Source of the DNA: Thiomargarita sp.
GTDB taxonomy: Bacteria > Pseudomonadota > Gammaproteobacteria > Beggiatoales > Beggiatoaceae
Length of the DNA stretch: 56,822 bases
Reading direction: 5' to 3'
NCBI GenBank assembly: GCA_020718845.1
Contig: DYRG01000016.1
Coordinates: 1 to 56,822, forward strand
The position numbers and the translations under genes are program-made. Below the pieces are notes generated by a model, which worked only from the letters and a program-made list of their open reading frames with translations, made no database searches and had not been told where the DNA came from. This document shows, one piece after another, positions 1 to 56,822 of this stretch; the stretch's first letter is position 1, and the number at the start of each line of letters is the position of its first letter.

Positions 1-273
1 GCCTATCTTGCCGCTCTTTAAATAGACCTTATCACCCTATTTTGCACCACTACCCTTTAATGTAATCTATATTTGTTAATCATTGTTGAACAAGTGGATA
101 TATATCAATATTATATGAAATATTCATAAAGGTAAGTTGGAATTGAAGTCTAATAATTTGTTGAGGTTTGCCCCCAATTTACGAATATTTGATATAATAT
201 CGCTATCTCTATTTTTTCAAATCTTCTCTCAAATGATTGTTTTGTTAAAATAACTCATAGGAACTGTAATAAG
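1..273. other. Leading intergenic region without a gene
   Basis: No convincing reading frame on either strand. The stretch is very AT-rich and probably holds the promoter of the lipoprotein gene that starts at 274, but no -35/-10 pair stands out clearly enough to assign. Confidence 0.5.
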
Positions 274-807
274 ATGAAAAGCCTCTGGTTGGTTTTATTA
301 AGTAGTGTATTTTTAGCAAGTTGTGCGGAGAAACCTGCGAGAGTGGATTATGAAGGTTGTGGTGCGCGCACTTTGTTTTGGGCGATTGGTCCAAAAACTG
401 AGCAAAAATATGTAGATGTGTGTTTTGTCGATCTTGATATGGGTGATTTGCGCGACAAATTTGATTTTGTTGCAATCGCTGGTTCAAATCAAGACACGCG
501 CCAACCCATTGATAATAATAAAGATGGGATTTCTGGCAATGGCAAATTTTTTAATGAACAAATTCATTGGGGAGGAAATACTTGCCAAAATTTTGCGCGG
601 CGCGTGGTTCAACATAATTGTGCAAAATTAACAAGTGCTTCAAAAACAGGGGGTTGCGAATGGATTGCCTTGCAAATTATTCCCAAACGCGGGATTAAAC
701 AAGGTTATGTGACCCTGACTCCTGTGGCTCGGGTGCGCCTGCCCGACGGTCAAGAATACAATAATACTTTGCGAACTTTTACAACTGGTTTCTCTGGATG
801 TCGTTGA
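274..807 (+). CDS. Lipoprotein of unknown function
   Basis: The 177-residue protein starts with a short hydrophobic leader ending in a lipobox (LASC, Cys17), so it should be lipid-anchored in the cell envelope. The mature part has several further cysteines and no domain I recognise. It is followed after 7 bases by a metallo-beta-lactamase-fold gene and may be co-transcribed with it. The function is unknown; only the lipoprotein sorting signal is well supported. Confidence 0.75.
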   Translation: MKSLWLVLLSSVFLASCAEKPARVDYEGCGARTLFWAIGPKTEQKYVDVCFVDLDMGDLRDKFDFVAIAGSNQDTRQPIDNNKDGISGNGKFFNEQIHWGGNTCQNFARRVVQHNCAKLTSASKTGGCEWIALQIIPKRGIKQGYVTLTPVARVRLPDGQEYNNTLRTFTTGFSGCR

Positions 808-814
808 TTTTATT

Positions 815-1453
815 ATGAAATTTAAAATTATCTCTGTCACGCCCTTTTTACAAAACTGCACTGTTTTATGGTGCGAAGAAACTTTACAAGCCGCCGTTGT
901 CGATCCGGGTGGCGATGTTCATTTGATCCAACAATTCCTTAATAATCAAGGACTAACGCTAACTCAAATCCTTTTAACGCACGGTCACATCGATCATGTG
1001 GGCGGCACGACGGCGTTGGCAACAGCATTAAATGTGCCAATCATTGGACCGCACATCGACGATAAATATTGGTTAGATAGCTTAGCAAAACAAAGCCAAA
1101 CTTTTGGTTTTCCTCATATTTCTGCGTTTCTTCCTCATCGTTGGTTAGAGGAAGGTGATGAAATAAAATTTGGAAAAGTTGCTCTAAAAGTCCTTCATTG
1201 TCCTGGACATACACCAGGTCATGTGGTTTTTTATCATCAAGAAAGTGCATTAGCTTTAGTCGGCGATGTTTTATTTCAAGGATCGATTGGTAGAACTGAT
1301 TTTCCGGGTGGAAATTACCAAGCTTTGATTAAATCCATTAAAGAAAAACTTTGGAAATTGGGAAACAACGTGCGTTTCATTGCTGGACACGGAGAAATGT
1401 CGAGTTTTGGAGAAGAACGTGAGAACAATCCCTTTGTCGGTGATTTTGCGTAG
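815..1453 (+). CDS. Metallo-beta-lactamase-fold hydrolase, YcbL/glyoxalase II-like
   Basis: A 212-residue protein with the metal-binding motif HGHIDH (His56, His58, Asp60, His61) and downstream ligand motifs GDVLF and GHG. These are the usual binuclear Zn/Fe ligands of the glyoxalase II branch of the fold. The length and the GSIGRTDFPGG segment fit the short YcbL-type hydrolases rather than true GloB, which has an extra C-terminal helical domain and occurs separately at 27987-28763. The substrate is probably a thioester or related metabolite, but cannot be told from sequence. The next gene starts 3 bases downstream, suggesting one transcript. Confidence 0.85.
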   Translation: MKFKIISVTPFLQNCTVLWCEETLQAAVVDPGGDVHLIQQFLNNQGLTLTQILLTHGHIDHVGGTTALATALNVPIIGPHIDDKYWLDSLAKQSQTFGFPHISAFLPHRWLEEGDEIKFGKVALKVLHCPGHTPGHVVFYHQESALALVGDVLFQGSIGRTDFPGGNYQALIKSIKEKLWKLGNNVRFIAGHGEMSSFGEERENNPFVGDFA

Positions 1454-1455
1454 TT

Positions 1456-2016
1456 ATGTTAGAACGCCAACGTTTAGCAGAAGAATGTGCCCGTTTGATG
1501 GTGCAAGAATTCATTGAAGATTTCCGAATTGCCAGACAAAAAACAGCCGCAAAGTTTGGCATTTCAAATCAACGTGATTTGCCCACCAACAGTGAAATCG
1601 AAATTGCATTACAAAATTATCAACGTTTGTTTCAAAAACAAGATCATTTGTACGCATTAAGAAAAACTGCAATTTCGGCAATGCAACTCTTTAAAAAATT
1701 CCAGCCGCGTTTGGTAGGAAAAATCTTAATTGGCACTGCAAATCCACATTCAGCGGTGAATTTGCATTTGTTCACAGATAATCCAGAAGAAATCGCGTTT
1801 TTTTTAATTGATCATAAAATACCCTATCAATTAGTTGAACGGCAATATATAGGTATTTCAAAGCCTTATCCTTGCTATCAATTTATTGCGGGAAATCATG
1901 AGGTTACGTTAACTATCTTTAATCTTTCAGAAATCCGCCAAGCCCCATCTGATCCAATTTCTGGAAAACCTATGCGACGGGCTAATTTAGCCACTGTTTC
2001 AGCGCTTTTATCTTAA
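1456..2016 (+). CDS. Conserved hypothetical protein, possibly nucleotidyltransferase-like
   Basis: This 186-residue soluble protein starts 3 bases after the preceding hydrolase. The N-terminal third is helical (residues 1-75). The remainder has a pattern like LIGTANPHSAVNLHLF that loosely recalls nucleotidyltransferase-like gammaproteobacterial proteins of unknown role. I see no complete GS-x10-DxD motif, so catalysis is not supported. It could equally be a structural or regulatory partner of the upstream hydrolase. Confidence 0.6.
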   Translation: MLERQRLAEECARLMVQEFIEDFRIARQKTAAKFGISNQRDLPTNSEIEIALQNYQRLFQKQDHLYALRKTAISAMQLFKKFQPRLVGKILIGTANPHSAVNLHLFTDNPEEIAFFLIDHKIPYQLVERQYIGISKPYPCYQFIAGNHEVTLTIFNLSEIRQAPSDPISGKPMRRANLATVSALLS

Positions 2017-2153
2017 TGTAATTACAGGCTTTTTTCGTTTGTCTGTTATTATGCACCGTTAATCGGTAAATGCTGGCAGTTTTATCAAATTGTTGGTATT
2101 TTCAAAAAACGAAATCGTTAAATTTTGTTATTTCAATCTGAGGAGAAATTACT

Positions 2154-4535
2154 ATGTTCACACCAAAACATTCCCTTGTATTACAAAGCGTTATCGTTAG
2201 CTTGCTTTCCACCCCGATGGTCACTCACGCCGCTGACACTCTTTTAAATGCCACTGCTCAATCTGCCACTGCTAATTCTTCCACCACAGGTTCAGAAGAA
2301 ATTGCTTTATATGCAGATGTAAATGGAACGGTTTCTGACTTTTCAGGAAAACCATTAGAAGGCGCAATCATTATCATTGGAAAAGGTCAAGCAACCACTG
2401 ATGCAACTGGCAAATATAAAATCACGGGTTTAGAGTTTGGTTCTTATAACGTTAAAGTGAGCAAAACAGGTTATTCTTTTAATGAAACTAGCGTCACTTT
2501 ATCTGCAACAAATCCTAATCCGATTTTGGATATTAAAAGCGTAGATCGTGGAAACCTTGCTCAAATTGCTTTGGGAACGCATAGTTGTAAAAATAATTCT
2601 AATCAAATTTTATTATTAGATTCGACGGGAAAATCGGTTAGAAATATCGATTCTACAATTGTAGGAAAAGGCATTGGTGTTGTAACTACTGATTGGGATT
2701 CAAATGGCAGTGTTGATTTCTTAGTTGCAAGCAACTTATTTGCTGGAAATGATGCGTTTGTATTTGATACAAAAGGAAACAAACTTTCTTCATTACCCGT
2801 TTCTACCTTTAATAAAGGGGTAAAAGTTGTTTTCGGAACACTTGAGAACGGCGAAACCGCAGTTGTTTCTAACCAAGGCGAAGATAAGAAAATTTATCTT
2901 TATGCTAATGGGAAAGAACCAACAAGTTTAGATATTTTAAAGAACTCTGCTGATGTAAATATCGTAATTGCTGATTTGAATAATGATAATTATGATGAAA
3001 TTATCGTTATTTCTGCGCAACCTATCAATGGCACAAATGCACTCGTTTTAGATAATAAAGGAAAAGCCTTAGCTTCTTTATTATTAACCTTAGATGGAAA
3101 ACCCGCCACTACAAATCTCCCAGGTTTAGTAGGAACTGAATTTTTTTATCAAGATAAATCGGTGTTAGCCATTGGAAATGCAACTGGATCAAAACATCAA
3201 GTTGCTTTATATAGTTTTGATAAAGATTTCAAACCTACTTTCATTAAAAACTTTAATTTCATGAGTTCAGGTTCTGGCGTTTCAAGTGGCACTGATTTAT
3301 GTACTTTAAATGGTAATTCTGGCTTGTTATTAAGTTACACCGCAATTGATAATAAACCAGCCTTATTAGTAGCAGAGAACGGCGGCAAAGGTTTAATTAG
3401 CATCGATGGTCAAGGAAAGCTATTGAAAAAATCCGCTTTATCTGATCAAAACAGCGTGATTTCTAGTGTTTCTGGTACAAATATCGATTTGAATTTAAAA
3501 ACTTTAGATACTTTACCGCCTCCAGGTGTTGCAATTAAAGACGTTGCTGTGATAGGAACTGAAGAGAAACCTTTGGAAGTAGAAGATCGTGAAGTGGATG
3601 GAAATGTTCATTTTGAAAACGTGGTTATTGGGAAAATTACAATTACCATTAATGCAAATATTACCTTTGGTAAAAATGTGCGTTTCAAACATAAGGATCA
3701 CATTCCTAAAGGTGTTAATTTAGGAAATATTCTTCTTAAAATTCAACAGCCTACTAAAAAGACTAAGAAAATTCCGCCCGCGATTAACTTAACCCAAAGT
3801 ATCGTGATTAATGCACCTACCGTTTTGCAACAAATTCAAACCCAAGTTCCAGCAGTTGAACAAGAGCAAACAACAGGTAATTTAACTGTAGATGTTGGAC
3901 AACAACGTTTTACATTAAAACCTGTGAAAATCAAACAAGGTGAAGGTAAGAAACCTAAAGGATTTAACTTTGAAATAACGGGTGAAGTTACCTTTGTAAC
4001 TGAAGAAGACCATGAGGTTGGACTTGTTCCCGCGATGGAAGATACTGAAAGTTTAGCAACTGCTTTAGAACAAGGTGGCATTGGGGGATTAGAAGCAGCT
4101 GATTCTGGACAAATGACCGCTGAGCCTACCGTTTCAACTCCAGATGTAAATTCTTATGCTGGAACTCCTGAAATGTTTTCAGAACCCGCAGACGATGCCG
4201 AACCTGAAGGATTACAACCTGTTGATGCAGAGAATTTACCGAAAGGAAATAAATTTTTGAGAGCGTTAATTTTCAAAGATAAAAAGGGTAAGAAACGCAA
4301 ACAAAAGATTTATCCTTATTTTGCGCAATTAGATTTCGGTCAAATGTTCACTATTGATTTGAAAGGCGTAGTTTCTTTGACTTTCAACGGTATTTCTATC
4401 AGAGGAATGTTGGATTATGGCATCAAATATGATTTCACAAATTATTCTTCATTTGATGTTCAAGCTAGAGGCGATGGAAATTATGTAATTATATATCCTT
4501 CTGGTGGAAAACAAACCTTATTTACTATCAAATAA
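2154..4535 (+). CDS. Secreted protein with carboxypeptidase-regulatory-like domain and FG-GAP-like repeats
   Basis: The start is set by a strong ribosome-binding site (AGGAGA at 2141). Residues 1-26 are a signal peptide ending THA. Residues about 53-118 form a carboxypeptidase D regulatory-like beta sandwich (G-x-V, GATTD-type and GSYNVKV segments). From about 130 to 440 there are repeats with calcium-binding loops such as DWDSNGSVD and DLNNDNYDE, typical of FG-GAP/VCBS beta-propeller proteins. The C-terminal 350 residues are low-complexity and acidic, then a conserved-looking block I cannot name. It is probably an extracellular or surface protein binding a ligand or polymer. A terminator follows. 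Confidence 0.7.
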   Translation: MFTPKHSLVLQSVIVSLLSTPMVTHAADTLLNATAQSATANSSTTGSEEIALYADVNGTVSDFSGKPLEGAIIIIGKGQATTDATGKYKITGLEFGSYNVKVSKTGYSFNETSVTLSATNPNPILDIKSVDRGNLAQIALGTHSCKNNSNQILLLDSTGKSVRNIDSTIVGKGIGVVTTDWDSNGSVDFLVASNLFAGNDAFVFDTKGNKLSSLPVSTFNKGVKVVFGTLENGETAVVSNQGEDKKIYLYANGKEPTSLDILKNSADVNIVIADLNNDNYDEIIVISAQPINGTNALVLDNKGKALASLLLTLDGKPATTNLPGLVGTEFFYQDKSVLAIGNATGSKHQVALYSFDKDFKPTFIKNFNFMSSGSGVSSGTDLCTLNGNSGLLLSYTAIDNKPALLVAENGGKGLISIDGQGKLLKKSALSDQNSVISSVSGTNIDLNLKTLDTLPPPGVAIKDVAVIGTEEKPLEVEDREVDGNVHFENVVIGKITITINANITFGKNVRFKHKDHIPKGVNLGNILLKIQQPTKKTKKIPPAINLTQSIVINAPTVLQQIQTQVPAVEQEQTTGNLTVDVGQQRFTLKPVKIKQGEGKKPKGFNFEITGEVTFVTEEDHEVGLVPAMEDTESLATALEQGGIGGLEAADSGQMTAEPTVSTPDVNSYAGTPEMFSEPADDAEPEGLQPVDAENLPKGNKFLRALIFKDKKGKKRKQKIYPYFAQLDFGQMFTIDLKGVVSLTFNGISIRGMLDYGIKYDFTNYSSFDVQARGDGNYVIIYPSGGKQTLFTIK

Positions 4536-4557
4536 TTTTTCTTAACTTTCCTAAAGA

Positions 4558-4591
4558 AACTCTCCTATGAAATAATGAGGAGAGTTTTTTT
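4558..4591 (+). terminator. Rho-independent terminator of the secreted repeat protein gene
   Basis: Perfect 9-bp stem AACTCTCCT (4558-4566) / AGGAGAGTT (4578-4586) with an 11-base loop, followed by a run of T. Confidence 0.9.
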
Positions 4592-4722
4592 ATAGGCGAT
4601 CAATAAACCATGCGTTTGTTTTTGAAATTCGGTTGTTAATAAACTAATTTTTTGTAAAAAAAAGCTGTATTTTTATGATTTAATCCCTAAAATAATGAAA
4701 ACACTTGCCAAAAAATACATTT

Positions 4723-5538
4723 ATGACTATTGAAAACATCTCCATCAACACTTTAACCCAGCCGTTGGTCACGCAATTGGTCGCGGACGCGGACGTGCTG
4801 CGGTTGACAATTGACTATTTGGACAACGGATGTCGCGTGGTTGATGCGACGTTGGGCGGGCTTGAGGCGGGTCGCCGCTTGGTGGAAATCGCGCTCGGCG
4901 GTTTGGGAAGCGCACGCATCGACAGTCATTTGCGTTTGCAAGTTACTGCGCCTGCGTTGGCGTGTGCGGCGAGCCAATTCCCCAACTGGACGTTGCACTA
5001 TAGCAAAGGTAAAGCACATTTTCACGGTTATGGTTGCGGCGCAGCACAAGTTTTAGCGAAAAAATCGCCAATTCTCAAACACTTAGGTTATGAAGATCGG
5101 GCGGGGAAAGCGGCTTTAATTGTGATCGCCGACAAAATTCCACCGTTAGATTTAAGCGATCAAATCGCTGATACTTGCGGCGTTGAACCCGATGAATTAA
5201 CGTTAATTGTAACGCCAGCGCACAGTTTAGCGGGAATGATTTTACTGTTAAGTCAAGGGCTTGCATTAGCGGTTCGTCAAAGTCAAGCAACGTGGGAAAT
5301 TACCGATGCAACGATGACAATTCCTCTAAATGCGGCGGGAGGAAAACATCCGATTGAACAAGCCATGACGCATATTTTACAATTTGCGGAAGTTGCTCTG
5401 TGGACAAATGCCGATCCTAAAAACATTTTAAGGCATTTAAAAGAACGTCCGTCTTTGCCAGAGAAACTTGATTTAGCAACCTTGATGCTCATGCCCGCAA
5501 AAGTAACTGTTTTTGCACAAGGTGAAACATTTTCCTAA
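4723..5538 (+). CDS. mch: Methenyltetrahydromethanopterin cyclohydrolase homologue (H4MPT C1 pathway)
   Basis: The protein has the family signatures NGCRVVDA, GGLEAGRRL, CGVEPDELTLIVTP followed by SLAG, and a C-terminal LMLMPAKVTVF. Mch hydrolyses methenyl-H4MPT to formyl-H4MPT in the tetrahydromethanopterin formaldehyde oxidation path of methylotrophs. At about 271 residues it is shorter than the usual 310-320, the loss being in the last third. I chose ATG 4723; an in-frame TTG at 4705 would add six residues, and neither has a good ribosome-binding site. No other H4MPT genes (fae, mtdB, fhc) lie nearby. The 5' half is visibly more GC-rich than the 3' half. Confidence 0.75.
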   Translation: MTIENISINTLTQPLVTQLVADADVLRLTIDYLDNGCRVVDATLGGLEAGRRLVEIALGGLGSARIDSHLRLQVTAPALACAASQFPNWTLHYSKGKAHFHGYGCGAAQVLAKKSPILKHLGYEDRAGKAALIVIADKIPPLDLSDQIADTCGVEPDELTLIVTPAHSLAGMILLLSQGLALAVRQSQATWEITDATMTIPLNAAGGKHPIEQAMTHILQFAEVALWTNADPKNILRHLKERPSLPEKLDLATLMLMPAKVTVFAQGETFS

Positions 5539-6233
5539 TTAAATAAAACACTTAATCCCCATTGTTCTGGTGGTGTAGAAACCAATTTCATCGGCAACAT
5601 TGGCGCAGTGGGGCGAAAGGTTAATTTAAAGTTTTTGGGTTGTTTGAGAAAGGTTAAAATAGGTTCTTTGATTTGCTTAGGAAAAGGGAGCAAATCAACT
5701 TGATTAAACCATCCACTTAATTGCGGCATTAATTGTTGCCAAATTTTTCCAATTTTATAATCAGCTTCTAAAGAAACAATCTGCCCAGTTCCTTTCAAAG
5801 TTGTATTTATTTTTAGCTCGCCCCATTCTTCACTTTTAAGTTGAGCATTGATTTGTTTTTCTTTATTTTTATCCTGTAATGTTAAAAATAAATTTGCTTT
5901 AAAAAACAAATCTTTAGAGAGCTGAAAAAAGATATTTTCTGCAACGGCGTTGATTTGTTCAGGCAAAGCATACAACTCTTTTAATAAAACCGTTTGAGCG
6001 GTGAGTTTCTCAATATACGGCATTTGTAAAGAAATATTTTTAACCTCACCTTGTAATGCGTAATTAATAAAAGCCTCTTGATAAGAAATATAAGTGGACG
6101 GCTGTAATTTTGTAATCTGTTGATTTAATTGAGATTTTAAAAAATAATCACCAATGGCTTTTGCCGAACCAAGCGCAATTGCTGTCAGAAATATTAAAAG
6201 AAAACCTAATTTTTTGAGCAGTGGTGCGTTCAT
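5535..6233 (-). CDS. Membrane-anchored periplasmic protein of unknown function
   Basis: A 232-residue protein with a hydrophobic N-terminal segment (residues about 8-27) that could be a signal anchor, followed by a polar domain of alternating beta-type segments. It recalls a reduced DUF945/YdgA-like or AsmA-like protein, and the larger gene at 28818-30398 has a comparable style, but the similarity is too weak to assign. It converges with mch, the two stop codons overlapping by 4 bases, and diverges from purH. Confidence 0.65.
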   Translation of the reverse strand: MNAPLLKKLGFLLIFLTAIALGSAKAIGDYFLKSQLNQQITKLQPSTYISYQEAFINYALQGEVKNISLQMPYIEKLTAQTVLLKELYALPEQINAVAENIFFQLSKDLFFKANLFLTLQDKNKEKQINAQLKSEEWGELKINTTLKGTGQIVSLEADYKIGKIWQQLMPQLSGWFNQVDLLPFPKQIKEPILTFLKQPKNFKLTFRPTAPMLPMKLVSTPPEQWGLSVLFN

Positions 6234-6271
6234 AACTTTATAATAATCGGATTTTTGCTTAGGAGAACATT

Positions 6272-7813
6272 ATGATACAACGCGCTTTGATGAGCGTCTC
6301 GGATAAAACGGGGCTGGTGGAATTTGCCCGCGCTTTGCACGCCAAAGGCATCGAAATTTTATCGACGGGTGGTACAGCTAAGTTATTGATGCAAAACAAT
6401 ATTCCTGTGATTGAAGTTTCAGATTATACGGGTTTTCCAGAAATGATGGACGGGCGTTTGAAAACTTTGCACCCCAAAATTCACGGCGGTTTGCTCGGCA
6501 GACGCGGCATCGATGAAACCGTCATGCAACAAAACAACATTTCTCCGATTGATTTGGTCGTTGTTAATCTTTATCCATTTGAACAGACCGTTGCCAAGCC
6601 CGATTGCGATTTAGAAACCGCGATTGAAAACATCGATATTGGTGGACCAACAATGCTTCGTGCCGCCGCTAAAAATCATCATTCTGTTACAGTGGTTGTT
6701 GATAGCGCAGATTATCAAGTTGTTCTCAAAGAATTAGAAGAAAATAATGATACTTTTAAAGAAACGCGCTTTCATTTGGCATTAAAAGTCTTTGAACACA
6801 CTGCTCGTTATGATGGTGCAATTGCGAATTACTTAGGCAAACAACTTGATAAAGATTTTCCTCGCACTTTATCATTTCAATTCAAAAAAGCTCAAGCGAT
6901 GCGTTATGGAGAAAATCCTCATCAAAATGCTGCATTTTATGTTGAGCATTCTCCTAAAAAAGCCTGCATTGCAACGTCAACACAAATTCAAGGAAAAGAG
7001 CTTTCTTATAATAATGTTGCGGATACCGATGCAGCTTTAGAATGTGTGAAATCTTTTGAAGAACCAGCTTGTGTCATTGTTAAACACGCGAATCCTTGTG
7101 GCGTTGCAGTTGGAGAAAACATTTTAACGGCTTATAATCGTGCATTTCAAACCGATCCCACATCCGCATTTGGTGGCATTATTGCGTTTAATAGAACTTT
7201 AGATGCCGAAACCGCTAAAGCAATCGTTGATCGTCAATTTGTTGAAGTGATTATTGCGCCTGATGTTTTAGAAGAAGCTAAACCCATTTTAGCCACTAAA
7301 ACTAATGTTCGCGTGTTAAATTGTGGTTTCTGGGATAAATCCATTCCCGATTTTGATTTCAAACGAGTAAATGGTGGTTTATTAGTTCAAGATCGTGATT
7401 TAGGCATGGTTACAAAAAACGATTTGAAAATCGTCACCAAACGTGTTCCCACTGAGGACGAAATACGGGATTTGTTATTTGCATGGAAAGTCGTTAAATT
7501 CGTCAAATCAAATGCGATTATTTATTGCAAAGAAAATATGACGATTGGGATTGGTGCTGGACAAATGAGTCGTGTGTATAGTGCAAAGATTGCAGCGATT
7601 AAAGCAAGTGATGAGAAACTTGAAGTAAAAGGCTCTGTAATGGCATCCGATGCGTTCTTCCCATTCCGCGATGGATTAGACGCTGCCGCAGCAGTAGGCG
7701 TGACCGCAGTTATTCAACCTGGGGGTTCTGTACGCGATGAAGAAGTGATTGCGGCTGCCGATGAGCATGGCATTGCAATGGTCTTTACTGGAATGCGTCA
7801 TTTTAGACATTAG
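6272..7813 (+). CDS. purH: Bifunctional AICAR formyltransferase / IMP cyclohydrolase
   Basis: It carries out the last two steps of de novo purine synthesis. The N-terminal IMP cyclohydrolase (MGS-like) domain shows [12 protein letters not shown] and STGGTAKLL. The transformylase domain begins near residue 150 and contains [19 protein letters not shown] and the C-terminal SDAFFPFRD. At 513 residues it is close to the usual length. The ATG has a good ribosome-binding site (AGGAGA). purC lies 8 kb away, so the purine genes are scattered here rather than in one operon. Confidence 0.97.
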
Positions 7814-7817
7814 AGTG

Positions 7818-7859
7818 TATTTGTAGTATTTGTAGTAGTATTTGTAGTAGTATTTGTAG
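7818..7859 (+). repeat. Short tandem repeat of TATTTGTAGTAG units
   Basis: Four imperfect head-to-tail copies of a 9-12 base unit directly after the purH stop. It is probably a slippage-prone tract. No coding role is seen. Confidence 0.8.
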
Positions 7860-7889
7860 GTTGGGGTGAAAACCCCAACAAATTTTTTT
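7860..7889 (+). terminator. Palindromic repeat acting as terminator of purH
   Basis: 8-bp stem GTTGGGGT / ACCCCAAC with a GAAA loop, followed by a T run. The same palindrome recurs in inverted orientation at 44580-44599, so this is a dispersed element that happens to supply a terminator. Confidence 0.7.
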
Positions 7890-7908
7890 GGTAATTTTTG
7901 AAAAAAAT

Positions 7909-9639
7909 ATGAACATAAAACAAAGAACTTGGCATTTCATTTTTTTAGCAATTGCAACCATTGCCGTATATTATCATACTCTAGATGTGCCGTTTTATTT
8001 AGATGACTTTTCGTCTATTCAAGAAAACCCGTTAATTTATAATTGGCAGGGTTTCTCGCAATTGTGGAATTACGCGCCGTTGCGGATTGTTGGCTATTTA
8101 AGTTTTGCTTTAAATTATTATGTTGGTAAATTTGATTATATGGGTTATCATTTAATTAATATTTCAATTCATTTTTTAGTGGGTTTTACTTTATATCTTT
8201 TTATTTAAACCTTATTAAAAACACCGCGTATAAAAATTTCTGATCAAACGCATTTGTGGTTGCCGTTATTTGCTGCATTATTTTTTATTTTACATCCTCT
8301 TCATATTCAAGCAGTTACCTATATTGTGCAACGATTAGCATCTTTAGCAGCATTGTTTTATATTTTAACGATGTTTAGTTTTGTGCAAGCGCGTTTAAAT
8401 TCTGAGAAAAAAATAATGTGGATTGTGATTTGTCTCATTTCTGCATTATTAGCTTTTTTTACGAAACAAAATACTTTTACTTTACCGATTGTTTTATTAT
8501 TAATTGAGATTTGTTTTTTTAGCACTTCTTTTAAAACATTGTTTCGTTTTGGATTGATTAGTGCAGGAGTTTTAGGTTTTATTTTTGTGATGTTATCGTG
8601 GAATTTGAATTATCAACCTTTTTCTTTAGAAGCAATGCAGGCTTTAACTAAAGAAACTGATAAGATTTCTCGATTAGATTATTTTGCCAGTCAAATGCAA
8701 GTTATTTGGATTTATTTGAAATTGTTTTTCTATCCAATTGGTTTGCATATTGATTACGATCCGTTTCCTTTGACGGGTTTTAATTTATTTACTATTTTTG
8801 CAACACTTGCGCATTTTAGCATTATTGCTATTTCATTGTTTTTTTTAAGAAAATTACCGTTATTAGCATTTGGCATTTTGTTTTATTATGTTGCGCATAG
8901 TATTGAATCGGGTTTTATTCCGATTCGAGATGTAATTTTTGAGCATCGAACCTATTTGCCAGACATTGGATTAGTAATTATTATGGGTTGGTTTTTAATA
9001 GAAAAAGTTGTAAATTGGATTAAATTACCAACAGTTCTAGCGTTGAGCAGCGTATTATTAATTGTGTTAGGAATTCAAACATGGGAAAGAAATCAATTGT
9101 GGCGTGACCCAGTGGCTTTGTGGCAACATAATGTGACTCTTGCACCGAGTAAAGAAAGAGCGTGGTCGGTGTTAGGAAAGCATTTATTAGAACGTCAGCA
9201 AGCAAAAGAAGGTATTCAAGCCTTAGAACGGGCAATTGAATTACAAAAGAAAAGCGGTAAAAAAGGCATTAATACCGTTGATATTATAAACTTAATTGTC
9301 GGTTTCAAAATGCTTAAAGAATACGATAAAGCCTTACATTTAACGCAACAGGTTTTAAATCAACCAATGACCCCTTTGTTGAAATCTAAATTTTTGATTA
9401 ATCAAGCAAATATTTTTTATGAGCAAGATCGTATTTCTGAAGCAGAGCAATCTTTACGTCAAGCGATTGCAATTTATCCTAATGATTTAACTGCGAAAGG
9501 TAATTTAGCAAGTTTATTAGGAAATCGAGGAAGTTTTGAGGAAGCGGAAGCTTTATATTTAGAAGTTTTGCGTTATTATCCAACCAATAAAGCCGTGCAA
9601 GAAAATTTGCAAAATTTGCGTAAATTACAAGGTAAATAA
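7909..9639 (+). pseudogene. TPR-containing polytopic membrane protein (TMTC-like), interrupted by an in-frame stop
   Basis: Residues 1-99 from ATG 7909 and the open frame from 8209 onward are in the same frame and are separated only by TAA at 8206-8208. The sequence continues across the stop as expected for one polytopic protein: a luminal loop with YLDDFSSIQENP, several membrane helices, then a C-terminal TPR region (about the last 170 codons). The family resembles TMTC-type or GT39-like membrane proteins used in surface glycan or protein modification. The second part could restart at TTG 8254. Either a nonsense mutation, a read-through or a sequencing error explains it. Apart from the stop, the frame shows no further damage. 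Confidence 0.75.
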
Positions 9640-9643
9640 AGAA

Positions 9644-10576
9644 ATGGCAGAATTAAATTTTAATCAAGTCAATCTTATTGAAATCAATGAGTTGCAAGCG
9701 GGACAACGCATTGATAATTTTTTACTTAAATATTTGAAAAACCTCCCAAAAAGCCATTTGTATCGGATTTTAAGAAAGGGAGAAATTAGAGTGAATAAAG
9801 GGCGCATAAAACCCGATTATCGTTTAGAACAAAATGATATTATTCGTTTGCCGCCATTGCAATTAGAAACCAAAATCCCAACCGCTCCTTCTTCAAAATT
9901 ATTAGATTTATTAAGCAATTGTATTCTTCACGAAGATAAAGAATTATTAATTTTAAATAAACCTTCTGGGATTGCAGTGCATGGAGGAAGTGGGATTTCT
10001 AGCGGGGTAATTGAAGGGTTGCGAGGTTTATTTCCAAATGCCCCTTTTTTAGAATTAGTGCATCGATTAGATCGAGAAACCTCTGGTTGTTTATTAATTG
10101 CAAAGAAACCCGCTTTATTAAGACAATTACATGAACAATTGAGAAACCATGAGTTGGGAAAAATTTATTTAGCATTAGTAAAAGGCAAATGGAATCCTCT
10201 AATTACGCATATTAATGCACCATTACAACGTAATATTTTACATTCGGGTGAACGAATGGTAAAAGTTGAAGCAGATGGTAAAGAAGCACTTTCATATTTT
10301 CATTTGCGTCAACATTTCAAAAATGCGTCGTTTATGGAAATCAAATTAGCGACTGGAAGAACGCATCAAATCCGCGTGCATTCTACATTTGCAGGTCATC
10401 CATTGGCGGGCGATGACAAATATGGCGATTATGAATTTAATAAACAAATCAAAGAATTAGGATTAAACCGTTTATTTCTTCATGCGTGGAGAATTAAATT
10501 ACCACAATATGAAAAACCATTTCAAGCACCTTTAGATGATGCTTTAAAAAAGATTTTAGAAAAGCTACCAAAATAA
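9644..10576 (+). CDS. rluC: 23S rRNA pseudouridine synthase RluC
   Basis: A 310-residue protein with an N-terminal S4 RNA-binding domain (residues about 20-70) and the RluA-family catalytic motif HRLDRETSG with Asp143 as catalytic residue, then LVKGKW and GRTHQIRVH. RluC modifies U955, U2504 and U2580 in E. coli 23S rRNA. It starts 5 bases after the broken membrane protein gene, so it may depend on the same transcript. Confidence 0.92.
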   Translation: MAELNFNQVNLIEINELQAGQRIDNFLLKYLKNLPKSHLYRILRKGEIRVNKGRIKPDYRLEQNDIIRLPPLQLETKIPTAPSSKLLDLLSNCILHEDKELLILNKPSGIAVHGGSGISSGVIEGLRGLFPNAPFLELVHRLDRETSGCLLIAKKPALLRQLHEQLRNHELGKIYLALVKGKWNPLITHINAPLQRNILHSGERMVKVEADGKEALSYFHLRQHFKNASFMEIKLATGRTHQIRVHSTFAGHPLAGDDKYGDYEFNKQIKELGLNRLFLHAWRIKLPQYEKPFQAPLDDALKKILEKLPK

Positions 10577-10662
10577 TGATTTTTAATCTTGAAAACGGTG
10601 ACAAACGCCCAATAATGGTTTATTATCAAAAAACTTTTTCCAAACGATTGAGGAGTAAAACG

Positions 10663-11781
10663 ATGAAACCGACAACCAAATATTGGTTATCAATGATGCT
10701 TGCAGGAACTTTAGCATTTCCTGTATGGGCAACAGAGGAAATAACCGAAAATGATATTATTTCTGGCACAATGAACATCGATTTTAAAACCCGCACGAAC
10801 CGCGATAAAAGTGGTAAATTTGCCGATGGTTCTTCTGTTTTAGGTGTGAAGGACGAGTACAAAGTTAATATGCGTGTAGCGAAAACAACTGAGTTTTCTG
10901 GCACGATTTTGCGTCAACCCAAAGTTAAAATAAAACTTATTGGAACAGAAGCGCAAGCGGGCGTGTTACAATATGATTTGGCGTTGGCGGTTTTAAATCC
11001 AAAAGATTTGAATCAAAAGAAAAATGTTGGAAAATGGGTTGGAATTGCACCAATGGATGCAAGCAATACCTTTAATTTTGCAGGAAGCAAAGAAAATGAA
11101 TTGCGTATTACCGTTGATACAATGGGCAATGCACAGGGTTTCACTGATAAGTTTGCTGGGGCGTTAGTCGGCAAACAAGATAAGGGAGAAAATTGGCAAG
11201 ATAAATTGACTTCTTATACCTTTGAACGGGTGATTGGAACTAAGAAAGTTAAATTAGAAGCTAAAAAGGTTGATCCCGTGCAATTCAAAAATGTAGAACT
11301 TGCAAAAGGACCTTCTTCTATTTATCCTCATACAACTGTAAATGGACGTATGGATTTTGATTACCAAACAGGTAATTGGTATTTGAACAATATGCGTTTC
11401 AAATATAACCTTGATGGCAAAGATGTAGAAGATGTAGTTTCTGGAACAATCAAATGGGTTGAAGACCCTCAACGGGCAACCAATGGTAAAGGAAAATACG
11501 ATTTCAACGTCCGTTTCAACGAAGACAAATTTGCTGCTCAAACAACTGAAGCAGATGCTTTTGGAAATATGAATGATGAAGAGGCTTTCTTTGCGGTTGA
11601 TAATCGTGTACCCTCTTTAACGGGACAAGTGGATTATTTAGAAACAATGGTGGCGGGTTCTGAAGCTCCTACTGCAAGCCAAGTTACTTATAAATTGAAC
11701 GCGAACAAACTCACTAAACAACAAATCATGAATTTCTATAAATTGTGGATGTTGACAGTGGGTCCAATTAACGATGAATAA
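10663..11781 (+). CDS. Secreted protein of unknown function
   Basis: ATG 10663 is chosen because it has a strong ribosome-binding site (GAGGAG at 10650) and begins a signal peptide (about 23 residues, ending VWA). The frame is open further upstream to 10576, but that extension is not signal-like. The mature protein of about 350 residues is soluble, with alternating beta-type segments and no cysteine pattern or motif I recognise. It stands alone before a strong terminator. Confidence 0.75.
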   Translation: MKPTTKYWLSMMLAGTLAFPVWATEEITENDIISGTMNIDFKTRTNRDKSGKFADGSSVLGVKDEYKVNMRVAKTTEFSGTILRQPKVKIKLIGTEAQAGVLQYDLALAVLNPKDLNQKKNVGKWVGIAPMDASNTFNFAGSKENELRITVDTMGNAQGFTDKFAGALVGKQDKGENWQDKLTSYTFERVIGTKKVKLEAKKVDPVQFKNVELAKGPSSIYPHTTVNGRMDFDYQTGNWYLNNMRFKYNLDGKDVEDVVSGTIKWVEDPQRATNGKGKYDFNVRFNEDKFAAQTTEADAFGNMNDEEAFFAVDNRVPSLTGQVDYLETMVAGSEAPTASQVTYKLNANKLTKQQIMNFYKLWMLTVGPINDE

Positions 11782-11800
11782 TTGTTGTTTCTAGTTATAA

Positions 11801-11842
11801 AAAAACTCTGGTCGTTTTTAATTAAATTACCAGAGTTTTTTA
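11801..11842 (+). terminator. Rho-independent terminator
   Basis: A 12-bp perfect stem AAAAACTCTGGT / ACCAGAGTTTTT (11801-11812 with 11829-11840) and T-rich tail after the secreted protein gene. Confidence 0.9.
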
Positions 11843-11876
11843 TTTGAATGGATAGTGAAAATAAGGGAATATAAAC

Positions 11877-14800
11877 GTGATTTTAGCAGATATTTCAATT
11901 CATCGCCCTGTTTTAGCTACTGTGATGAGTTTAATGATTATTTTGATCGGGATTATTAGTTATCAACGTTTGTCAGTGCGTGAATATCCTAAAATTGATT
12001 CTCCTGTAGTATCAGTAAGAACCGTTTATACTGGAGCGAGTGCAGAAATTATAGAAAGTCAGGTAACAAAACCGTTAGAAAATTCTTTAGCAGGGATTGA
12101 AGGTATTAGAACAATTAAATCAATTAGCCGTGAGGAAGTGAGCCAAATTACGGTTGAATTTGTTTTAGAAAGAAACGTTGATTCGGCGGCAAATGATGTG
12201 AGAGATCGGGTTTCTCGAGTTCGAGGACAATTGCCTAAAGATTCAAAAGAACCAGTGGTTGCAAAAATTGAAGCAGATGCACAAGCAATCATTTGGTTAG
12301 CCCTTTCTAGTGATTTACAAAATGCGTTAGAAATTAGTGATCACGCCGACCGTTACATTGTGAGTCGCCTACAAACCCTAACAGGGGTTGCAAGTGTGAT
12401 TATTGGGGGAGAAAGACGCTATGCAATGCGCATTTGGTTAGATCGAGAAAGATTAGCGGCTTATAATTTAACCCCACAAGATGTAGAAAGTGCATTACAA
12501 AAACAAAATGTTGATATTCCTTCGGGACGTATTGAAAGTGTGCAAAGAGAATTTACAGTTTTTGCAGAAACTGATTTGAGAAACATTGAGCAATTTGAGA
12601 ATTTAATTATTAAGCAAACTAATGGTTATTCAGTACGTTTAAAAGACATTGGAAGTGCGCAATTAGGTGCATTAGATGAGCGTAATATTTTACGTTTTAT
12701 GAGTAATCCAGCGGTGGGTTTGGGAATTGTTAAACAATCTAATGCAAATACCTTAGAAGTTGCTCAAGCAGTTAGAAAGGAACTGCCTAATATTGAAAAG
12801 AGTTTGCCAAAAGGAATGAAAATCCAAATCGCTTTTGATACATCGGTATTTGTGGAGAAATCCATTGAAGCGGTTTATAAAACAATGTTAGAAGCGTTAG
12901 GTTTGGTTATTTTAGTCATTTTTTTATTTTTGAGAAACGTTAGAGCAACTCTAATTCCTTTTGTAACCATTCCAGTTTCTTTAATTGGTTCATTTATCTT
13001 TTTGTATGCCTTTAATTTTTCTATTAATGTTTTAACTTTATTAGGATTAGTTTTAGCCATTGGTTTGGTGGTTGATGATGCGATTGTAATGTTAGAAAAC
13101 ATTCATCGCCATATTGAAGAAGGAATGAAACCTTTTCAAGCGGCGGTTGCTGGGGCAAAAGAAATTGGTTTTGCGGTTTTAGCAATGACTTTTACTTTGG
13201 CGGCGGTTTTCTTACCTTTAACCTTTATTCCTGGAAATACGGGACGTTTGTTTGTCGAGTTTGCAATTACGGTTGCAGCAGCGGTATTAGTGTCGGGATT
13301 TGTTGCTTTAACTTTAACGCCCATGATGTGTTCAAAATTGCTCAAACATCAGGAGCATCATAATTGGTTTTATCAGGTTACTGAAAAAGGGTTAAATGGA
13401 TTAAATAACGGTTATCGCTGGCTATTAAAATATACTTTAAAAGCACGTTGGTTAATGTTAATTGTTTTCTTAGGAACAGGTTTTTCTTCATGGTGGTTAT
13501 TTACGCATTTGAAAACCGAATTAGCACCTTTAGAAGATCGAGGAAATATTGTTGGAATTGTGGTTGCTCCCGAAGGTGTAACTTTAGGATATACCGATAG
13601 TTATGCAAGAAAAGTTGAAGAATTGTATAGTGCAATTCCAGAAATGAGCAGTTTGTTTGTGGTGGTTGCACCTGGGTTAGAAAAACCTAATCCCGTGAAT
13701 AGTGCAATTGCATTTCTACGTTTAGTGGCATGGGAGAAACGTTCTCGAACACAACAAGAAATTGTGAAAACATTATTTCCTAAATTAGCAGGTTTGACAG
13801 GCGTTTTAGCATTTGCAATCAATCCTCCTTCATTGGGACAAAGTTTTCGTTCAACACCGTTGCAATTTATTGTGCAAGGAAATAGCTATCAACAGTTAGA
13901 AGAAATGACAAGCAAAATACTCAATAAAATGCGAGAAAATAAGCAATTATTTATGCCTGATAGTGATTTGAAATTAAACAAACCTCAATTGAGAGTAGAA
14001 ATCGACCGAGATAAAGCATCTGCCTTAGGTGTACAAATCGAAGAAATTGGAAGAACTTTAGAAACTTTGCTCGGTGGACGACAAGTCACGCGCTTTAAGA
14101 AAGACGGTGAGCAATACGATGTAATTGTAAAATTAAAAGATCAGGATCGCACAAAACCAGCAGATTTAACTTCGATTTTTATTCGTAATAAAACAGGGCA
14201 ACTCATTCAATTATCCAATTTGGTGAAAATAAAAGAAGCGGTTGCACCAAAAGAACTTAATCATTTTAATCGTTTAAGAGCAGTGATTTTATCCTCAAAT
14301 TTAGCCCCTAATTATACCTTAGGTGAAGCATTGCAATATATGGAAGAAATCGCAAAAGAAATTCTTCCGCCAACCATGCAAACTACTTTAGATGGACAAT
14401 CGAGAGAGTTAAAAGAATCGGGGCAAGCATTATATACAACTTTTGTGTTAGCATTAATCTTTATTTATTTGGTTCTCGCGGCGCAATTTGAGAGTTTCAA
14501 AAGCCCGTTAATCATTTTATTCACTGTTCCTTTAGCATTGATGGGAGCATTGCTTGCATTATTATTAGCGGGACAAACCCTAAATGTATATAGTCAAATT
14601 GGTTTGGTGATGTTAGTAGGATTGATTACAAAACACGGGATTTTGATTGTAGAATTTGCTAATCAATTGCAAGCAAAAGGGATGAATATTTATGATGCAG
14701 TAATTGAAGCATCGACATTACGTTTGCGCCCGATTTTAATGACGACGGCAGCAATGGTTTTGGGAGCATTACCTTTAGCATTGGCAAATGGTGCAGGGGC

Positions 14801-14951
14801 AGAAAGTCGTTTGCCGATTGGGTGGGTTATTGTGGGAGGATTGACGTTAGGAACGATTTTAACATTGTTCATTATTCCTAGCATTTATACCTTTTTAGGT
14901 AAGCGCAAAATGATTAAAAATATTGAGGAAGATTATGTGGTTACGCATTAA
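11877..14951 (+). CDS. RND-family efflux transporter permease (HAE1-like)
   Basis: A 1024-residue inner-membrane pump. It shows the N-terminal helix, two large periplasmic regions and the proton-relay pair Asp400-Asp401 in GLVVDDAIVMLEN on TM4. It also has the family motif GxSRPI-like IHRPV near the start, and a second half with internal symmetry. The start is GTG. RND pumps work with a membrane fusion protein and an outer membrane channel, but neither gene is adjacent, so partners must be elsewhere. The substrate cannot be told from sequence. Confidence 0.9.
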   Translation: MILADISIHRPVLATVMSLMIILIGIISYQRLSVREYPKIDSPVVSVRTVYTGASAEIIESQVTKPLENSLAGIEGIRTIKSISREEVSQITVEFVLERNVDSAANDVRDRVSRVRGQLPKDSKEPVVAKIEADAQAIIWLALSSDLQNALEISDHADRYIVSRLQTLTGVASVIIGGERRYAMRIWLDRERLAAYNLTPQDVESALQKQNVDIPSGRIESVQREFTVFAETDLRNIEQFENLIIKQTNGYSVRLKDIGSAQLGALDERNILRFMSNPAVGLGIVKQSNANTLEVAQAVRKELPNIEKSLPKGMKIQIAFDTSVFVEKSIEAVYKTMLEALGLVILVIFLFLRNVRATLIPFVTIPVSLIGSFIFLYAFNFSINVLTLLGLVLAIGLVVDDAIVMLENIHRHIEEGMKPFQAAVAGAKEIGFAVLAMTFTLAAVFLPLTFIPGNTGRLFVEFAITVAAAVLVSGFVALTLTPMMCSKLLKHQEHHNWFYQVTEKGLNGLNNGYRWLLKYTLKARWLMLIVFLGTGFSSWWLFTHLKTELAPLEDRGNIVGIVVAPEGVTLGYTDSYARKVEELYSAIPEMSSLFVVVAPGLEKPNPVNSAIAFLRLVAWEKRSRTQQEIVKTLFPKLAGLTGVLAFAINPPSLGQSFRSTPLQFIVQGNSYQQLEEMTSKILNKMRENKQLFMPDSDLKLNKPQLRVEIDRDKASALGVQIEEIGRTLETLLGGRQVTRFKKDGEQYDVIVKLKDQDRTKPADLTSIFIRNKTGQLIQLSNLVKIKEAVAPKELNHFNRLRAVILSSNLAPNYTLGEALQYMEEIAKEILPPTMQTTLDGQSRELKESGQALYTTFVLALIFIYLVLAAQFESFKSPLIILFTVPLALMGALLALLLAGQTLNVYSQIGLVMLVGLITKHGILIVEFANQLQAKGMNIYDAVIEASTLRLRPILMTTAAMVLGALPLALANGAGAESRLPIGWVIVGGLTLGTILTLFIIPSIYTFLGKRKMIKNIEEDYVVTH

Positions 14952-15013
14952 TACCTTGAATTTTAAAATTATGCGCTTATAATAAAGTTTTCTTAATTTC
15001 GAAGGATTTAAAC

Positions 15014-15466
15014 ATGAAAAAAATAGTATTAGCCGCTTCTTTAAGTTTATTAGCAACCGGATTGCAAGCCGATGATATTAAACCAGAGAAAGCAATTGAA
15101 TATCGCCAATCGGTTTATAATGTCATGGGTTGGCATTTCAAAACGATGGGTGCAATGGTGAAAGGTGAAATGCCTTTTAATAAAGAAGTTTTCGCAAAGA
15201 AAGCAGAAATTGTTGCTTTTATGAGTCCATTACCTGGCGAGGGTTTTATTAAGGGAACAAGTTCAAAAGAAGTTCCTGAAAGCAAAGCTAAAGCAATTTT
15301 GTGGGAAAAAATGGATGATGTGAAAGCAAAATCTCAAGATTCTCAGAAAGAAACCAAAGCCTTAGCAGAGATTGCAAAAGCAGGGGATGAAAAAGCAATC
15401 AAAGAACAATTTGGTAAAACTGCTAAAACTTGCAAAGCCTGTCACGACGATTACCGCGAAGAGTAA
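15014..15466 (+). CDS. Cytochrome c' (class II c-type cytochrome)
   Basis: A 150-residue protein with a signal peptide (residues 1-19) and one C-terminal heme motif CKACH (Cys140, Cys143, His144), the layout of cytochrome c'. The body is predicted helical, as in the four-helix bundle. These periplasmic proteins bind NO and are often linked to nitrosative stress or denitrification. The gene stands alone between two terminator-bounded units. Confidence 0.92.
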   Translation: MKKIVLAASLSLLATGLQADDIKPEKAIEYRQSVYNVMGWHFKTMGAMVKGEMPFNKEVFAKKAEIVAFMSPLPGEGFIKGTSSKEVPESKAKAILWEKMDDVKAKSQDSQKETKALAEIAKAGDEKAIKEQFGKTAKTCKACHDDYREE

Positions 15467-15481
15467 TCATTTTTAGCTATA

Positions 15482-15521
15482 AAAAAAGTCGCTTTTTAAT
15501 TTAAAGAAAGCGGCTTTTTTT
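15482..15521 (+). terminator. Rho-independent terminator of the cytochrome c' gene
   Basis: Stem AAAAAAGTCGCTTT (15482-15495) with AAAGCGGCTTTTTT (15507-15520), one G-T pair, T tail. Confidence 0.88.
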
Positions 15522-15668
15522 AATGGTATAAATTTCCTTTATTTGTTCATAATTATTTATATAACTTTTTAGGGTTTTGTGTGCTCAAATAAGTCAAAAA
15601 AGAACCGCACAACTTGATCACTTTTGGGTAAAATGAGGTTTAAATACTATTTTTTGGAGAGGAAAACC

Positions 15669-16550
15669 ATGTCCACATTGTATGATTCTTCGGTGCGCAG
15701 TTTGCCGTTGTTGCATAAAGGCAAAGTCCGCGATATTTATGGGATTGATGATAAACATTTGCTTATCGTCACGACTGATCGGTTATCGGCGTTCGACGTG
15801 GTGTTGCCCGATCCGATTCCCAACAAAGGCAAGGTTTTAACCGCGTTGTCGTTATTTTGGGGCAATTTTACCCGCGATATTTTACCAAATCACTTTACAA
15901 ATCTTGCACTTAGCGATGTTTTAACAAACGCCGATGAACGTGCGCCGCTCGAAGGTCAAGCGATGATTGTTAGAAAACTCAAAGCCTTACCCGTCGAAGC
16001 GATTGTGCGGGGTTATTTGGTCGGATCGGGTTGGAAAGATTATCAAAAAACGGGCGCAGTGTGTGGGATTGGATTGCCCGCAGGTTTGCAACAAGCCGCG
16101 CAATTGCCCGACCCGATTTTCACGCCATCAACCAAAGTCGCCGTCGGTGAACATGACGAAAACGTCGATTTTGCTCACATTTCAAATCTTATCGGCGAAG
16201 AAATGGCAAATAAAGTGAGAAATGCAGCATTACAACTTTATTTGAGAGCGCGTGAATATGCGGCATCGAGAGGAATTATGATTGCCGATACTAAGTTTGA
16301 ATTTGGAATGGATGACGATGGTAATTTGGTTTTAATCGACGAAGTTCTTACCCCAGATTCTTCTCGTTTTTGGCCCGCCGATCAATATCAATTAGGGATT
16401 TCTCCGCCGAGTTTCGACAAACAGTTTGTTCGTGACTATTTAGAAACCTTAGATTGGAACAAAAAAGCTCCCGCGCCTCATTTGCCACCAGAAATCCTTA
16501 ATAAAACCGCTGACAAATATCACGAAGCTCAAACTCGTTTAATGTCATGA
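15669..16550 (+). CDS. purC: SAICAR synthase (phosphoribosylaminoimidazole-succinocarboxamide synthase)
   Basis: It joins CAIR and aspartate using ATP in purine synthesis. The motifs [24 protein letters not shown] and [13 protein letters not shown] are all present. ATG 15669 with GGAGAGGA in front gives 293 residues, the length of the longer, yeast-Ade1-like PurC type; a further upstream in-frame start at 15624 is not supported. The next gene overlaps its stop by 4 bases (ATGA), so translation is probably coupled. Confidence 0.95.
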
Positions 16551-17344
16551 ACGCCGTTGCTTTAGGGTGGATTACCGCCCTTTGTTATCTCGTTGCAATT
16601 ACCCGTGTTTCGTGGAGTTGCTCACCTTCATTACGAACCCAATTTTGGAGTTTGGCAAGCCTTGCTGTTATTCTCCACGCATGGGTTTTGTACATTGGAA
16701 TTTTGAGCATTTCCAACGGAATGCAATTAGGCTTTTTCAATGCCGCTTCTTTAATCACTTGGGTAATTGCATTGTTCTTATTAATTGCAATGTGGTTCAA
16801 ACCCGTCGATAATTTAGCGGTTGTTTTATTTCCAATGGCGGCGATTGCAGTTTCTGCGGCGGCGTATTTTCCTAACACCCGTGTTTTAAGTTTAAATACC
16901 CTGCCAGTGGGTGTAAGTTTGCATATTATTACCGCGATTTTGGCGTATAGTTTGTTAAGTTTGAGTGCGTTACAAGCCTTATTCGTTGCGATGCAAGATC
17001 ATTATTTGCACCAACATCGTCCTGTTAGAATTATGTGTTGGCTTCCTCCCTTACAAATCATGGAAACCTTGCTCTTTCAAATCATGGGTGCGGGTTTCAT
17101 GTTGCTCACTTTAAGTTTAATTAGTGGGGGCTTATTTTTAGAGAATATTTTTGCCCAGCATTTAGTTCATAAAACCGTGCTTTCTTTATTAGCGTGGTTA
17201 GTATTTGGAGTTTTATTGTGGGGACGTTGGAAATATGGTTGGCGTGGAAGAAAAGTTATTCGTTGGATTTTAATGGGTTTTTTAATTCTCATGATTGCTT
17301 ATTTTGGGAGCAAATTAGTCCTAGAATTTATTTTAAAACGCTAG
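16547..17344 (+). CDS. ypjD: Inner membrane protein YpjD / cytochrome c assembly-like (CcsA/HemX family)
   Basis: A 265-residue polytopic protein with about eight hydrophobic segments, including the [20 protein letters not shown] helix typical of YpjD/CcsA-related proteins. These are related to heme-handling membrane proteins, but the tryptophan-rich heme loop of true CcsA is not obvious. In many gammaproteobacteria ypjD lies near ffh and corC-type genes; here it overlaps purC by 4 bases. The family call is good, but the function is poorly known. Confidence 0.8.
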
Positions 17345-17408
17345 TTGACAACTCTTTTTATTTTGGATAAGCTGTACTTTTCAAACCACACTTAGGAGTA
17401 ATAAAACA

Positions 17409-17675
17409 ATGGATGCATTTATAGGGTTAATTTGCCTTTTTCCTCAAAATTCTTACAACACTTTTGTTCCAAGAGGAGAATGGATGAGATGCGATGGGCG
17501 AACATTACAAGTTTCTCGATACCCAGCATTATATGCTGTGATTGGTAGAGAGTTTGGTGGAAATGGGAGCACAGAGTTTGCTATTCCAAACATTCCTCCT
17601 CTTAAACCAGCTAATGGCGGAGATGTTGATTATTATATTTGTATAAATGGAATATTTCCTCAAGATAATTCCTAA
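17409..17675 (+). CDS. Stand-alone phage tail collar domain protein
   Basis: The 88-residue protein is almost exactly one tail collar domain: G-E-WMRCDGRTLQVSRYP, then LYAVIGREFGGNGSTEFAIPN, and a C-terminal YYICINGIFP strand. This is the pattern of phage tail fibre collars and of bacterial microcystin-dependent-protein-like (MdpB) genes. There is no signal peptide and no neighbouring phage gene. A ribosome-binding site (AGGAG) and its own terminator indicate an expressed gene, possibly a tailocin or adhesion piece taken over by the host. Confidence 0.85.
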   Translation: MDAFIGLICLFPQNSYNTFVPRGEWMRCDGRTLQVSRYPALYAVIGREFGGNGSTEFAIPNIPPLKPANGGDVDYYICINGIFPQDNS

Positions 17676-17693
17676 TTTTTAGTATTAAAAAAC

Positions 17694-17729
17694 AGGCGGC
17701 ATTTAGAAATAAATGTTGCCTATTTTTTT
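17694..17729 (+). terminator. Rho-independent terminator of the collar-domain gene
   Basis: 12-bp stem AGGCGGCATTTA / TAAATGTTGCCT with GAAA loop and a run of T. Confidence 0.9.
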
Positions 17730-17861
17730 GGCAGCGATTGATTAATTTAATTTCTTTTATTTCCACGCCGTTGGGTTTTTAATTATTTTTTATTTTGGAC
17801 GGGTTAGGGTAGAATAATTGAATTTTGCTTGAGTGGCTTGTTTCCCAACTTACATAACCCT

Positions 17862-18818
17862 ATGAATGAATTAAACTTTTTGGATTTTGAACAACCCATC
17901 GCGGAACTCGAAGCGAAAATCGAACAGTTACGCTATGTTAGCAGTGATGCCGAAGTCAATATTTCCGAAGAAATCAATCGCTTACAAACTAAAAGTAATG
18001 ATTTAACGCGGTCGATTTTCACCAATTTAACTTCGTGGCAAATCTCAAAACTCTCCCGCCATCCGCAACGCCCCTATACGCTGGATTACATTAAGCGCAT
18101 TTTCACCGATTTTGAGGAATTGCACGGTGATCGTGCGTTTGCCGATGATAAAGCGATTGTGGCGGGTTTGGCGCGTTTTCGTGATCAACCCGTGATGATT
18201 ATTGGTCATCAAAAAGGGCGTGACACCAAAGAAAAAATCGCCCGTAATTTTGGAATGCCGCGCCCCGAAGGGTATCGTAAAGCATTGAGATTAATGAAAT
18301 TAGCGGAACGGTTTCGGATTCCGATTTTGACTTTTATCGACACGCCCGGCGCATATCCGGGGATCGATGCCGAAGAACGCAACCAAAGTGAGGCAATCGC
18401 CCGCAATTTGATGGAAATGTCGCGTTTAAGAACCCCTGTGATTTGTACTGTGATCGGCGAAGGCGGATCGGGCGGGGCGTTGGCAATTGGGGTTGGTGAT
18501 TTAGTGTATATGCTTGAATATAGTACTTATTCTGTAATTTCTCCCGAAGGTTGCGCGTCGATTTTGTGGAAAAGTGCCGACAAAGCCCCCGATGCTGCCG
18601 AAGCAATGGGAATCACTGCTAAACGCTTGTTAGAATTAGGATTAATTGAAAAAATCATCCCCGAACCTCTCGGCGGTGCGCATCGAAGTATCGACGATAT
18701 GGCAAACAATTTGGCAAATGCGTTATATGACGGATTGCAAATTCTTCAAGCAAAACCGTTAGATACGTTAGTCGATGCACGTTATCAACGCTTTATGAAA
18801 TTGGGTTTGCAAGAATGA
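17862..18818 (+). CDS. accA: Acetyl-CoA carboxylase carboxyltransferase alpha subunit
   Basis: AccA with AccD transfers carboxyl from biotin to acetyl-CoA in fatty acid synthesis. The 318-residue protein begins with [16 protein letters not shown], as in the family, which fixes ATG 17862 over the upstream TTG 17829. Crotonase-type motifs IDTPGAYPG and [12 protein letters not shown] are present. It overlaps proB by 4 bases (ATGA). Confidence 0.97.
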
Positions 18819-19966
18819 ACACGAATCGGCGGACTGACATTGGGCACACTTCGCGTTGGGTGATTAAAATCGGCAGCGCGCTTATTACAGCGGACGGGCG
18901 GGGTTTGGATCGAACGCTCATCGAAAGTTGGGTCGAGCAAATCGCACAACTGCGTCAAATGGGCAAACAAGTCGTGTTGGTATCGTCGGGCGCGGTCGCG
19001 GAAGGCATGGCAAGACTTCAATGGAAACAACGACCTAGCGAACTTTATAAACTCCAAGCTGCCGCAGCGGTCGGTCAAATGGGAGTCGTGCAAACTTACG
19101 AATCTTTTTTCCAAAAACACGGTTTGCACACCGCGCAAGTTCTTTTAACGCATGAAGATTTAGCGAATCGTGAACGTTATTTGAACGCTCGCAGCACCTT
19201 GCAAACCCTTTTAGATTTAGGGGTTGTGCCGGTCATCAACGAAAACGACACCGTTGCGACCGCAGAAATTCGGCTCGGCGATAATGACACGTTGGGCGGA
19301 TTGGTGACGAATTTGTTAGAGGCTGATTTACTTGTGATTTTGACCGATCAACAAGGCTTCTTCAGCGACGATCCCCGCAAAAATTCTTTGGCAACGTTAA
19401 TTAGCGAAGGTCAAGCCGACGATCCGACATTATTAGCGATGGCGAGTCCGTCGGGTGGGGCGTTGGGGCGCGGCGGGATGCAAACCAAACTTCTCGCGGC
19501 GCAACGAGCGGCAAAATCGGGCGCGGCAACGTGGATTGCGTGGGGACGTTTGCCTAACGTGTTGTTAAATCTAGCAAATGGAGATGAGATTGGCACATTA
19601 CTTTTGCCTTCACAGCCGCCGATTGCCGCACGAAAACGTTGGTTAGCGTCACATTTGCACAAACGCGGGACATTATGGTTAAACGACGGCGCGGCGGATC
19701 GTTTATGCAAATCGGGCGCGAGTTTATTAGCGGTTGGGGTTACAAAAATTGAAGGAACTTTTCAACGCGGAGAAATGGTGATTTGTTTAAATTCAAATGA
19801 TCAAGAAATCGCTCGCGGTTTAATCAATTATAACGCCGATGAAACCCGTAAAATCATTGGACAATCAAGCGATAAATTTGTTGAATTATTAGGTTACATC
19901 GACGAATCTGAATTAATTCACCGCGATAATCTTATTTTGGTAGTGATGCAAAATATGGTGACATAG
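18815..19966 (+). CDS. proB: Glutamate 5-kinase
   Basis: It phosphorylates glutamate as the first step of proline synthesis. Residues about 13-255 form the amino-acid kinase domain ([47 protein letters not shown]-like GRGGMQTK). The C-terminal PUA domain runs from about 285 to 365. The length (383) is normal. It is translationally coupled to accA by a 4-base overlap. Confidence 0.96.
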
Positions 19967-20033
19967 CAATATTACACCACTCAAATCTGCTAGTGGAAAT
20001 TGATTTGAAATACTTTCTACCAATCTTCCCATT

Positions 20034-20264
20034 GGTTTCTTATTAGATGCGTTGAAATATGGTTGTCCGCTGCATGGAGGAATTACGTTTGGTTTGGATC
20101 GTTTGGTGATGTTAATGAGTGGAGCAACTTCTATTCGTGATGTGATTGCATTTCCTAAAACACAAACCGCTGCTTGTCCTTTAACTTCCGCGCCTTCTCC
20201 CGCGAATGAAACGCAATTAAGAGAATTAAATCTGTGTCTGAGAAAAATTGAGAAAGCTGAGTAA
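20034..20264 (+). pseudogene. aspS: 3' remnant of aspartyl-tRNA synthetase
   Basis: The frame from 20034 reads [16 protein letters not shown] and then [28 protein letters not shown]: the class II motif 3 and C-terminus of AspRS, ending at the natural terminus. Nothing before 20034 matches; the catalytic core, motif 1 and motif 2 and the anticodon-binding domain are missing. It is therefore a fragment of about 76 codons of a gene normally near 590. The conserved motif 3 arginine is retained, so decay is recent or the piece is a duplication by-product. Confidence 0.88.
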
Positions 20265-20278
20265 TTTTTTGAAATAAA

Positions 20279-20313
20279 TTTCCTGTTCTACGTTCGAGCG
20301 TAAAAACAGGGAA
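20279..20313 (+). terminator. Hairpin after the aspS remnant
   Basis: Stem TTTCCTGTT / AACAGGGAA with an inner TACG/CGTA stem. The tail is not T-rich, so it may be a weak or bidirectional terminator. Confidence 0.4.
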
Positions 20314-20328
20314 TTACAAATAAAAAAT

Positions 20329-20351
20329 GAATAAAATCATGGTATTGGCGG
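20329..20351 (+). repeat. Copy of the comM ribosome-binding and start region
   Basis: 21 of 23 bases match 22455-22477, which spans the 5' end of comM (ATG and codons for ALAV). The copy here runs straight into IS21-like direct repeats and cannot encode comM. Confidence 0.7.
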
Positions 20352-20353
20352 GG

Positions 20354-20392
20354 TATTTGAAGTGCACAATCGGGATATTTAAAGTGCACAAT
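20354..20392. mobile_element. Remnant of an insertion sequence end (IS21-like repeats)
   Basis: Two direct repeats of TATTTRAAGTGCACAAT, 22 bases apart. Multiple short direct repeats containing GTGCAC are typical of IS21-family tips. No istA/istB gene is present, so this is a solo end at most. Confidence 0.45.
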
Positions 20393-20477
20393 TTAGAAAA
20401 ATTATTTAATTGAACATTCCCACGCCGAAGCGCGGGAGAAAGAAATAATTAAGGATGTAATTTTTTCTGCTTTTTTA

Positions 20478-20786
20478 TCAGTTGCAGTCACGTACACATA
20501 ACTCATAGGCTTTACGACAAAAGCCCTCACATTTTTCTCTAGGACTATCCGAGAACAAAAGTGGTGGCATAATCAGAGTACGTTCATCACTTTTTCCACT
20601 ACAATTTTCAAGACACATTTTTTCTGCTAATTCACATTTATCTGTGCATAGAGCATAAGCCTTAATAAAATAGCCTTGATTTTCAAGAGCTTGATCTATA
20701 GGATTAACAACGGAATCAGCCCAAGCACCGCTCATGCTTAATATGAAGATCGCTAAAAAACTTGCTAAAAACGATTTAATTTTCAT
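20478..20786 (-). CDS. Small secreted cysteine-rich protein
   Basis: A 102-residue protein with a clear signal peptide (residues 1-23, ending AWA). The mature part has eight cysteines in paired CxxxC spacing (CTDKCELAEKMCLENC and CEGFCRKAYELCVRDC), which suggests a disulfide-stapled helical hairpin repeated twice, as in twin CX3C-type proteins. No family recognised. It lies alone, facing away from the next gene. Confidence 0.7.
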   Translation of the reverse strand: MKIKSFLASFLAIFILSMSGAWADSVVNPIDQALENQGYFIKAYALCTDKCELAEKMCLENCSGKSDERTLIMPPLLFSDSPREKCEGFCRKAYELCVRDCN

Positions 20787-20941
20787 ACAATACCCCTTTG
20801 GAAAATGATTAAAAGAAAAAATATTCTGCTTTTGAATAAACAGAATGTTTGCAGTATAGAGAACAATAATTTTGAGAGTTATAGCGGCTGTTAGGGAATA
20901 ATTCCTAGCCTTGATTAGTAGATACCAAAGGAACTTTAATT

Positions 20942-21448
20942 ATGTTAGAAGAAAATAAGATGGAACCAATGTTTATTGAAGCTGAACAATCTTGGGATTT
21001 GGGACGGCTTTATAAAGATTTGGCGGGAATTAAAGGAAAGCATTTGTCGCCAATGGAGAAAGTTTATTTGAAAGGTTTATTGTTAGGGCAAAGTCCGACG
21101 AGAATTGCTGAGGTGCTTCATAAAAATCCAAAAGGGGTAGAAGTTGATTTATCAAAAACGTTATATCAATATGTTAAAGATGTATTAGATCGCAGTGAGG
21201 AAAAAATAGAAAATTGGCGTGAAATTAAAGATTGGTTAGAAGATGCTGGTTATCGAAAATCTTTTAGCTCGGTATTTGATATTCACAATATAACAATTGC
21301 AAATACAAATTTTTCCATAGAAAAACTACAATTCTCCATTGAAAAAATTCAAATAGAAAGAATTAAATCTGAAAATAATAAAATAGCCATTGATGTAAGT
21401 GTTCGTTTCATTTCAAATCCCGAATCTGAAAAAGAAAATTATAAATAA
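20942..21448 (+). CDS. HTH protein resembling N-terminal domains of bacterial conflict/STAND proteins
   Basis: Residues about 16-95 contain WDLGRLYKDLA and then LSPMEKVYLKGLLLG, a winged-helix-like module (LLGQSPTRIAEVLHKNPKG, VDLSKTLYQYVKDVL). I know it from the N-termini of cyanobacterial and Beggiatoa-type STAND, NACHT or vWA-MoxR-associated proteins. Here it is not fused to an ATPase; instead a C-terminal tail of about 70 residues with repeated SIEKLQF/SIEKIQI segments follows. It could be a stand-alone adaptor. The match is by recall of pattern only. Confidence 0.6.
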   Translation: MLEENKMEPMFIEAEQSWDLGRLYKDLAGIKGKHLSPMEKVYLKGLLLGQSPTRIAEVLHKNPKGVEVDLSKTLYQYVKDVLDRSEEKIENWREIKDWLEDAGYRKSFSSVFDIHNITIANTNFSIEKLQFSIEKIQIERIKSENNKIAIDVSVRFISNPESEKENYK

Positions 21449-21469
21449 AATTTACAAAGAGGTTTTATC

Positions 21470-21706
21470 GTGAAAACAATCCTTTTAGAAGTGGAAGATA
21501 GCGTTTATAAAGTTATTTTAGATTTTATTAAATTATTGCCAGAGAATCATTGTCATCTTTTAGAAGAAAATGAACAATTATCTCAACAAGAACAACGTCA
21601 TATTCAACACTGTTTAACACAAATTCAGAAAGGTGATTATGGTGAATTTGATGATTGGGAAGTTATAAAAGATCGGGTTTGTAATGAAAGCAGGAAATCG
21701 TGGTGA
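21470..21706 (+). CDS. Small antitoxin-like protein
   Basis: The 78-residue protein starts at GTG after a GAGG site. The N-terminal half recalls the beta-strand start of small antitoxins paired with RelE-type toxins; the C-terminal half is acidic with WEVIKDRV. A 13-codon frame overlapping its end (21684-21725) looks like the first codons of a partner that is now lost. Function inferred from context. Confidence 0.5.
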   Translation: MKTILLEVEDSVYKVILDFIKLLPENHCHLLEENEQLSQQEQRHIQHCLTQIQKGDYGEFDDWEVIKDRVCNESRKSW

Positions 21707-21725
21707 TGTTTATAAAGCAATTTAA
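21684..21725 (+). pseudogene. Possible 5' stub of a lost toxin gene
   Basis: ATG 21684 overlaps the antitoxin-like gene in the usual toxin position and reads MKAGNRGDVYKAI before a stop. Too short to identify; it may be chance. Confidence 0.25.
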
Positions 21726-21757
21726 GATTTTTACTTGAAATAAATAAAGGGATTATC

Positions 21758-22000
21758 ATGCAAACTTTACAACTGGTTTCTCATATTGGTAACGATGGAT
21801 TACTACATATTTCTGTGCCAGAAGAATTGAAAGGAAAAGAAGTTGAAGTTTTAGTTGTATTACAGCAACTTTTTAAGCCTAAAAATAAATGGGCAACCAT
21901 TGCAGAAAGAGTTCATAACCAAATCGATGGGGGTTGGTCTGAGCAATTGAAGAAAGATATGCAGGAATTTCGGGATAATTTTGATTTCAAAAAGGTGTAG
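21758..22000 (+). CDS. Antitoxin of a PIN-domain toxin-antitoxin pair
   Basis: The 80-residue protein has a short beta-rich N-terminus with VPEELKGKEVEVLVVLQ, the pattern of small VapB-like antitoxins, and a helical, charged C-terminus that would bind the toxin. It precedes the PIN toxin gene with 2 bases between them, the standard antitoxin-first order. Confidence 0.7.
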   Translation: MQTLQLVSHIGNDGLLHISVPEELKGKEVEVLVVLQQLFKPKNKWATIAERVHNQIDGGWSEQLKKDMQEFRDNFDFKKV

Positions 22001-22002
22001 AA

Positions 22003-22449
22003 ATGAAATATTTATTGGATTCTAATATCATTTCTGATTTCTATGATCCACTCTCTGTTGGACATCCACAAATTTATTATCGTCTAACTCAATTAACAGC
22101 TAATGATCGTGTTTTTGTTTCGATATTAAGTCTGTATGAATTAGAATATGGATTTGCTAATACACGCGAAGATTATAAACCTACCGTTCGCCGTAAAATT
22201 CAAGAAACTCAACAAGATTTTGAAATTTTACCTTTGTCATATCAGGGAGCGCGGCTGTTTGGTGAATTAAAAAAAGCCTTACAAATAAAACGAAGCATCA
22301 ATAAAGAAAATATGAAGAAACATACTATTGATTTAATCTTTGCAACAGAAGCATTAATTCATCAATGTGTGCTGGTGAGTGAGGATAGTATTTATCGTGA
22401 TATTCAATTGCTCAATCCTGAATTTAAATATGAATCATGGTTGAAATAA
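22003..22449 (+). CDS. PIN-domain ribonuclease toxin (VapC-like)
   Basis: A 148-residue PIN protein with the acidic residues LLDSNIISDF (Asp6), YELEYGF (Glu), DLIFATEA (Asp) and a terminal VSEDSIYRDI. These form the Mg-dependent RNase site. The insert around residues 60-75 is longer than in the smallest VapCs. It directly precedes comM with 15 bases in between, so comM may be read through from this pair. Confidence 0.8.
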   Translation: MKYLLDSNIISDFYDPLSVGHPQIYYRLTQLTANDRVFVSILSLYELEYGFANTREDYKPTVRRKIQETQQDFEILPLSYQGARLFGELKKALQIKRSINKENMKKHTIDLIFATEALIHQCVLVSEDSIYRDIQLLNPEFKYESWLK

Positions 22450-22464
22450 AAAAGGAATAAAATC

Positions 22465-23961
22465 ATGGCGTTGGCGGTGGTTCACAGTCGAGCACAATGT
22501 GGAATGACAGCATTGCCCGTCACGATTGAAGTGCATTTGACAAATGGAACACCGTCATTATCGATTGTAGGCTTGCCAGAAACCGCCGTCAAAGAGAGCA
22601 AAGATCGGGTTCGAAGTGCGTTATTAAATGCGCATTTTGAATTTCCCATCAAACGTTGTACGATAAATCTCGCGCCTGCCGATCTCCCTAAAGACGGTGG
22701 GCGTTTTGATTTGGCAATTGCGTTGGGAATTTTGGCGGCGAGCGGACAAATTCCTCATGATAAATTGCAAGACTATGAATTTATTGGAGAATTAGCGTTA
22801 AGCGGTGAATTGCGAGCGGTGAAAGGGGTGTTGCCGGTTGCGTTGGAAACCCGCAATATTGGTCGGGGTTTATTTGTCCCGTTTGAGAATGCGGACGAGG
22901 CGGGATTGGTGCAAAAAGCGCAGATTTATCCCGCACGGCATTTGTTGGAAGTGTGCGGTCATTTGGCGGGAAGATCGCCGATTGTGCCGCATCAAGCCGC
23001 CATTCACACCGAAAACACGACATATCCCGATTTAACCGACGTGCGTGGACAACATCATGCAAAACGCGCTTTAGAAATTGCGGCGGCGGGCGGGCATAAT
23101 TTGTTGATGATCGGACCGCCGGGCACGGGAAAAACCATGTTAGCGACGCGATTATCAGGAATTTTGCCGCCGATGACCGAAACGGAAAGTCTTGAATCAG
23201 CAACAGTTTTATCGATCAGCGCGCAGGGCTTCGATCCAAAAAATTGGGGAAAACGTCCGTTTCGATCCCCGCATCACACCGCGTCGGGAGTGGCGTTGGT
23301 GGGCGGCGGAAATCAACCGCGACCGGGTGAGATTTCACTTGCTCATCATGGGGTTTTGTTTTTAGATGAATTGCCAGAATATAGTCGGCAAGTCCTTGAA
23401 GTGCTTAGAGAACCTTTAGAATCGGGACACATCACGATTTCGCGGGCGGCGATTCAGGCGACTTTTCCTGCGGCATTTCAATTAATTGCGGCAATGAACC
23501 CTTGTCCGTGTGGATATGTGGGCGATTCGAGCGGACGCTGTCATTGCACGCCGGATCAAATTCAGCGTTATAAATCAAAGGTTTCCGGTCCATTGGTGGA
23601 TCGGATCGACTTGCATATTGAAGTTCCGACATTACCCGCCAATCAACGTCGTGAAGATGTAAAAAGTGAATCTTCTCAAAGTGTTAAAGATCGAGTGGTC
23701 GCGGCTCGAATGAAACAATGGCGACGTTGTGGGAAAGCCAATCGAGATTTAACCCATCAAGAAATAAAAGAATTTTGTCAATTAAATCAACAAGATAGCC
23801 AACTTTTAGACATTGCAATGGAACGTTTGGGCTTATCCGCCCGCGCATGGCATCGAATTTTAAAAGTCGCCCGAACAATCGCAGATTTGGCAAATAGTGA
23901 GCAAATTCAAACCCCTCATCTCACCGAAGCGATCACTTATCGCCGTTTAGATCGCAAATAA
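22465..23961 (+). CDS. comM: YifB/ComM family AAA+ helicase (Mg-chelatase-like)
   Basis: ComM is a hexameric branch-migration helicase that extends D-loops during natural transformation. The 498-residue protein has the N-terminal Lon-like domain, a Walker A GPPGTGKTML, Walker B LFLDELPE, the cysteine cluster MNPCPCGYVGDSSGRCHC, and the C-terminal Mg-chelatase helical region. Length is standard. Its first codons occur again at 20329-20351, at the far edge of the inserted accessory block. Confidence 0.95.
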   Translation: MALAVVHSRAQCGMTALPVTIEVHLTNGTPSLSIVGLPETAVKESKDRVRSALLNAHFEFPIKRCTINLAPADLPKDGGRFDLAIALGILAASGQIPHDKLQDYEFIGELALSGELRAVKGVLPVALETRNIGRGLFVPFENADEAGLVQKAQIYPARHLLEVCGHLAGRSPIVPHQAAIHTENTTYPDLTDVRGQHHAKRALEIAAAGGHNLLMIGPPGTGKTMLATRLSGILPPMTETESLESATVLSISAQGFDPKNWGKRPFRSPHHTASGVALVGGGNQPRPGEISLAHHGVLFLDELPEYSRQVLEVLREPLESGHITISRAAIQATFPAAFQLIAAMNPCPCGYVGDSSGRCHCTPDQIQRYKSKVSGPLVDRIDLHIEVPTLPANQRREDVKSESSQSVKDRVVAARMKQWRRCGKANRDLTHQEIKEFCQLNQQDSQLLDIAMERLGLSARAWHRILKVARTIADLANSEQIQTPHLTEAITYRRLDRK

Positions 23962-24044
23962 ATTCAAATAGAAATTACGCATTGATAAAATCGTATATTT
24001 TTAAAATCAATAAGTTAGAAAAAAATCTGCATCTAATTGTATCC

Positions 24045-24743
24045 CTATTTTGCTTCTGGGATTAAACGATCACCAAAAGGGGTTTTGACGACTTTCATAC
24101 CTGCGGGTGGATTTTCACCCGTTTTTAAAGGTGCATTTTGAGGCGGATTTTGCTGCGCGGCTTGTTGAAAAAGTGCTTGCAAACGCTGCGCTTCAGGCGA
24201 TGGCGCATTTGGAACAAGCCCTCCTGTCGCAGCCGCGGGCGTTGTGGGCGTTGCAGAAGGCAATTGCGCAACGGGTTTTGGCGGAGTCGGCGCACCTCGA
24301 ACCAACTTTAACGTCGCGGTTTTTTGATCGATCGCGCACATAACTCCCCGATCTAAATGAGAATTTACGCACAACGATTCTTCTGGATAACGAATAACCA
24401 CTTCACGCGGCGTGACATTCAAAATACTAAAATCCTTAAACCCTTCAATTTCAGACGTTTTATCGGTATTTTTCCATTCGTGAATAATGTCTTTTCCATC
24501 AGGGGTTTGCAAAAAAATCTGATAATTTTTTCCAAATTTAGTCGTGCCTTTGAGCACAAAATCTTTTTGTGGCGGAGGCGGTGGTTTGGGCGCGGGCGGC
24601 GGCGCGGGGGCGAGTGGCGGCGGAGTGGGTTGAACGGGCGCAGGCGGTGGTTCAAGCGGCTTTCCGCGATCTTGATTAAACAGATCAAATCCCGCCCACA
24701 CATTTGAAAAACACAATAAAATCAACATGATATATTTAAGCAT
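24045..24743 (-). CDS. Secreted proline-rich protein of unknown function
   Basis: ATG 24743 begins a signal peptide (17 residues, ending NVWA) and sits 1 base after the recC stop, so the pair is likely one transcript; an upstream in-frame start at 24785 lies inside recC and is not signal-like. Residues about 30-58 are a Pro/Ala-rich linker (PPPLAPAPPPAPKPPPPP). A beta-type domain with one Cys pair follows (about 60-140), then a second Pro/Ala-rich tail. The pattern suggests a periplasm- or wall-spanning protein. No family recognised. Confidence 0.7.
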   Translation of the reverse strand: MLKYIMLILLCFSNVWAGFDLFNQDRGKPLEPPPAPVQPTPPPLAPAPPPAPKPPPPPQKDFVLKGTTKFGKNYQIFLQTPDGKDIIHEWKNTDKTSEIEGFKDFSILNVTPREVVIRYPEESLCVNSHLDRGVMCAIDQKTATLKLVRGAPTPPKPVAQLPSATPTTPAAATGGLVPNAPSPEAQRLQALFQQAAQQNPPQNAPLKTGENPPAGMKVVKTPFGDRLIPEAK

Positions 24744-24744
24744 C

Positions 24745-27700
24745 TTATTTCTTATGTTCGTGCAAAGGTAAATAAATTTCTTCACTTATTTTAACAAATG
24801 TTTTATCAAAGATTTCTTTATTTTTGAAACATTGCAAAATGTAAGGATCGTTACTTTCATCAAATTCATTTCTATTCTCATTTTCCCACGTTGTTTGCAC
24901 CTTTTCAAGCGCTTCATTGGGACTTTTGTTTTTTAATGTACTGGTGTATTCAAAAGAATATTGTGGTAAGAAACTTAATGGAAAACTTAATCCTTTCCAA
25001 TAATTAACTAAAAATATTTTCAAATGATCTTGAGCAATTTCATGACTTAACAAAGGTTGATATTCATAGCATTTGTATTTGCCACGCTCTAAACCAATTA
25101 ACCAACTGCTCGACAATTCGTAAGTATTTAAAAATAAATGCTTTATCCATGCGCTTAAAAAGTCTTTTGCTTTTAATTCTGCATAACGATATTGAATAAA
25201 ACCCTGTAGATAAATATCTCGCATTTCTCCATGCAATTCAAATCCATTTATCTTTAAATCTTTTGCAGATGTTTGCTTTGGTTGTTTATTATCAATTTTC
25301 TCAAGCAATTGCACTGCAAACTCTGCAACTTCTCCACTCAAAGATTCGTAAAGTTGTTTTCCAATGTGTTCGGGCGGTAAAATACCCGATGCTTTAGTAA
25401 TTTCAAAAAGGTTTTTATGATCAATATGTTCCAAATGTCGTTTTAGTAAATTTTGTTGTAAATTATATTTCTCCAAACCTTCCACATTAAAAGGTTCAGT
25501 ATTTTCTGCTAAAATGGTTTGATCTTCAAAAGAAATCCCTAATCGATTTCTCAATAAATACGCACAAGGATTTCTATAAAATTGAATAAGTTGTTCTAAA
25601 CTTATTTTTCTCCAGCTTTCCTCTGGTTCTGGCAATAGTTTTTCAAAGAAAGGTTGCGCATTATTTATAGATGTATTTTGAACTGCTTCAAAATAATCTT
25701 GCGCATAACTAAACAAACCATTTTCACCAGTAAAATAACGTTTGCTAAAAGGTTGCAACGGATGCTTAGTTGTTAAATATTCTTGAATTGATTGCTCAGA
25801 CTCTAATTTAAAGTTTTGCTCAAGGTAATCTAATAATTGATTTAATAATACTGAAGGCGGAATTTCACTATTATCTTGAATGCTTTGTCCAATATAACTA
25901 AAATAAAGCAATTGTCGAGTAGATAAAATCGCTTCCAGAAATAAATATCGATCGTCATCTCGGCGAGAACGGTCGCCCGCACGAAACCGATCTTCTTTCT
26001 TATTAATTAAATCAAAACTCGGCGTATGATGTGCTCGCGGATAATCCTGTGCATTCATTCCCAATAAAACAACTATTTTGAAAGGAATGCTCCGCATCGG
26101 CATTAATGCACAAAAGGTAATATTACCCGTCATGAAACCCGCCGTTTGTAAATTTTTTGCTAAATGTTCTTTAATCCAACTTCTTGTAATCATTAAAGAA
26201 ATTTCTTGTTTAAAATCGGCTTTAAAAGTCGCTTGCTTTAAACTAAAAATCGCACTTTGAATTAATTGATTATCGCGTAAATTTTCAGGGTCTTCAAAAA
26301 ATATTTTAAAGAAATCTTGTAATAATTCATACCATTGTGTCGGCAAATGTGGTTGATTAAGTTGCTCACAAAATTTAAATAGTTGTTCTACATAATCTAA
26401 AAACCGCCCAAAAACTTCAGTTTCATTACCTTCCATTTCATCAACGGGTAAAATATTTTCAAATAGCCGTTTCTCATTGGCGGGCAACGCATATCCTAAT
26501 AACAAACGCGCTTTTCCAAATGCCCATGAATTTTCTATAAAAGCGGGTAAATCTAATGCTGTTCTACTATGCTCATTTATTCCCCAGCGAATTTTTGCTT
26601 GTTTTAACCAGCGTTCTATCAATGTTATGTCATGTTGAGAAATCTTAAATTTATTTCTAACGGTTTCATTTTCTAATAAACTCATTACTTGAGCAACCGT
26701 CATTCGACTATCAGGCAAACTTAGCCCTTTAATAAAAGCCTCAATCAAATGACTTTCATCTTGACGACGACGGTCAGCAATACTAAATGGCAAACGATGT
26801 TGTTTATTTGAATCAGAAACCGTTTCAAATACCGCTTGAATTAACGGCGCATAACTATCAATATCAGGAGTCATTACTAAAATATTACTTGGCATTAAAT
26901 GAGGATTTTTCTCAAATAAATCTAAGAGTTGATCATGCAAAACTTCAATTTCTCGCATTTTACTATGACAACTATGAATTTGAATAGAACGATCCTCATT
27001 TGAAATCGTTTTTGTTCGCCGAGTTTCTTTTAAATTGAAAATATCATTTTGTAAAGAAGATAATAAAGTATTTTCATTAGGTTCTTCAAAAAATTCGTGT
27101 GGTTCTGATTCTATTTTCAAATTATAAAAAGTATCTAAAAATTCACCACCAATTTTACCCAAAGAAGCCAATAAACTATTACCGACTTCATGATGCTGAC
27201 TTTCGGCTTTTTCTAAGGCTTTGGTATTGATTTTAGAAATCTCTTTTTCAGAAAGAATTCGATACCAATATTCTTGACACGGATTTAAAATAAAGAAATG
27301 AATATCACACTTTTGAGAAATCGCTTGAAATACGTCCATATAAAATGGTGGTAATGCTGAAATTCCAAAGATAATCAAACGCGATGGATGTTTTTTAAGC
27401 GTATTATTTTCTATGGCTTGAATGAAATGTTTTTGCAATGCCGCACGATGCAAATGTTGAGGATGTCTATTTTTAATATCTTGTTGAATTAATTGCCATA
27501 ATTTAGCCTGCCAATGCGATAATTGCTCAGTATTTTCCCAGCTTTCAATCCAATCTGAACGATATACTACATATTGATCTAAAACGTCAGCAATTTTATG
27601 TGCAAGTTGATATTGTTTCAAATCGCTAACATCACTATTTAACAAATAATTTTTCAATTCATTAAATGCTTGATCTTCTAATAATTCAGGTAATAATCGT

Positions 27701-27984
27701 AAAATTGTCCAGCCTAAAATATTGGGATCAAAATCAGAAACCTCTGGAAGATAGGATAAACCATCTTTAAATAATTGCTGAATCATTTCACGAGGAAAAG
27801 GATAGCGTGCATTCACCCACACACCAAGTTGCTTTGAAAGTTCTAATGCTAACCAACGCTCCATTCCTTTACTTTGTACGACCACTATTTCTGTTTGTAA
27901 AGGCGGTAAAGGATTTGCTTTAATTACATTTGCTAATGCAGATAATAATTTTTCTAAGCGATTGCTCGTATAAAAATGTAACAT
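24745..27984 (-). CDS. recC: Exodeoxyribonuclease V gamma subunit RecC
   Basis: RecC holds the Chi-recognition channel of RecBCD. The 1079-residue protein starts LHFYTSNRLEKLL, has VVQSKGMERWLALELS and VNARYPFPR, and in the middle PFKIVVLLGMN and DDDRYLFLEAILSTRQLLYFSY, all typical of RecC helicase-like domains. The C-terminal nuclease-like fold is inactive in this family. recB and recD are not adjacent, unlike the usual recC-recB-recD order. The next gene downstream, 24743, starts 1 base after the stop. Confidence 0.92.
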   Translation of the reverse strand: MLHFYTSNRLEKLLSALANVIKANPLPPLQTEIVVVQSKGMERWLALELSKQLGVWVNARYPFPREMIQQLFKDGLSYLPEVSDFDPNILGWTILRLLPELLEDQAFNELKNYLLNSDVSDLKQYQLAHKIADVLDQYVVYRSDWIESWENTEQLSHWQAKLWQLIQQDIKNRHPQHLHRAALQKHFIQAIENNTLKKHPSRLIIFGISALPPFYMDVFQAISQKCDIHFFILNPCQEYWYRILSEKEISKINTKALEKAESQHHEVGNSLLASLGKIGGEFLDTFYNLKIESEPHEFFEEPNENTLLSSLQNDIFNLKETRRTKTISNEDRSIQIHSCHSKMREIEVLHDQLLDLFEKNPHLMPSNILVMTPDIDSYAPLIQAVFETVSDSNKQHRLPFSIADRRRQDESHLIEAFIKGLSLPDSRMTVAQVMSLLENETVRNKFKISQHDITLIERWLKQAKIRWGINEHSRTALDLPAFIENSWAFGKARLLLGYALPANEKRLFENILPVDEMEGNETEVFGRFLDYVEQLFKFCEQLNQPHLPTQWYELLQDFFKIFFEDPENLRDNQLIQSAIFSLKQATFKADFKQEISLMITRSWIKEHLAKNLQTAGFMTGNITFCALMPMRSIPFKIVVLLGMNAQDYPRAHHTPSFDLINKKEDRFRAGDRSRRDDDRYLFLEAILSTRQLLYFSYIGQSIQDNSEIPPSVLLNQLLDYLEQNFKLESEQSIQEYLTTKHPLQPFSKRYFTGENGLFSYAQDYFEAVQNTSINNAQPFFEKLLPEPEESWRKISLEQLIQFYRNPCAYLLRNRLGISFEDQTILAENTEPFNVEGLEKYNLQQNLLKRHLEHIDHKNLFEITKASGILPPEHIGKQLYESLSGEVAEFAVQLLEKIDNKQPKQTSAKDLKINGFELHGEMRDIYLQGFIQYRYAELKAKDFLSAWIKHLFLNTYELSSSWLIGLERGKYKCYEYQPLLSHEIAQDHLKIFLVNYWKGLSFPLSFLPQYSFEYTSTLKNKSPNEALEKVQTTWENENRNEFDESNDPYILQCFKNKEIFDKTFVKISEEIYLPLHEHKK

Positions 27985-27986
27985 AA

Positions 27987-28763
27987 TTAATTAAATTCAG
28001 TTTGTTTCCAATGATAAAGTTGATCAAAAACTTGTTCCGCAGAATCTAATGATTTTTGAGCAAATTGTTCAACCGCTTTTTTAACCGTTATTTCTGAAGT
28101 TCTTAAAAAAGGATCGGTCGCTAATTCCAATTCTAACGTAAAAGGCACGGTTGGAATTTTTTTCAATTCATTGTTTTTACAGATTATTTCGCGTTCAAGT
28201 AATACGCTATTGTTTGGTTCAACCCATTTTGCAAATTCAATATTTTCTAAGGTATATTCATGCGCACAATAAATTAAAGTTTCTTTAGGTAAATTTTTGA
28301 TTTTGTTTAAAGTTTGAAACATTTGTTTAGTTGTTCCTTCAAATATTTTTCCACAACAACATCCAAACAACACATCACCACAAAACAAACTATTTTCTCC
28401 ATAATAAGCAATATGACCTTTAGTATGCGCTGGCATTTCTAGGATTTGTAATTTCAAATCTAATAAAGGGATTTCAACCGTGTCGCCTTCCTTTACAAAA
28501 CGATAATTTCCTAGAATAGAATCACCATGCGGTGCAATCACTGTTGCTTGAGGATAATGTTTAAGTAGTTTCTCAATGCCACCAATATGATCTTGATGCC
28601 GATGCGTAATCAAAATTGCAATCAATTCTAAATCATGTTGTTCTAACCAATTTAAAACAGGCTTTGCATCACCAGGATCAACCACTGCAACATAAGAACT
28701 GGGAGGCTGTTGAATACACCAAATGTAATTATCACGAAAGGCGGAAAGAGGTATGATTTTCAT
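27987..28763 (-). CDS. gloB: Hydroxyacylglutathione hydrolase (glyoxalase II)
   Basis: It hydrolyses S-lactoylglutathione in methylglyoxal detoxification. The start at 28763 gives IIPLSAFRDNYIW, the conserved N-terminus. Metal ligands are in THRHQDHIGG (His54, His56, Asp58, His59), with AHTKGHIAYY and CAHEYTLENIEFA following, and a C-terminal domain as in true GloB. It lies 2 bases from recC and follows a terminator. Confidence 0.95.
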   Translation of the reverse strand: MKIIPLSAFRDNYIWCIQQPPSSYVAVVDPGDAKPVLNWLEQHDLELIAILITHRHQDHIGGIEKLLKHYPQATVIAPHGDSILGNYRFVKEGDTVEIPLLDLKLQILEMPAHTKGHIAYYGENSLFCGDVLFGCCCGKIFEGTTKQMFQTLNKIKNLPKETLIYCAHEYTLENIEFAKWVEPNNSVLLEREIICKNNELKKIPTVPFTLELELATDPFLRTSEITVKKAVEQFAQKSLDSAEQVFDQLYHWKQTEFN

Positions 28764-28779
28764 GGTCGTTAAAATAAGA

Positions 28780-28806
28780 AAACTTGGGAGGTGATTTCCC
28801 AAGTTT
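28780..28806 (-). terminator. Terminator between the DUF945-like gene and gloB
   Basis: 10-bp perfect stem AAACTTGGGA / TCCCAAGTTT, followed on the minus strand by a T-rich tail. Confidence 0.8.
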
Positions 28807-28817
28807 AGAAATGAGGT

Positions 28818-30398
28818 TTAGAAAGGAAGAGGAATTTCTTGGTCATTCAAAAACAATTTACCGCCTTTAAATTCAGCATCTAATTTATAATGCTGTGCTT
28901 CTTCCACTAAGAATTTTTGAGCAATAAATTGTTTAATTTGTTCATCAACCATTTTTTCTGGTTTAATGGATTGAGTGGTTTGTTTTTTCTTAGGTTTCTC
29001 ACCCTCCATTTTATTTTCATTATTTTGTGATGCTTGAGGTTGTTGTTTGCTTTCTTTCAAGGTTAAAACCAAAATCTTCCGTAGCATTCCTTTAGAAATT
29101 TTAACGCTTGATTGCGCTTTAATTGCCATCTTCAACGTTTCAAATTTCTCCATTGAAAAGGGCTTTTTTCCATCAATTCCAATCGAGAAACTACCAATCA
29201 ATTCACCTTGATTTGTTTTAATTGCAAAGTGGTTGATATCTAATTCTGGAGAACCCTTTACTATTTTTGGCAATGCTTTCATCAAATCACCCATTAGCAT
29301 TACACCCATCATTTCTGGCGTGAACTCTTGAGTTGTTTGAAGTTGGCGCAAGGTTTTCTTGATGTCCGCCAATACTTGCGCATCTAAGTTATTCAAATCA
29401 GTTTGTAATTCAAGACTAATATTAGTTAAACCATTTGCAAAGTTTGCGGGCAATGTCAAATGATTCAGATTAAACTTTGAGAAAATATTTACAAATTTCT
29501 TTGTTTCTGGATCATTGATTTGAATAATCTTTTCGCCATAAATTTCTTTTGCAACAACCGTATCCTTATTATTCTTAAAAGAAATTTCACCAATTCCAAA
29601 TGAACCACGCCCTAAGCGCAAACCTTCTAAAATTTCTTGGTCATCAGATACAAATTTTGCATTTAAATTGCTCAAATGAAATGTGAAAGCATCTTTCTTT
29701 TCATGTGAAGCAATTTTAATGGTAGGAAATTCCAAATTAAAATGTAATGGTTCGTAGTATTCATTCAACTCTGCAGATAAAGAAAATTTCTCCATTAAAA
29801 TATCAAATTCATTCTCTATTTTAATTAAGAAATGTGGCATCGTTAAATTAGTGCTGAGATTTTTCAATGTACCAATATAATTCGCCGAACCATTTAGACC
29901 AGCCCATTCAAGTAGACCTTTTTTGTTATTCTCATTAATTTCTCCGTTGAAAGGGGCTAAATTAAAATTTGTTTTGGCTTTACCATTGGGCGCTTCGACG
30001 GTGGTTTGTAAAATGAAATCGGGTAACTTTTCTTTAAAACTTTTTTGCATATCTTCGGGATAAGGAAGATGCACAATAGTATTAACGATTTGGTTAGGAA
30101 TTTTGTTTGCTTCGTCGATGGTTTTGTTAAAGATTTCAGATAGAATCGTGAAAGGTTTATCTTCGGTAGTTTCGACCGTTGAAATGGGTTGGTTGTTAAT
30201 TTGATAATTTAAGGAAATTGTTTGAGCAGGTGGCTTTTGAGAAGTTTTCTTAGAAGGCTTAGTTTGAGCTTGTTTGTCTTCTATTTTGGGAGCGTTTTCT
30301 TGCGGTTGTTCAACGGGAGGTTCATTTGCCGACGCAGGGTAGAAACTCATTACAAATGCTATCGGCAAAGCACATATTACGGATTTATAAGTTATCAT
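28818..30398 (-). CDS. DUF945/YdgA-like periplasmic protein
   Basis: ATG 30398 is chosen over the GTG at 30407 because GGAG sits 8 bases before it. Residues 1-25 are a signal sequence (ending PASA), then a Pro/Lys/Gln-rich linker. The rest has the long alternating beta pattern of DUF945 proteins, with a late helical block (MMGVMLMGDLMKALPKIV) and KGSPELDINHFAIKTNQGEL, as in YdgA. Role unknown. It shares the strand with gloB but a terminator separates them. Confidence 0.65.
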   Translation of the reverse strand: MITYKSVICALPIAFVMSFYPASANEPPVEQPQENAPKIEDKQAQTKPSKKTSQKPPAQTISLNYQINNQPISTVETTEDKPFTILSEIFNKTIDEANKIPNQIVNTIVHLPYPEDMQKSFKEKLPDFILQTTVEAPNGKAKTNFNLAPFNGEINENNKKGLLEWAGLNGSANYIGTLKNLSTNLTMPHFLIKIENEFDILMEKFSLSAELNEYYEPLHFNLEFPTIKIASHEKKDAFTFHLSNLNAKFVSDDQEILEGLRLGRGSFGIGEISFKNNKDTVVAKEIYGEKIIQINDPETKKFVNIFSKFNLNHLTLPANFANGLTNISLELQTDLNNLDAQVLADIKKTLRQLQTTQEFTPEMMGVMLMGDLMKALPKIVKGSPELDINHFAIKTNQGELIGSFSIGIDGKKPFSMEKFETLKMAIKAQSSVKISKGMLRKILVLTLKESKQQPQASQNNENKMEGEKPKKKQTTQSIKPEKMVDEQIKQFIAQKFLVEEAQHYKLDAEFKGGKLFLNDQEIPLPF

Positions 30399-30437
30399 AA
30401 TTTTCACTCCATCCTAAATGGTAAAATGCAAGCGCAA

Positions 30438-30902
30438 TCATTTTACAGTTGAAAAGGTTGCATTTAAATACTTTTTCAAATAATCACGCAACCCTTCTTT
30501 GAAAGCATCTGTTGCTTCGGGATTGTAATAGAGAACAGCCATTTGCTTAGCTGTTAAACTGGGATCAATGCGTTCAATTTCAATAACCGCTTTGACAGGT
30601 GCAACGGCAATATTTGAATCAATGCGTAAAACGAAAGTTAAGGTTTTATTTTCTACCGTGAACTTACCACTATTTCGAGGAATTTTTGCTTCATCAACTA
30701 CTTCTCTCACTAATTGTTCGATGTTACCCATAAAAGGTTTGTCATATTCACGCCCTTCTAATCGCAATCTCAAATCATTTGTTAAAACCCCGCCAGTGGG
30801 TTCAACATCCATATCGTATTTGCTGCGTTTTTCGGTTTCAGCATGAACGGGCGATAATGTTAGAATTAAAGCTAAAGAAATCAATAAGTTATGCAATGAC
30901 AT
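30438..30902 (-). CDS. Secreted hypothetical protein
   Basis: A 154-residue protein with a signal peptide (residues 1-21, ending VHA) and a mature domain of strands and two helices. No cysteines or recognised motif. It lies 39 bases upstream of the DUF945-like gene on the same strand and could be a second secreted component of that unit. Confidence 0.65.
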   Translation of the reverse strand: MSLHNLLISLALILTLSPVHAETEKRSKYDMDVEPTGGVLTNDLRLRLEGREYDKPFMGNIEQLVREVVDEAKIPRNSGKFTVENKTLTFVLRIDSNIAVAPVKAVIEIERIDPSLTAKQMAVLYYNPEATDAFKEGLRDYLKKYLNATFSTVK

Positions 30903-30959
30903 AATTAATATCCTCTTGGTAATTGGCTAATAATAAATTTCTATGTCCACATCATACTA

Positions 30960-31541
30960 CTAAGTTAAATCATTGACTATTCGATCTCGGATAAACGGTT
31001 GAATTTCGGTGCTAAAATGATAATTTGGATGATCAACGCCAAAATGCAAAGTTTCTCCATTTTTAAGCATTGCAATTTGAGAAACAGGGATTTCAAAGCG
31101 TAAAAAATGAACGGCGGAAGTTTTTTCTTCAGTGGTTCTTTCTAAATCCTCATCGGCAATTGCAAATATTTTCTCACAATTTCTTATCTGCGTCCAAATG
31201 CGTTGCTCAATATCAATCATTTGAGCTAAGGCTTGACGACGTTCCTCAATATCAGTGAACTCAATCATCATAGTTGCTTTCCAATTTGTTCCATCAGGAA
31301 TTAATGGATTATAAGCAGCCAATTCTTCTTCAATTGCGGCTTTTTCAAATATTTTTTCAATCCGCAACATTTCTTGAATTTGATATTGAATCGTTAGGCG
31401 ATCTTCAAAATACAGCGTCAAATGATTTCCTAACATCACGCAACGCTGTTTTTTGTGCGCCATGACTTGTTGGCGAAATGCCGCTCTTTTCTCAGCATAT
31501 TTTTCCAAACTCATTAAGTCTTGACGAGTTAATTTGCTCAT
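30960..31541 (-). CDS. DUF3501 family protein
   Basis: A 193-residue soluble protein whose pattern (MLGNHLTLYFEDRLTIQYQIQEMLRIEKIF; IPDGTNWKATMMIEF) fits DUF3501. Family members are found next to heterodisulfide-reductase-like Fe-S proteins and rubrerythrin-type ferritins, exactly as here. The biochemical role is unknown; context suggests oxidative-stress or iron handling. It sits 9 bases from the Fe-S protein gene. Confidence 0.8.
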   Translation of the reverse strand: MSKLTRQDLMSLEKYAEKRAAFRQQVMAHKKQRCVMLGNHLTLYFEDRLTIQYQIQEMLRIEKIFEKAAIEEELAAYNPLIPDGTNWKATMMIEFTDIEERRQALAQMIDIEQRIWTQIRNCEKIFAIADEDLERTTEEKTSAVHFLRFEIPVSQIAMLKNGETLHFGVDHPNYHFSTEIQPFIRDRIVNDLT

Positions 31542-31550
31542 GACTGTTCT

Positions 31551-32888
31551 CTATTTTTCTCTCAAACCATACGCGATACATAATAAGCTAAATGGATGCA
31601 ATGGTTGCTTACCATTTTTCAAACCATTTTCAATTTGATGACCTGCCATTGGACAATCACTTCCGTAATAATCTGGATCAAAAGATTTTACTTTATTAAC
31701 AACGTGTTTCGCAATTTTCATCGAGGCTTGATGGGTTTCTGCGCGCACTGCATACGTTCCATCATGACCAGAGCAACGTTCAATCACATCGACTTGAGTA
31801 TTTGGAATAAGTTGCAACATTTCTTTGGTTTTTAATCCAATGTTTTGAACCCGTAAATGACAAGGCACATGATACGACACTTTTCCTAACGAGTTTTTGA
31901 AATCGGTTTTCAATAAACCCGCTTTATGTCGCAATATCAAATATTCAAACGGATCAAACATCTTTTGTTGAACTTTTGCAACCTCTGGATCATTGGGGAA
32001 AAGTAACGGTAATTCTTGTTTGAACATTAACGCACAAGAAGGAATCGGTGCAACAATATCAAATCCTTCGTCAATTAACTTCGATAAAATCGGAATGTTA
32101 AACTCTTTTGATTCTTTAACGCTTTCTAAATCACCAACTTCTAGTTTAGGCATTCCACAACATTTTTCTTTTGGCGTTAATTTAACGGGAATACCATTAT
32201 ATTCAAAGACTTTCATTAAGTCTTCTGCCATTTCTGGTTCATTACGATTTCCATAACAAGTCACAAATAACGCTACTTTACCGGTTGTTTGATCGGTTGG
32301 AATCGGTGAACTAGAAATATGATTGAAATTATTTTCACGTTTTCTCAAATTATTGCTATGAAACTCAGGCAAAATCGCATCCGCACTAATCCCTAAAAGT
32401 TTCTCATTGATTTGGCGAATCGGTTTAATTTTATTAACGGCATTTGAAATCTGAGAAATGATTGGAATGCCTAAGAAACTTCCCATCATATCCGTTGAAG
32501 TTAAAATCTTATCGCGTAATTTGGTATGACCTTGTTTGAATTTAACTGCTTTTGCTCTCAACATCAAATGAGGAAAATCTAATGCCCATTCATGCGGCGG
32601 CACATACGGACATTTGGTCATATAACACATATCGCACAAATAGCAATGATCAACGACTTGACCGTAATGTTTCTTATCAACGCTGTGTAATTCTACATCA
32701 TGCGTTTCGTCAATTAAATCAAAGAGTTTTGGAAAGGCTTCGCATAAATTAAAACAGCGTCGACAACCATGACAAATCTCAAAAACTCTCTCAAGTTCTT
32801 TAGTTAATAATTCTTCATTGTAGAAATCGGGATTTTTCCAATCAATCGCATGGCGAGTGGGTGCTTCTAAATTACCTTCGCGAGCCAT
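31551..32888 (-). CDS. (Fe-S)-binding, heterodisulfide reductase-like (GlpC/HdrD-type) protein
   Basis: The 445-residue protein has two 4Fe-4S ferredoxin clusters (Cys39/42/45/49 and Cys82/85/88/93). Two CCG-type cysteine-rich domains follow, with KCCGMPKLEVGD in the first and RCSGHDGTYAV in the second. This is the layout of HdrD/GlpC electron carriers. With DUF3501, Bfr and rubrerythrin it forms a cluster known in several proteobacteria, whose redox partner is not established. Confidence 0.88.
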   Translation of the reverse strand: MAREGNLEAPTRHAIDWKNPDFYNEELLTKELERVFEICHGCRRCFNLCEAFPKLFDLIDETHDVELHSVDKKHYGQVVDHCYLCDMCYMTKCPYVPPHEWALDFPHLMLRAKAVKFKQGHTKLRDKILTSTDMMGSFLGIPIISQISNAVNKIKPIRQINEKLLGISADAILPEFHSNNLRKRENNFNHISSSPIPTDQTTGKVALFVTCYGNRNEPEMAEDLMKVFEYNGIPVKLTPKEKCCGMPKLEVGDLESVKESKEFNIPILSKLIDEGFDIVAPIPSCALMFKQELPLLFPNDPEVAKVQQKMFDPFEYLILRHKAGLLKTDFKNSLGKVSYHVPCHLRVQNIGLKTKEMLQLIPNTQVDVIERCSGHDGTYAVRAETHQASMKIAKHVVNKVKSFDPDYYGSDCPMAGHQIENGLKNGKQPLHPFSLLCIAYGLREK

Positions 32889-32897
32889 AACAACCTC

Positions 32898-33410
32898 CTA
32901 AGGTTTCCTTGGATTAGGATTGGCAGGAGCTAATGAAACCGTTTTGCTCCGTTCAATGGATTGCAACGCTAAATATTCATTACCAAATTTACTAATGTTT
33001 CCTAATTCGTTATCATATTGATTATAATGACGTTCTTCGTCCATTACTAATTCTTCAAAGAGCTTTTTAGTCATCGAATCCGCATGATTTGAACACGCAA
33101 CTGCCCAATTATTATAATCCTTAATGCTTTGTTCTTCTAATCGTTGAGCAACCGCCAACATTTCTTTAACGTCATGAATTTTGTGAACAGGATCAGTGGC
33201 TGCCATTTCAATGTCGCCTTTGAGAAATAAAATTCTTTCAGCAATTTTCTCAATATGTAACATTTCTTGAATCGCGGTTTGTTTAAATAATGCGGCTAAC
33301 AAATCATAACCTTGATCGTCGCATTGAAAATGAAAATACATATATTGATGAACGGCAGAAAGTTCTCCACCAACCGCTTTATTTAATAAAACAATACTTT
33401 CTTGATACAT
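32898..33410 (-). CDS. bfr: Bacterioferritin-type ferritin
   Basis: A 170-residue four-helix ferritin: LNKAVGGELSAVHQY, then QEMLHIEKIAERILFLKGD, which carries the ferroxidase glutamates and histidine and the Met that ligates heme in true Bfr. Later DEERHYNQYDNE supplies the remaining ligands. It stores iron and detoxifies it. The last 20 residues (APANPNPRKP) are a Pro-rich extension not typical of Bfr. It lies 9 bases from the Fe-S protein gene. Confidence 0.88.
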   Translation of the reverse strand: MYQESIVLLNKAVGGELSAVHQYMYFHFQCDDQGYDLLAALFKQTAIQEMLHIEKIAERILFLKGDIEMAATDPVHKIHDVKEMLAVAQRLEEQSIKDYNNWAVACSNHADSMTKKLFEELVMDEERHYNQYDNELGNISKFGNEYLALQSIERSKTVSLAPANPNPRKP

Positions 33411-33425
33411 TTGCTATCCTCCAGT

Positions 33426-33797
33426 TTAAGGTAATTCGTTTTTTAATGCTAAAGAAACAGACAGTATTTCTTTTATATTCAACAATTTAACATCATTTGT
33501 AAAAAATCTAGCGTTTAAAAAGTGGGCTGTGGCTATAATGAGTGCGTCAGGTAATTTTAAACGATAATTGCGTCGAAAATGAATTGCACTTTCTTTAATT
33601 GAATTATTTAGATCAATAATTGTAATATTGTTAAATAATTGGCGAATTTGTTTCTCGTCTTCTGATTTCAACATTGGATAAGAAAGTAATTCAATTTCTG
33701 TAATAACAGAGATACATAAATTCGCTTGTGGTAAAGGTTCAATTAAACGACCTGCCATGAAATAAAGCACTGCATTGGTATCTAAAACAATGTTCAT
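33426..33797 (-). CDS. PIN-domain toxin (VapC-like)
   Basis: About 123 residues: LDTNAVLYFMAG, ITEIELLSYP, LKLPDALIIATA and TNDVKLLNI give the four acidic PIN positions. I choose the start at 33797, which overlaps the antitoxin stop as ATGA. The pair is inserted between bfr and rubrerythrin. Confidence 0.82.
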   Translation of the reverse strand: MNIVLDTNAVLYFMAGRLIEPLPQANLCISVITEIELLSYPMLKSEDEKQIRQLFNNITIIDLNNSIKESAIHFRRNYRLKLPDALIIATAHFLNARFFTNDVKLLNIKEILSVSLALKNELP

Positions 33798-34015
33798 GCC
33801 CATTCATCTCTAATCATCTTTTGAAATTCTAAGGGGTCTTGTGTTAAAGAAATTGTTCCAGCATAGCAATTAATATCTTGAGGTATTTTATTTGGTATTT
33901 CATCCGCACCTAAAATAATAACTTTAACCGTTTTTCCTTGCTGCCAATCTTGATAAGAAAGAGGCAAATGAATTAGCCCATTATCTAAACAAGTTTCAAA
34001 TTCAATCGCTTGCAT
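33794..34015 (-). CDS. Antitoxin partner of the PIN toxin
   Basis: ATG 34015 has the ribosome-binding site AGGAGA in front; the frame is open further upstream but without support. The 73-residue protein starts MQAIEFETCLDNGLIHLP, the same opening style as the antitoxin at 45415 (MNAIEFDAQI). The C-terminus ends in an acidic helix likely to hold the toxin. Confidence 0.72.
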   Translation of the reverse strand: MQAIEFETCLDNGLIHLPLSYQDWQQGKTVKVIILGADEIPNKIPQDINCYAGTISLTQDPLEFQKMIRDEWA

Positions 34016-34030
34016 GATGTTCTCCTGATT

Positions 34031-34058
34031 TGTTCCCACGACAGCTCATGGGAACAAA
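34031..34058. promoter_or_regulatory. Inverted repeat before the antitoxin gene, possible operator
   Basis: 9-bp arms TTGTTCCCA / TGGGAACAA separated by 10 bases, 16 bases upstream of the antitoxin start. Toxin-antitoxin promoters are commonly autoregulated at such palindromes. It has no T tail on either side, so it is not a terminator. Confidence 0.45.
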
Positions 34059-34066
34059 ACAAAAAA

Positions 34067-34486
34067 TTAAGCTAAAGCATCTAAGGCTTTTTGGAAACGA
34101 TTTGCGTGAGAACGTTCAGCTTTTGCTAAGGTTTCAAACCAATCAGCGATTTCATCGAAACCTTCTTCACGAGCGGCTTTCGCCATGCCGGGATACATAT
34201 CGGTGTATTCGTGGGTTTCGCCAGCGATGGAAGCGCGTAAATTGTCGGCGGTTGGACCGATTGGCAAGCCAGTTGCGGGATCGCCAACGGCTTCCAAATA
34301 TTCTAAATGACCGTGCGCGTGACCCGTTTCGCCTTCGGCGGTTGAACGAAAGACGGTTGACACGTCATTATAACCTTCCACGTCGGCTTTGGCTGCGAAA
34401 TAGAGGTAACGGCGATTTGCCTGAGATTCGCCCGCAAATGCGGCTTTGAGGTTTTCTTCGGTTTTACTACCTTTTAGAGTTGCCAT
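34067..34486 (-). CDS. Rubrerythrin-type diiron protein without a rubredoxin domain
   Basis: A 139-residue protein with the two EX..EXXH motifs of rubrerythrin ([16 protein letters not shown], ..[40 protein letters not shown]). The C-terminal rubredoxin domain is absent, as in the short 'sulerythrin/erythrin' type. It probably reduces peroxides using another electron donor; the neighbouring Fe-S protein is a candidate by context only. Confidence 0.9.
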
Positions 34487-34566
34487 CAGATTTCTCCTAT
34501 GTAAAGTGGGTTAAAGTAGACTAATTCTAAAGTCTGTGCTTACAGTATGCTTCTTTTATAAAAAAG

Positions 34567-35433
34567 TCAACTTTTAATCTTAAAAACTGACACGACGGCT
34601 TTGTGATCGGAAGTTTTATTGGCGATCACACGATGATCGATGAGCGACCAAGTATTTGGGGCAAAAATATAATCATTGACGACGGGCGGATTGTCGAAAA
34701 GGGGCGAGGTGGGCGGTCCGTGAAATTCGCCGCTAAACAGTTTGCTAGCTTCTAAAAAACGAATTGACGGCGATTCGGGTGGCACATTGAAATCTCCCGC
34801 TAAAATACTCGGATGATTGCCTAGCTCGCCAATAATTTGAGTGGTTTGATTTAAATTGATTTGCCAATTCTTATGATCATTATGCACGCCCGCAACCCAA
34901 ATTAAACCCGAAGGTAGATTTAAAGTTGCTAAAGGTGACGGCAAACCATTTGGGGGTTGAGGATTACATTGCAACGGATAACGAGATAAAATGGCATTTC
35001 CTCCAATATAACGAACAAAACCAATCACTTTATCGTCATTTTCATTAAAAACCCATGAGTACATTCCGCTTTTGTCGGCTAAATAAGCAACCAATCTTTC
35101 TTCAAAAGGAAGCATTTGTTGTGGCATTTCAGTTAAAACCACAATATCGGGCTTTTCTTCATGAATAATGTTTGCAACTTGATTAAGATGTTCTTTAATA
35201 AATGAAGGAAAAAAACCTTTAAAAAACCACGCTTCGTAGAAATGTCGAGATTTCATAGCAACATTAAAGGTCATGACGCTGATTTTATCGGGGGCTTCCA
35301 AAAGAGGCTTGGGAAGATGTTTAGTAATCGCAAAAGTCAACGCCATGCCGCCACTTCGTTGCAATATCCAAAAACTATAAATGCTAATAGTTAATATAAA
35401 ACAAAGACTTAATAATAAAAGCCATTTGCGCAT
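34567..35433 (-). CDS. Endonuclease/exonuclease/phosphatase family protein
   Basis: ATG 35433 is supported by a GGGGG site 7 bases ahead. Residues about 7-25 form a membrane helix, so the catalytic domain should face the periplasm. EEP motifs are TFNVAM, VVLTEMPQ, VHNDHKNW, AGDFNVPP and the terminal SDHKAV. The substrate (nucleic acid, phospholipid or other phosphodiester) is unknown. Confidence 0.85.
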   Translation of the reverse strand: MRKWLLLLSLCFILTISIYSFWILQRSGGMALTFAITKHLPKPLLEAPDKISVMTFNVAMKSRHFYEAWFFKGFFPSFIKEHLNQVANIIHEEKPDIVVLTEMPQQMLPFEERLVAYLADKSGMYSWVFNENDDKVIGFVRYIGGNAILSRYPLQCNPQPPNGLPSPLATLNLPSGLIWVAGVHNDHKNWQINLNQTTQIIGELGNHPSILAGDFNVPPESPSIRFLEASKLFSGEFHGPPTSPLFDNPPVVNDYIFAPNTWSLIDHRVIANKTSDHKAVVSVFKIKS

Positions 35434-35468
35434 CTTTTGTCCCCCATAAAGCAACGCGAGCGCTTATT

Positions 35469-37487
35469 CTATCTCATTCCACAATGTTTTAATAAAGCGT
35501 CTATTTTAGGTTCACGACCTCGAAAATTCTTAAATAAAATCATTGGAGATTGTGAACCACCTTTTGCTAAAATATGTTCTCTAAATTTCAAACCCGTTTC
35601 TCGATCAAAAATCCCCTTTTCCTCAAATAGAGAAAACGCATCTGCCGATAACACTTCCGCCCATTTGTAACTATAATAACCCGCCGCATATCCTCCTGAA
35701 AAGATATGTCCAAAACTATGTTGAAATCGATTAAAGTCGGGAGGAATAATCACTGCTACTTGTTCTCGAACTTCATTTAAAAGTTGTTGGATATTTGTTT
35801 GATTATTAAATTCACAATGTAACCTAAAATCAAATAGTGCAAATTCAACTTGTCTTAACATAAACAAACCCGTTTGAAAGTTTTTAGCGGCTTGCATTTT
35901 ATTAAAGAGTTCTTCAGAAAGTTGCTCACCCGTTTGATAATGTTGCGCAAATAAATCTAAGGCTTCTTTTTCCCACGCCCAATTCTCAAGCATTTGACTC
36001 GGCAATTCTACCGCATCCCACGCGACACCATTTACGCCAGAAACCGCTGGTTCTTCTATTTCTGTTAACAAATGATGTAATGCGTGACCAAACTCATGAA
36101 ATAAAGTCGTCACTTCTTGATGCGTTAAAAGCGACGGCGTTTCTCCAATCGGTTGAGCAAAATTACATACCACAAATGCAGCTGGTTTTTGTATTTTAGA
36201 ATCACGAATTTTACGCGGACGAAAGCCTCCCATCCATGCGCCACCGCGTTTGCCTTTTCTTACATACGGATCGAAATAAAATTGACCAATGATCTCATTG
36301 TTTTTGTTGGTTATTTCATAACATTCTGCATTTTCATGCCATAATTCCAAATGCTCACGTTTTTGGATAGAAATTTTAAAGAGTTTCTCGATAATTTGAA
36401 ATAAACCTTGCAATACTTTTGGCAATGGAAAATAAGGGCGTAAAATTTCTTGAGAAACCGAATAACGATATTCTTTCAAACGTTCTGAATAATAAGGAAT
36501 ATCCCACGCATTTAATTCTGCAATTCCGTATTCAGTTTTTGCAAACCCTTTTAATTCATACAAATCACGTTCTGCAAAAGGTTTTGCCCGTTTCGCTAAA
36601 TCTAATAAAAATTCAATCACTTGTTCTGGCGATTCCGCCATTTTTTTTGCCAATGAATAATCAGAATAATGCTTAAAATTCAATAGCTTAGCCATTTGCT
36701 GGCGTAAATTCATGATTTCAAACATCACGGTTGAATTATCAAATTTTTCATCGCCTAATTCAGAGGCTCGCGTCACAAATCCTCGATATATTTCTTCACG
36801 AAGATGTTGATCTTTTGCATAATTCATTACCGATAAATAACACGGCATATCTAACGTTAAAATCCACCCTTCTAAACCTTTTTCTTGAGCAGTTTGTTTT
36901 GCAGTTGATTTCGTTGATTCTGGCAAGCCTTCTAATAAATTTTCTTCTACAATATGTTTCTGCCATGCGTGCGTTGCATCTAAAAGATGTTGTCCAAACT
37001 GTGAAGATAATTGAGAAAGCTCTTTTTTAATAGTTTTAAATTGGTCTTTTTTATCATCAGACAAATCCACGCCCGACAAATGAAATTCTTTTAATTCATT
37101 ATCGATAATTTGTTTTTGAGTTTGGTTGAAATTTGAATAAAGATCGCTATTTTTGAGTGTTTGATAATGCTTAAAAAGACTTTGATTTTGTCCATTTTCG
37201 CTATGATAGGCAGAAATCAATGGCAAACCTGCATTGTACGCGGCTCTTAATTCATCATTATCCGCAACATTATGCAAATGAGAAACAATTGACCACGTTG
37301 TTTCTAAACGATCCTCTAAATCTTCTAACACTTGCACAAAATTTTCAAAGGTTGGGGTTTCTAATTGTTCAAGTTGTTTTATCGTTTCTCTGTTTTCAGT
37401 TAAAATCTGTGCAATCGCAGGTTCAATATGTTCGGGAAGGATTTTATTAAAAGCAGGAAAATCAGCTAAATTTAATAATGGGTTCAT
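35469..37487 (-). CDS. prlC: Oligopeptidase A (M3 zinc peptidase)
   Basis: It degrades signal peptides and other short peptides in the cytoplasm. The 672-residue protein contains HEFGHALHHLLT (zinc ligands His, His) and the downstream Glu, with GGAWMGGF and the C-terminal SGGYAAGYYSYKWAEVLSAD typical of PrlC. Length is standard. It lies 3 bases after the rsmI stop in the same leftward transcript. Confidence 0.95.
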   Translation of the reverse strand: MNPLLNLADFPAFNKILPEHIEPAIAQILTENRETIKQLEQLETPTFENFVQVLEDLEDRLETTWSIVSHLHNVADNDELRAAYNAGLPLISAYHSENGQNQSLFKHYQTLKNSDLYSNFNQTQKQIIDNELKEFHLSGVDLSDDKKDQFKTIKKELSQLSSQFGQHLLDATHAWQKHIVEENLLEGLPESTKSTAKQTAQEKGLEGWILTLDMPCYLSVMNYAKDQHLREEIYRGFVTRASELGDEKFDNSTVMFEIMNLRQQMAKLLNFKHYSDYSLAKKMAESPEQVIEFLLDLAKRAKPFAERDLYELKGFAKTEYGIAELNAWDIPYYSERLKEYRYSVSQEILRPYFPLPKVLQGLFQIIEKLFKISIQKREHLELWHENAECYEITNKNNEIIGQFYFDPYVRKGKRGGAWMGGFRPRKIRDSKIQKPAAFVVCNFAQPIGETPSLLTHQEVTTLFHEFGHALHHLLTEIEEPAVSGVNGVAWDAVELPSQMLENWAWEKEALDLFAQHYQTGEQLSEELFNKMQAAKNFQTGLFMLRQVEFALFDFRLHCEFNNQTNIQQLLNEVREQVAVIIPPDFNRFQHSFGHIFSGGYAAGYYSYKWAEVLSADAFSLFEEKGIFDRETGLKFREHILAKGGSQSPMILFKNFRGREPKIDALLKHCGMR

Positions 37488-37490
37488 TTC

Positions 37491-38348
37491 TCAAGTTCCT
37501 TTTGAAAAAGTTAAAGCGTGCGCATATAATTTGTTTTTAGGTAAATGGGTTATTTCAGCGGTTAAACGAGCGGCTTCTTTAATGGGTAAAGATTTACATA
37601 AAATTTTTAAAATATGCTCGGCTTCATTTGAAATTTCCTCTGCGGTTTGTTCTTTAATAAAACCACCTAAAATAATCACAAATTCGCCTTTCTGATGAGC
37701 ATGATCTTGTTTTAACCATTGTTTTAATTCAATTAAAGAACGATTTAAGCAAGTTTCATAAATTTTTGAAATCTCTTTCACTAATGCACCGCGTCGAGTT
37801 TCTCCAAAAATTGCAATAAAATCTTCAATCGTTTCTAAAATTCGATGCGGTGCTTCGTAAAATACTTGCGTTCGAGTTTCTTTAATTAAAGTTTCTAAAT
37901 GCGCACGACGGGTCGAGGGTTTCGACGGCAAAAATCCTTCAAAAACAAACTGATCCGCTGGAAATCCCGCAATCGATAACGCGGAGATAATCGCACTCGC
38001 TCCCGGAATTGCTTTGACATTCAAATGGTTAGCGTGCACCATTTCTAAAAGTTTTGCACCCGGATCGCTAATTAACGGCGTGCCCGCGTCGCTAATTAAC
38101 CCGACACTTTCTCCGTTTTTTAAGCGCGAAATAACGTGTTCACCTTGTTCCCGTTCGTTGTGAGAATGCAATGAAATCAATGGGGTAGCGATCCCAAAAT
38201 ATTGCAACAACGGACGCGAATGGCGAGTGTCTTCGGCGGCGATTACATCCACATTTTTAAGGGTTTCAATCGCACGCGGACTAAAATCCCCTAAATTTCC
38301 TAATGGCGTTGCCACCACATAAAGCGTTGATTTTTCAAGCGTTTGCAT
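37491..38348 (-). CDS. rsmI: 16S rRNA (cytidine-2'-O)-methyltransferase RsmI
   Basis: Methylates C1402 of 16S rRNA. Motifs [47 protein letters not shown] and [13 protein letters not shown] are diagnostic. Length 285 is usual. The start overlaps hemE by 14 bases. Confidence 0.95.
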
Positions 38349-39390
38349 GATAAGGACGACTTAATTCGTGAACCGCATCGACCAGCGCTTTCACATGATC
38401 TGGATTGATTTCGGGGTGAATGCCATGTCCTAAATTAAAAATATGACCGTTGCCATGACCAAAATCTCTCAATAAATCAGCCACTTCCAAACGAATTTTA
38501 TCGGGATTGGCGTATAACATTGACGGATCGAGATTGCCTTGCAACGCGACTTGATTTCCGACTCGTTTTCTCGCGTCGCCCAAGCCTGTTTGCCAATCCA
38601 AACCCAAAGCAGAACAACCACTTAGCGACATTTCCTCAAGCCACGATCCGCCACCTTTGGTGAATAAAATCACTGGCACATCGTTTTTGGGTAAAGTGTC
38701 GACAATTTGCTGCATATAACTCAATGAAAAATCTAAATAATCTTTTTTAGTCAACACGCCGCCCCAAGTGTCAAAAATCATCACGGCTTGCGCGCCAGCG
38801 GAAATTTGTGCGTTTAAATAAGCACTTACGGATTTTGCTAAAATATCAAGGAGTTGATGTGCTGCGGCAGGTTCGTTATAAATTAAGGCTTTGATTTTAC
38901 TGAAAGTTTTGGTACTTCCACCTTCGACCATGTACGTCGCCAATGTCCAAGGGCTTCCCGAAAAACCAATCAACGGCACACGCCCATTTAATTCACGTCG
39001 AATTAACCGCACAGCGTCCATGACATATTTCAATTCGCCTTCGGGATCAGGAATTACAAGTTTTTGAATATCTTGAATATTTTTGATGGGTTGTTTAAAA
39101 AGAGGACCTTCGCCTTCGCTAAAATACAACCCCAAACCCATCGCATCGGGCACTGTTAAAATATCTGAAAACAAAATCGCCGCGTCCAAATCAAAGCGTT
39201 CCAAAGGTTGCAAAGTCACTTCGCAAGCCAATTCAGGGTTTTGGCACAAATTCATGAAATTACCCGCTTTTGCACGGGTTGCTCGATATTCTGGCAAATA
39301 ACGTCCCGCCTGACGCATTAACCAAATTGGTGTATAATCAACGGGTTGGCGTTTTAACGCTCTCAAAAATCTATCGTTTTTTAAAATCAT
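38335..39390 (-). CDS. hemE: Uroporphyrinogen decarboxylase
   Basis: It converts uroporphyrinogen III to coproporphyrinogen III in heme synthesis. The 351-residue protein has the N-terminal [16 protein letters not shown] signature, [11 protein letters not shown], and [20 protein letters not shown] near the end. It heads the leftward hemE-rsmI-prlC group. Confidence 0.97.
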
Positions 39391-39543
39391 TGCTCTAACT
39401 CAATTAAATGTACGTTCTTTATTTTGCACACCACAAAATAAAATCTTCCACTATTATAAGCGATTCATTCTGTGGGATAGCTTTTTTATTATAGGCAATT
39501 CAAAAATCGTTTATTTTATCCGCTTTTAGCAGGAGGAAAAAAC

Positions 39544-39597
39544 ATGAGTGACAGCGTCATTAACCTGAGTTCGGGATATAGTCGCGTTCCTGCATAA
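39544..39597 (+). pseudogene. Very short frame with a strong ribosome-binding site, possibly a truncated gene start
   Basis: AGGAGG (39531-39536) lies 7 bases before ATG 39544, the ideal arrangement. The frame reads MSDSVINLSSGYSRVPA and stops. Its GC content is higher than the surrounding island. It may be the 5' end of a core gene cut off by the island, or a genuine 17-residue peptide; I do not recognise it. Confidence 0.4.
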
Positions 39598-39605
39598 AAT
39601 TCAAA

Positions 39606-39698
39606 GGTAGTGATCAAAAGCAAGAAATAATTTTACATATTTTGTGTTTATTTTCAGTAAATTATAGGTTTAATTAGCATCTCAATTTGATCACTACC
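39606..39698. mobile_element. 93-bp inverted-repeat element (MITE-like)
   Basis: Perfect 13-bp terminal inverted repeats, GGTAGTGATCAAA at the left and TTTGATCACTACC at the right, with an AT-rich interior that has no frame. The terminal sequence looks like that of a DNA transposon family, so this could be a non-autonomous derivative or a solo IS remnant. It begins 8 bases after the truncated frame and ends 83 bases before the restriction-modification gene. Confidence 0.65.
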
Positions 39699-39781
39699 CC
39701 CAATTTTTTTACGCAGTTATCTCTCGAAAGCGTTAAAATAAACCTCTTATCTTTTTAACTTACAATTCTAAAAAGCATCTT

Positions 39782-41503
39782 ATGTCGATTCAAGCCATTA
39801 ACGAATATCATAACAACGTTCATAAAATTTTCCTTTTTAGTAGGGTAAATCATGAGCAAGCAATTAAAAATGAGTTTGCTATCCTTATTAATAGCTATTG
39901 TAAAGATAAAAACTTATTATTAATTCAAGAAAAAACCATTAAAAATCAACAAGGTAAAAATATAAGACCCGATGGGACTTTAAGCAATATCTTAGTCGAT
40001 TTAGGTTTTTGGGAATCCAAAGCAAACGTTGATCTTGACAAAGAAATTACCAATAAAAGAAATGCAGGTTATCCTTTAAGCAATACTTTGTTTCAAGATA
40101 ATCAAAAAGCTGTTTTATTTCAAAACGGTGAACCTTGCCTTGAAACTCCTTTAGATAATAAAGAGGATTTGGATAAACTCTTAACTCAATTTGTGAGTTT
40201 CAAATCTAAAGAGGTCAAAGAATTTTATGATGCCGTTGAAAACTTTAAATTTACTCTTCCCGATATTTTAGAAACCATCAATAAAGAAATTACACTCGCA
40301 GAAACTAATAATCCCCAATTTAAAAAAGCCCGCCTACATTTTCTTAATATTTGTGAGAAAAGTATTAATCCTAATATTTCAATTAACGATATTAATGAAA
40401 TGCTTTTGCAACATATTTTAACTGAAGAAATTTTTAATAGTATTTTTGATAATGCAGATTTTCACCGTGACAATAACATTGCAAAAGAACTTTATAAATT
40501 AGAAGAAACTTTCTTTAAAGGTAAGACTAAAAAAGATACCCTTTCCAAAGTGCAAACTTACTATGCTGCGATAAAAAGACGCGCTGCAAGCATTATTGAT
40601 CACCACGAAAAACAAGCCTTTCTGAAAGCCTTTTATGAGGATTTCTACAAAATCTATAATCCCAAAGCCGCCGATAGAATGGGCATTGTTTATACCCCAA
40701 ATGAAATCGTTAAATTTCAAATTGAAAGCGTTGATTATTTATTAGAGAAACATTTTAAGAAAACTTTAGCTCACAAAGGTGTTAAAATCCTTGATCCTTG
40801 CGTTGGAACTGGAACGTATATTTGTGAATTAATTGATTACTTACCGCCTAAAGATTTAGAGAAAAAATTTAATCAAGATATTTTTTGTAATGAATTAGGT
40901 TTATTGCCTTATTACATAGCAAACCTAAACATCGAATATACCTATCAACAAAAGATTGGCGAGTATGCTGAATTTAATAATCTTTGTTGGGTTGATACAC
41001 TTGATAATACGGGTTTTAATTTTAAAGGAAGTAATACTGAATTATTTGGATTAAGTGTTGAAAACACCGCCCGCATTAAAACTCAAAATGAGCAACAAAT
41101 TAGCGTGATTATTGGCAATCCTCCTTATAATGCTAACCAACAAAATGAGAACGATAATAATAAAAATCGTGAATATAAAGAAATTGACAAACGAATAAAA
41201 GAAACTTACATAGAAAAAAGTACCGCTCAAAAAACAAAGCAATATGATATGTATAAACGTTTTATTCGATGGGCAAGCGACCGTATTAGTGAAAATGGGA
41301 TTATTTGTTTTATTATTAATCGCAGCTTTATTGACAAGAAACAAGATGATGGGTTTCGTAAATGTATAGAGAAAGAGTTTGATTTTACTTATATTATTGA
41401 TTTAGGTGGTGATATGCGTTTGAATACTGATAGCAACGATAACGTGTTTGGGATTACAATTGGCGTGGCAATTTTATTTCTAGTTAAAAAGAAAGGAGAT
41501 TAA
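39782..41503 (+). CDS. N-terminal part of a type IIG/ISP-like restriction-modification enzyme (nuclease plus methyltransferase)
   Basis: Residues 1-110 hold a PD-(D/E)xK-type nuclease: Glu31, then Pro63-Asp64 and Glu78-Ser79-Lys80 (RPDGTL...GFWESKAN). Residues about 310-560 form an N6-adenine methyltransferase with motif I DPCVGTGTY (Asp338) and motif IV NPPY (446-449). The frame ends right after GVAILFLVKKKGD, where unsplit relatives run on into a target-recognition region. That region is found at 42219 in another frame. No helicase domain is present, unlike long type ISP enzymes. The two parts are separated by a toxin-antitoxin cassette. Confidence 0.8.
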   Translation: MSIQAINEYHNNVHKIFLFSRVNHEQAIKNEFAILINSYCKDKNLLLIQEKTIKNQQGKNIRPDGTLSNILVDLGFWESKANVDLDKEITNKRNAGYPLSNTLFQDNQKAVLFQNGEPCLETPLDNKEDLDKLLTQFVSFKSKEVKEFYDAVENFKFTLPDILETINKEITLAETNNPQFKKARLHFLNICEKSINPNISINDINEMLLQHILTEEIFNSIFDNADFHRDNNIAKELYKLEETFFKGKTKKDTLSKVQTYYAAIKRRAASIIDHHEKQAFLKAFYEDFYKIYNPKAADRMGIVYTPNEIVKFQIESVDYLLEKHFKKTLAHKGVKILDPCVGTGTYICELIDYLPPKDLEKKFNQDIFCNELGLLPYYIANLNIEYTYQQKIGEYAEFNNLCWVDTLDNTGFNFKGSNTELFGLSVENTARIKTQNEQQISVIIGNPPYNANQQNENDNNKNREYKEIDKRIKETYIEKSTAQKTKQYDMYKRFIRWASDRISENGIICFIINRSFIDKKQDDGFRKCIEKEFDFTYIIDLGGDMRLNTDSNDNVFGITIGVAILFLVKKKGD

Positions 41504-41504
41504 A

Positions 41505-41771
41505 ATGACTACAATTAGTTTTGATTTACCTGATATTGTTTTGGAATCTTATCAACAAAATATTCCTAATTTAATTCAAGATATAAAACAAAGTTTTATT
41601 ATTTGGGAATATACAAACGGGAAACTTTCTTTAAAACAAAGTGCCGATGCGCTTAACATCTCTTATCGTGAATTTGTAGAATTATTATGGAGTCGTGGTA
41701 TTTCAATTGATGCGCTCAATAAACACGAATTAAATGAGCAATATCATGATTTAATTGAGTTATTAAACTAA
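41505..41771 (+). CDS. UPF0175-type antitoxin
   Basis: The 88-residue protein shows the UPF0175 pattern: LPDIVLESYQQ near the start, a helix-turn-helix with KLSLKQSADALNISYREFVELL, and a polar tail. A good ribosome-binding site (AAAGGAG) lies within the last codons of the upstream methyltransferase. It overlaps the toxin start by 1 base. Confidence 0.8.
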   Translation: MTTISFDLPDIVLESYQQNIPNLIQDIKQSFIIWEYTNGKLSLKQSADALNISYREFVELLWSRGISIDALNKHELNEQYHDLIELLN

Positions 41772-42217
41772 TGATTGTTATTTCTAATACCAGTCCTCTC
41801 ATTGCATTACTTAAATTAGAAAAATTAATTTTATTAAAACAAGTTTTTGGAAAGATAGTAATTCCTAAAATTGTTTATGAAGAATTAATTTATGGCTGCA
41901 CAAATAAAGAAATGCAACATCTTAATTCTGCTTGTAATTTATTCATTGAAATTATAACAATAGAAAATATTAATTATAATTTTAAACGTAAGCTAGACTT
42001 GGGAGAAAATAGTGTTTTATCTTTAGCACTAGATATGCAAGCAAATATTATTTTAATTGATGATCGAAAAGCCTATAATGAGGCTAAAGAATTAGGATTT
42101 AAAACCGCTTCAACTTTAACCTTTTTAAAAGTAGCTCAAACAAAAGGTTTTATTGAAAATCACCTTGAACTTATTGAACAATTAAAACTAAAGAAATTCT
42201 TTATTCCGAGTTATTAA
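41771..42217 (+). CDS. DUF3368-type PIN toxin
   Basis: A 148-residue PIN protein with ISNTSPLIAL (in DUF3368 the first acidic position is modified), LDLGENSVLSLAL, IILIDDRKAYNEA and a C-terminal AQTKGFI. UPF0175-DUF3368 is a known pair in bacteria and archaea. The toxin ends 1 base before the second part of the restriction-modification gene. Confidence 0.82.
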   Translation: MIVISNTSPLIALLKLEKLILLKQVFGKIVIPKIVYEELIYGCTNKEMQHLNSACNLFIEIITIENINYNFKRKLDLGENSVLSLALDMQANIILIDDRKAYNEAKELGFKTASTLTFLKVAQTKGFIENHLELIEQLKLKKFFIPSY

Positions 42218-42218
42218 G

Positions 42219-43556
42219 ATGAAAAACGCAAAGATTTATTATTATCGGGCAGAGAATTGCAAAAATAAGCAACAGAAACTTTCTTTGCTTAATTCTTTAT
42301 CTTTTAAAGAATTAGAATTTGAACACATTATTCCCGATAATAAAAATAATTGGATAAATCAAACAGATAACGATTTTGAAACCTTAATTCCCGTTTGTGA
42401 TAAACAAACTAAATTAGGGAAAAATCAACACGCTATTTTTAAATTATTTTCTAATGGAGTTTCCACAAATAGAGATGAGTGGGTTTATGATTTTTCAAAA
42501 GAATATTTAATTGAAAAAATGCAATTTTTCTTTGAAGAATATAACAAAGAAGTTGAACGTTGGATAAAATGGAAAGAACAGCATAATTATAAAGATATAA
42601 AAGAGGAATCAAATCCTGTCGTTGATAATTTTTTGCATGAAAGAAATTTTATAAAATGGAGTAAAATGATAAAGAGAGATAAATTGAGAAAACATAAAAA
42701 AGACTCTTTTAAAATAACAGATATTACAAATTGTCTTTATCGACCTTTTGTAAAAAACTATTTGTATTATGGATATACGCCAATTGATATAAAAGGAGAA
42801 TTTAATCAAATATTATCTAATGAAAATAGTTTTATCGTTTTTAATAATGGAGAATTACAACCATTTAATAATATTATAGTTAATTCAATAGTTGATTTAC
42901 ATTTTAATGGAGATTCTGTTTGCCTACCTTTCTATATTTACGATAAAGAAGGCAACCCACAAGAAAATATTACAAATTGGGCATTAGAACTATTTAGAGA
43001 GCATTATCAAATAGAAATTACAAAAGAACAGATTTTTAATTATGTGTATGCGGTATTGCATGATCCAAACTATCGTGAGAAATATGAACAAAACTTAAAA
43101 CGGGAATTTCCTCGAATTCCTTTGTATGAAAATTTTGAACAATGGGCTAAGTTTGGTAAAGAATTAATGGATTTGCATTTGAATTATGAAAGTGTTGAAC
43201 AATATCCGTTGAAACGCATCGACTCCGATAAAGCAAAAATCCCCAAAGTTAAATTAAAAGCTGACAAAGCAAATGGCGTAATTATCTTAGATGACAATAC
43301 GCAATTAAGTGGCATTCCAAATGAAGCATGGGATTACAAATTGGGAAATCGCAGCGCATTAGAATGGGTTTTAGATCAATACAAAGAAAAAACCCCTAAA
43401 GATGCCACGATTGCTCAAAATTTCAATACCTACAAATTTACTGACCACAAAGAACACGTTATCGATTTGCTTTGTCGCGTGTGCAAAGTTTCTATAGAAA
43501 CCGTCCGCATTGTCCAATCCCTTCACGACCTCTCACCTATAGAAATCCACCCCTGA
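42219..43556 (+). CDS. C-terminal part (target-recognition region) of the split restriction-modification enzyme
   Basis: The 445 residues begin KNAKIYYYRAENC, which continues where the 41503 frame ends in unsplit homologues. It runs through WINQTDNDFE, GVSTNRDEWVYDFS, a DNA-recognition-like central part (about 130-260) and the conserved end with YAVLHDPNYREKYEQNLKRE, EWVLDQYKEKTPKDATI and VCKVSIETVRIV. There is no good ribosome-binding site; translation may be coupled to the toxin stop 1 base upstream. If it is made, it could assemble with the first part as a split enzyme. Confidence 0.78.
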   Translation: MKNAKIYYYRAENCKNKQQKLSLLNSLSFKELEFEHIIPDNKNNWINQTDNDFETLIPVCDKQTKLGKNQHAIFKLFSNGVSTNRDEWVYDFSKEYLIEKMQFFFEEYNKEVERWIKWKEQHNYKDIKEESNPVVDNFLHERNFIKWSKMIKRDKLRKHKKDSFKITDITNCLYRPFVKNYLYYGYTPIDIKGEFNQILSNENSFIVFNNGELQPFNNIIVNSIVDLHFNGDSVCLPFYIYDKEGNPQENITNWALELFREHYQIEITKEQIFNYVYAVLHDPNYREKYEQNLKREFPRIPLYENFEQWAKFGKELMDLHLNYESVEQYPLKRIDSDKAKIPKVKLKADKANGVIILDDNTQLSGIPNEAWDYKLGNRSALEWVLDQYKEKTPKDATIAQNFNTYKFTDHKEHVIDLLCRVCKVSIETVRIVQSLHDLSPIEIHP

Positions 43557-43563
43557 TTTCTCT

Positions 43564-43677
43564 TTGGGTTTTGTTGTAGGATTAGCTGTAGGAACTGGAT
43601 TTGGATTTGGTATTCTCTATGTATTGAATGGTTTCTTTAGTAGATTAGTCACCCGTTTTAAAAAAGCTGATGCCTAA
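43564..43677 (+). pseudogene. Short membrane-protein remnant
   Basis: An open frame from TTG 43564 reads a glycine-rich hydrophobic helix, VVGLAVGTGFGFGILYVL, followed by a basic tail, in a different frame from the upstream gene. It looks like the 3' end of a small membrane protein; no start signal is present. Confidence 0.35.
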
Positions 43678-43713
43678 CCCGCAAGATGCGGTGAAAACTG
43701 CATCATTTCTTTT
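43677..43713 (+). repeat. Palindromic repeat copy 1
   Basis: GATGCGGT (43685-43692), GAAA loop, ACTGCATC (43697-43704), then a T-rich tail. First of five copies in this window; it may serve as a terminator. Confidence 0.75.
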
Positions 43714-43755
43714 TTATAAGCGGTTAATTTATTTGATAATAAATGGAAATAAAAA

Positions 43756-44079
43756 ATGAGAGTATATTTGGATAATTGTTGTTTTAATAGACCATTTGAC
43801 GATCAAACATCATTAACGATACGTTTAGAAACCGAAGCATGGAAAATACTTGCCGATTCATTTACATTAGAAACACCTGAAATTTTAATCAATATGAAAC
43901 AAATCATAAATTACGGATTAAAATCCTTAGATGCTTTACACATTGCGTGTGCAATTGCTTTAAAATGTGACTATTTTTTAACTGTCGATAAAGGGATTCT
44001 TAAAAAAGCCTTTTATATTTCAGATATTAAAATACTTAGCCCCATTGATTTTGTTATTCAACAGGAAAACCTTTTATGA
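43756..44079 (+). pseudogene. PIN-domain protein with an internal deletion
   Basis: The start MRVYLDNCCFNRPFDDQ and RLETEA, and the end GLKSLDALHIACAIALKCDYFLTVDKGILKK, match a widespread small PIN family of about 150-160 residues. Between them roughly 50 residues, including the second acidic position, are missing without loss of frame. The 107-residue product probably has no nuclease activity. It is followed by its usual partner gene with a 4-base overlap. Confidence 0.72.
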
Positions 44080-44279
44080 GAACCGACACCGAATTAAAAA
44101 TGCAAGCTCTTCAGTTCTTAAATCAACATCTTGGCTTAGTAGAAACCGAACGCTTTATTGCATTAGTACAACGTGAGAAATTTGATTATACAGCATGGCG
44201 ACAAACGCTTTTTACAGAATTAACAGGTGAGGAAATTAGTCGTCAAGCAATGGCATTTTCAAGAAATAGTGTTCAATAA
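44076..44279 (+). CDS. Small protein usually paired with the preceding PIN gene
   Basis: 67 residues, MRTDTELKMQALQFLNQ-, LGLVETERFIALVQREKFDYTAW-, ending in a basic tail. I know this pattern as a small partner adjacent to PIN genes in cyanobacteria and Beggiatoa relatives. It would be the antitoxin-like member and appears intact, while its toxin is damaged. Confidence 0.65.
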   Translation: MRTDTELKMQALQFLNQHLGLVETERFIALVQREKFDYTAWRQTLFTELTGEEISRQAMAFSRNSVQ

Positions 44280-44286
44280 AAAACTT

Positions 44287-44323
44287 AACCCGTAAGATGT
44301 GGTGAAAACCGCATCATTTTTTT
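44287..44323 (+). repeat. Palindromic repeat copy 2
   Basis: GATGTGGT (44296-44303), GAAA loop, ACCGCATC (44308-44315), T-rich tail. It is also the left part of a duplicated segment shared with 45356-45537. Confidence 0.75.
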
Positions 44324-44344
44324 ACTTGAAAAGGAATTAAAGTA

Positions 44345-44485
44345 ATGAATGCAATTGAATTTGAGGCACAAATCGGTGATGGGGTTTTAAAAGTACCAAG
44401 TCAATACAAAACATGGCTGGGAAAAAGCGTGCGGGTTATTTTATTAGAACCTGAAGAACAAATAAATCGTAAAAATTCTCACTAA
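44345..44485 (+). pseudogene. Truncated antitoxin, 5' copy of the gene at 45415
   Basis: 46 codons starting MNAIEFEAQIGDGVLKVPSQ. The first 41 codons are nearly identical to those of the antitoxin at 45415; then the sequence diverges and stops. The partner PIN gene is missing here, so this is a stub from duplication or deletion. Confidence 0.75.
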
Positions 44486-44520
44486 AAAACCTGACAGACT
44501 TTTGAAATCTATCAGGTTTT
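44486..44520 (+). terminator. Hairpin after the truncated antitoxin
   Basis: Stem AAAACCTGACAGA / TCTATCAGGTTTT with one mismatch, and a T-rich end. Likely terminator. Confidence 0.7.
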
Positions 44521-44552
44521 TATATAGCGACATTACATAAAACACTTCGTAA

Positions 44553-44599
44553 GTTGGACTGTAAATCCAACATTTTGTTGTTGGGGTTTGCACCCCAAC
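44553..44599. repeat. Two adjacent palindromes, the second shared with the purH end
   Basis: GTTGGA/TCCAAC (44553-44571), then GTTGGGGT/ACCCCAAC (44580-44599). On the other strand the second one reads GTAGGTTGGGGTG, as at 7856-7868. Confidence 0.65.
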
Positions 44600-44907
44600 C
44601 TACGGGCTTATCAAATAAAAATGAGAAATCGTTATGGGTTTATGATTTAAGAACGGGAGTTACTTGGTTAGAAACCACGACTCAATTATCTTTTTATTTA
44701 AATCAATTTACGGCGATTTACGACGCACCTTATCGTTCAAAAGATCAACGTTTAAAACAAGTTTTTGCTCACGAATTACAAACCGATTGGGATTATTGGT
44801 GGTTAGAAGAAACTGATTTCACCAACAAACCCATCCTCTCCACCCAACGCTTCTTCCAAGATGCACTTAACGATCTGTATTCATTGAATAATTTATTGAA
44901 GATTTAA
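44554..44907 (+). pseudogene. Gene fragment of uncertain origin
   Basis: The frame is open for 117 codons, but its first 17 lie in the palindromic repeats and cannot be native. The remainder has KSLWVYDLRTGVTWLE and a Trp-rich WDYWWLEETDF. KxLWVYDLRT recalls the C-terminus of type I methyltransferase subunits, but the rest does not follow that family, so I leave it unassigned. Confidence 0.35.
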
Positions 44908-44993
44908 AAAACGTATGTTTGATATTAAGTTTTCAATATGTTAAAATTATGCCCGTTTTTTTATTAAACTTATTTTTATTAAGGAGAGGCGTA

Positions 44994-45347
44994 ATGTTGT
45001 CTGAAAAAGAGATAAAAGTTAAAGAAATATTGATTGATGTGGCTAAAGGAAAAATAAAAACCCATCATCCCAAGAAAATTGCATATAAGGAACTTTGGCT
45101 AAAGATATATCCAGAAAAAGTATGGGGGCAAAAATATGCCAATGAAGTGGTAGAATGGATTGTCAATATTTCAAATACTGATGTGATAAACAATTTGCCA
45201 CCTTTAAATTCCATTGTGGTTCGAAAAGATACGGGGCAACCAGGAGAAGGTTGGAATGAATGGTTACATGAAAATAAAAAAGCAACTAGACTTTATAGAA
45301 CGGTAAATAGAGCTCAAAAAGCGTGCTGGAAGCATTATGCAAAATAA
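44994..45347 (+). CDS. Small hypothetical protein
   Basis: ATG 44994 has a good AAGGAG site; the frame is open upstream to 44919 without support. The 117-residue basic protein has two helical parts and VVRKDTGQPGEGWNEWL. No family recognised, but the gene appears intact inside the decaying toxin-antitoxin region. Confidence 0.6.
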   Translation: MLSEKEIKVKEILIDVAKGKIKTHHPKKIAYKELWLKIYPEKVWGQKYANEVVEWIVNISNTDVINNLPPLNSIVVRKDTGQPGEGWNEWLHENKKATRLYRTVNRAQKACWKHYAK

Positions 45348-45355
45348 CCGACTAC

Positions 45356-45394
45356 AACCCGTAAGATGCGGTGAAAACTGCATCATTTCTTTTT
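45356..45394 (+). repeat. Palindromic repeat copy 3
   Basis: GATGCGGT (45365-45372), GAAA loop, ACTGCATC (45377-45384), T-rich tail. It lies in front of the antitoxin copy at 45415. Confidence 0.78.
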
Positions 45395-45414
45395 ACCTGA
45401 AAAGGAGTAATGTA

Positions 45415-45621
45415 ATGAATGCAATTGAATTTGATGCACAAATCTGTGATGGGGTTTTAAAAGTACCAAGTCAATACAGAACATGGCTGGGAAAAAACGT
45501 GCGGGTTATTTTATTAGAACCTGAAGAACAAATAAATACTCAACAAGCATTAAAATTTAGTGCAATTACCCTTCAAACAAAAAATTATCGTTTCAATCGA
45601 GAACAAGCAAATGAACGATAA
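45415..45621 (+). CDS. Antitoxin (VapB-like) of the PIN pair
   Basis: 68 residues, MNAIEFDAQICDGVLKVPSQ, strands followed by an acidic link and a basic Arg/Asn tail. AAGGAG precedes the ATG; the frame is open further upstream but only through the repeat. It overlaps the toxin start by 11 bases. Confidence 0.75.
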   Translation: MNAIEFDAQICDGVLKVPSQYRTWLGKNVRVILLEPEEQINTQQALKFSAITLQTKNYRFNREQANER

Positions 45622-46021
45622 GGTATTTTTTGATACAAATATGCTAATTTATGTGTATTCTGTTGATGAGCGAGACAAACAGCAATGCGTTATTAAACAT
45701 ATTCAAACAACTAAAAATCGTTGGATTAGCACTCAAGTTTTAAGTGAAATGAGCAACGTGTTGCGTAAAAAGTTTAAATTAGAGTGCAGAGCAATTATTA
45801 ATGCGGTGGTTGAAATACAAGATAATTTTCAAATAGCTATCGTTCAACCGTCAGCAATAACACAAGCATTAATTATCATGGAAAATTACCATTATTCTTA
45901 TTATGATAGTTTAATTATTGCAACTGCTTTGGAAAATAACTGTGAAATACTTTATTCAGAAGATATGCAACACCAACAAATTATTGAACAAAAAATCGTT
46001 ATCATTAACCCGTTCAAATAA
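45611..46021 (+). CDS. PIN-domain toxin (VapC-like)
   Basis: 136 residues from ATG 45611: KVFFDTNMLIYVYS (Asp8), VLSEMSNVL, YYDSLIIATALEN and LYSEDMQHQQ supply the PIN acidic residues. The chosen start overlaps the antitoxin and avoids an upstream frame that merely shadows it. Complete and likely active. Confidence 0.82.
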   Translation: MNDKVFFDTNMLIYVYSVDERDKQQCVIKHIQTTKNRWISTQVLSEMSNVLRKKFKLECRAIINAVVEIQDNFQIAIVQPSAITQALIIMENYHYSYYDSLIIATALENNCEILYSEDMQHQQIIEQKIVIINPFK

Positions 46022-46023
46022 AC

Positions 46024-46055
46024 TATGTAAAATGCGGTGAGAACCGCATCATCTT
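46024..46055 (+). repeat. Palindromic repeat copy 4
   Basis: ATGCGGT (46032-46038), GAGA loop, ACCGCAT (46043-46049), followed by CATCTTTT. Confidence 0.72.
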
Positions 46056-46082
46056 TTGGATAAAAATATCGAGAAAACAATT

Positions 46083-46211
46083 ATGAAAACAATTTCTATT
46101 GCAAGCAATGAAGATAGTGTTTTTATTCGTTTGGATAAAACTCTTCTTGATGAGAGGAAAATTATGCGATTTCTTGATTTAATTAAAAAAATATTTTCAA
46201 CTAAATTTTGA
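46083..46211 (+). CDS. Very small hypothetical protein
   Basis: 42 residues, MKTISIASNEDSVFIRLDKT-, with a basic, hydrophobic end. It resembles the opening of small antitoxins but has no partner gene. It may be a stub. Confidence 0.4.
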   Translation: MKTISIASNEDSVFIRLDKTLLDERKIMRFLDLIKKIFSTKF

Positions 46212-46251
46212 GATTTGAGATAAAATTAAACCTATCTAAAATAGGAGCTGA

Positions 46252-47487
46252 ATGATGTTTGAAACTTTAATGCAAATTGGTTATGAAACGGTCGCGTTTT
46301 ATCATGAAATGGCGGTGTATTTGGTGTTTGGATTGTTGATCGCGGCGGGATTGCACGTTTTGTTTCCTGAAGCGTGGGTGCGCAAACATTTGGGAAAAGA
46401 TTCAACGGGTTCAGTGTTGAAAGCCACGTTGTTTGGGATTCCGTTGCCGATTTGTTCGTGCGGAGTTGTACCCGTTGCCGCATCGTTGAGAAATAGTGGG
46501 GCTTCTCGCGGCGCAACGGTTTCGTTTTTGATTTCAACGCCTCAAATCGGTGCGGATTCGTTTTTGATCACTTATTCGCTTTTAGGATGGGTGTTTGCGC
46601 TATTTCGGATTGTCGCCGCGTTAATTACCGCATTAGTGGCGGGTTTGTTGGTGAATTGGGTGAGTCGACGCGATCCCGAAGTTCAAATCAATAAAATTGA
46701 AGAAAATCAAAAAGATACTGCATTAATGCGTTTGAAAACGTTGCCCAATTATCTCGAATATGAATTGTTAGGACCGATTGCGAATACTTTGATTTTAGGA
46801 ATTATTATCGCAGGAATTATTAGTGCATTGATTCCACAAGGTTTTTTAGAAAGTTCAACATTTGGAAGTAATTTAACGTCGATGTTGATCATGATGGCGA
46901 TTGGCGTGCCGTTGTACGTTTGCGCGTCGGCATCGACCCCGATTGCGGCGGCGTTGATTATGAAAGGGCTATCTCCGGGCGCGGCGTTGGTGTTTTTATT
47001 GGCGGGTCCCGCGACGAATGCGATGACGTTGGCAATCGTCCCAAAAATCGTCGGAAAATCAGCGGCTTTGATTTATTTGTTATCGATTTGTGTGGTGAGT
47101 TTAATTTTAGGCGGGCTTTTAAACATTTTAACCGAACATTACGGTTTGCCGTCGATTATTCACGTCCATCAACATGATTTTATTCCAGATTTTCTAAAAT
47201 GGACAGGGACGATTAGTTTGACGGCAATGTTGATCTGGTACTATATTAGCGTTTTCTTTTTTAGATCAAAGGTAATCCAAATGAGTGGTCGTGTGACATT
47301 AAACGTGGAAGGCATGACGTGTATGCACTGCGCGGGCAATGTGAAAAAAGCCATCGAAGCCGTCGAAGGAACGTCAAATGTGCAAGTTGATTTGTCGACT
47401 AAAAGCGTCGGATTTGATTTGTCGGATCAAAATCGTTTGCCCGCCATTAAAACGCAGATTACCGCTGCGGGCTATGAAGTATTGTAA
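46252..47487 (+). CDS. SO_0444-type Cu/Zn efflux permease with C-terminal heavy-metal domain
   Basis: Residues about 15-330 form a polytopic permease of the ArsP/DUF318 type with FGIPLPICSCGVVPVAASLR and a matching GVPLYVCASASTPIAAALI in the second half; the cysteines there are probable metal sites. Residues about 345-411 are an HMA domain with MTCMHC. The SO_0444 family is linked to copper and zinc efflux. GGAG precedes the ATG. Fusion of an HMA domain to this permease suggests metal delivery to the channel. Confidence 0.85.
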   Translation: MMFETLMQIGYETVAFYHEMAVYLVFGLLIAAGLHVLFPEAWVRKHLGKDSTGSVLKATLFGIPLPICSCGVVPVAASLRNSGASRGATVSFLISTPQIGADSFLITYSLLGWVFALFRIVAALITALVAGLLVNWVSRRDPEVQINKIEENQKDTALMRLKTLPNYLEYELLGPIANTLILGIIIAGIISALIPQGFLESSTFGSNLTSMLIMMAIGVPLYVCASASTPIAAALIMKGLSPGAALVFLLAGPATNAMTLAIVPKIVGKSAALIYLLSICVVSLILGGLLNILTEHYGLPSIIHVHQHDFIPDFLKWTGTISLTAMLIWYYISVFFFRSKVIQMSGRVTLNVEGMTCMHCAGNVKKAIEAVEGTSNVQVDLSTKSVGFDLSDQNRLPAIKTQITAAGYEVL

Positions 47488-47540
47488 ATTTTTGTGTTAT
47501 GATGTGGGTACTTTTAACTTTTACGAAGGAGAACTTTTGA

Positions 47541-48344
47541 ATGCCTGAAACAACGACGATGTCTTTGACCGCCCTTGTCTCTCGCCCCACAACGAACCCA
47601 CTTTTCGCCCACGTCATGCAACGGTTTGGTTTAATTTTGGTGGCTACAACATTATTACTAGGTGGCTGTGCCCAAGTTGAAACCTCGACATCTACCCCCG
47701 CGCCGCAGGCAACTGCGAGTAGTAATTTAGAACCCCTCACGATCGGTATCGCTAATCAATTGTATGGCGTGAAATACAGTGCGAATGGTGGTGCGTTTCG
47801 AGATTGTTCTGGTATTTTCCACCGTGTCGTCCAAACGATGGAAGACGCTTGTCCCAATTTGCTGATTCCCCCCACCAAAGTCCGTTCATCGCGTCAACTC
47901 GCCGCTTGGTACGCCAATCACGGCACGCTAACCCCGATGAATAACGTCCTTTTACAAGCCCCTGAGATTTTACAGCCAGGCGCGGTCGTCTTTTTTGGTG
48001 GACAGAAAAAACGTTATAAAAACGTTGGTTATCAAGGCGTTGTCAATAACACTCGGCACATTGGGATAGTCACTTCTGTACAGCATAATGAAACAGGTGA
48101 AGTCGTAGGATACCAAATGTTTCATGGCAGCTCGGCACACCGTAAAGCCGTGTATTCACAACGTTATCGCAATCATCCCAAAAATAGAAATAGCCCTCCG
48201 TTCGGTAATGGTAACGGGCAATTGCTAGCTGTTGCGACGCTTTGCGCAAATCCACCCTGTGTGTGTAACAACCCAGCGCAGTCCGTTCAAGCAGAACAAC
48301 AACCAGAACAAGCACTTACTGCTGCATTAACAACGGAAAACTAA
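47541..48344 (+). CDS. NlpC/P60-like lipoprotein, probable peptidoglycan hydrolase
   Basis: A hydrophobic stretch ends in LLLGGC, a lipobox near residue 35, preceded by a basic N-terminus. The mature part shows FRDCSGIFHRV, where Cys would be the nucleophile, and later RHIGIVTS with the His. This is the NlpC/P60 order. Between them is WYANHG and LQPGAVVFF, also usual. The N-terminal leader is longer than typical, so a shorter start is possible. A terminator follows immediately. Confidence 0.75.
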   Translation: MPETTTMSLTALVSRPTTNPLFAHVMQRFGLILVATTLLLGGCAQVETSTSTPAPQATASSNLEPLTIGIANQLYGVKYSANGGAFRDCSGIFHRVVQTMEDACPNLLIPPTKVRSSRQLAAWYANHGTLTPMNNVLLQAPEILQPGAVVFFGGQKKRYKNVGYQGVVNNTRHIGIVTSVQHNETGEVVGYQMFHGSSAHRKAVYSQRYRNHPKNRNSPPFGNGNGQLLAVATLCANPPCVCNNPAQSVQAEQQPEQALTAALTTEN

Positions 48345-48366
48345 CCTTTCACAATTGGATCGGATG

Positions 48367-48395
48367 CCCTCTCATGAACCCGAGAGGGTTTTTTT
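48367..48395 (+). terminator. Terminator that abuts the cmoB start codon
   Basis: CCCTCTC (48367-48373) pairs with GAGAGGG (48382-48388); seven T follow, directly before ATG 48396. The right arm also contains the only Shine-Dalgarno-like sequence for cmoB. Confidence 0.88.
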
Positions 48396-49343
48396 ATGGA
48401 TTATAGCTTTTTTTATCAACAACTTGCGAACACCCTCGCCGCCCCTTGGTTGGAAACGTTGCCCGCCCAAGTCGATGCCGCGCTCGATCCTCAAAAACAT
48501 GGCGATTGGAATAAGTGGTTATTTTTATTAGAAAATTTACCGACTTTAGAAATTTTACATATCGATTTAAATGCGCCCGTTGTCACCGTTCAAGGCTCAC
48601 AACTTGATGATCTAAAAGAAATTTTAAAACAACTGCATCCTTGGCGAAAAGGCGGCTTTCAAATCCACAACGTTCACATCGACACTGAATGGCGATCTGA
48701 TTTGAAATGGGCGCGGATTAAAAAACATATCTCTTTGAAAGATAAAGTAATTTTAGATGTCGGTTGTGGAAATGGCTATTATGCGTGGCGAATGGTCGGC
48801 GCGGGCGCGAAACTCGTTGTTGGCATTGATCCGACTTTAATAAATGTTGTGCAATTTCATGCAGTTAAGCATTTTTTAGGCGATTTTCCTCTCACCGTGC
48901 TACCATTAGGGATTGAAGCCGTCCCGCCCGATTTAAAAGCCTTTGATACCGTTTTTTCAATGGGTATTTTATATCATCGACGTTCGCCGATTGATCATTT
49001 GTTAGAATTAAAAGGTTGTTTGAGAAACGGCGGAGAATTAGTCTTAGAAACTTTGATTATCGAAGGTGAGGAAGGACGGGTTTTAATGCCAGAGCAACGT
49101 TATGCAAAAATGCGTAATGTGTGGTTTATTCCGAGTGTTGCAACGTTGGAAATATGGTTAAAGCGTTGTGGATTTCAAAATGTGCGTTGCGTTGATATTT
49201 CAACGGTCACTTTAGCAGAACAACGCCGCACCGATTGGATGTGGTTTGAATCCTTAGGAGATTTCTTAAATCCGCACAATCCCAATCAAACCATTGAAGG
49301 TTATCCACGTCCACGTCGCGCAGTGTTTTTAGCAACTACTTAA
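48396..49343 (+). CDS. cmoB: tRNA U34 carboxymethyltransferase CmoB
   Basis: CmoB transfers the carboxymethyl group of carboxy-SAM to 5-hydroxyuridine at tRNA position 34. The 315-residue protein contains W-RKGGF-type WRKGGFQIHNVHIDTEWRSD, the SAM motif DVGCGNGYYAWRM, GIDPTLINVVQF and MGILYHRRSPIDHL. cmoA is not adjacent. Translation must initiate from an SD-like GAGAGGG inside the upstream terminator. Confidence 0.95.
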   Translation: MDYSFFYQQLANTLAAPWLETLPAQVDAALDPQKHGDWNKWLFLLENLPTLEILHIDLNAPVVTVQGSQLDDLKEILKQLHPWRKGGFQIHNVHIDTEWRSDLKWARIKKHISLKDKVILDVGCGNGYYAWRMVGAGAKLVVGIDPTLINVVQFHAVKHFLGDFPLTVLPLGIEAVPPDLKAFDTVFSMGILYHRRSPIDHLLELKGCLRNGGELVLETLIIEGEEGRVLMPEQRYAKMRNVWFIPSVATLEIWLKRCGFQNVRCVDISTVTLAEQRRTDWMWFESLGDFLNPHNPNQTIEGYPRPRRAVFLATT

Positions 49344-49361
49344 ACTTTAGAGGAAAAGTAT

Positions 49362-49634
49362 ATGAAACTGTTATTTTTAGCCCTAACGCTTTTTAGTATT
49401 TCTTCTTTCGCAGCCGAAGAACAAAATATTAATAAAAACAATGAATTAAAGCAAGATAAACAAAAAATTGCTGAACAACGTTGCTCACAATATGCTGTGA
49501 AATCCAAAATCCCAGAAAAACGTTTAAGTGTATTTATGGCAGAATGTATGGCGAGTTTGAGTTTAGGTAACATCGATGAAGGCGAAGAAAGCATTTCAAC
49601 TCATGAAAAACCTATTTCGAAGAAACCCCAATGA
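49362..49634 (+). CDS. Small secreted hypothetical protein
   Basis: 90 residues with a signal peptide (ending SSFA, residue 17) and an acidic, Lys-rich mature part with two cysteines. AGAGGA precedes the ATG. The stop overlaps the next gene by 4 bases, so it belongs with the DUF3108 gene. Confidence 0.65.
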   Translation: MKLLFLALTLFSISSFAAEEQNINKNNELKQDKQKIAEQRCSQYAVKSKIPEKRLSVFMAECMASLSLGNIDEGEESISTHEKPISKKPQ

Positions 49635-50362
49635 AAATTTATCTTATTTCATTCTTAATGTTGATTTCAAATGGTGCTTTTGCAGATAATTGGCAACCCC
49701 CATTATTTAAAGCAAAATACGCGGTTTCTGCGATGGGTTTAACGCTTGCAGAAGGCACAAGAAATTTAACCAAACAACCTGATGGAAGTTATTTCTTTCA
49801 TACCATTGCAAAACCGACTGGCGTGGTGAGCATTTTTCGTGAAGATACCATCGAGGAAAATAGCTATTTTTTATTCGAAAATACTCAACTCAAACCGTTG
49901 TTATACGAATACAAACATTTAGATAATAAAAAAAATCTCAAAAAACATAAGAAAGTGGTTTTTAATTGGGAAAACAATCAAGCCATTAGTATTGAAAACA
50001 AAAAAGAATGGACATTACCTTTAGAAAACGGAACAGTTGATTTCTTACTTTCTCAAATTTCTTTAATGCAAGATTTGGGTTTAAATAAAAGAGGCGACCA
50101 ACATTATGTCATTGCCGATGAGGACGAAATAAAACCTTATACGATTCAATTTGAAAAAGAAGAAATTATAGAAACTGCGTTAGGAAAATTTAAAACCTTA
50201 AAATTTATTCGACGTGCGAAAAATCCTAAACGATACAGTAGTTTATGGTGTGCAGTTGATTTAAAATTTCTACCCATTAGAATAGAACACACCGAACCCA
50301 ATGATCACACAGTATCAGTTGAAATTAAAACCCTTGAATGGTTAACAGGAGAACCCAAATGA
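49631..50362 (+). CDS. DUF3108 domain-containing secreted protein
   Basis: A 243-residue protein with a signal peptide (ending GAFA) and the DUF3108 beta-barrel-like body: FKAKYAVSAMGLTLAEGTRNL, NGTVDFLLSQISLMQDL, IETALGKFKTLKF, WCAVDLKFLPIRIEH. The family is periplasmic and of unknown role. It is translationally coupled to its neighbours on both sides by ATGA overlaps. Confidence 0.85.
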   Translation: MKIYLISFLMLISNGAFADNWQPPLFKAKYAVSAMGLTLAEGTRNLTKQPDGSYFFHTIAKPTGVVSIFREDTIEENSYFLFENTQLKPLLYEYKHLDNKKNLKKHKKVVFNWENNQAISIENKKEWTLPLENGTVDFLLSQISLMQDLGLNKRGDQHYVIADEDEIKPYTIQFEKEEIIETALGKFKTLKFIRRAKNPKRYSSLWCAVDLKFLPIRIEHTEPNDHTVSVEIKTLEWLTGEPK

Positions 50363-50550
50363 AATGGACAGATTCACTCGATATTGCTCTCGCTTTAATT
50401 GAGAAACATCCCGACGTTGATCCGCGTTATATTAGCTTTCCAGATTTACATCGCTGGGTTTGTGAATTAGAGGAATTTAACGACGAACCTAATCGTTCTA
50501 ATGAGAAAATCCTTGAAGCCATTCAAAGCTACTGGTTAGAAGAAGTTTAA
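50359..50550 (+). CDS. iscX: Iron-sulfur cluster assembly protein IscX
   Basis: ATG 50359 (ATGA overlap with the DUF3108 gene, AGGAGA ahead) gives 63 residues: MKWTDSLDIALALIEKHPD, DPRYISFPDLHRWV, NEKILEAIQSYWLEE. IscX binds IscS and iron and modulates cluster assembly. It is usually the last gene of the isc operon; here it has moved into an unrelated group and the other isc genes are absent. Confidence 0.9.
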   Translation: MKWTDSLDIALALIEKHPDVDPRYISFPDLHRWVCELEEFNDEPNRSNEKILEAIQSYWLEEV

Positions 50551-50551
50551 T

Positions 50552-51151
50552 ATGTTTCTTTCACTTATTTTAATTATTGTTGCTTATTTATTGGGTTCGA
50601 TTGCGAGCGCGATTATTGTCTGTAAAATCATGGGGTTAGAAGACCCACGAACCTTAGGTTCTGGAAACCCTGGCGCAACCAACGTTTTACGACAAGGCAA
50701 CAAAACTGCCGCTGTTTTAACTTTATTATTTGATTTGCTCAAAGGAACATTAGCGGTTTTATTAGCGCAGTTTCTCACCACTGAAACGTGGGTATGGGCA
50801 AGCGTTGCAACAGCGGCTGTGTTAGGGCATTTGTTCCCGATTTTCTTTAATTTCAAAGGCGGCAAAGGCGTTGCAACGGGCTTTGGTGTTTTCTTAGCAT
50901 TATCATGGACAACTGCTCTAACAATGTTAGTAACTTGGTTAATTATTGCTCTGATTTTTCGTTATTCATCATTAGCGGCTTTAATTACAACGTTTCTCGC
51001 CCCTTTTTATATGTTTTTCTTTAATTCAGACTTATACCTTTTATTTGCAACTGCAATCATTAGTTTATTGCTCATGTGGAAACACAAACAAAATGCCATT
51101 AATCTGGTGAAAGGTACAGAACAAAAAATTGGTGCGAAGAAAACCTCATGA
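50552..51151 (+). CDS. plsY: Acyl-phosphate:glycerol-3-phosphate acyltransferase
   Basis: PlsY makes lysophosphatidic acid from acyl-phosphate. Multipass protein of 199 residues with AYLLGSIASAIIV, GSGNPGATNVLRQGNK, and FKGGKGVATGFG motifs. It starts 1 base after iscX. Confidence 0.95.
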   Translation: MFLSLILIIVAYLLGSIASAIIVCKIMGLEDPRTLGSGNPGATNVLRQGNKTAAVLTLLFDLLKGTLAVLLAQFLTTETWVWASVATAAVLGHLFPIFFNFKGGKGVATGFGVFLALSWTTALTMLVTWLIIALIFRYSSLAALITTFLAPFYMFFFNSDLYLLFATAIISLLLMWKHKQNAINLVKGTEQKIGAKKTS

Positions 51152-51417
51152 ATTTTGTTTTGTCTAAACATGCAGAGGAAGAAATAAAACGGCGTGATAT
51201 TCCTCTGGAATTTCTTGAACAAGTATTAGAAAACCCTGAACAAATTATTTTAGAGAAAAATGGAGCAAAAGCCTATCAATCTAAAGTAACATTTGAAGGT
51301 GGAAAAATTTATTTGATTCGTGCAATCGTTTCTGATGAAACGCAACCCTCTGTTGTTATTACTGTCTATCGTACAAGTAATATAAGTAAATATTGGAGAA
51401 TCTCGTTATGCAAGTAA
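51148..51417 (+). CDS. DUF4258 domain protein, RelE-like fold, possible toxin
   Basis: An 89-residue protein: FVLSKHAEEEIKRRDIPLEFL, IYLIRAIV, ITVYRTSNISKYW. This fits DUF4258, a BrnT/RelE-like family. It overlaps plsY by 4 bases and the next small gene by 10. DUF4258 and DUF2283 genes often occur as a pair, probably of the toxin-antitoxin kind. Confidence 0.8.
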   Translation: MNFVLSKHAEEEIKRRDIPLEFLEQVLENPEQIILEKNGAKAYQSKVTFEGGKIYLIRAIVSDETQPSVVITVYRTSNISKYWRISLCK

Positions 51418-51605
51418 TCTATGATCCTGTTGTAGATGTGTTAAGAATTTTATTAAATGATCATCCTATTGAAGAAAGTGATGAAGAAAAACCCGATATG
51501 ATTTTTGATTATGACAAAATGGGACAAATTGTTGGCATTGAAATTCTCAATGCTTCCAAACAGTTAGATAATCCTCGTTCATTACAATACCAAATTGCTG
51601 CTTAA
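51408..51605 (+). CDS. DUF2283 domain protein, partner of DUF4258
   Basis: 65 residues from ATG 51408 with TGGAGA ahead: [16 protein letters not shown], then [25 protein letters not shown]. Standard DUF2283. It follows DUF4258 in the usual order and may be the antitoxin member. Confidence 0.82.
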
Positions 51606-51624
51606 AAAATTATATAAGGAAAGT

Positions 51625-52425
51625 ATGAATAATCCACCAGATATTTTGAAGAAAATTGTTGCTCGTAAATACGAGGAAGTTGCCGATGCAAAACAAAAGA
51701 AACCTTTAGAGAAACTTTTAGAGGAAATAAAAGAAATTTCTCAAACAAGAGGATTTGTTGCCGCATTACAAAATAAAATAAAAAAAGGTTTGCCAGCGGT
51801 GATTGCAGAAATTAAAAAAGCCTCGCCGAGCAAAGGTGTTTTAAGAGAAAATTTTCAACTTATTGATATTGCTAAGAATTATCAACAAAATGGTGCGGCA
51901 TGTTTGTCGGTGTTGACGGATCGAGATTTCTTTCAAGGTCATGAAACCTATTTGAAACAAGCTAGAAATGCCTGCGAATTACCCGTATTATGCAAAGATT
52001 TTCTAATCGATTCTTATCAAGTTTATGCGGCAAGATCGTGGGGTGCAGATTGTATCTTATTGATTGCAGCGGTATTAAATGATGATCAAATGCGAGAATT
52101 AGCAGATTTAGCAATGCAACTAGAAATGGATGTGTTAGTGGAAGTTCATGATCAACTTGAATTAGAACGTGCTCTAAAATTACCCTTACCAATGATTGGC
52201 ATTAATAATCGCAATTTACGCACGTTTGAAACACGATTAGAAACAACGTTGGAATTAAAAAAATATGTTTCTGATGATCGATTGATTGTTACTGAAAGCG
52301 GCATTTTAACTTCAGAAGATGTTGCTCTGATGAGAAATGCCGACATTCAAGCCTTTTTAGTCGGCGAAGCGTTTATGAAAACCAACGACGAAGGATTAGC
52401 CTTAAAACAGTTGTTTTTTCTATAG
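51625..52425 (+). CDS. trpC: Indole-3-glycerol phosphate synthase
   Basis: It forms the indole ring in tryptophan synthesis. ATG 51625, preceded by AAGGAAAG, gives 266 residues with [52 protein letters not shown] and VTESGI. Other trp genes are not adjacent. Confidence 0.95.
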
Positions 52426-52439
52426 CATTTTGGTAGAAT
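52411..52439 (+). promoter_or_regulatory. Candidate promoter for the reverse transcriptase unit
   Basis: TTGTTT (52411-52416) and TAGAAT (52434-52439) with 17-base spacing, at the 3' end of trpC. A transcript would begin near 52446. Confidence 0.45.
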
Positions 52440-52445
52440 AATCTC

Positions 52446-52681
52446 GCTTCTAAATTTAGTTTGGAAGGATCATTGTCATAATTTGAGTTAAGTCAAATGT
52501 CATATCCACGTCATTTGTGAGCCTCCGGTTATATCAGTAATGTAATTATAAGTTGAAGCGCAGACTGCCGTTGTCACAGAAATGTGAAGTTAGAGTGAGG
52601 GAGAAAGTTGTAAGGTGCTGCTGCCTATTGTCTCTCCTCATCTTTCTCTCCTCTCAGTGTTTTTCACTCCGTAAGGTTTAT
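52446..52681 (+). ncRNA. Candidate structured RNA template upstream of the reverse transcriptase
   Basis: 236 bases lie between the predicted promoter and the reverse transcriptase start. Hairpins seen: CAAATG/CATTTG (52494-52517); TCACA-GAAA-TGTGA (52574-52587); a long stem GAGG-GAGAAAG with CTTTCTC-t-CCTC (52597-52607 with 52642-52653); and AGTG-TTTTT-CACT (52656-52668). One frame is stop-free from 52541 to the reverse transcriptase ATG. Known DRT2 systems have an upstream RNA of similar size that is copied by the enzyme; the assignment here rests on position, structure and that frame, not on a covariance match. Confidence 0.6.
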
Positions 52682-54307
52682 ATGAATGATGATCCTGAGT
52701 GGTTCAAGCCAAAATCTATAATTCATTTTGATAGAAAATGCTCTTATGAACGTGTTTTAGAATACGTTTCAAATCCCAAAAATATAGAAAAACATTCTTT
52801 TTATCCATTTATTCATTTTGGTTTAATTAAATCTAAGTATAAACGTGAAAAATCCGACGACAATAAAAAAGGTAAATTAGTACCTGAACTTAAAAAAAGA
52901 AATATTTCTTATGCAAGTCATTTAGATGGACATATCTTTTCTTTTTATACTTACAAATTAAGAGAAGAATATGAGGCTTTATTAGAAAAAGAAGGGTGTA
53001 ATGAGAGCGTTATTGCGTATAGAAAATTAGAAAAATCTAATGTTGATTTTGCGTGTGATGCTTTTAAAAAGTTAAAAGAACTTTGTGAAACAAATGAACA
53101 GAGTAATTTCATATCTATTTGTTATGATATAAAAGGTTTTTATGATAATCTTGATCACAAAATTCTAAAAGAGCAATTATGTGATGTTCTAAAAGTAGCT
53201 AAATTACCACTTGATTATTTTAAAATTTATAAAGCACTTACAACTTTTTCATGGGTTGATAAAGAAAATTTACTCTCGACATTAGGTCTTAATAAAAGAC
53301 GATTACGTTCTATTCATTGTTATTGTGAAAATGGTGAAGAATTTAGAAATAAAATCAGAGGAAATAATTTAATTAAGAAAAATGATGAAAAGTTTGGAAT
53401 ACCACAGGGTTCTTCTATAAGTCCTCTTTTTTCAAATATTTATATGTTACCTTTTGACAGAGAAATGACTAAATATGCTAAAGAAATCGGTGCTTTTTAT
53501 CAACGTTATTCAGATGATATTTTATGGATATGTGAACAAAGCCATTTCGTTGTTTCTCAACAAAAAATACAAGAAGAAATATCTAAATTATTATTAAAAA
53601 TAAATGAAGAGAAAACAAAAGAATCTTTATTTAAATACAGCAACAACAAAATTGAAAATCTTCCACTAAAAGATAATAAAATTACCCCATTGGAATATTT
53701 AGGTTTGATGTTTAATGGTGAATCTTGTTTTATAAAAAATCAAACACTTTCAAGATATTACGTTAAATTGACTAATTTTATAAAAAGATCAAAAAGATTC
53801 GCTGCATATTCTAAAAAAGATAATGGAAAAATATATTTAAGAAAACTTTATAATCGATTTTCTCATTTATGTAAGGAAAAAGATAAAAAAACGAATTTTA
53901 TTTTGTATGCCAGAAATGCTCGCCGTAAACTTGAAGAAGAGGGATTAAAGTCTGGCATAAGTCATCAAATTAAAAACCATTGGAAGTTTATTCATCAACA
54001 ATTAAGAGGAAATAAAATCATGGAAGTTGAAGTTATTGGTGTTACCCGTACGTTTGGAAAAAATAAAGAGGGCAAAGAAACTGATTTTGTAAAACTTTTT
54101 ATTTTACAAACTATCAAGGGTTCTAAACGTAAAGAATTACAAGAAGAAGGAGTTGGGCAAAAGGCAGAAGATGTCTATGTTGATATTTCACTTTATGATA
54201 AGTTAAAAGAATTAACTTATCCATGTCATCTTCGTTTAACCACAGAAACCGATTTTTCTCACGGAAACATGGTTCAAAAAATAACAAGTTTCGAAGAGAT
54301 TAAGTAA
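52682..54307 (+). CDS. Antiphage-type reverse transcriptase, DRT2 (UG2)-like, with C-terminal extension
   Basis: ATG 52682 follows AAGG; the frame is open back to 52541, but that part overlaps the structured RNA. The first 60 residues (DPEWFKPKSIIHFDR, HSFYPFIHFG) and ISYASHLDGHIFSFY match what I recall of DRT2. Catalytic core: DIKGFYDNLDH (Asp149), GIPQGSSISPLFSNIYM (239-255), YSDD (276-279), LEYLGLMFNGE, and the end RFSHLCKEKD and QIKNHWKFIHQQL. No maturase or HNH domain and no retron motif is visible. Residues 447-541 are an extra domain starting at Met447, which has its own AGAGGA site at 54005. Canonical DRT2 proteins end about where this extension begins. Confidence 0.82.
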   Translation: MNDDPEWFKPKSIIHFDRKCSYERVLEYVSNPKNIEKHSFYPFIHFGLIKSKYKREKSDDNKKGKLVPELKKRNISYASHLDGHIFSFYTYKLREEYEALLEKEGCNESVIAYRKLEKSNVDFACDAFKKLKELCETNEQSNFISICYDIKGFYDNLDHKILKEQLCDVLKVAKLPLDYFKIYKALTTFSWVDKENLLSTLGLNKRRLRSIHCYCENGEEFRNKIRGNNLIKKNDEKFGIPQGSSISPLFSNIYMLPFDREMTKYAKEIGAFYQRYSDDILWICEQSHFVVSQQKIQEEISKLLLKINEEKTKESLFKYSNNKIENLPLKDNKITPLEYLGLMFNGESCFIKNQTLSRYYVKLTNFIKRSKRFAAYSKKDNGKIYLRKLYNRFSHLCKEKDKKTNFILYARNARRKLEEEGLKSGISHQIKNHWKFIHQQLRGNKIMEVEVIGVTRTFGKNKEGKETDFVKLFILQTIKGSKRKELQEEGVGQKAEDVYVDISLYDKLKELTYPCHLRLTTETDFSHGNMVQKITSFEEIK

Positions 54308-54311
54308 AATC

Positions 54312-54346
54312 TTTCTCATTACTGAGATCAGCTTGGTAGTGAGAAA
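54312..54346 (+). terminator. Hairpin at the end of the reverse transcriptase gene
   Basis: Stem TTTCTCATTACT (54312-54323) with GGTAGTGAGAAA (54335-54346), G-T pairs included. The tail is not T-rich, so termination may be weak. Confidence 0.5.
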
Positions 54347-54444
54347 ATTACCCCGAACAGTTATCCAATTTAGAAATTAGTCTCGCAGAGGTAAAATACC
54401 ATTCCATTGTTTTTTAACTTCGCAGCAATTGTGTTAAGTAGGGC

Positions 54445-54540
54445 TTGAGCAAACATGAGAAAGAAGTTGATTATCTTAAAAGAGAAGTCATTTACTTATC
54501 CGAAGAAAACTCCCGCCTCAAACGGAACATCTACGATTAA
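54445..54540 (+). pseudogene. Short coiled-coil remnant
   Basis: From TTG 54445 the frame reads HEKEVDYLKREVIYLSEENS, a strong heptad pattern ending naturally. It is probably the 3' end of a lost gene; alternative frames in the same place are equally short. Confidence 0.3.
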
Positions 54541-54545
54541 ACTTA

Positions 54546-54580
54546 GTCTGTAAAATGCAGTTCTCACTGCATCATTTAAT
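54546..54580 (-). repeat. Palindromic repeat copy 5, also ntrC terminator
   Basis: ATGCAGT / ACTGCAT 7-bp stem with a TCTC loop (54555-54572). On the minus strand it lies just past the ntrC stop and is followed by TTTTAC. Confidence 0.7.
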
Positions 54581-54599
54581 TTAAGCACGATACCATTTT

Positions 54600-56015
54600 T
54601 TAAGCGGTTTCTTCGGGTTCAACTTCCATTCCCAATTCTTTAATTTTACGGGTGACAGTGTTTCTTCCCCAACCTAATAATTTTGCCGCTTCTTGTCGCC
54701 GTCCTCCCGTGAATTGTAATGCCGTATCAATGAGCACTTTCTCAAAACGTGGGGCGGCTTCATTTAATAAATCTTTACAGCCTGAATGTAATCTTTGCTC
54801 TGCCCAACGACGTAAGTTTTGCTCCCAATCGTTAGTTTCAGAAGATGTTGATTTTATTCGCAATTCTGGAGGAAGATCATCGGGTAAAATATCTTGTCCA
54901 GAAGCCATCACGGTTAGCCATCGACAAGTGTTTTGTAATTGACGAACATTACCCGCCCATTCTAATTGACTTAAATAACGTTCTGTTTCGGGTTGAAGTT
55001 TCTTTATTTCAACGTCGAGTTCTTTTGCCGCAGAATGAAGAAAATGCTTTGCCAATAAAGGAATGTCTTCGCGTCTTTTTCTCAACGGTGGCAAATGAAC
55101 TCTAATCACATTCAAACGATGATACAAATCCTCACGAAACTTGCCTTCTTTAACACGTTGTTCTAAATCTTGATGCGTTGCTGCAATGATTCTAACATCC
55201 ACTTTCAAAGGCGTATGTCCTCCCACCCGAAAGAACGTTCCATCCGCTAAAACTCTTAACAAACGGGTTTGTAATTCCGCTGGCATATCGCCGATTTCAT
55301 CTAAAAACAACGTTCCAGAATCGGCTTGTTCAAAACGCCCACGTCGTTGTTGTAATGCACCCGTAAATGCACCGCGTTCGTGCCCAAACAGTTCAGATTC
55401 AAGGAGTTCGCGGGGAATTGCCGCCGTATTCAACGCAATAAACGGATTTTGTGCACGCGGACTGTGACGATGCAGGGCTTGCGCGACTAATTCTTTGCCC
55501 GTTCCTGATTCGCCAGTAATTAAAACCGTTATATTTGAACGACTTAGACGACCAATCGCCCGAAAAACTTCTTGCATCGCGGGCGCAGACCCAATGATTT
55601 CACCGCTTTGTTGCACGGCTAAAGTGCTCGGATCGGTTTCGTGCTGTTTGCGGCGATTGACCGCGCGTTGCACCAAATCCACCGCCTCATCAACATCAAA
55701 AGGTTTTGGCAAATATTCAAACGCGCCACCTTGATACGACGCAACCGCCGAATCCAAATCCGAATACGCCGTCATCACAATCACGGGGATTTGCGGATAA
55801 TTGTCGTTCAAATAATTGAGCAAACTTAACCCATCCATTCCAGGCATTCGAATATCAGTAATCACCGCATCGGGCATCGGACGCGCCGAGCGATGCACTG
55901 CCAAATCTGCTCGTTCAAAAACGGTGACATCGATGCCAGCTTGCGTGAGGGCTTTTTCCAACACCCATCGAATCGCCCGATCATCATCAATTACCCACAC
56001 ATGATTCTTTTTCAT
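54600..56015 (-). CDS. ntrC: Nitrogen regulation response regulator NtrC
   Basis: A sigma-54 activator of nitrogen-assimilation genes. Receiver domain 1-120 with the acidic pair Asp11-Asp12 and Asp54 (DIRMPGMDG); AAA+ domain about 140-380 with GESGTGKELVAQALH, the sigma-54 loop GAFTGA and LFLDEIGDMP; C-terminal Fis-type HTH (RRQEAAKLLGWGRNTVTRKI). Length 471 is normal. The sensor ntrB is not next to it; the upstream neighbour is a toxin-antitoxin pair. Confidence 0.96.
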   Translation of the reverse strand: MKKNHVWVIDDDRAIRWVLEKALTQAGIDVTVFERADLAVHRSARPMPDAVITDIRMPGMDGLSLLNYLNDNYPQIPVIVMTAYSDLDSAVASYQGGAFEYLPKPFDVDEAVDLVQRAVNRRKQHETDPSTLAVQQSGEIIGSAPAMQEVFRAIGRLSRSNITVLITGESGTGKELVAQALHRHSPRAQNPFIALNTAAIPRELLESELFGHERGAFTGALQQRRGRFEQADSGTLFLDEIGDMPAELQTRLLRVLADGTFFRVGGHTPLKVDVRIIAATHQDLEQRVKEGKFREDLYHRLNVIRVHLPPLRKRREDIPLLAKHFLHSAAKELDVEIKKLQPETERYLSQLEWAGNVRQLQNTCRWLTVMASGQDILPDDLPPELRIKSTSSETNDWEQNLRRWAEQRLHSGCKDLLNEAAPRFEKVLIDTALQFTGGRRQEAAKLLGWGRNTVTRKIKELGMEVEPEETA

Positions 56016-56032
56016 TTTTTCTTACCTTTTGC

Positions 56033-56452
56033 TCAAATATTTTCTATCCATAACATATTGTTTTTATAAATGGTTTGTTGAACGCCTTGATAAAACTTTA
56101 AATCAGCGGTTACAACCTTCCCATCTAACAATATTGCTAAACTCAGATACAGACAATCATAGAAACTACGAAAAGTTTGATTAGCGATTTCAAATGCACG
56201 TTGAATTAAGTGTGTATTATCATGCCATTCTAACGGAACACTTTGAATATCTTGCAAAATAGCATTAGCTATGTCTAAAGTAATTTCATTTCGACGTAAT
56301 TTCTTGCAAATAATATTAGTTATTTCTAGCAAAGCAAGTTGAGGAACATGAAGTTGATAATCAATGTGTTGTAATTTAAAAGAATATTCGCTATAGATTT
56401 CAGGAATATACCATTTGATCGCTACACTCGCATCAACAACTAAAATGCTCAT
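56033..56452 (-). CDS. PIN-domain toxin (VapC-like)
   Basis: 139 residues with LVVDASVAIKWYIPE (Asp6), LALLEITNIICKKL, FYDCLYLSLAILLDG and VTADLKFYQG. This is the VapC type of PIN toxin with the first motif DASVAIKW. It overlaps its antitoxin by 4 bases and precedes ntrC by 17 bases. Confidence 0.85.
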   Translation of the reverse strand: MSILVVDASVAIKWYIPEIYSEYSFKLQHIDYQLHVPQLALLEITNIICKKLRRNEITLDIANAILQDIQSVPLEWHDNTHLIQRAFEIANQTFRSFYDCLYLSLAILLDGKVVTADLKFYQGVQQTIYKNNMLWIENI

Positions 56453-56670
56453 TTATCTCGTTCCTCTCTCAATAATTCAGCACTGTCACTAAATTGTTGA
56501 TTAGATTGATTTAATTGATTAAAAATATTATGTGCAGTTTTCCAAGTTTTAATAGGAAGTTCCTTTTCTACAGGTAAAACAATGACCTCAACTTGTTGCT
56601 TAAAATATTGGGGAATCTGAATTGTTAAACTATTTCCCATTATCGTATGTATTTCTCTCAGGGCTTGCAT
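56449..56670 (-). CDS. Antitoxin partner of the PIN toxin
   Basis: 73 residues with LTIQIPQYFKQQVEVIVLPVEK, an AbrB/VapB-like strand pattern, and an acidic C-terminal helix ending ELLREERDK. Antitoxin-first order with ATGA overlap. Confidence 0.75.
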   Translation of the reverse strand: MQALREIHTIMGNSLTIQIPQYFKQQVEVIVLPVEKELPIKTWKTAHNIFNQLNQSNQQFSDSAELLREERDK

Positions 56671-56685
56671 GATACTTTCCTCAAA

Positions 56686-56822
56686 TTATTGAATAGGAAA
56701 ATCGCCAAGAATTTCGTCGATTTTCTCCATGAGTTGCTGTGTTTTTTTGAGTGCCGTTAAAATATATAAATATTGTTCACAATCCTCAAACGTTAAAACC
56801 CGTTCTTTACGATCTTTTAACC
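56686..56822 (-). CDS. 3' end of a restriction-modification-like gene, cut by the window edge
   Basis: The last 44 codons read LKDRKERVLTFEDCEQYLYI and then LTALKKTQQLMEKIDEIL. I recognise this as the C-terminal end of type ISP or related N6-adenine methyltransferase proteins (RKGRxLxFDDIxHYxxI). The start lies beyond 56822, so the identity cannot be confirmed. Confidence 0.5.
   Translation of the reverse strand, partial: LKDRKERVLTFEDCEQYLYILTALKKTQQLMEKIDEILGDFPIQ

Follow-up and report, generated by a model that had tools for sequence, protein, structure and literature searches.

In the DRT2 systems studied, the neo gene lies antisense to the ncRNA, in its central template, and both its promoter and its open frame arise only where two repeats join, as described in passages of PMC12039810 and PMC11100668. 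For the Klebsiella system, an account in PMC11100668 reports that defence is lost when stops are placed near the end of one repeat, and that one-base insertions reduce it more than 1000-fold. The uninterrupted frame is taken as essential because of these stop and insertion results. The pipeline described in the same source accepted as neo those genes that lack in-frame stops, and its authors found divergent clades hard to annotate.

The window analysed here is the whole of contig DYRG01000016.1 from Thiomargarita sp. (56,822 nucleotides). It resembles the Klebsiella pneumoniae DRT2 (UG2) system with neo in the full length of its reverse transcriptase (RT), which belongs to the same clade, in an upstream gap the size of an ncRNA, and in an antisense −10 box, Shine-Dalgarno sequence and ATG that stand in the expected order. 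It differs in having neither an ACA/ACA jump pair nor a stop-free antisense frame with a plausible −35. The intergenic stretch is also shorter (about 236 nt as compared to 280), and the RT has YSDD instead of YCDD together with an extra C-terminal part. The locus is situated between trpC (IGPS) and an NtrC-like regulator. G+C content of the RT region is about 25–28% against 31–50% around it, as expected for an acquired gene. Two observations concern the surroundings of the RT. At 54440–54540, after the RT, one frame reads EKEVDYLKREVIYLSEENSRLKRNIYD and then a stop (by eye), which looks like a coiled-coil or transposase-like end and is a possible remnant. At 56033–56670 there is a PIN-domain protein with a small partner gene, likely a toxin–antitoxin pair.

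The reverse transcriptase and its C-terminal part

The RT open reading frame (52682–54307, plus strand) encodes 541 residues. It scores 422.6 bits against the NCBIfam Drt2 equivalog NF041746.1 (cut-off 390), which covers residues 7–441, and it is matched by PADLOC to Drt2 (PDLC03757, E 3.1e-132). The predicted structure of the RT part is a confident model, and the solved chains closest to it in structure comparison are Drt2. All 35 columns that are invariant across 38 sequences are kept in the window RT, and there is no stop in it. The window locus is a DRT2-clade defence locus, and the resemblance to DRT2 pointed out in the earlier sequence-only reading is confirmed. The same applies to its suggestion of a new branch: in a quick tree of 98 RTs the window RT forms a long separate branch (end branch 1.13, highest identity 41%), loosely beside three proteobacterial loci (SH-aLRT 83). 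A search for close relatives in a sample of 57 genomes (E 1e-20) returned one, the window's own. Within the class 3 of 369 were found including itself (E 1e-30; the best other is 38% identical), within the phylum 2 of 398 including itself (E 1e-40), and no relative of the protein in viral_contigs.

The RT of the studied DRT2 systems has no extra domains, whereas the window RT carries about 95 additional residues. The C-terminal 96 residues resemble RstB of CTX-type filamentous phages, matching phrog_929 with an E value of 5.8e-7 from profile position 1; searched alone against PF07459, the tail reaches 21.7 bits (E 0.00025), below the cut-off of 26.2. The single-sequence structure model of the tail (pLDDT 69.5) matches, in the rows shown, largely OB-fold proteins, mostly SSB-type chains, with Foldseek E values of 0.16 or worse and VIA Z of at most 7.5, and the weak matches include filamentous phage Pf3 and gene V proteins. 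We read the tail as a probable ssDNA-binding domain fused to the RT, and it may hold single-stranded cDNA. It differs from RstB of the CTX-type phages in that the similarity is weak, the domain is fused to an RT, and no gene of the filamentous-phage Zot family turned up when the genome was searched. Searches with the tail gave no match to the PDB by sequence, no match to phages and plasmids up to E 1, no relative in viral_contigs and no second copy in the genome. Nothing was found at E 10 among 7967 ORFs of related loci (97 loci) in a single-sequence search, which could miss distant RstB-like proteins.

In one related locus (L088) a single TAG ends the RT and is followed by an in-frame open extension of 162 codons. 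It was ruled out as a second C-terminal extension, since the stop precedes the extension and no significant family was found.

The region upstream of the reverse transcriptase

The features of the locus are collected in Table 1. By eye, the layout of the upstream region is that of related loci: the 5' hairpin, 11 nt to the expected junction, and the GAAA-loop hairpin 12 nt further. The putative promoter of the ncRNA–RT transcript is absent from the list given by a consensus promoter scan. The sequence-only reading had called the region structured; hairpins are predicted in it, and the 236 nt as a whole are not more stably folded than shuffled sequence (z −0.87; 34 of 200 shuffles equal or exceed its stability). 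For the final 120 nt before the RT the fold z is −0.90, with 44 of 200 shuffles at least as stable. A covariance model of the DRT2 scaffold, R1, was built from 46 of 103 related loci; it gives no match in the window and detects just 6 of 35 held-out DRT2 loci, missing 29, so that the lack of a match tells little. Rfam matches in the region are all far under the gathering scores, and three of them are miRNA families. We consider a concatemer-type ncRNA upstream of the RT plausible.

Table 1. Positions of features of the DRT2-clade locus in the window
Feature	Positions	Strand	Detail and basis
Putative promoter of ncRNA–RT transcript	52411..52439	+	TTGTTT, 17 nt, extended −10 TGG-TAGAAT; read from sequence
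Putative 5' handle hairpin	52447..52467	+	CTTCTAAA-TTTAG-TTTGGAAG; predicted fold, place like related loci by eye
Candidate template, limits ambiguous	52468..52561	+	94 nt with ATGACA −35; relatives' geometry
Candidate −35 ATGACA of junction promoter	52474..52479	−	5/6; relatives' geometry
Alternative −35 TTGACT	52491..52496	−	5/6; sequence reading
ATGA, cassette-frame stop TGA overlapping second ATG	52500..52503	−	sequence reading
ATG, 7 nt past Shine-Dalgarno	52512..52514	−	chromosome reading MTWI, then stop
Shine-Dalgarno GGAGG	52522..52526	−	pattern match
−10 box TATAAT of junction promoter	52545..52550	−	pattern match, perfect
Sense open frame of earlier reading, judged incidental	52541..52681	+	stop-free, 141 nt
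Putative 3' scaffold	52562..52681	+	GAAA-loop hairpin 52574–52587, long hairpin 52593–52655, hairpin 52656–52668; predicted fold
DRT2 reverse transcriptase part	52682..54016	+	residues 1–445, YSDD 276–279; profile and structure matches
Fused C-terminal RstB-like / predicted OB-fold part	54017..54304	+	residues 446–541; profile and structure matches

On the antisense strand upstream of the RT we find the arrangement TATAAT-N18-GGAGG-N7-ATG. A strict pattern for such a cassette (TATAAT-N14..32-GGAGG/AGGAG-N5..9-ATG), composed post hoc after the window sequence had been read, arises in 3 of 20,000 shuffles made from this stretch; the whole window, both strands counted, has it two times. A looser pattern arises in 1282 of 20,000 shuffles and also has two occurrences on the sense strand. 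In the relatives the strict pattern is present at 4 of 94 loci against 1 of 1880 shuffles, and the looser one at 32 of 94 loci against 109 of 1880. The window TATAAT lies 11 nt before a presumed junction whose position fits, by eye, the 11–13 nt that separate the junction from the next hairpin in relatives.

Between 52468 and 52561 the antisense strand has stops in all three frames (52470, 52476, 52488 and 52500; 52534 and 52546; 52493, 52511 and 52529), and therefore units with either plausible −35 are not endless. With the ATGACA −35 and the usual spacer the unit of 94 nt (1 mod 3) reads MTFDLTQIMTMIALQLIITLLI followed by a stop, and a 95-nt unit reads MTFDLTQIMTMICASTYNYITDITGGSQMTWI followed by a stop. 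The TTGACT −35 gives a unit of 77 nt (52485–52561; 2 mod 3), in which translation from the second ATG yields MTFDLTRASTYNYITDITGGSQMTWI and a stop, covering one unit and ending at the same ATGA. The protein predicted for a 2 mod 3 unit is MTFDLT...ASTYNYITDITGGSQMTWI, with 26 residues at 77 nt and 32 at 95 nt. If the gene is endless, the candidate template is 60 nt (52502–52561). Of 4113 units whose length is divisible by three and that include the −10 box and the Shine-Dalgarno sequence, 156 are open, all of them inside 52501–52591 and 60–87 nt long. No pair of jump motifs with the promoter geometry, whether ACA-1/ACA-2 or other, passes in the window, and the unit finder described below assigns it to the class "none". 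A neo-like antisense cassette is probable in the window. With an ambiguous unit, no exact jump motif, no R1 match and no close relative in the genomes sampled, a stop-start reading of it is a plausible inference.

Three other candidates for the unit were tried and rejected. A search for exact 3-nt jumps gave a sole unit, 52553–52628, without a proper promoter. Taking the TTGTCA repeat (near 52473 and 52571; 98 nt, 2 mod 3) as the jump site, as worked out by hand, puts ATGACA 21 nt from TATAAT and falls at the GAAA hairpin, and the GAAG repeat (91 nt, also by hand) leaves a spacer of 14.

The sequence-only reading had placed a concatemeric gene on the sense strand, at 52541–52681. The facts behind this proposal are correct: the frame is free of stops over 141 nt (47 codons) and is that of the RT, the quoted peptides are present, and the other two sense frames have stops (52554, 52596 and 52611; 52543, 52549, 52585, 52591 and 52672). 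Such an opening is not more than chance would give, as at least one sense frame is open in 503 of 5000 dinucleotide shuffles and this particular frame in 148 of 5000. Openings of at least 141 nt upstream in the RT frame are also found in 7 of the 103 related loci. The sequence-only reading has hairpins bracketing the segment; two of those predicted here (52574–52587 and 52593–52655) lie inside it rather than around it. No sense unit containing the −10 and Shine-Dalgarno sites is open; an endless gene, as had been envisaged, would fit on the antisense strand only, with a unit of 60–87 nt inside 52501–52591. We reject the sense-strand gene: published neo is antisense and belongs to the central template, and the sense frame is that of the RT and covers the presumed 3' scaffold. 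From the proposal of a DRT2-like concatemer RNA, the RT family and the plausibility of a concatemer-type ncRNA stand, while the strand, the segment and probably the endlessness have to be given up.

Units in related loci and a proposed terminating neo

Our survey comprised the upstream regions of 103 related loci. Left out of it were RT matches that are partial, doubtful or cut at an edge (L007, L027, L044, L079–L081, L099, L103–L106 and L108–L135), copies of included loci (L002, L136–L139, L142 and L147) and L151. In the cDNA of the relatives the first base of the −35 is 12 nt ahead of the junction and that of the −10 is 11 nt past it, which leaves a spacer of 17 nt; unit length is divisible by three, and the frame in which the −10 codes for Tyr-Asn has no stop. 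The unit finder combined this geometry with a loose jump motif, units of 75–160 nt and a promoter score limit of 10 (other passes started from 60 nt). It assigned the 103 relatives to 72 endless, 6 stop-start and 7 other units and 18 without a unit; the geometry was derived from these same loci, for which the shuffles are the control, and near-identical loci among them (e.g. L024/L092 and L061/L062) make the counts not independent. The corresponding numbers are 25, 25, 449 and 1561 for 2060 shuffles and 1, 3, 31 and 68 for the opposite strands of the 103 loci. The unit is 87–150 nt long in the 72 endless relatives.

Jump motifs other than ACA were seen in L012, L034, L039, L052, L057 and L070, often across the boundary and with unchanged promoter geometry; examples are GT/TATC in L039, GCGT/AA in L052, TGT/CTTT in L034 and GT/TAACA in L012. 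L034 and L012 fall into the "none" class of the finder because their promoters score 9/12 and the limit is 10. In L008, from a Nitratidesulfovibrio plasmid, the junction promoter is perfect and the unit has 145 nt (1 mod 3); its concatemer would read through all three frames before a stop, giving about 99 residues. L008 and the window both contain CGTGGATATGA (cDNA sense).

The stop-start loci are of two kinds. In L038, L054, L060 and L067 from Pseudomonas (the host of L067 is Pseudomonas helleri) the unit is 125 nt, and in L140, drawn from Pseudomonas and with an RT 57% identical to that of L067, it is 131 nt, both 2 mod 3. In all five the ORF from the Shine-Dalgarno ATG crosses the junction, covers one unit and stops at a TGA overlapping the following ATG (ATGA). 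In L046 the unit is 108 nt and the one-unit neo MNSKPNPMSGIFIKLFIIVDLDILLEILYNISGGN ends with TAA directly ahead of the ATG. Strict criteria (ACA-N3-TGTCAA, −10 of at least 5/6, jump of at least 2.5/3, GGAGG or AGGAG plus ATG) recover all six stop-start loci and four endless ones, and 0 of 10,400 shuffles. L054 and L140, both held out from R1, score 74 and 65 bits against it, which means an ordinary DRT2 scaffold. Five of the six loci form one branch. Its sister (SH-aLRT 80 for the two together) also jumps at ACA/GCA and has endless units of 132 nt (L045, L061, L069 and L141–L143). With the template ends fixed, a full-unit ORF arises by chance in 1911 (L038), 1741 (L067), 3271 (L140) and 980 (L046) of 5000 cases. 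A unit of 124 or 126 nt in the stop-start branch would meet a stop a few codons past the junction, as worked out by hand on one printed unit. Judged from these sequences, terminating neo looks like a DRT2 variant; neither such a gene nor an RT–RstB fusion is described in the passages of PMC12039810, PMC11100668 and PMC12596737 covered here.

Like the Pseudomonas branch, the window has an antisense ORF that ends in a TGA overlapping an ATG. The Pseudomonas loci differ from it in that their ACA/GCA jump motif, their promoter and their unit of 125 or 131 nt are clear, whereas the unit in the window is ambiguous. ATGA is situated 6 nt past the Shine-Dalgarno sequence in the Pseudomonas branch, as compared to 18 nt for the restart ATG in the window.

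Readings of the window locus and their meaning

The reading we put first, tentatively, is that the window holds a DRT2 variant in which an antisense gene with a stop-start overlap is combined with an RT fused to an ssDNA-binding-like tail. In this model the RT would bind an ncRNA starting near 52446 and copy the central template repeatedly into head-to-tail cDNA, with the OB-like tail holding the single strand. After second-strand synthesis the repeat junction would place a −35 beside TATAAT, and the antisense gene would be transcribed. The window gene would terminate where TGA overlaps ATG (ATGA), so that each repeat would specify one short protein, and ribosomes would restart at the overlap, as we propose for the Pseudomonas DRT2 branch. 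A broader version, to which we give less credence, is that DRT2 has, besides endless neo, a second coding mode in some branches. A 2 mod 3 unit with the TGA/ATG overlap would then give either a polycistron whose short proteins are all identical or, through a −1 slip at ATGA, an endless one, and the window would be an independent deep case whose RT has an ssDNA-binding domain of its own.

It is also conceivable, but rather unlikely, that the window contains a decayed or misassembled endless neo, in which the RT is intact and the template has lost one base, so that the antisense frame now stops after four codons. The well-placed Shine-Dalgarno sequence and ATG do read just MTWI before a TGA, a 2 mod 3 unit needs one more base to be divisible by three, and there is one carrier genome among those sampled. 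However, five loci of the Pseudomonas branch retain ATGA down to 57% RT identity, which shows that it can be stable, and the window RT has no stop and retains the residues invariant in 38 sequences. Unlikely as well, and ranking below decay, is an antisense neo that is endless and built from a very short unit such as 52502–52561, which would encode (MTWICASTYNYITDITGGSQ)n. These 60 nt are an open multiple of three with the −10 at +11 and an in-frame ATG 7 nt past the Shine-Dalgarno sequence, the unit ends share two of three bases (ATA/AGA; jump by eye), and the 156 open units among 4113 agree with a short endless gene. Against it, the usual place of the −35 is occupied by TGACGT (1/6), or by ATGACG (4/6) if the spacer is 18 nt, and 60 nt falls below the range of the 72 endless relatives.

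The deep branch, the fused domain and the lack of an R1 scaffold match would suit an RT that works by a different scheme, e.g. one in which the effector is templated DNA that the OB-like domain holds, and in which the antisense cassette is incidental. We find this doubtful, since the cassette is improbable by chance (although by a post-hoc pattern) and stands at the expected distance from the RT, and R1 misses most divergent DRT2 loci as well. A concatemeric gene on the sense strand from 52541 to 52681 is highly improbable. Many internal sense units would stay open along its 47 codons, but an open frame arises in 10% of shuffles, the segment runs across the presumed 3' scaffold into the RT, neo as published is antisense, and sense units with the −10 and Shine-Dalgarno sites are closed.

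If a natural, conserved terminating neo is real, it is the gene rebuilt across the junction that is needed, and endlessness is not. Terminating neo could then account for some of the branches without an annotated Neo. The fusion of the RT to an ssDNA-binding domain, if true, would hint at how the first-strand concatemer is handled.
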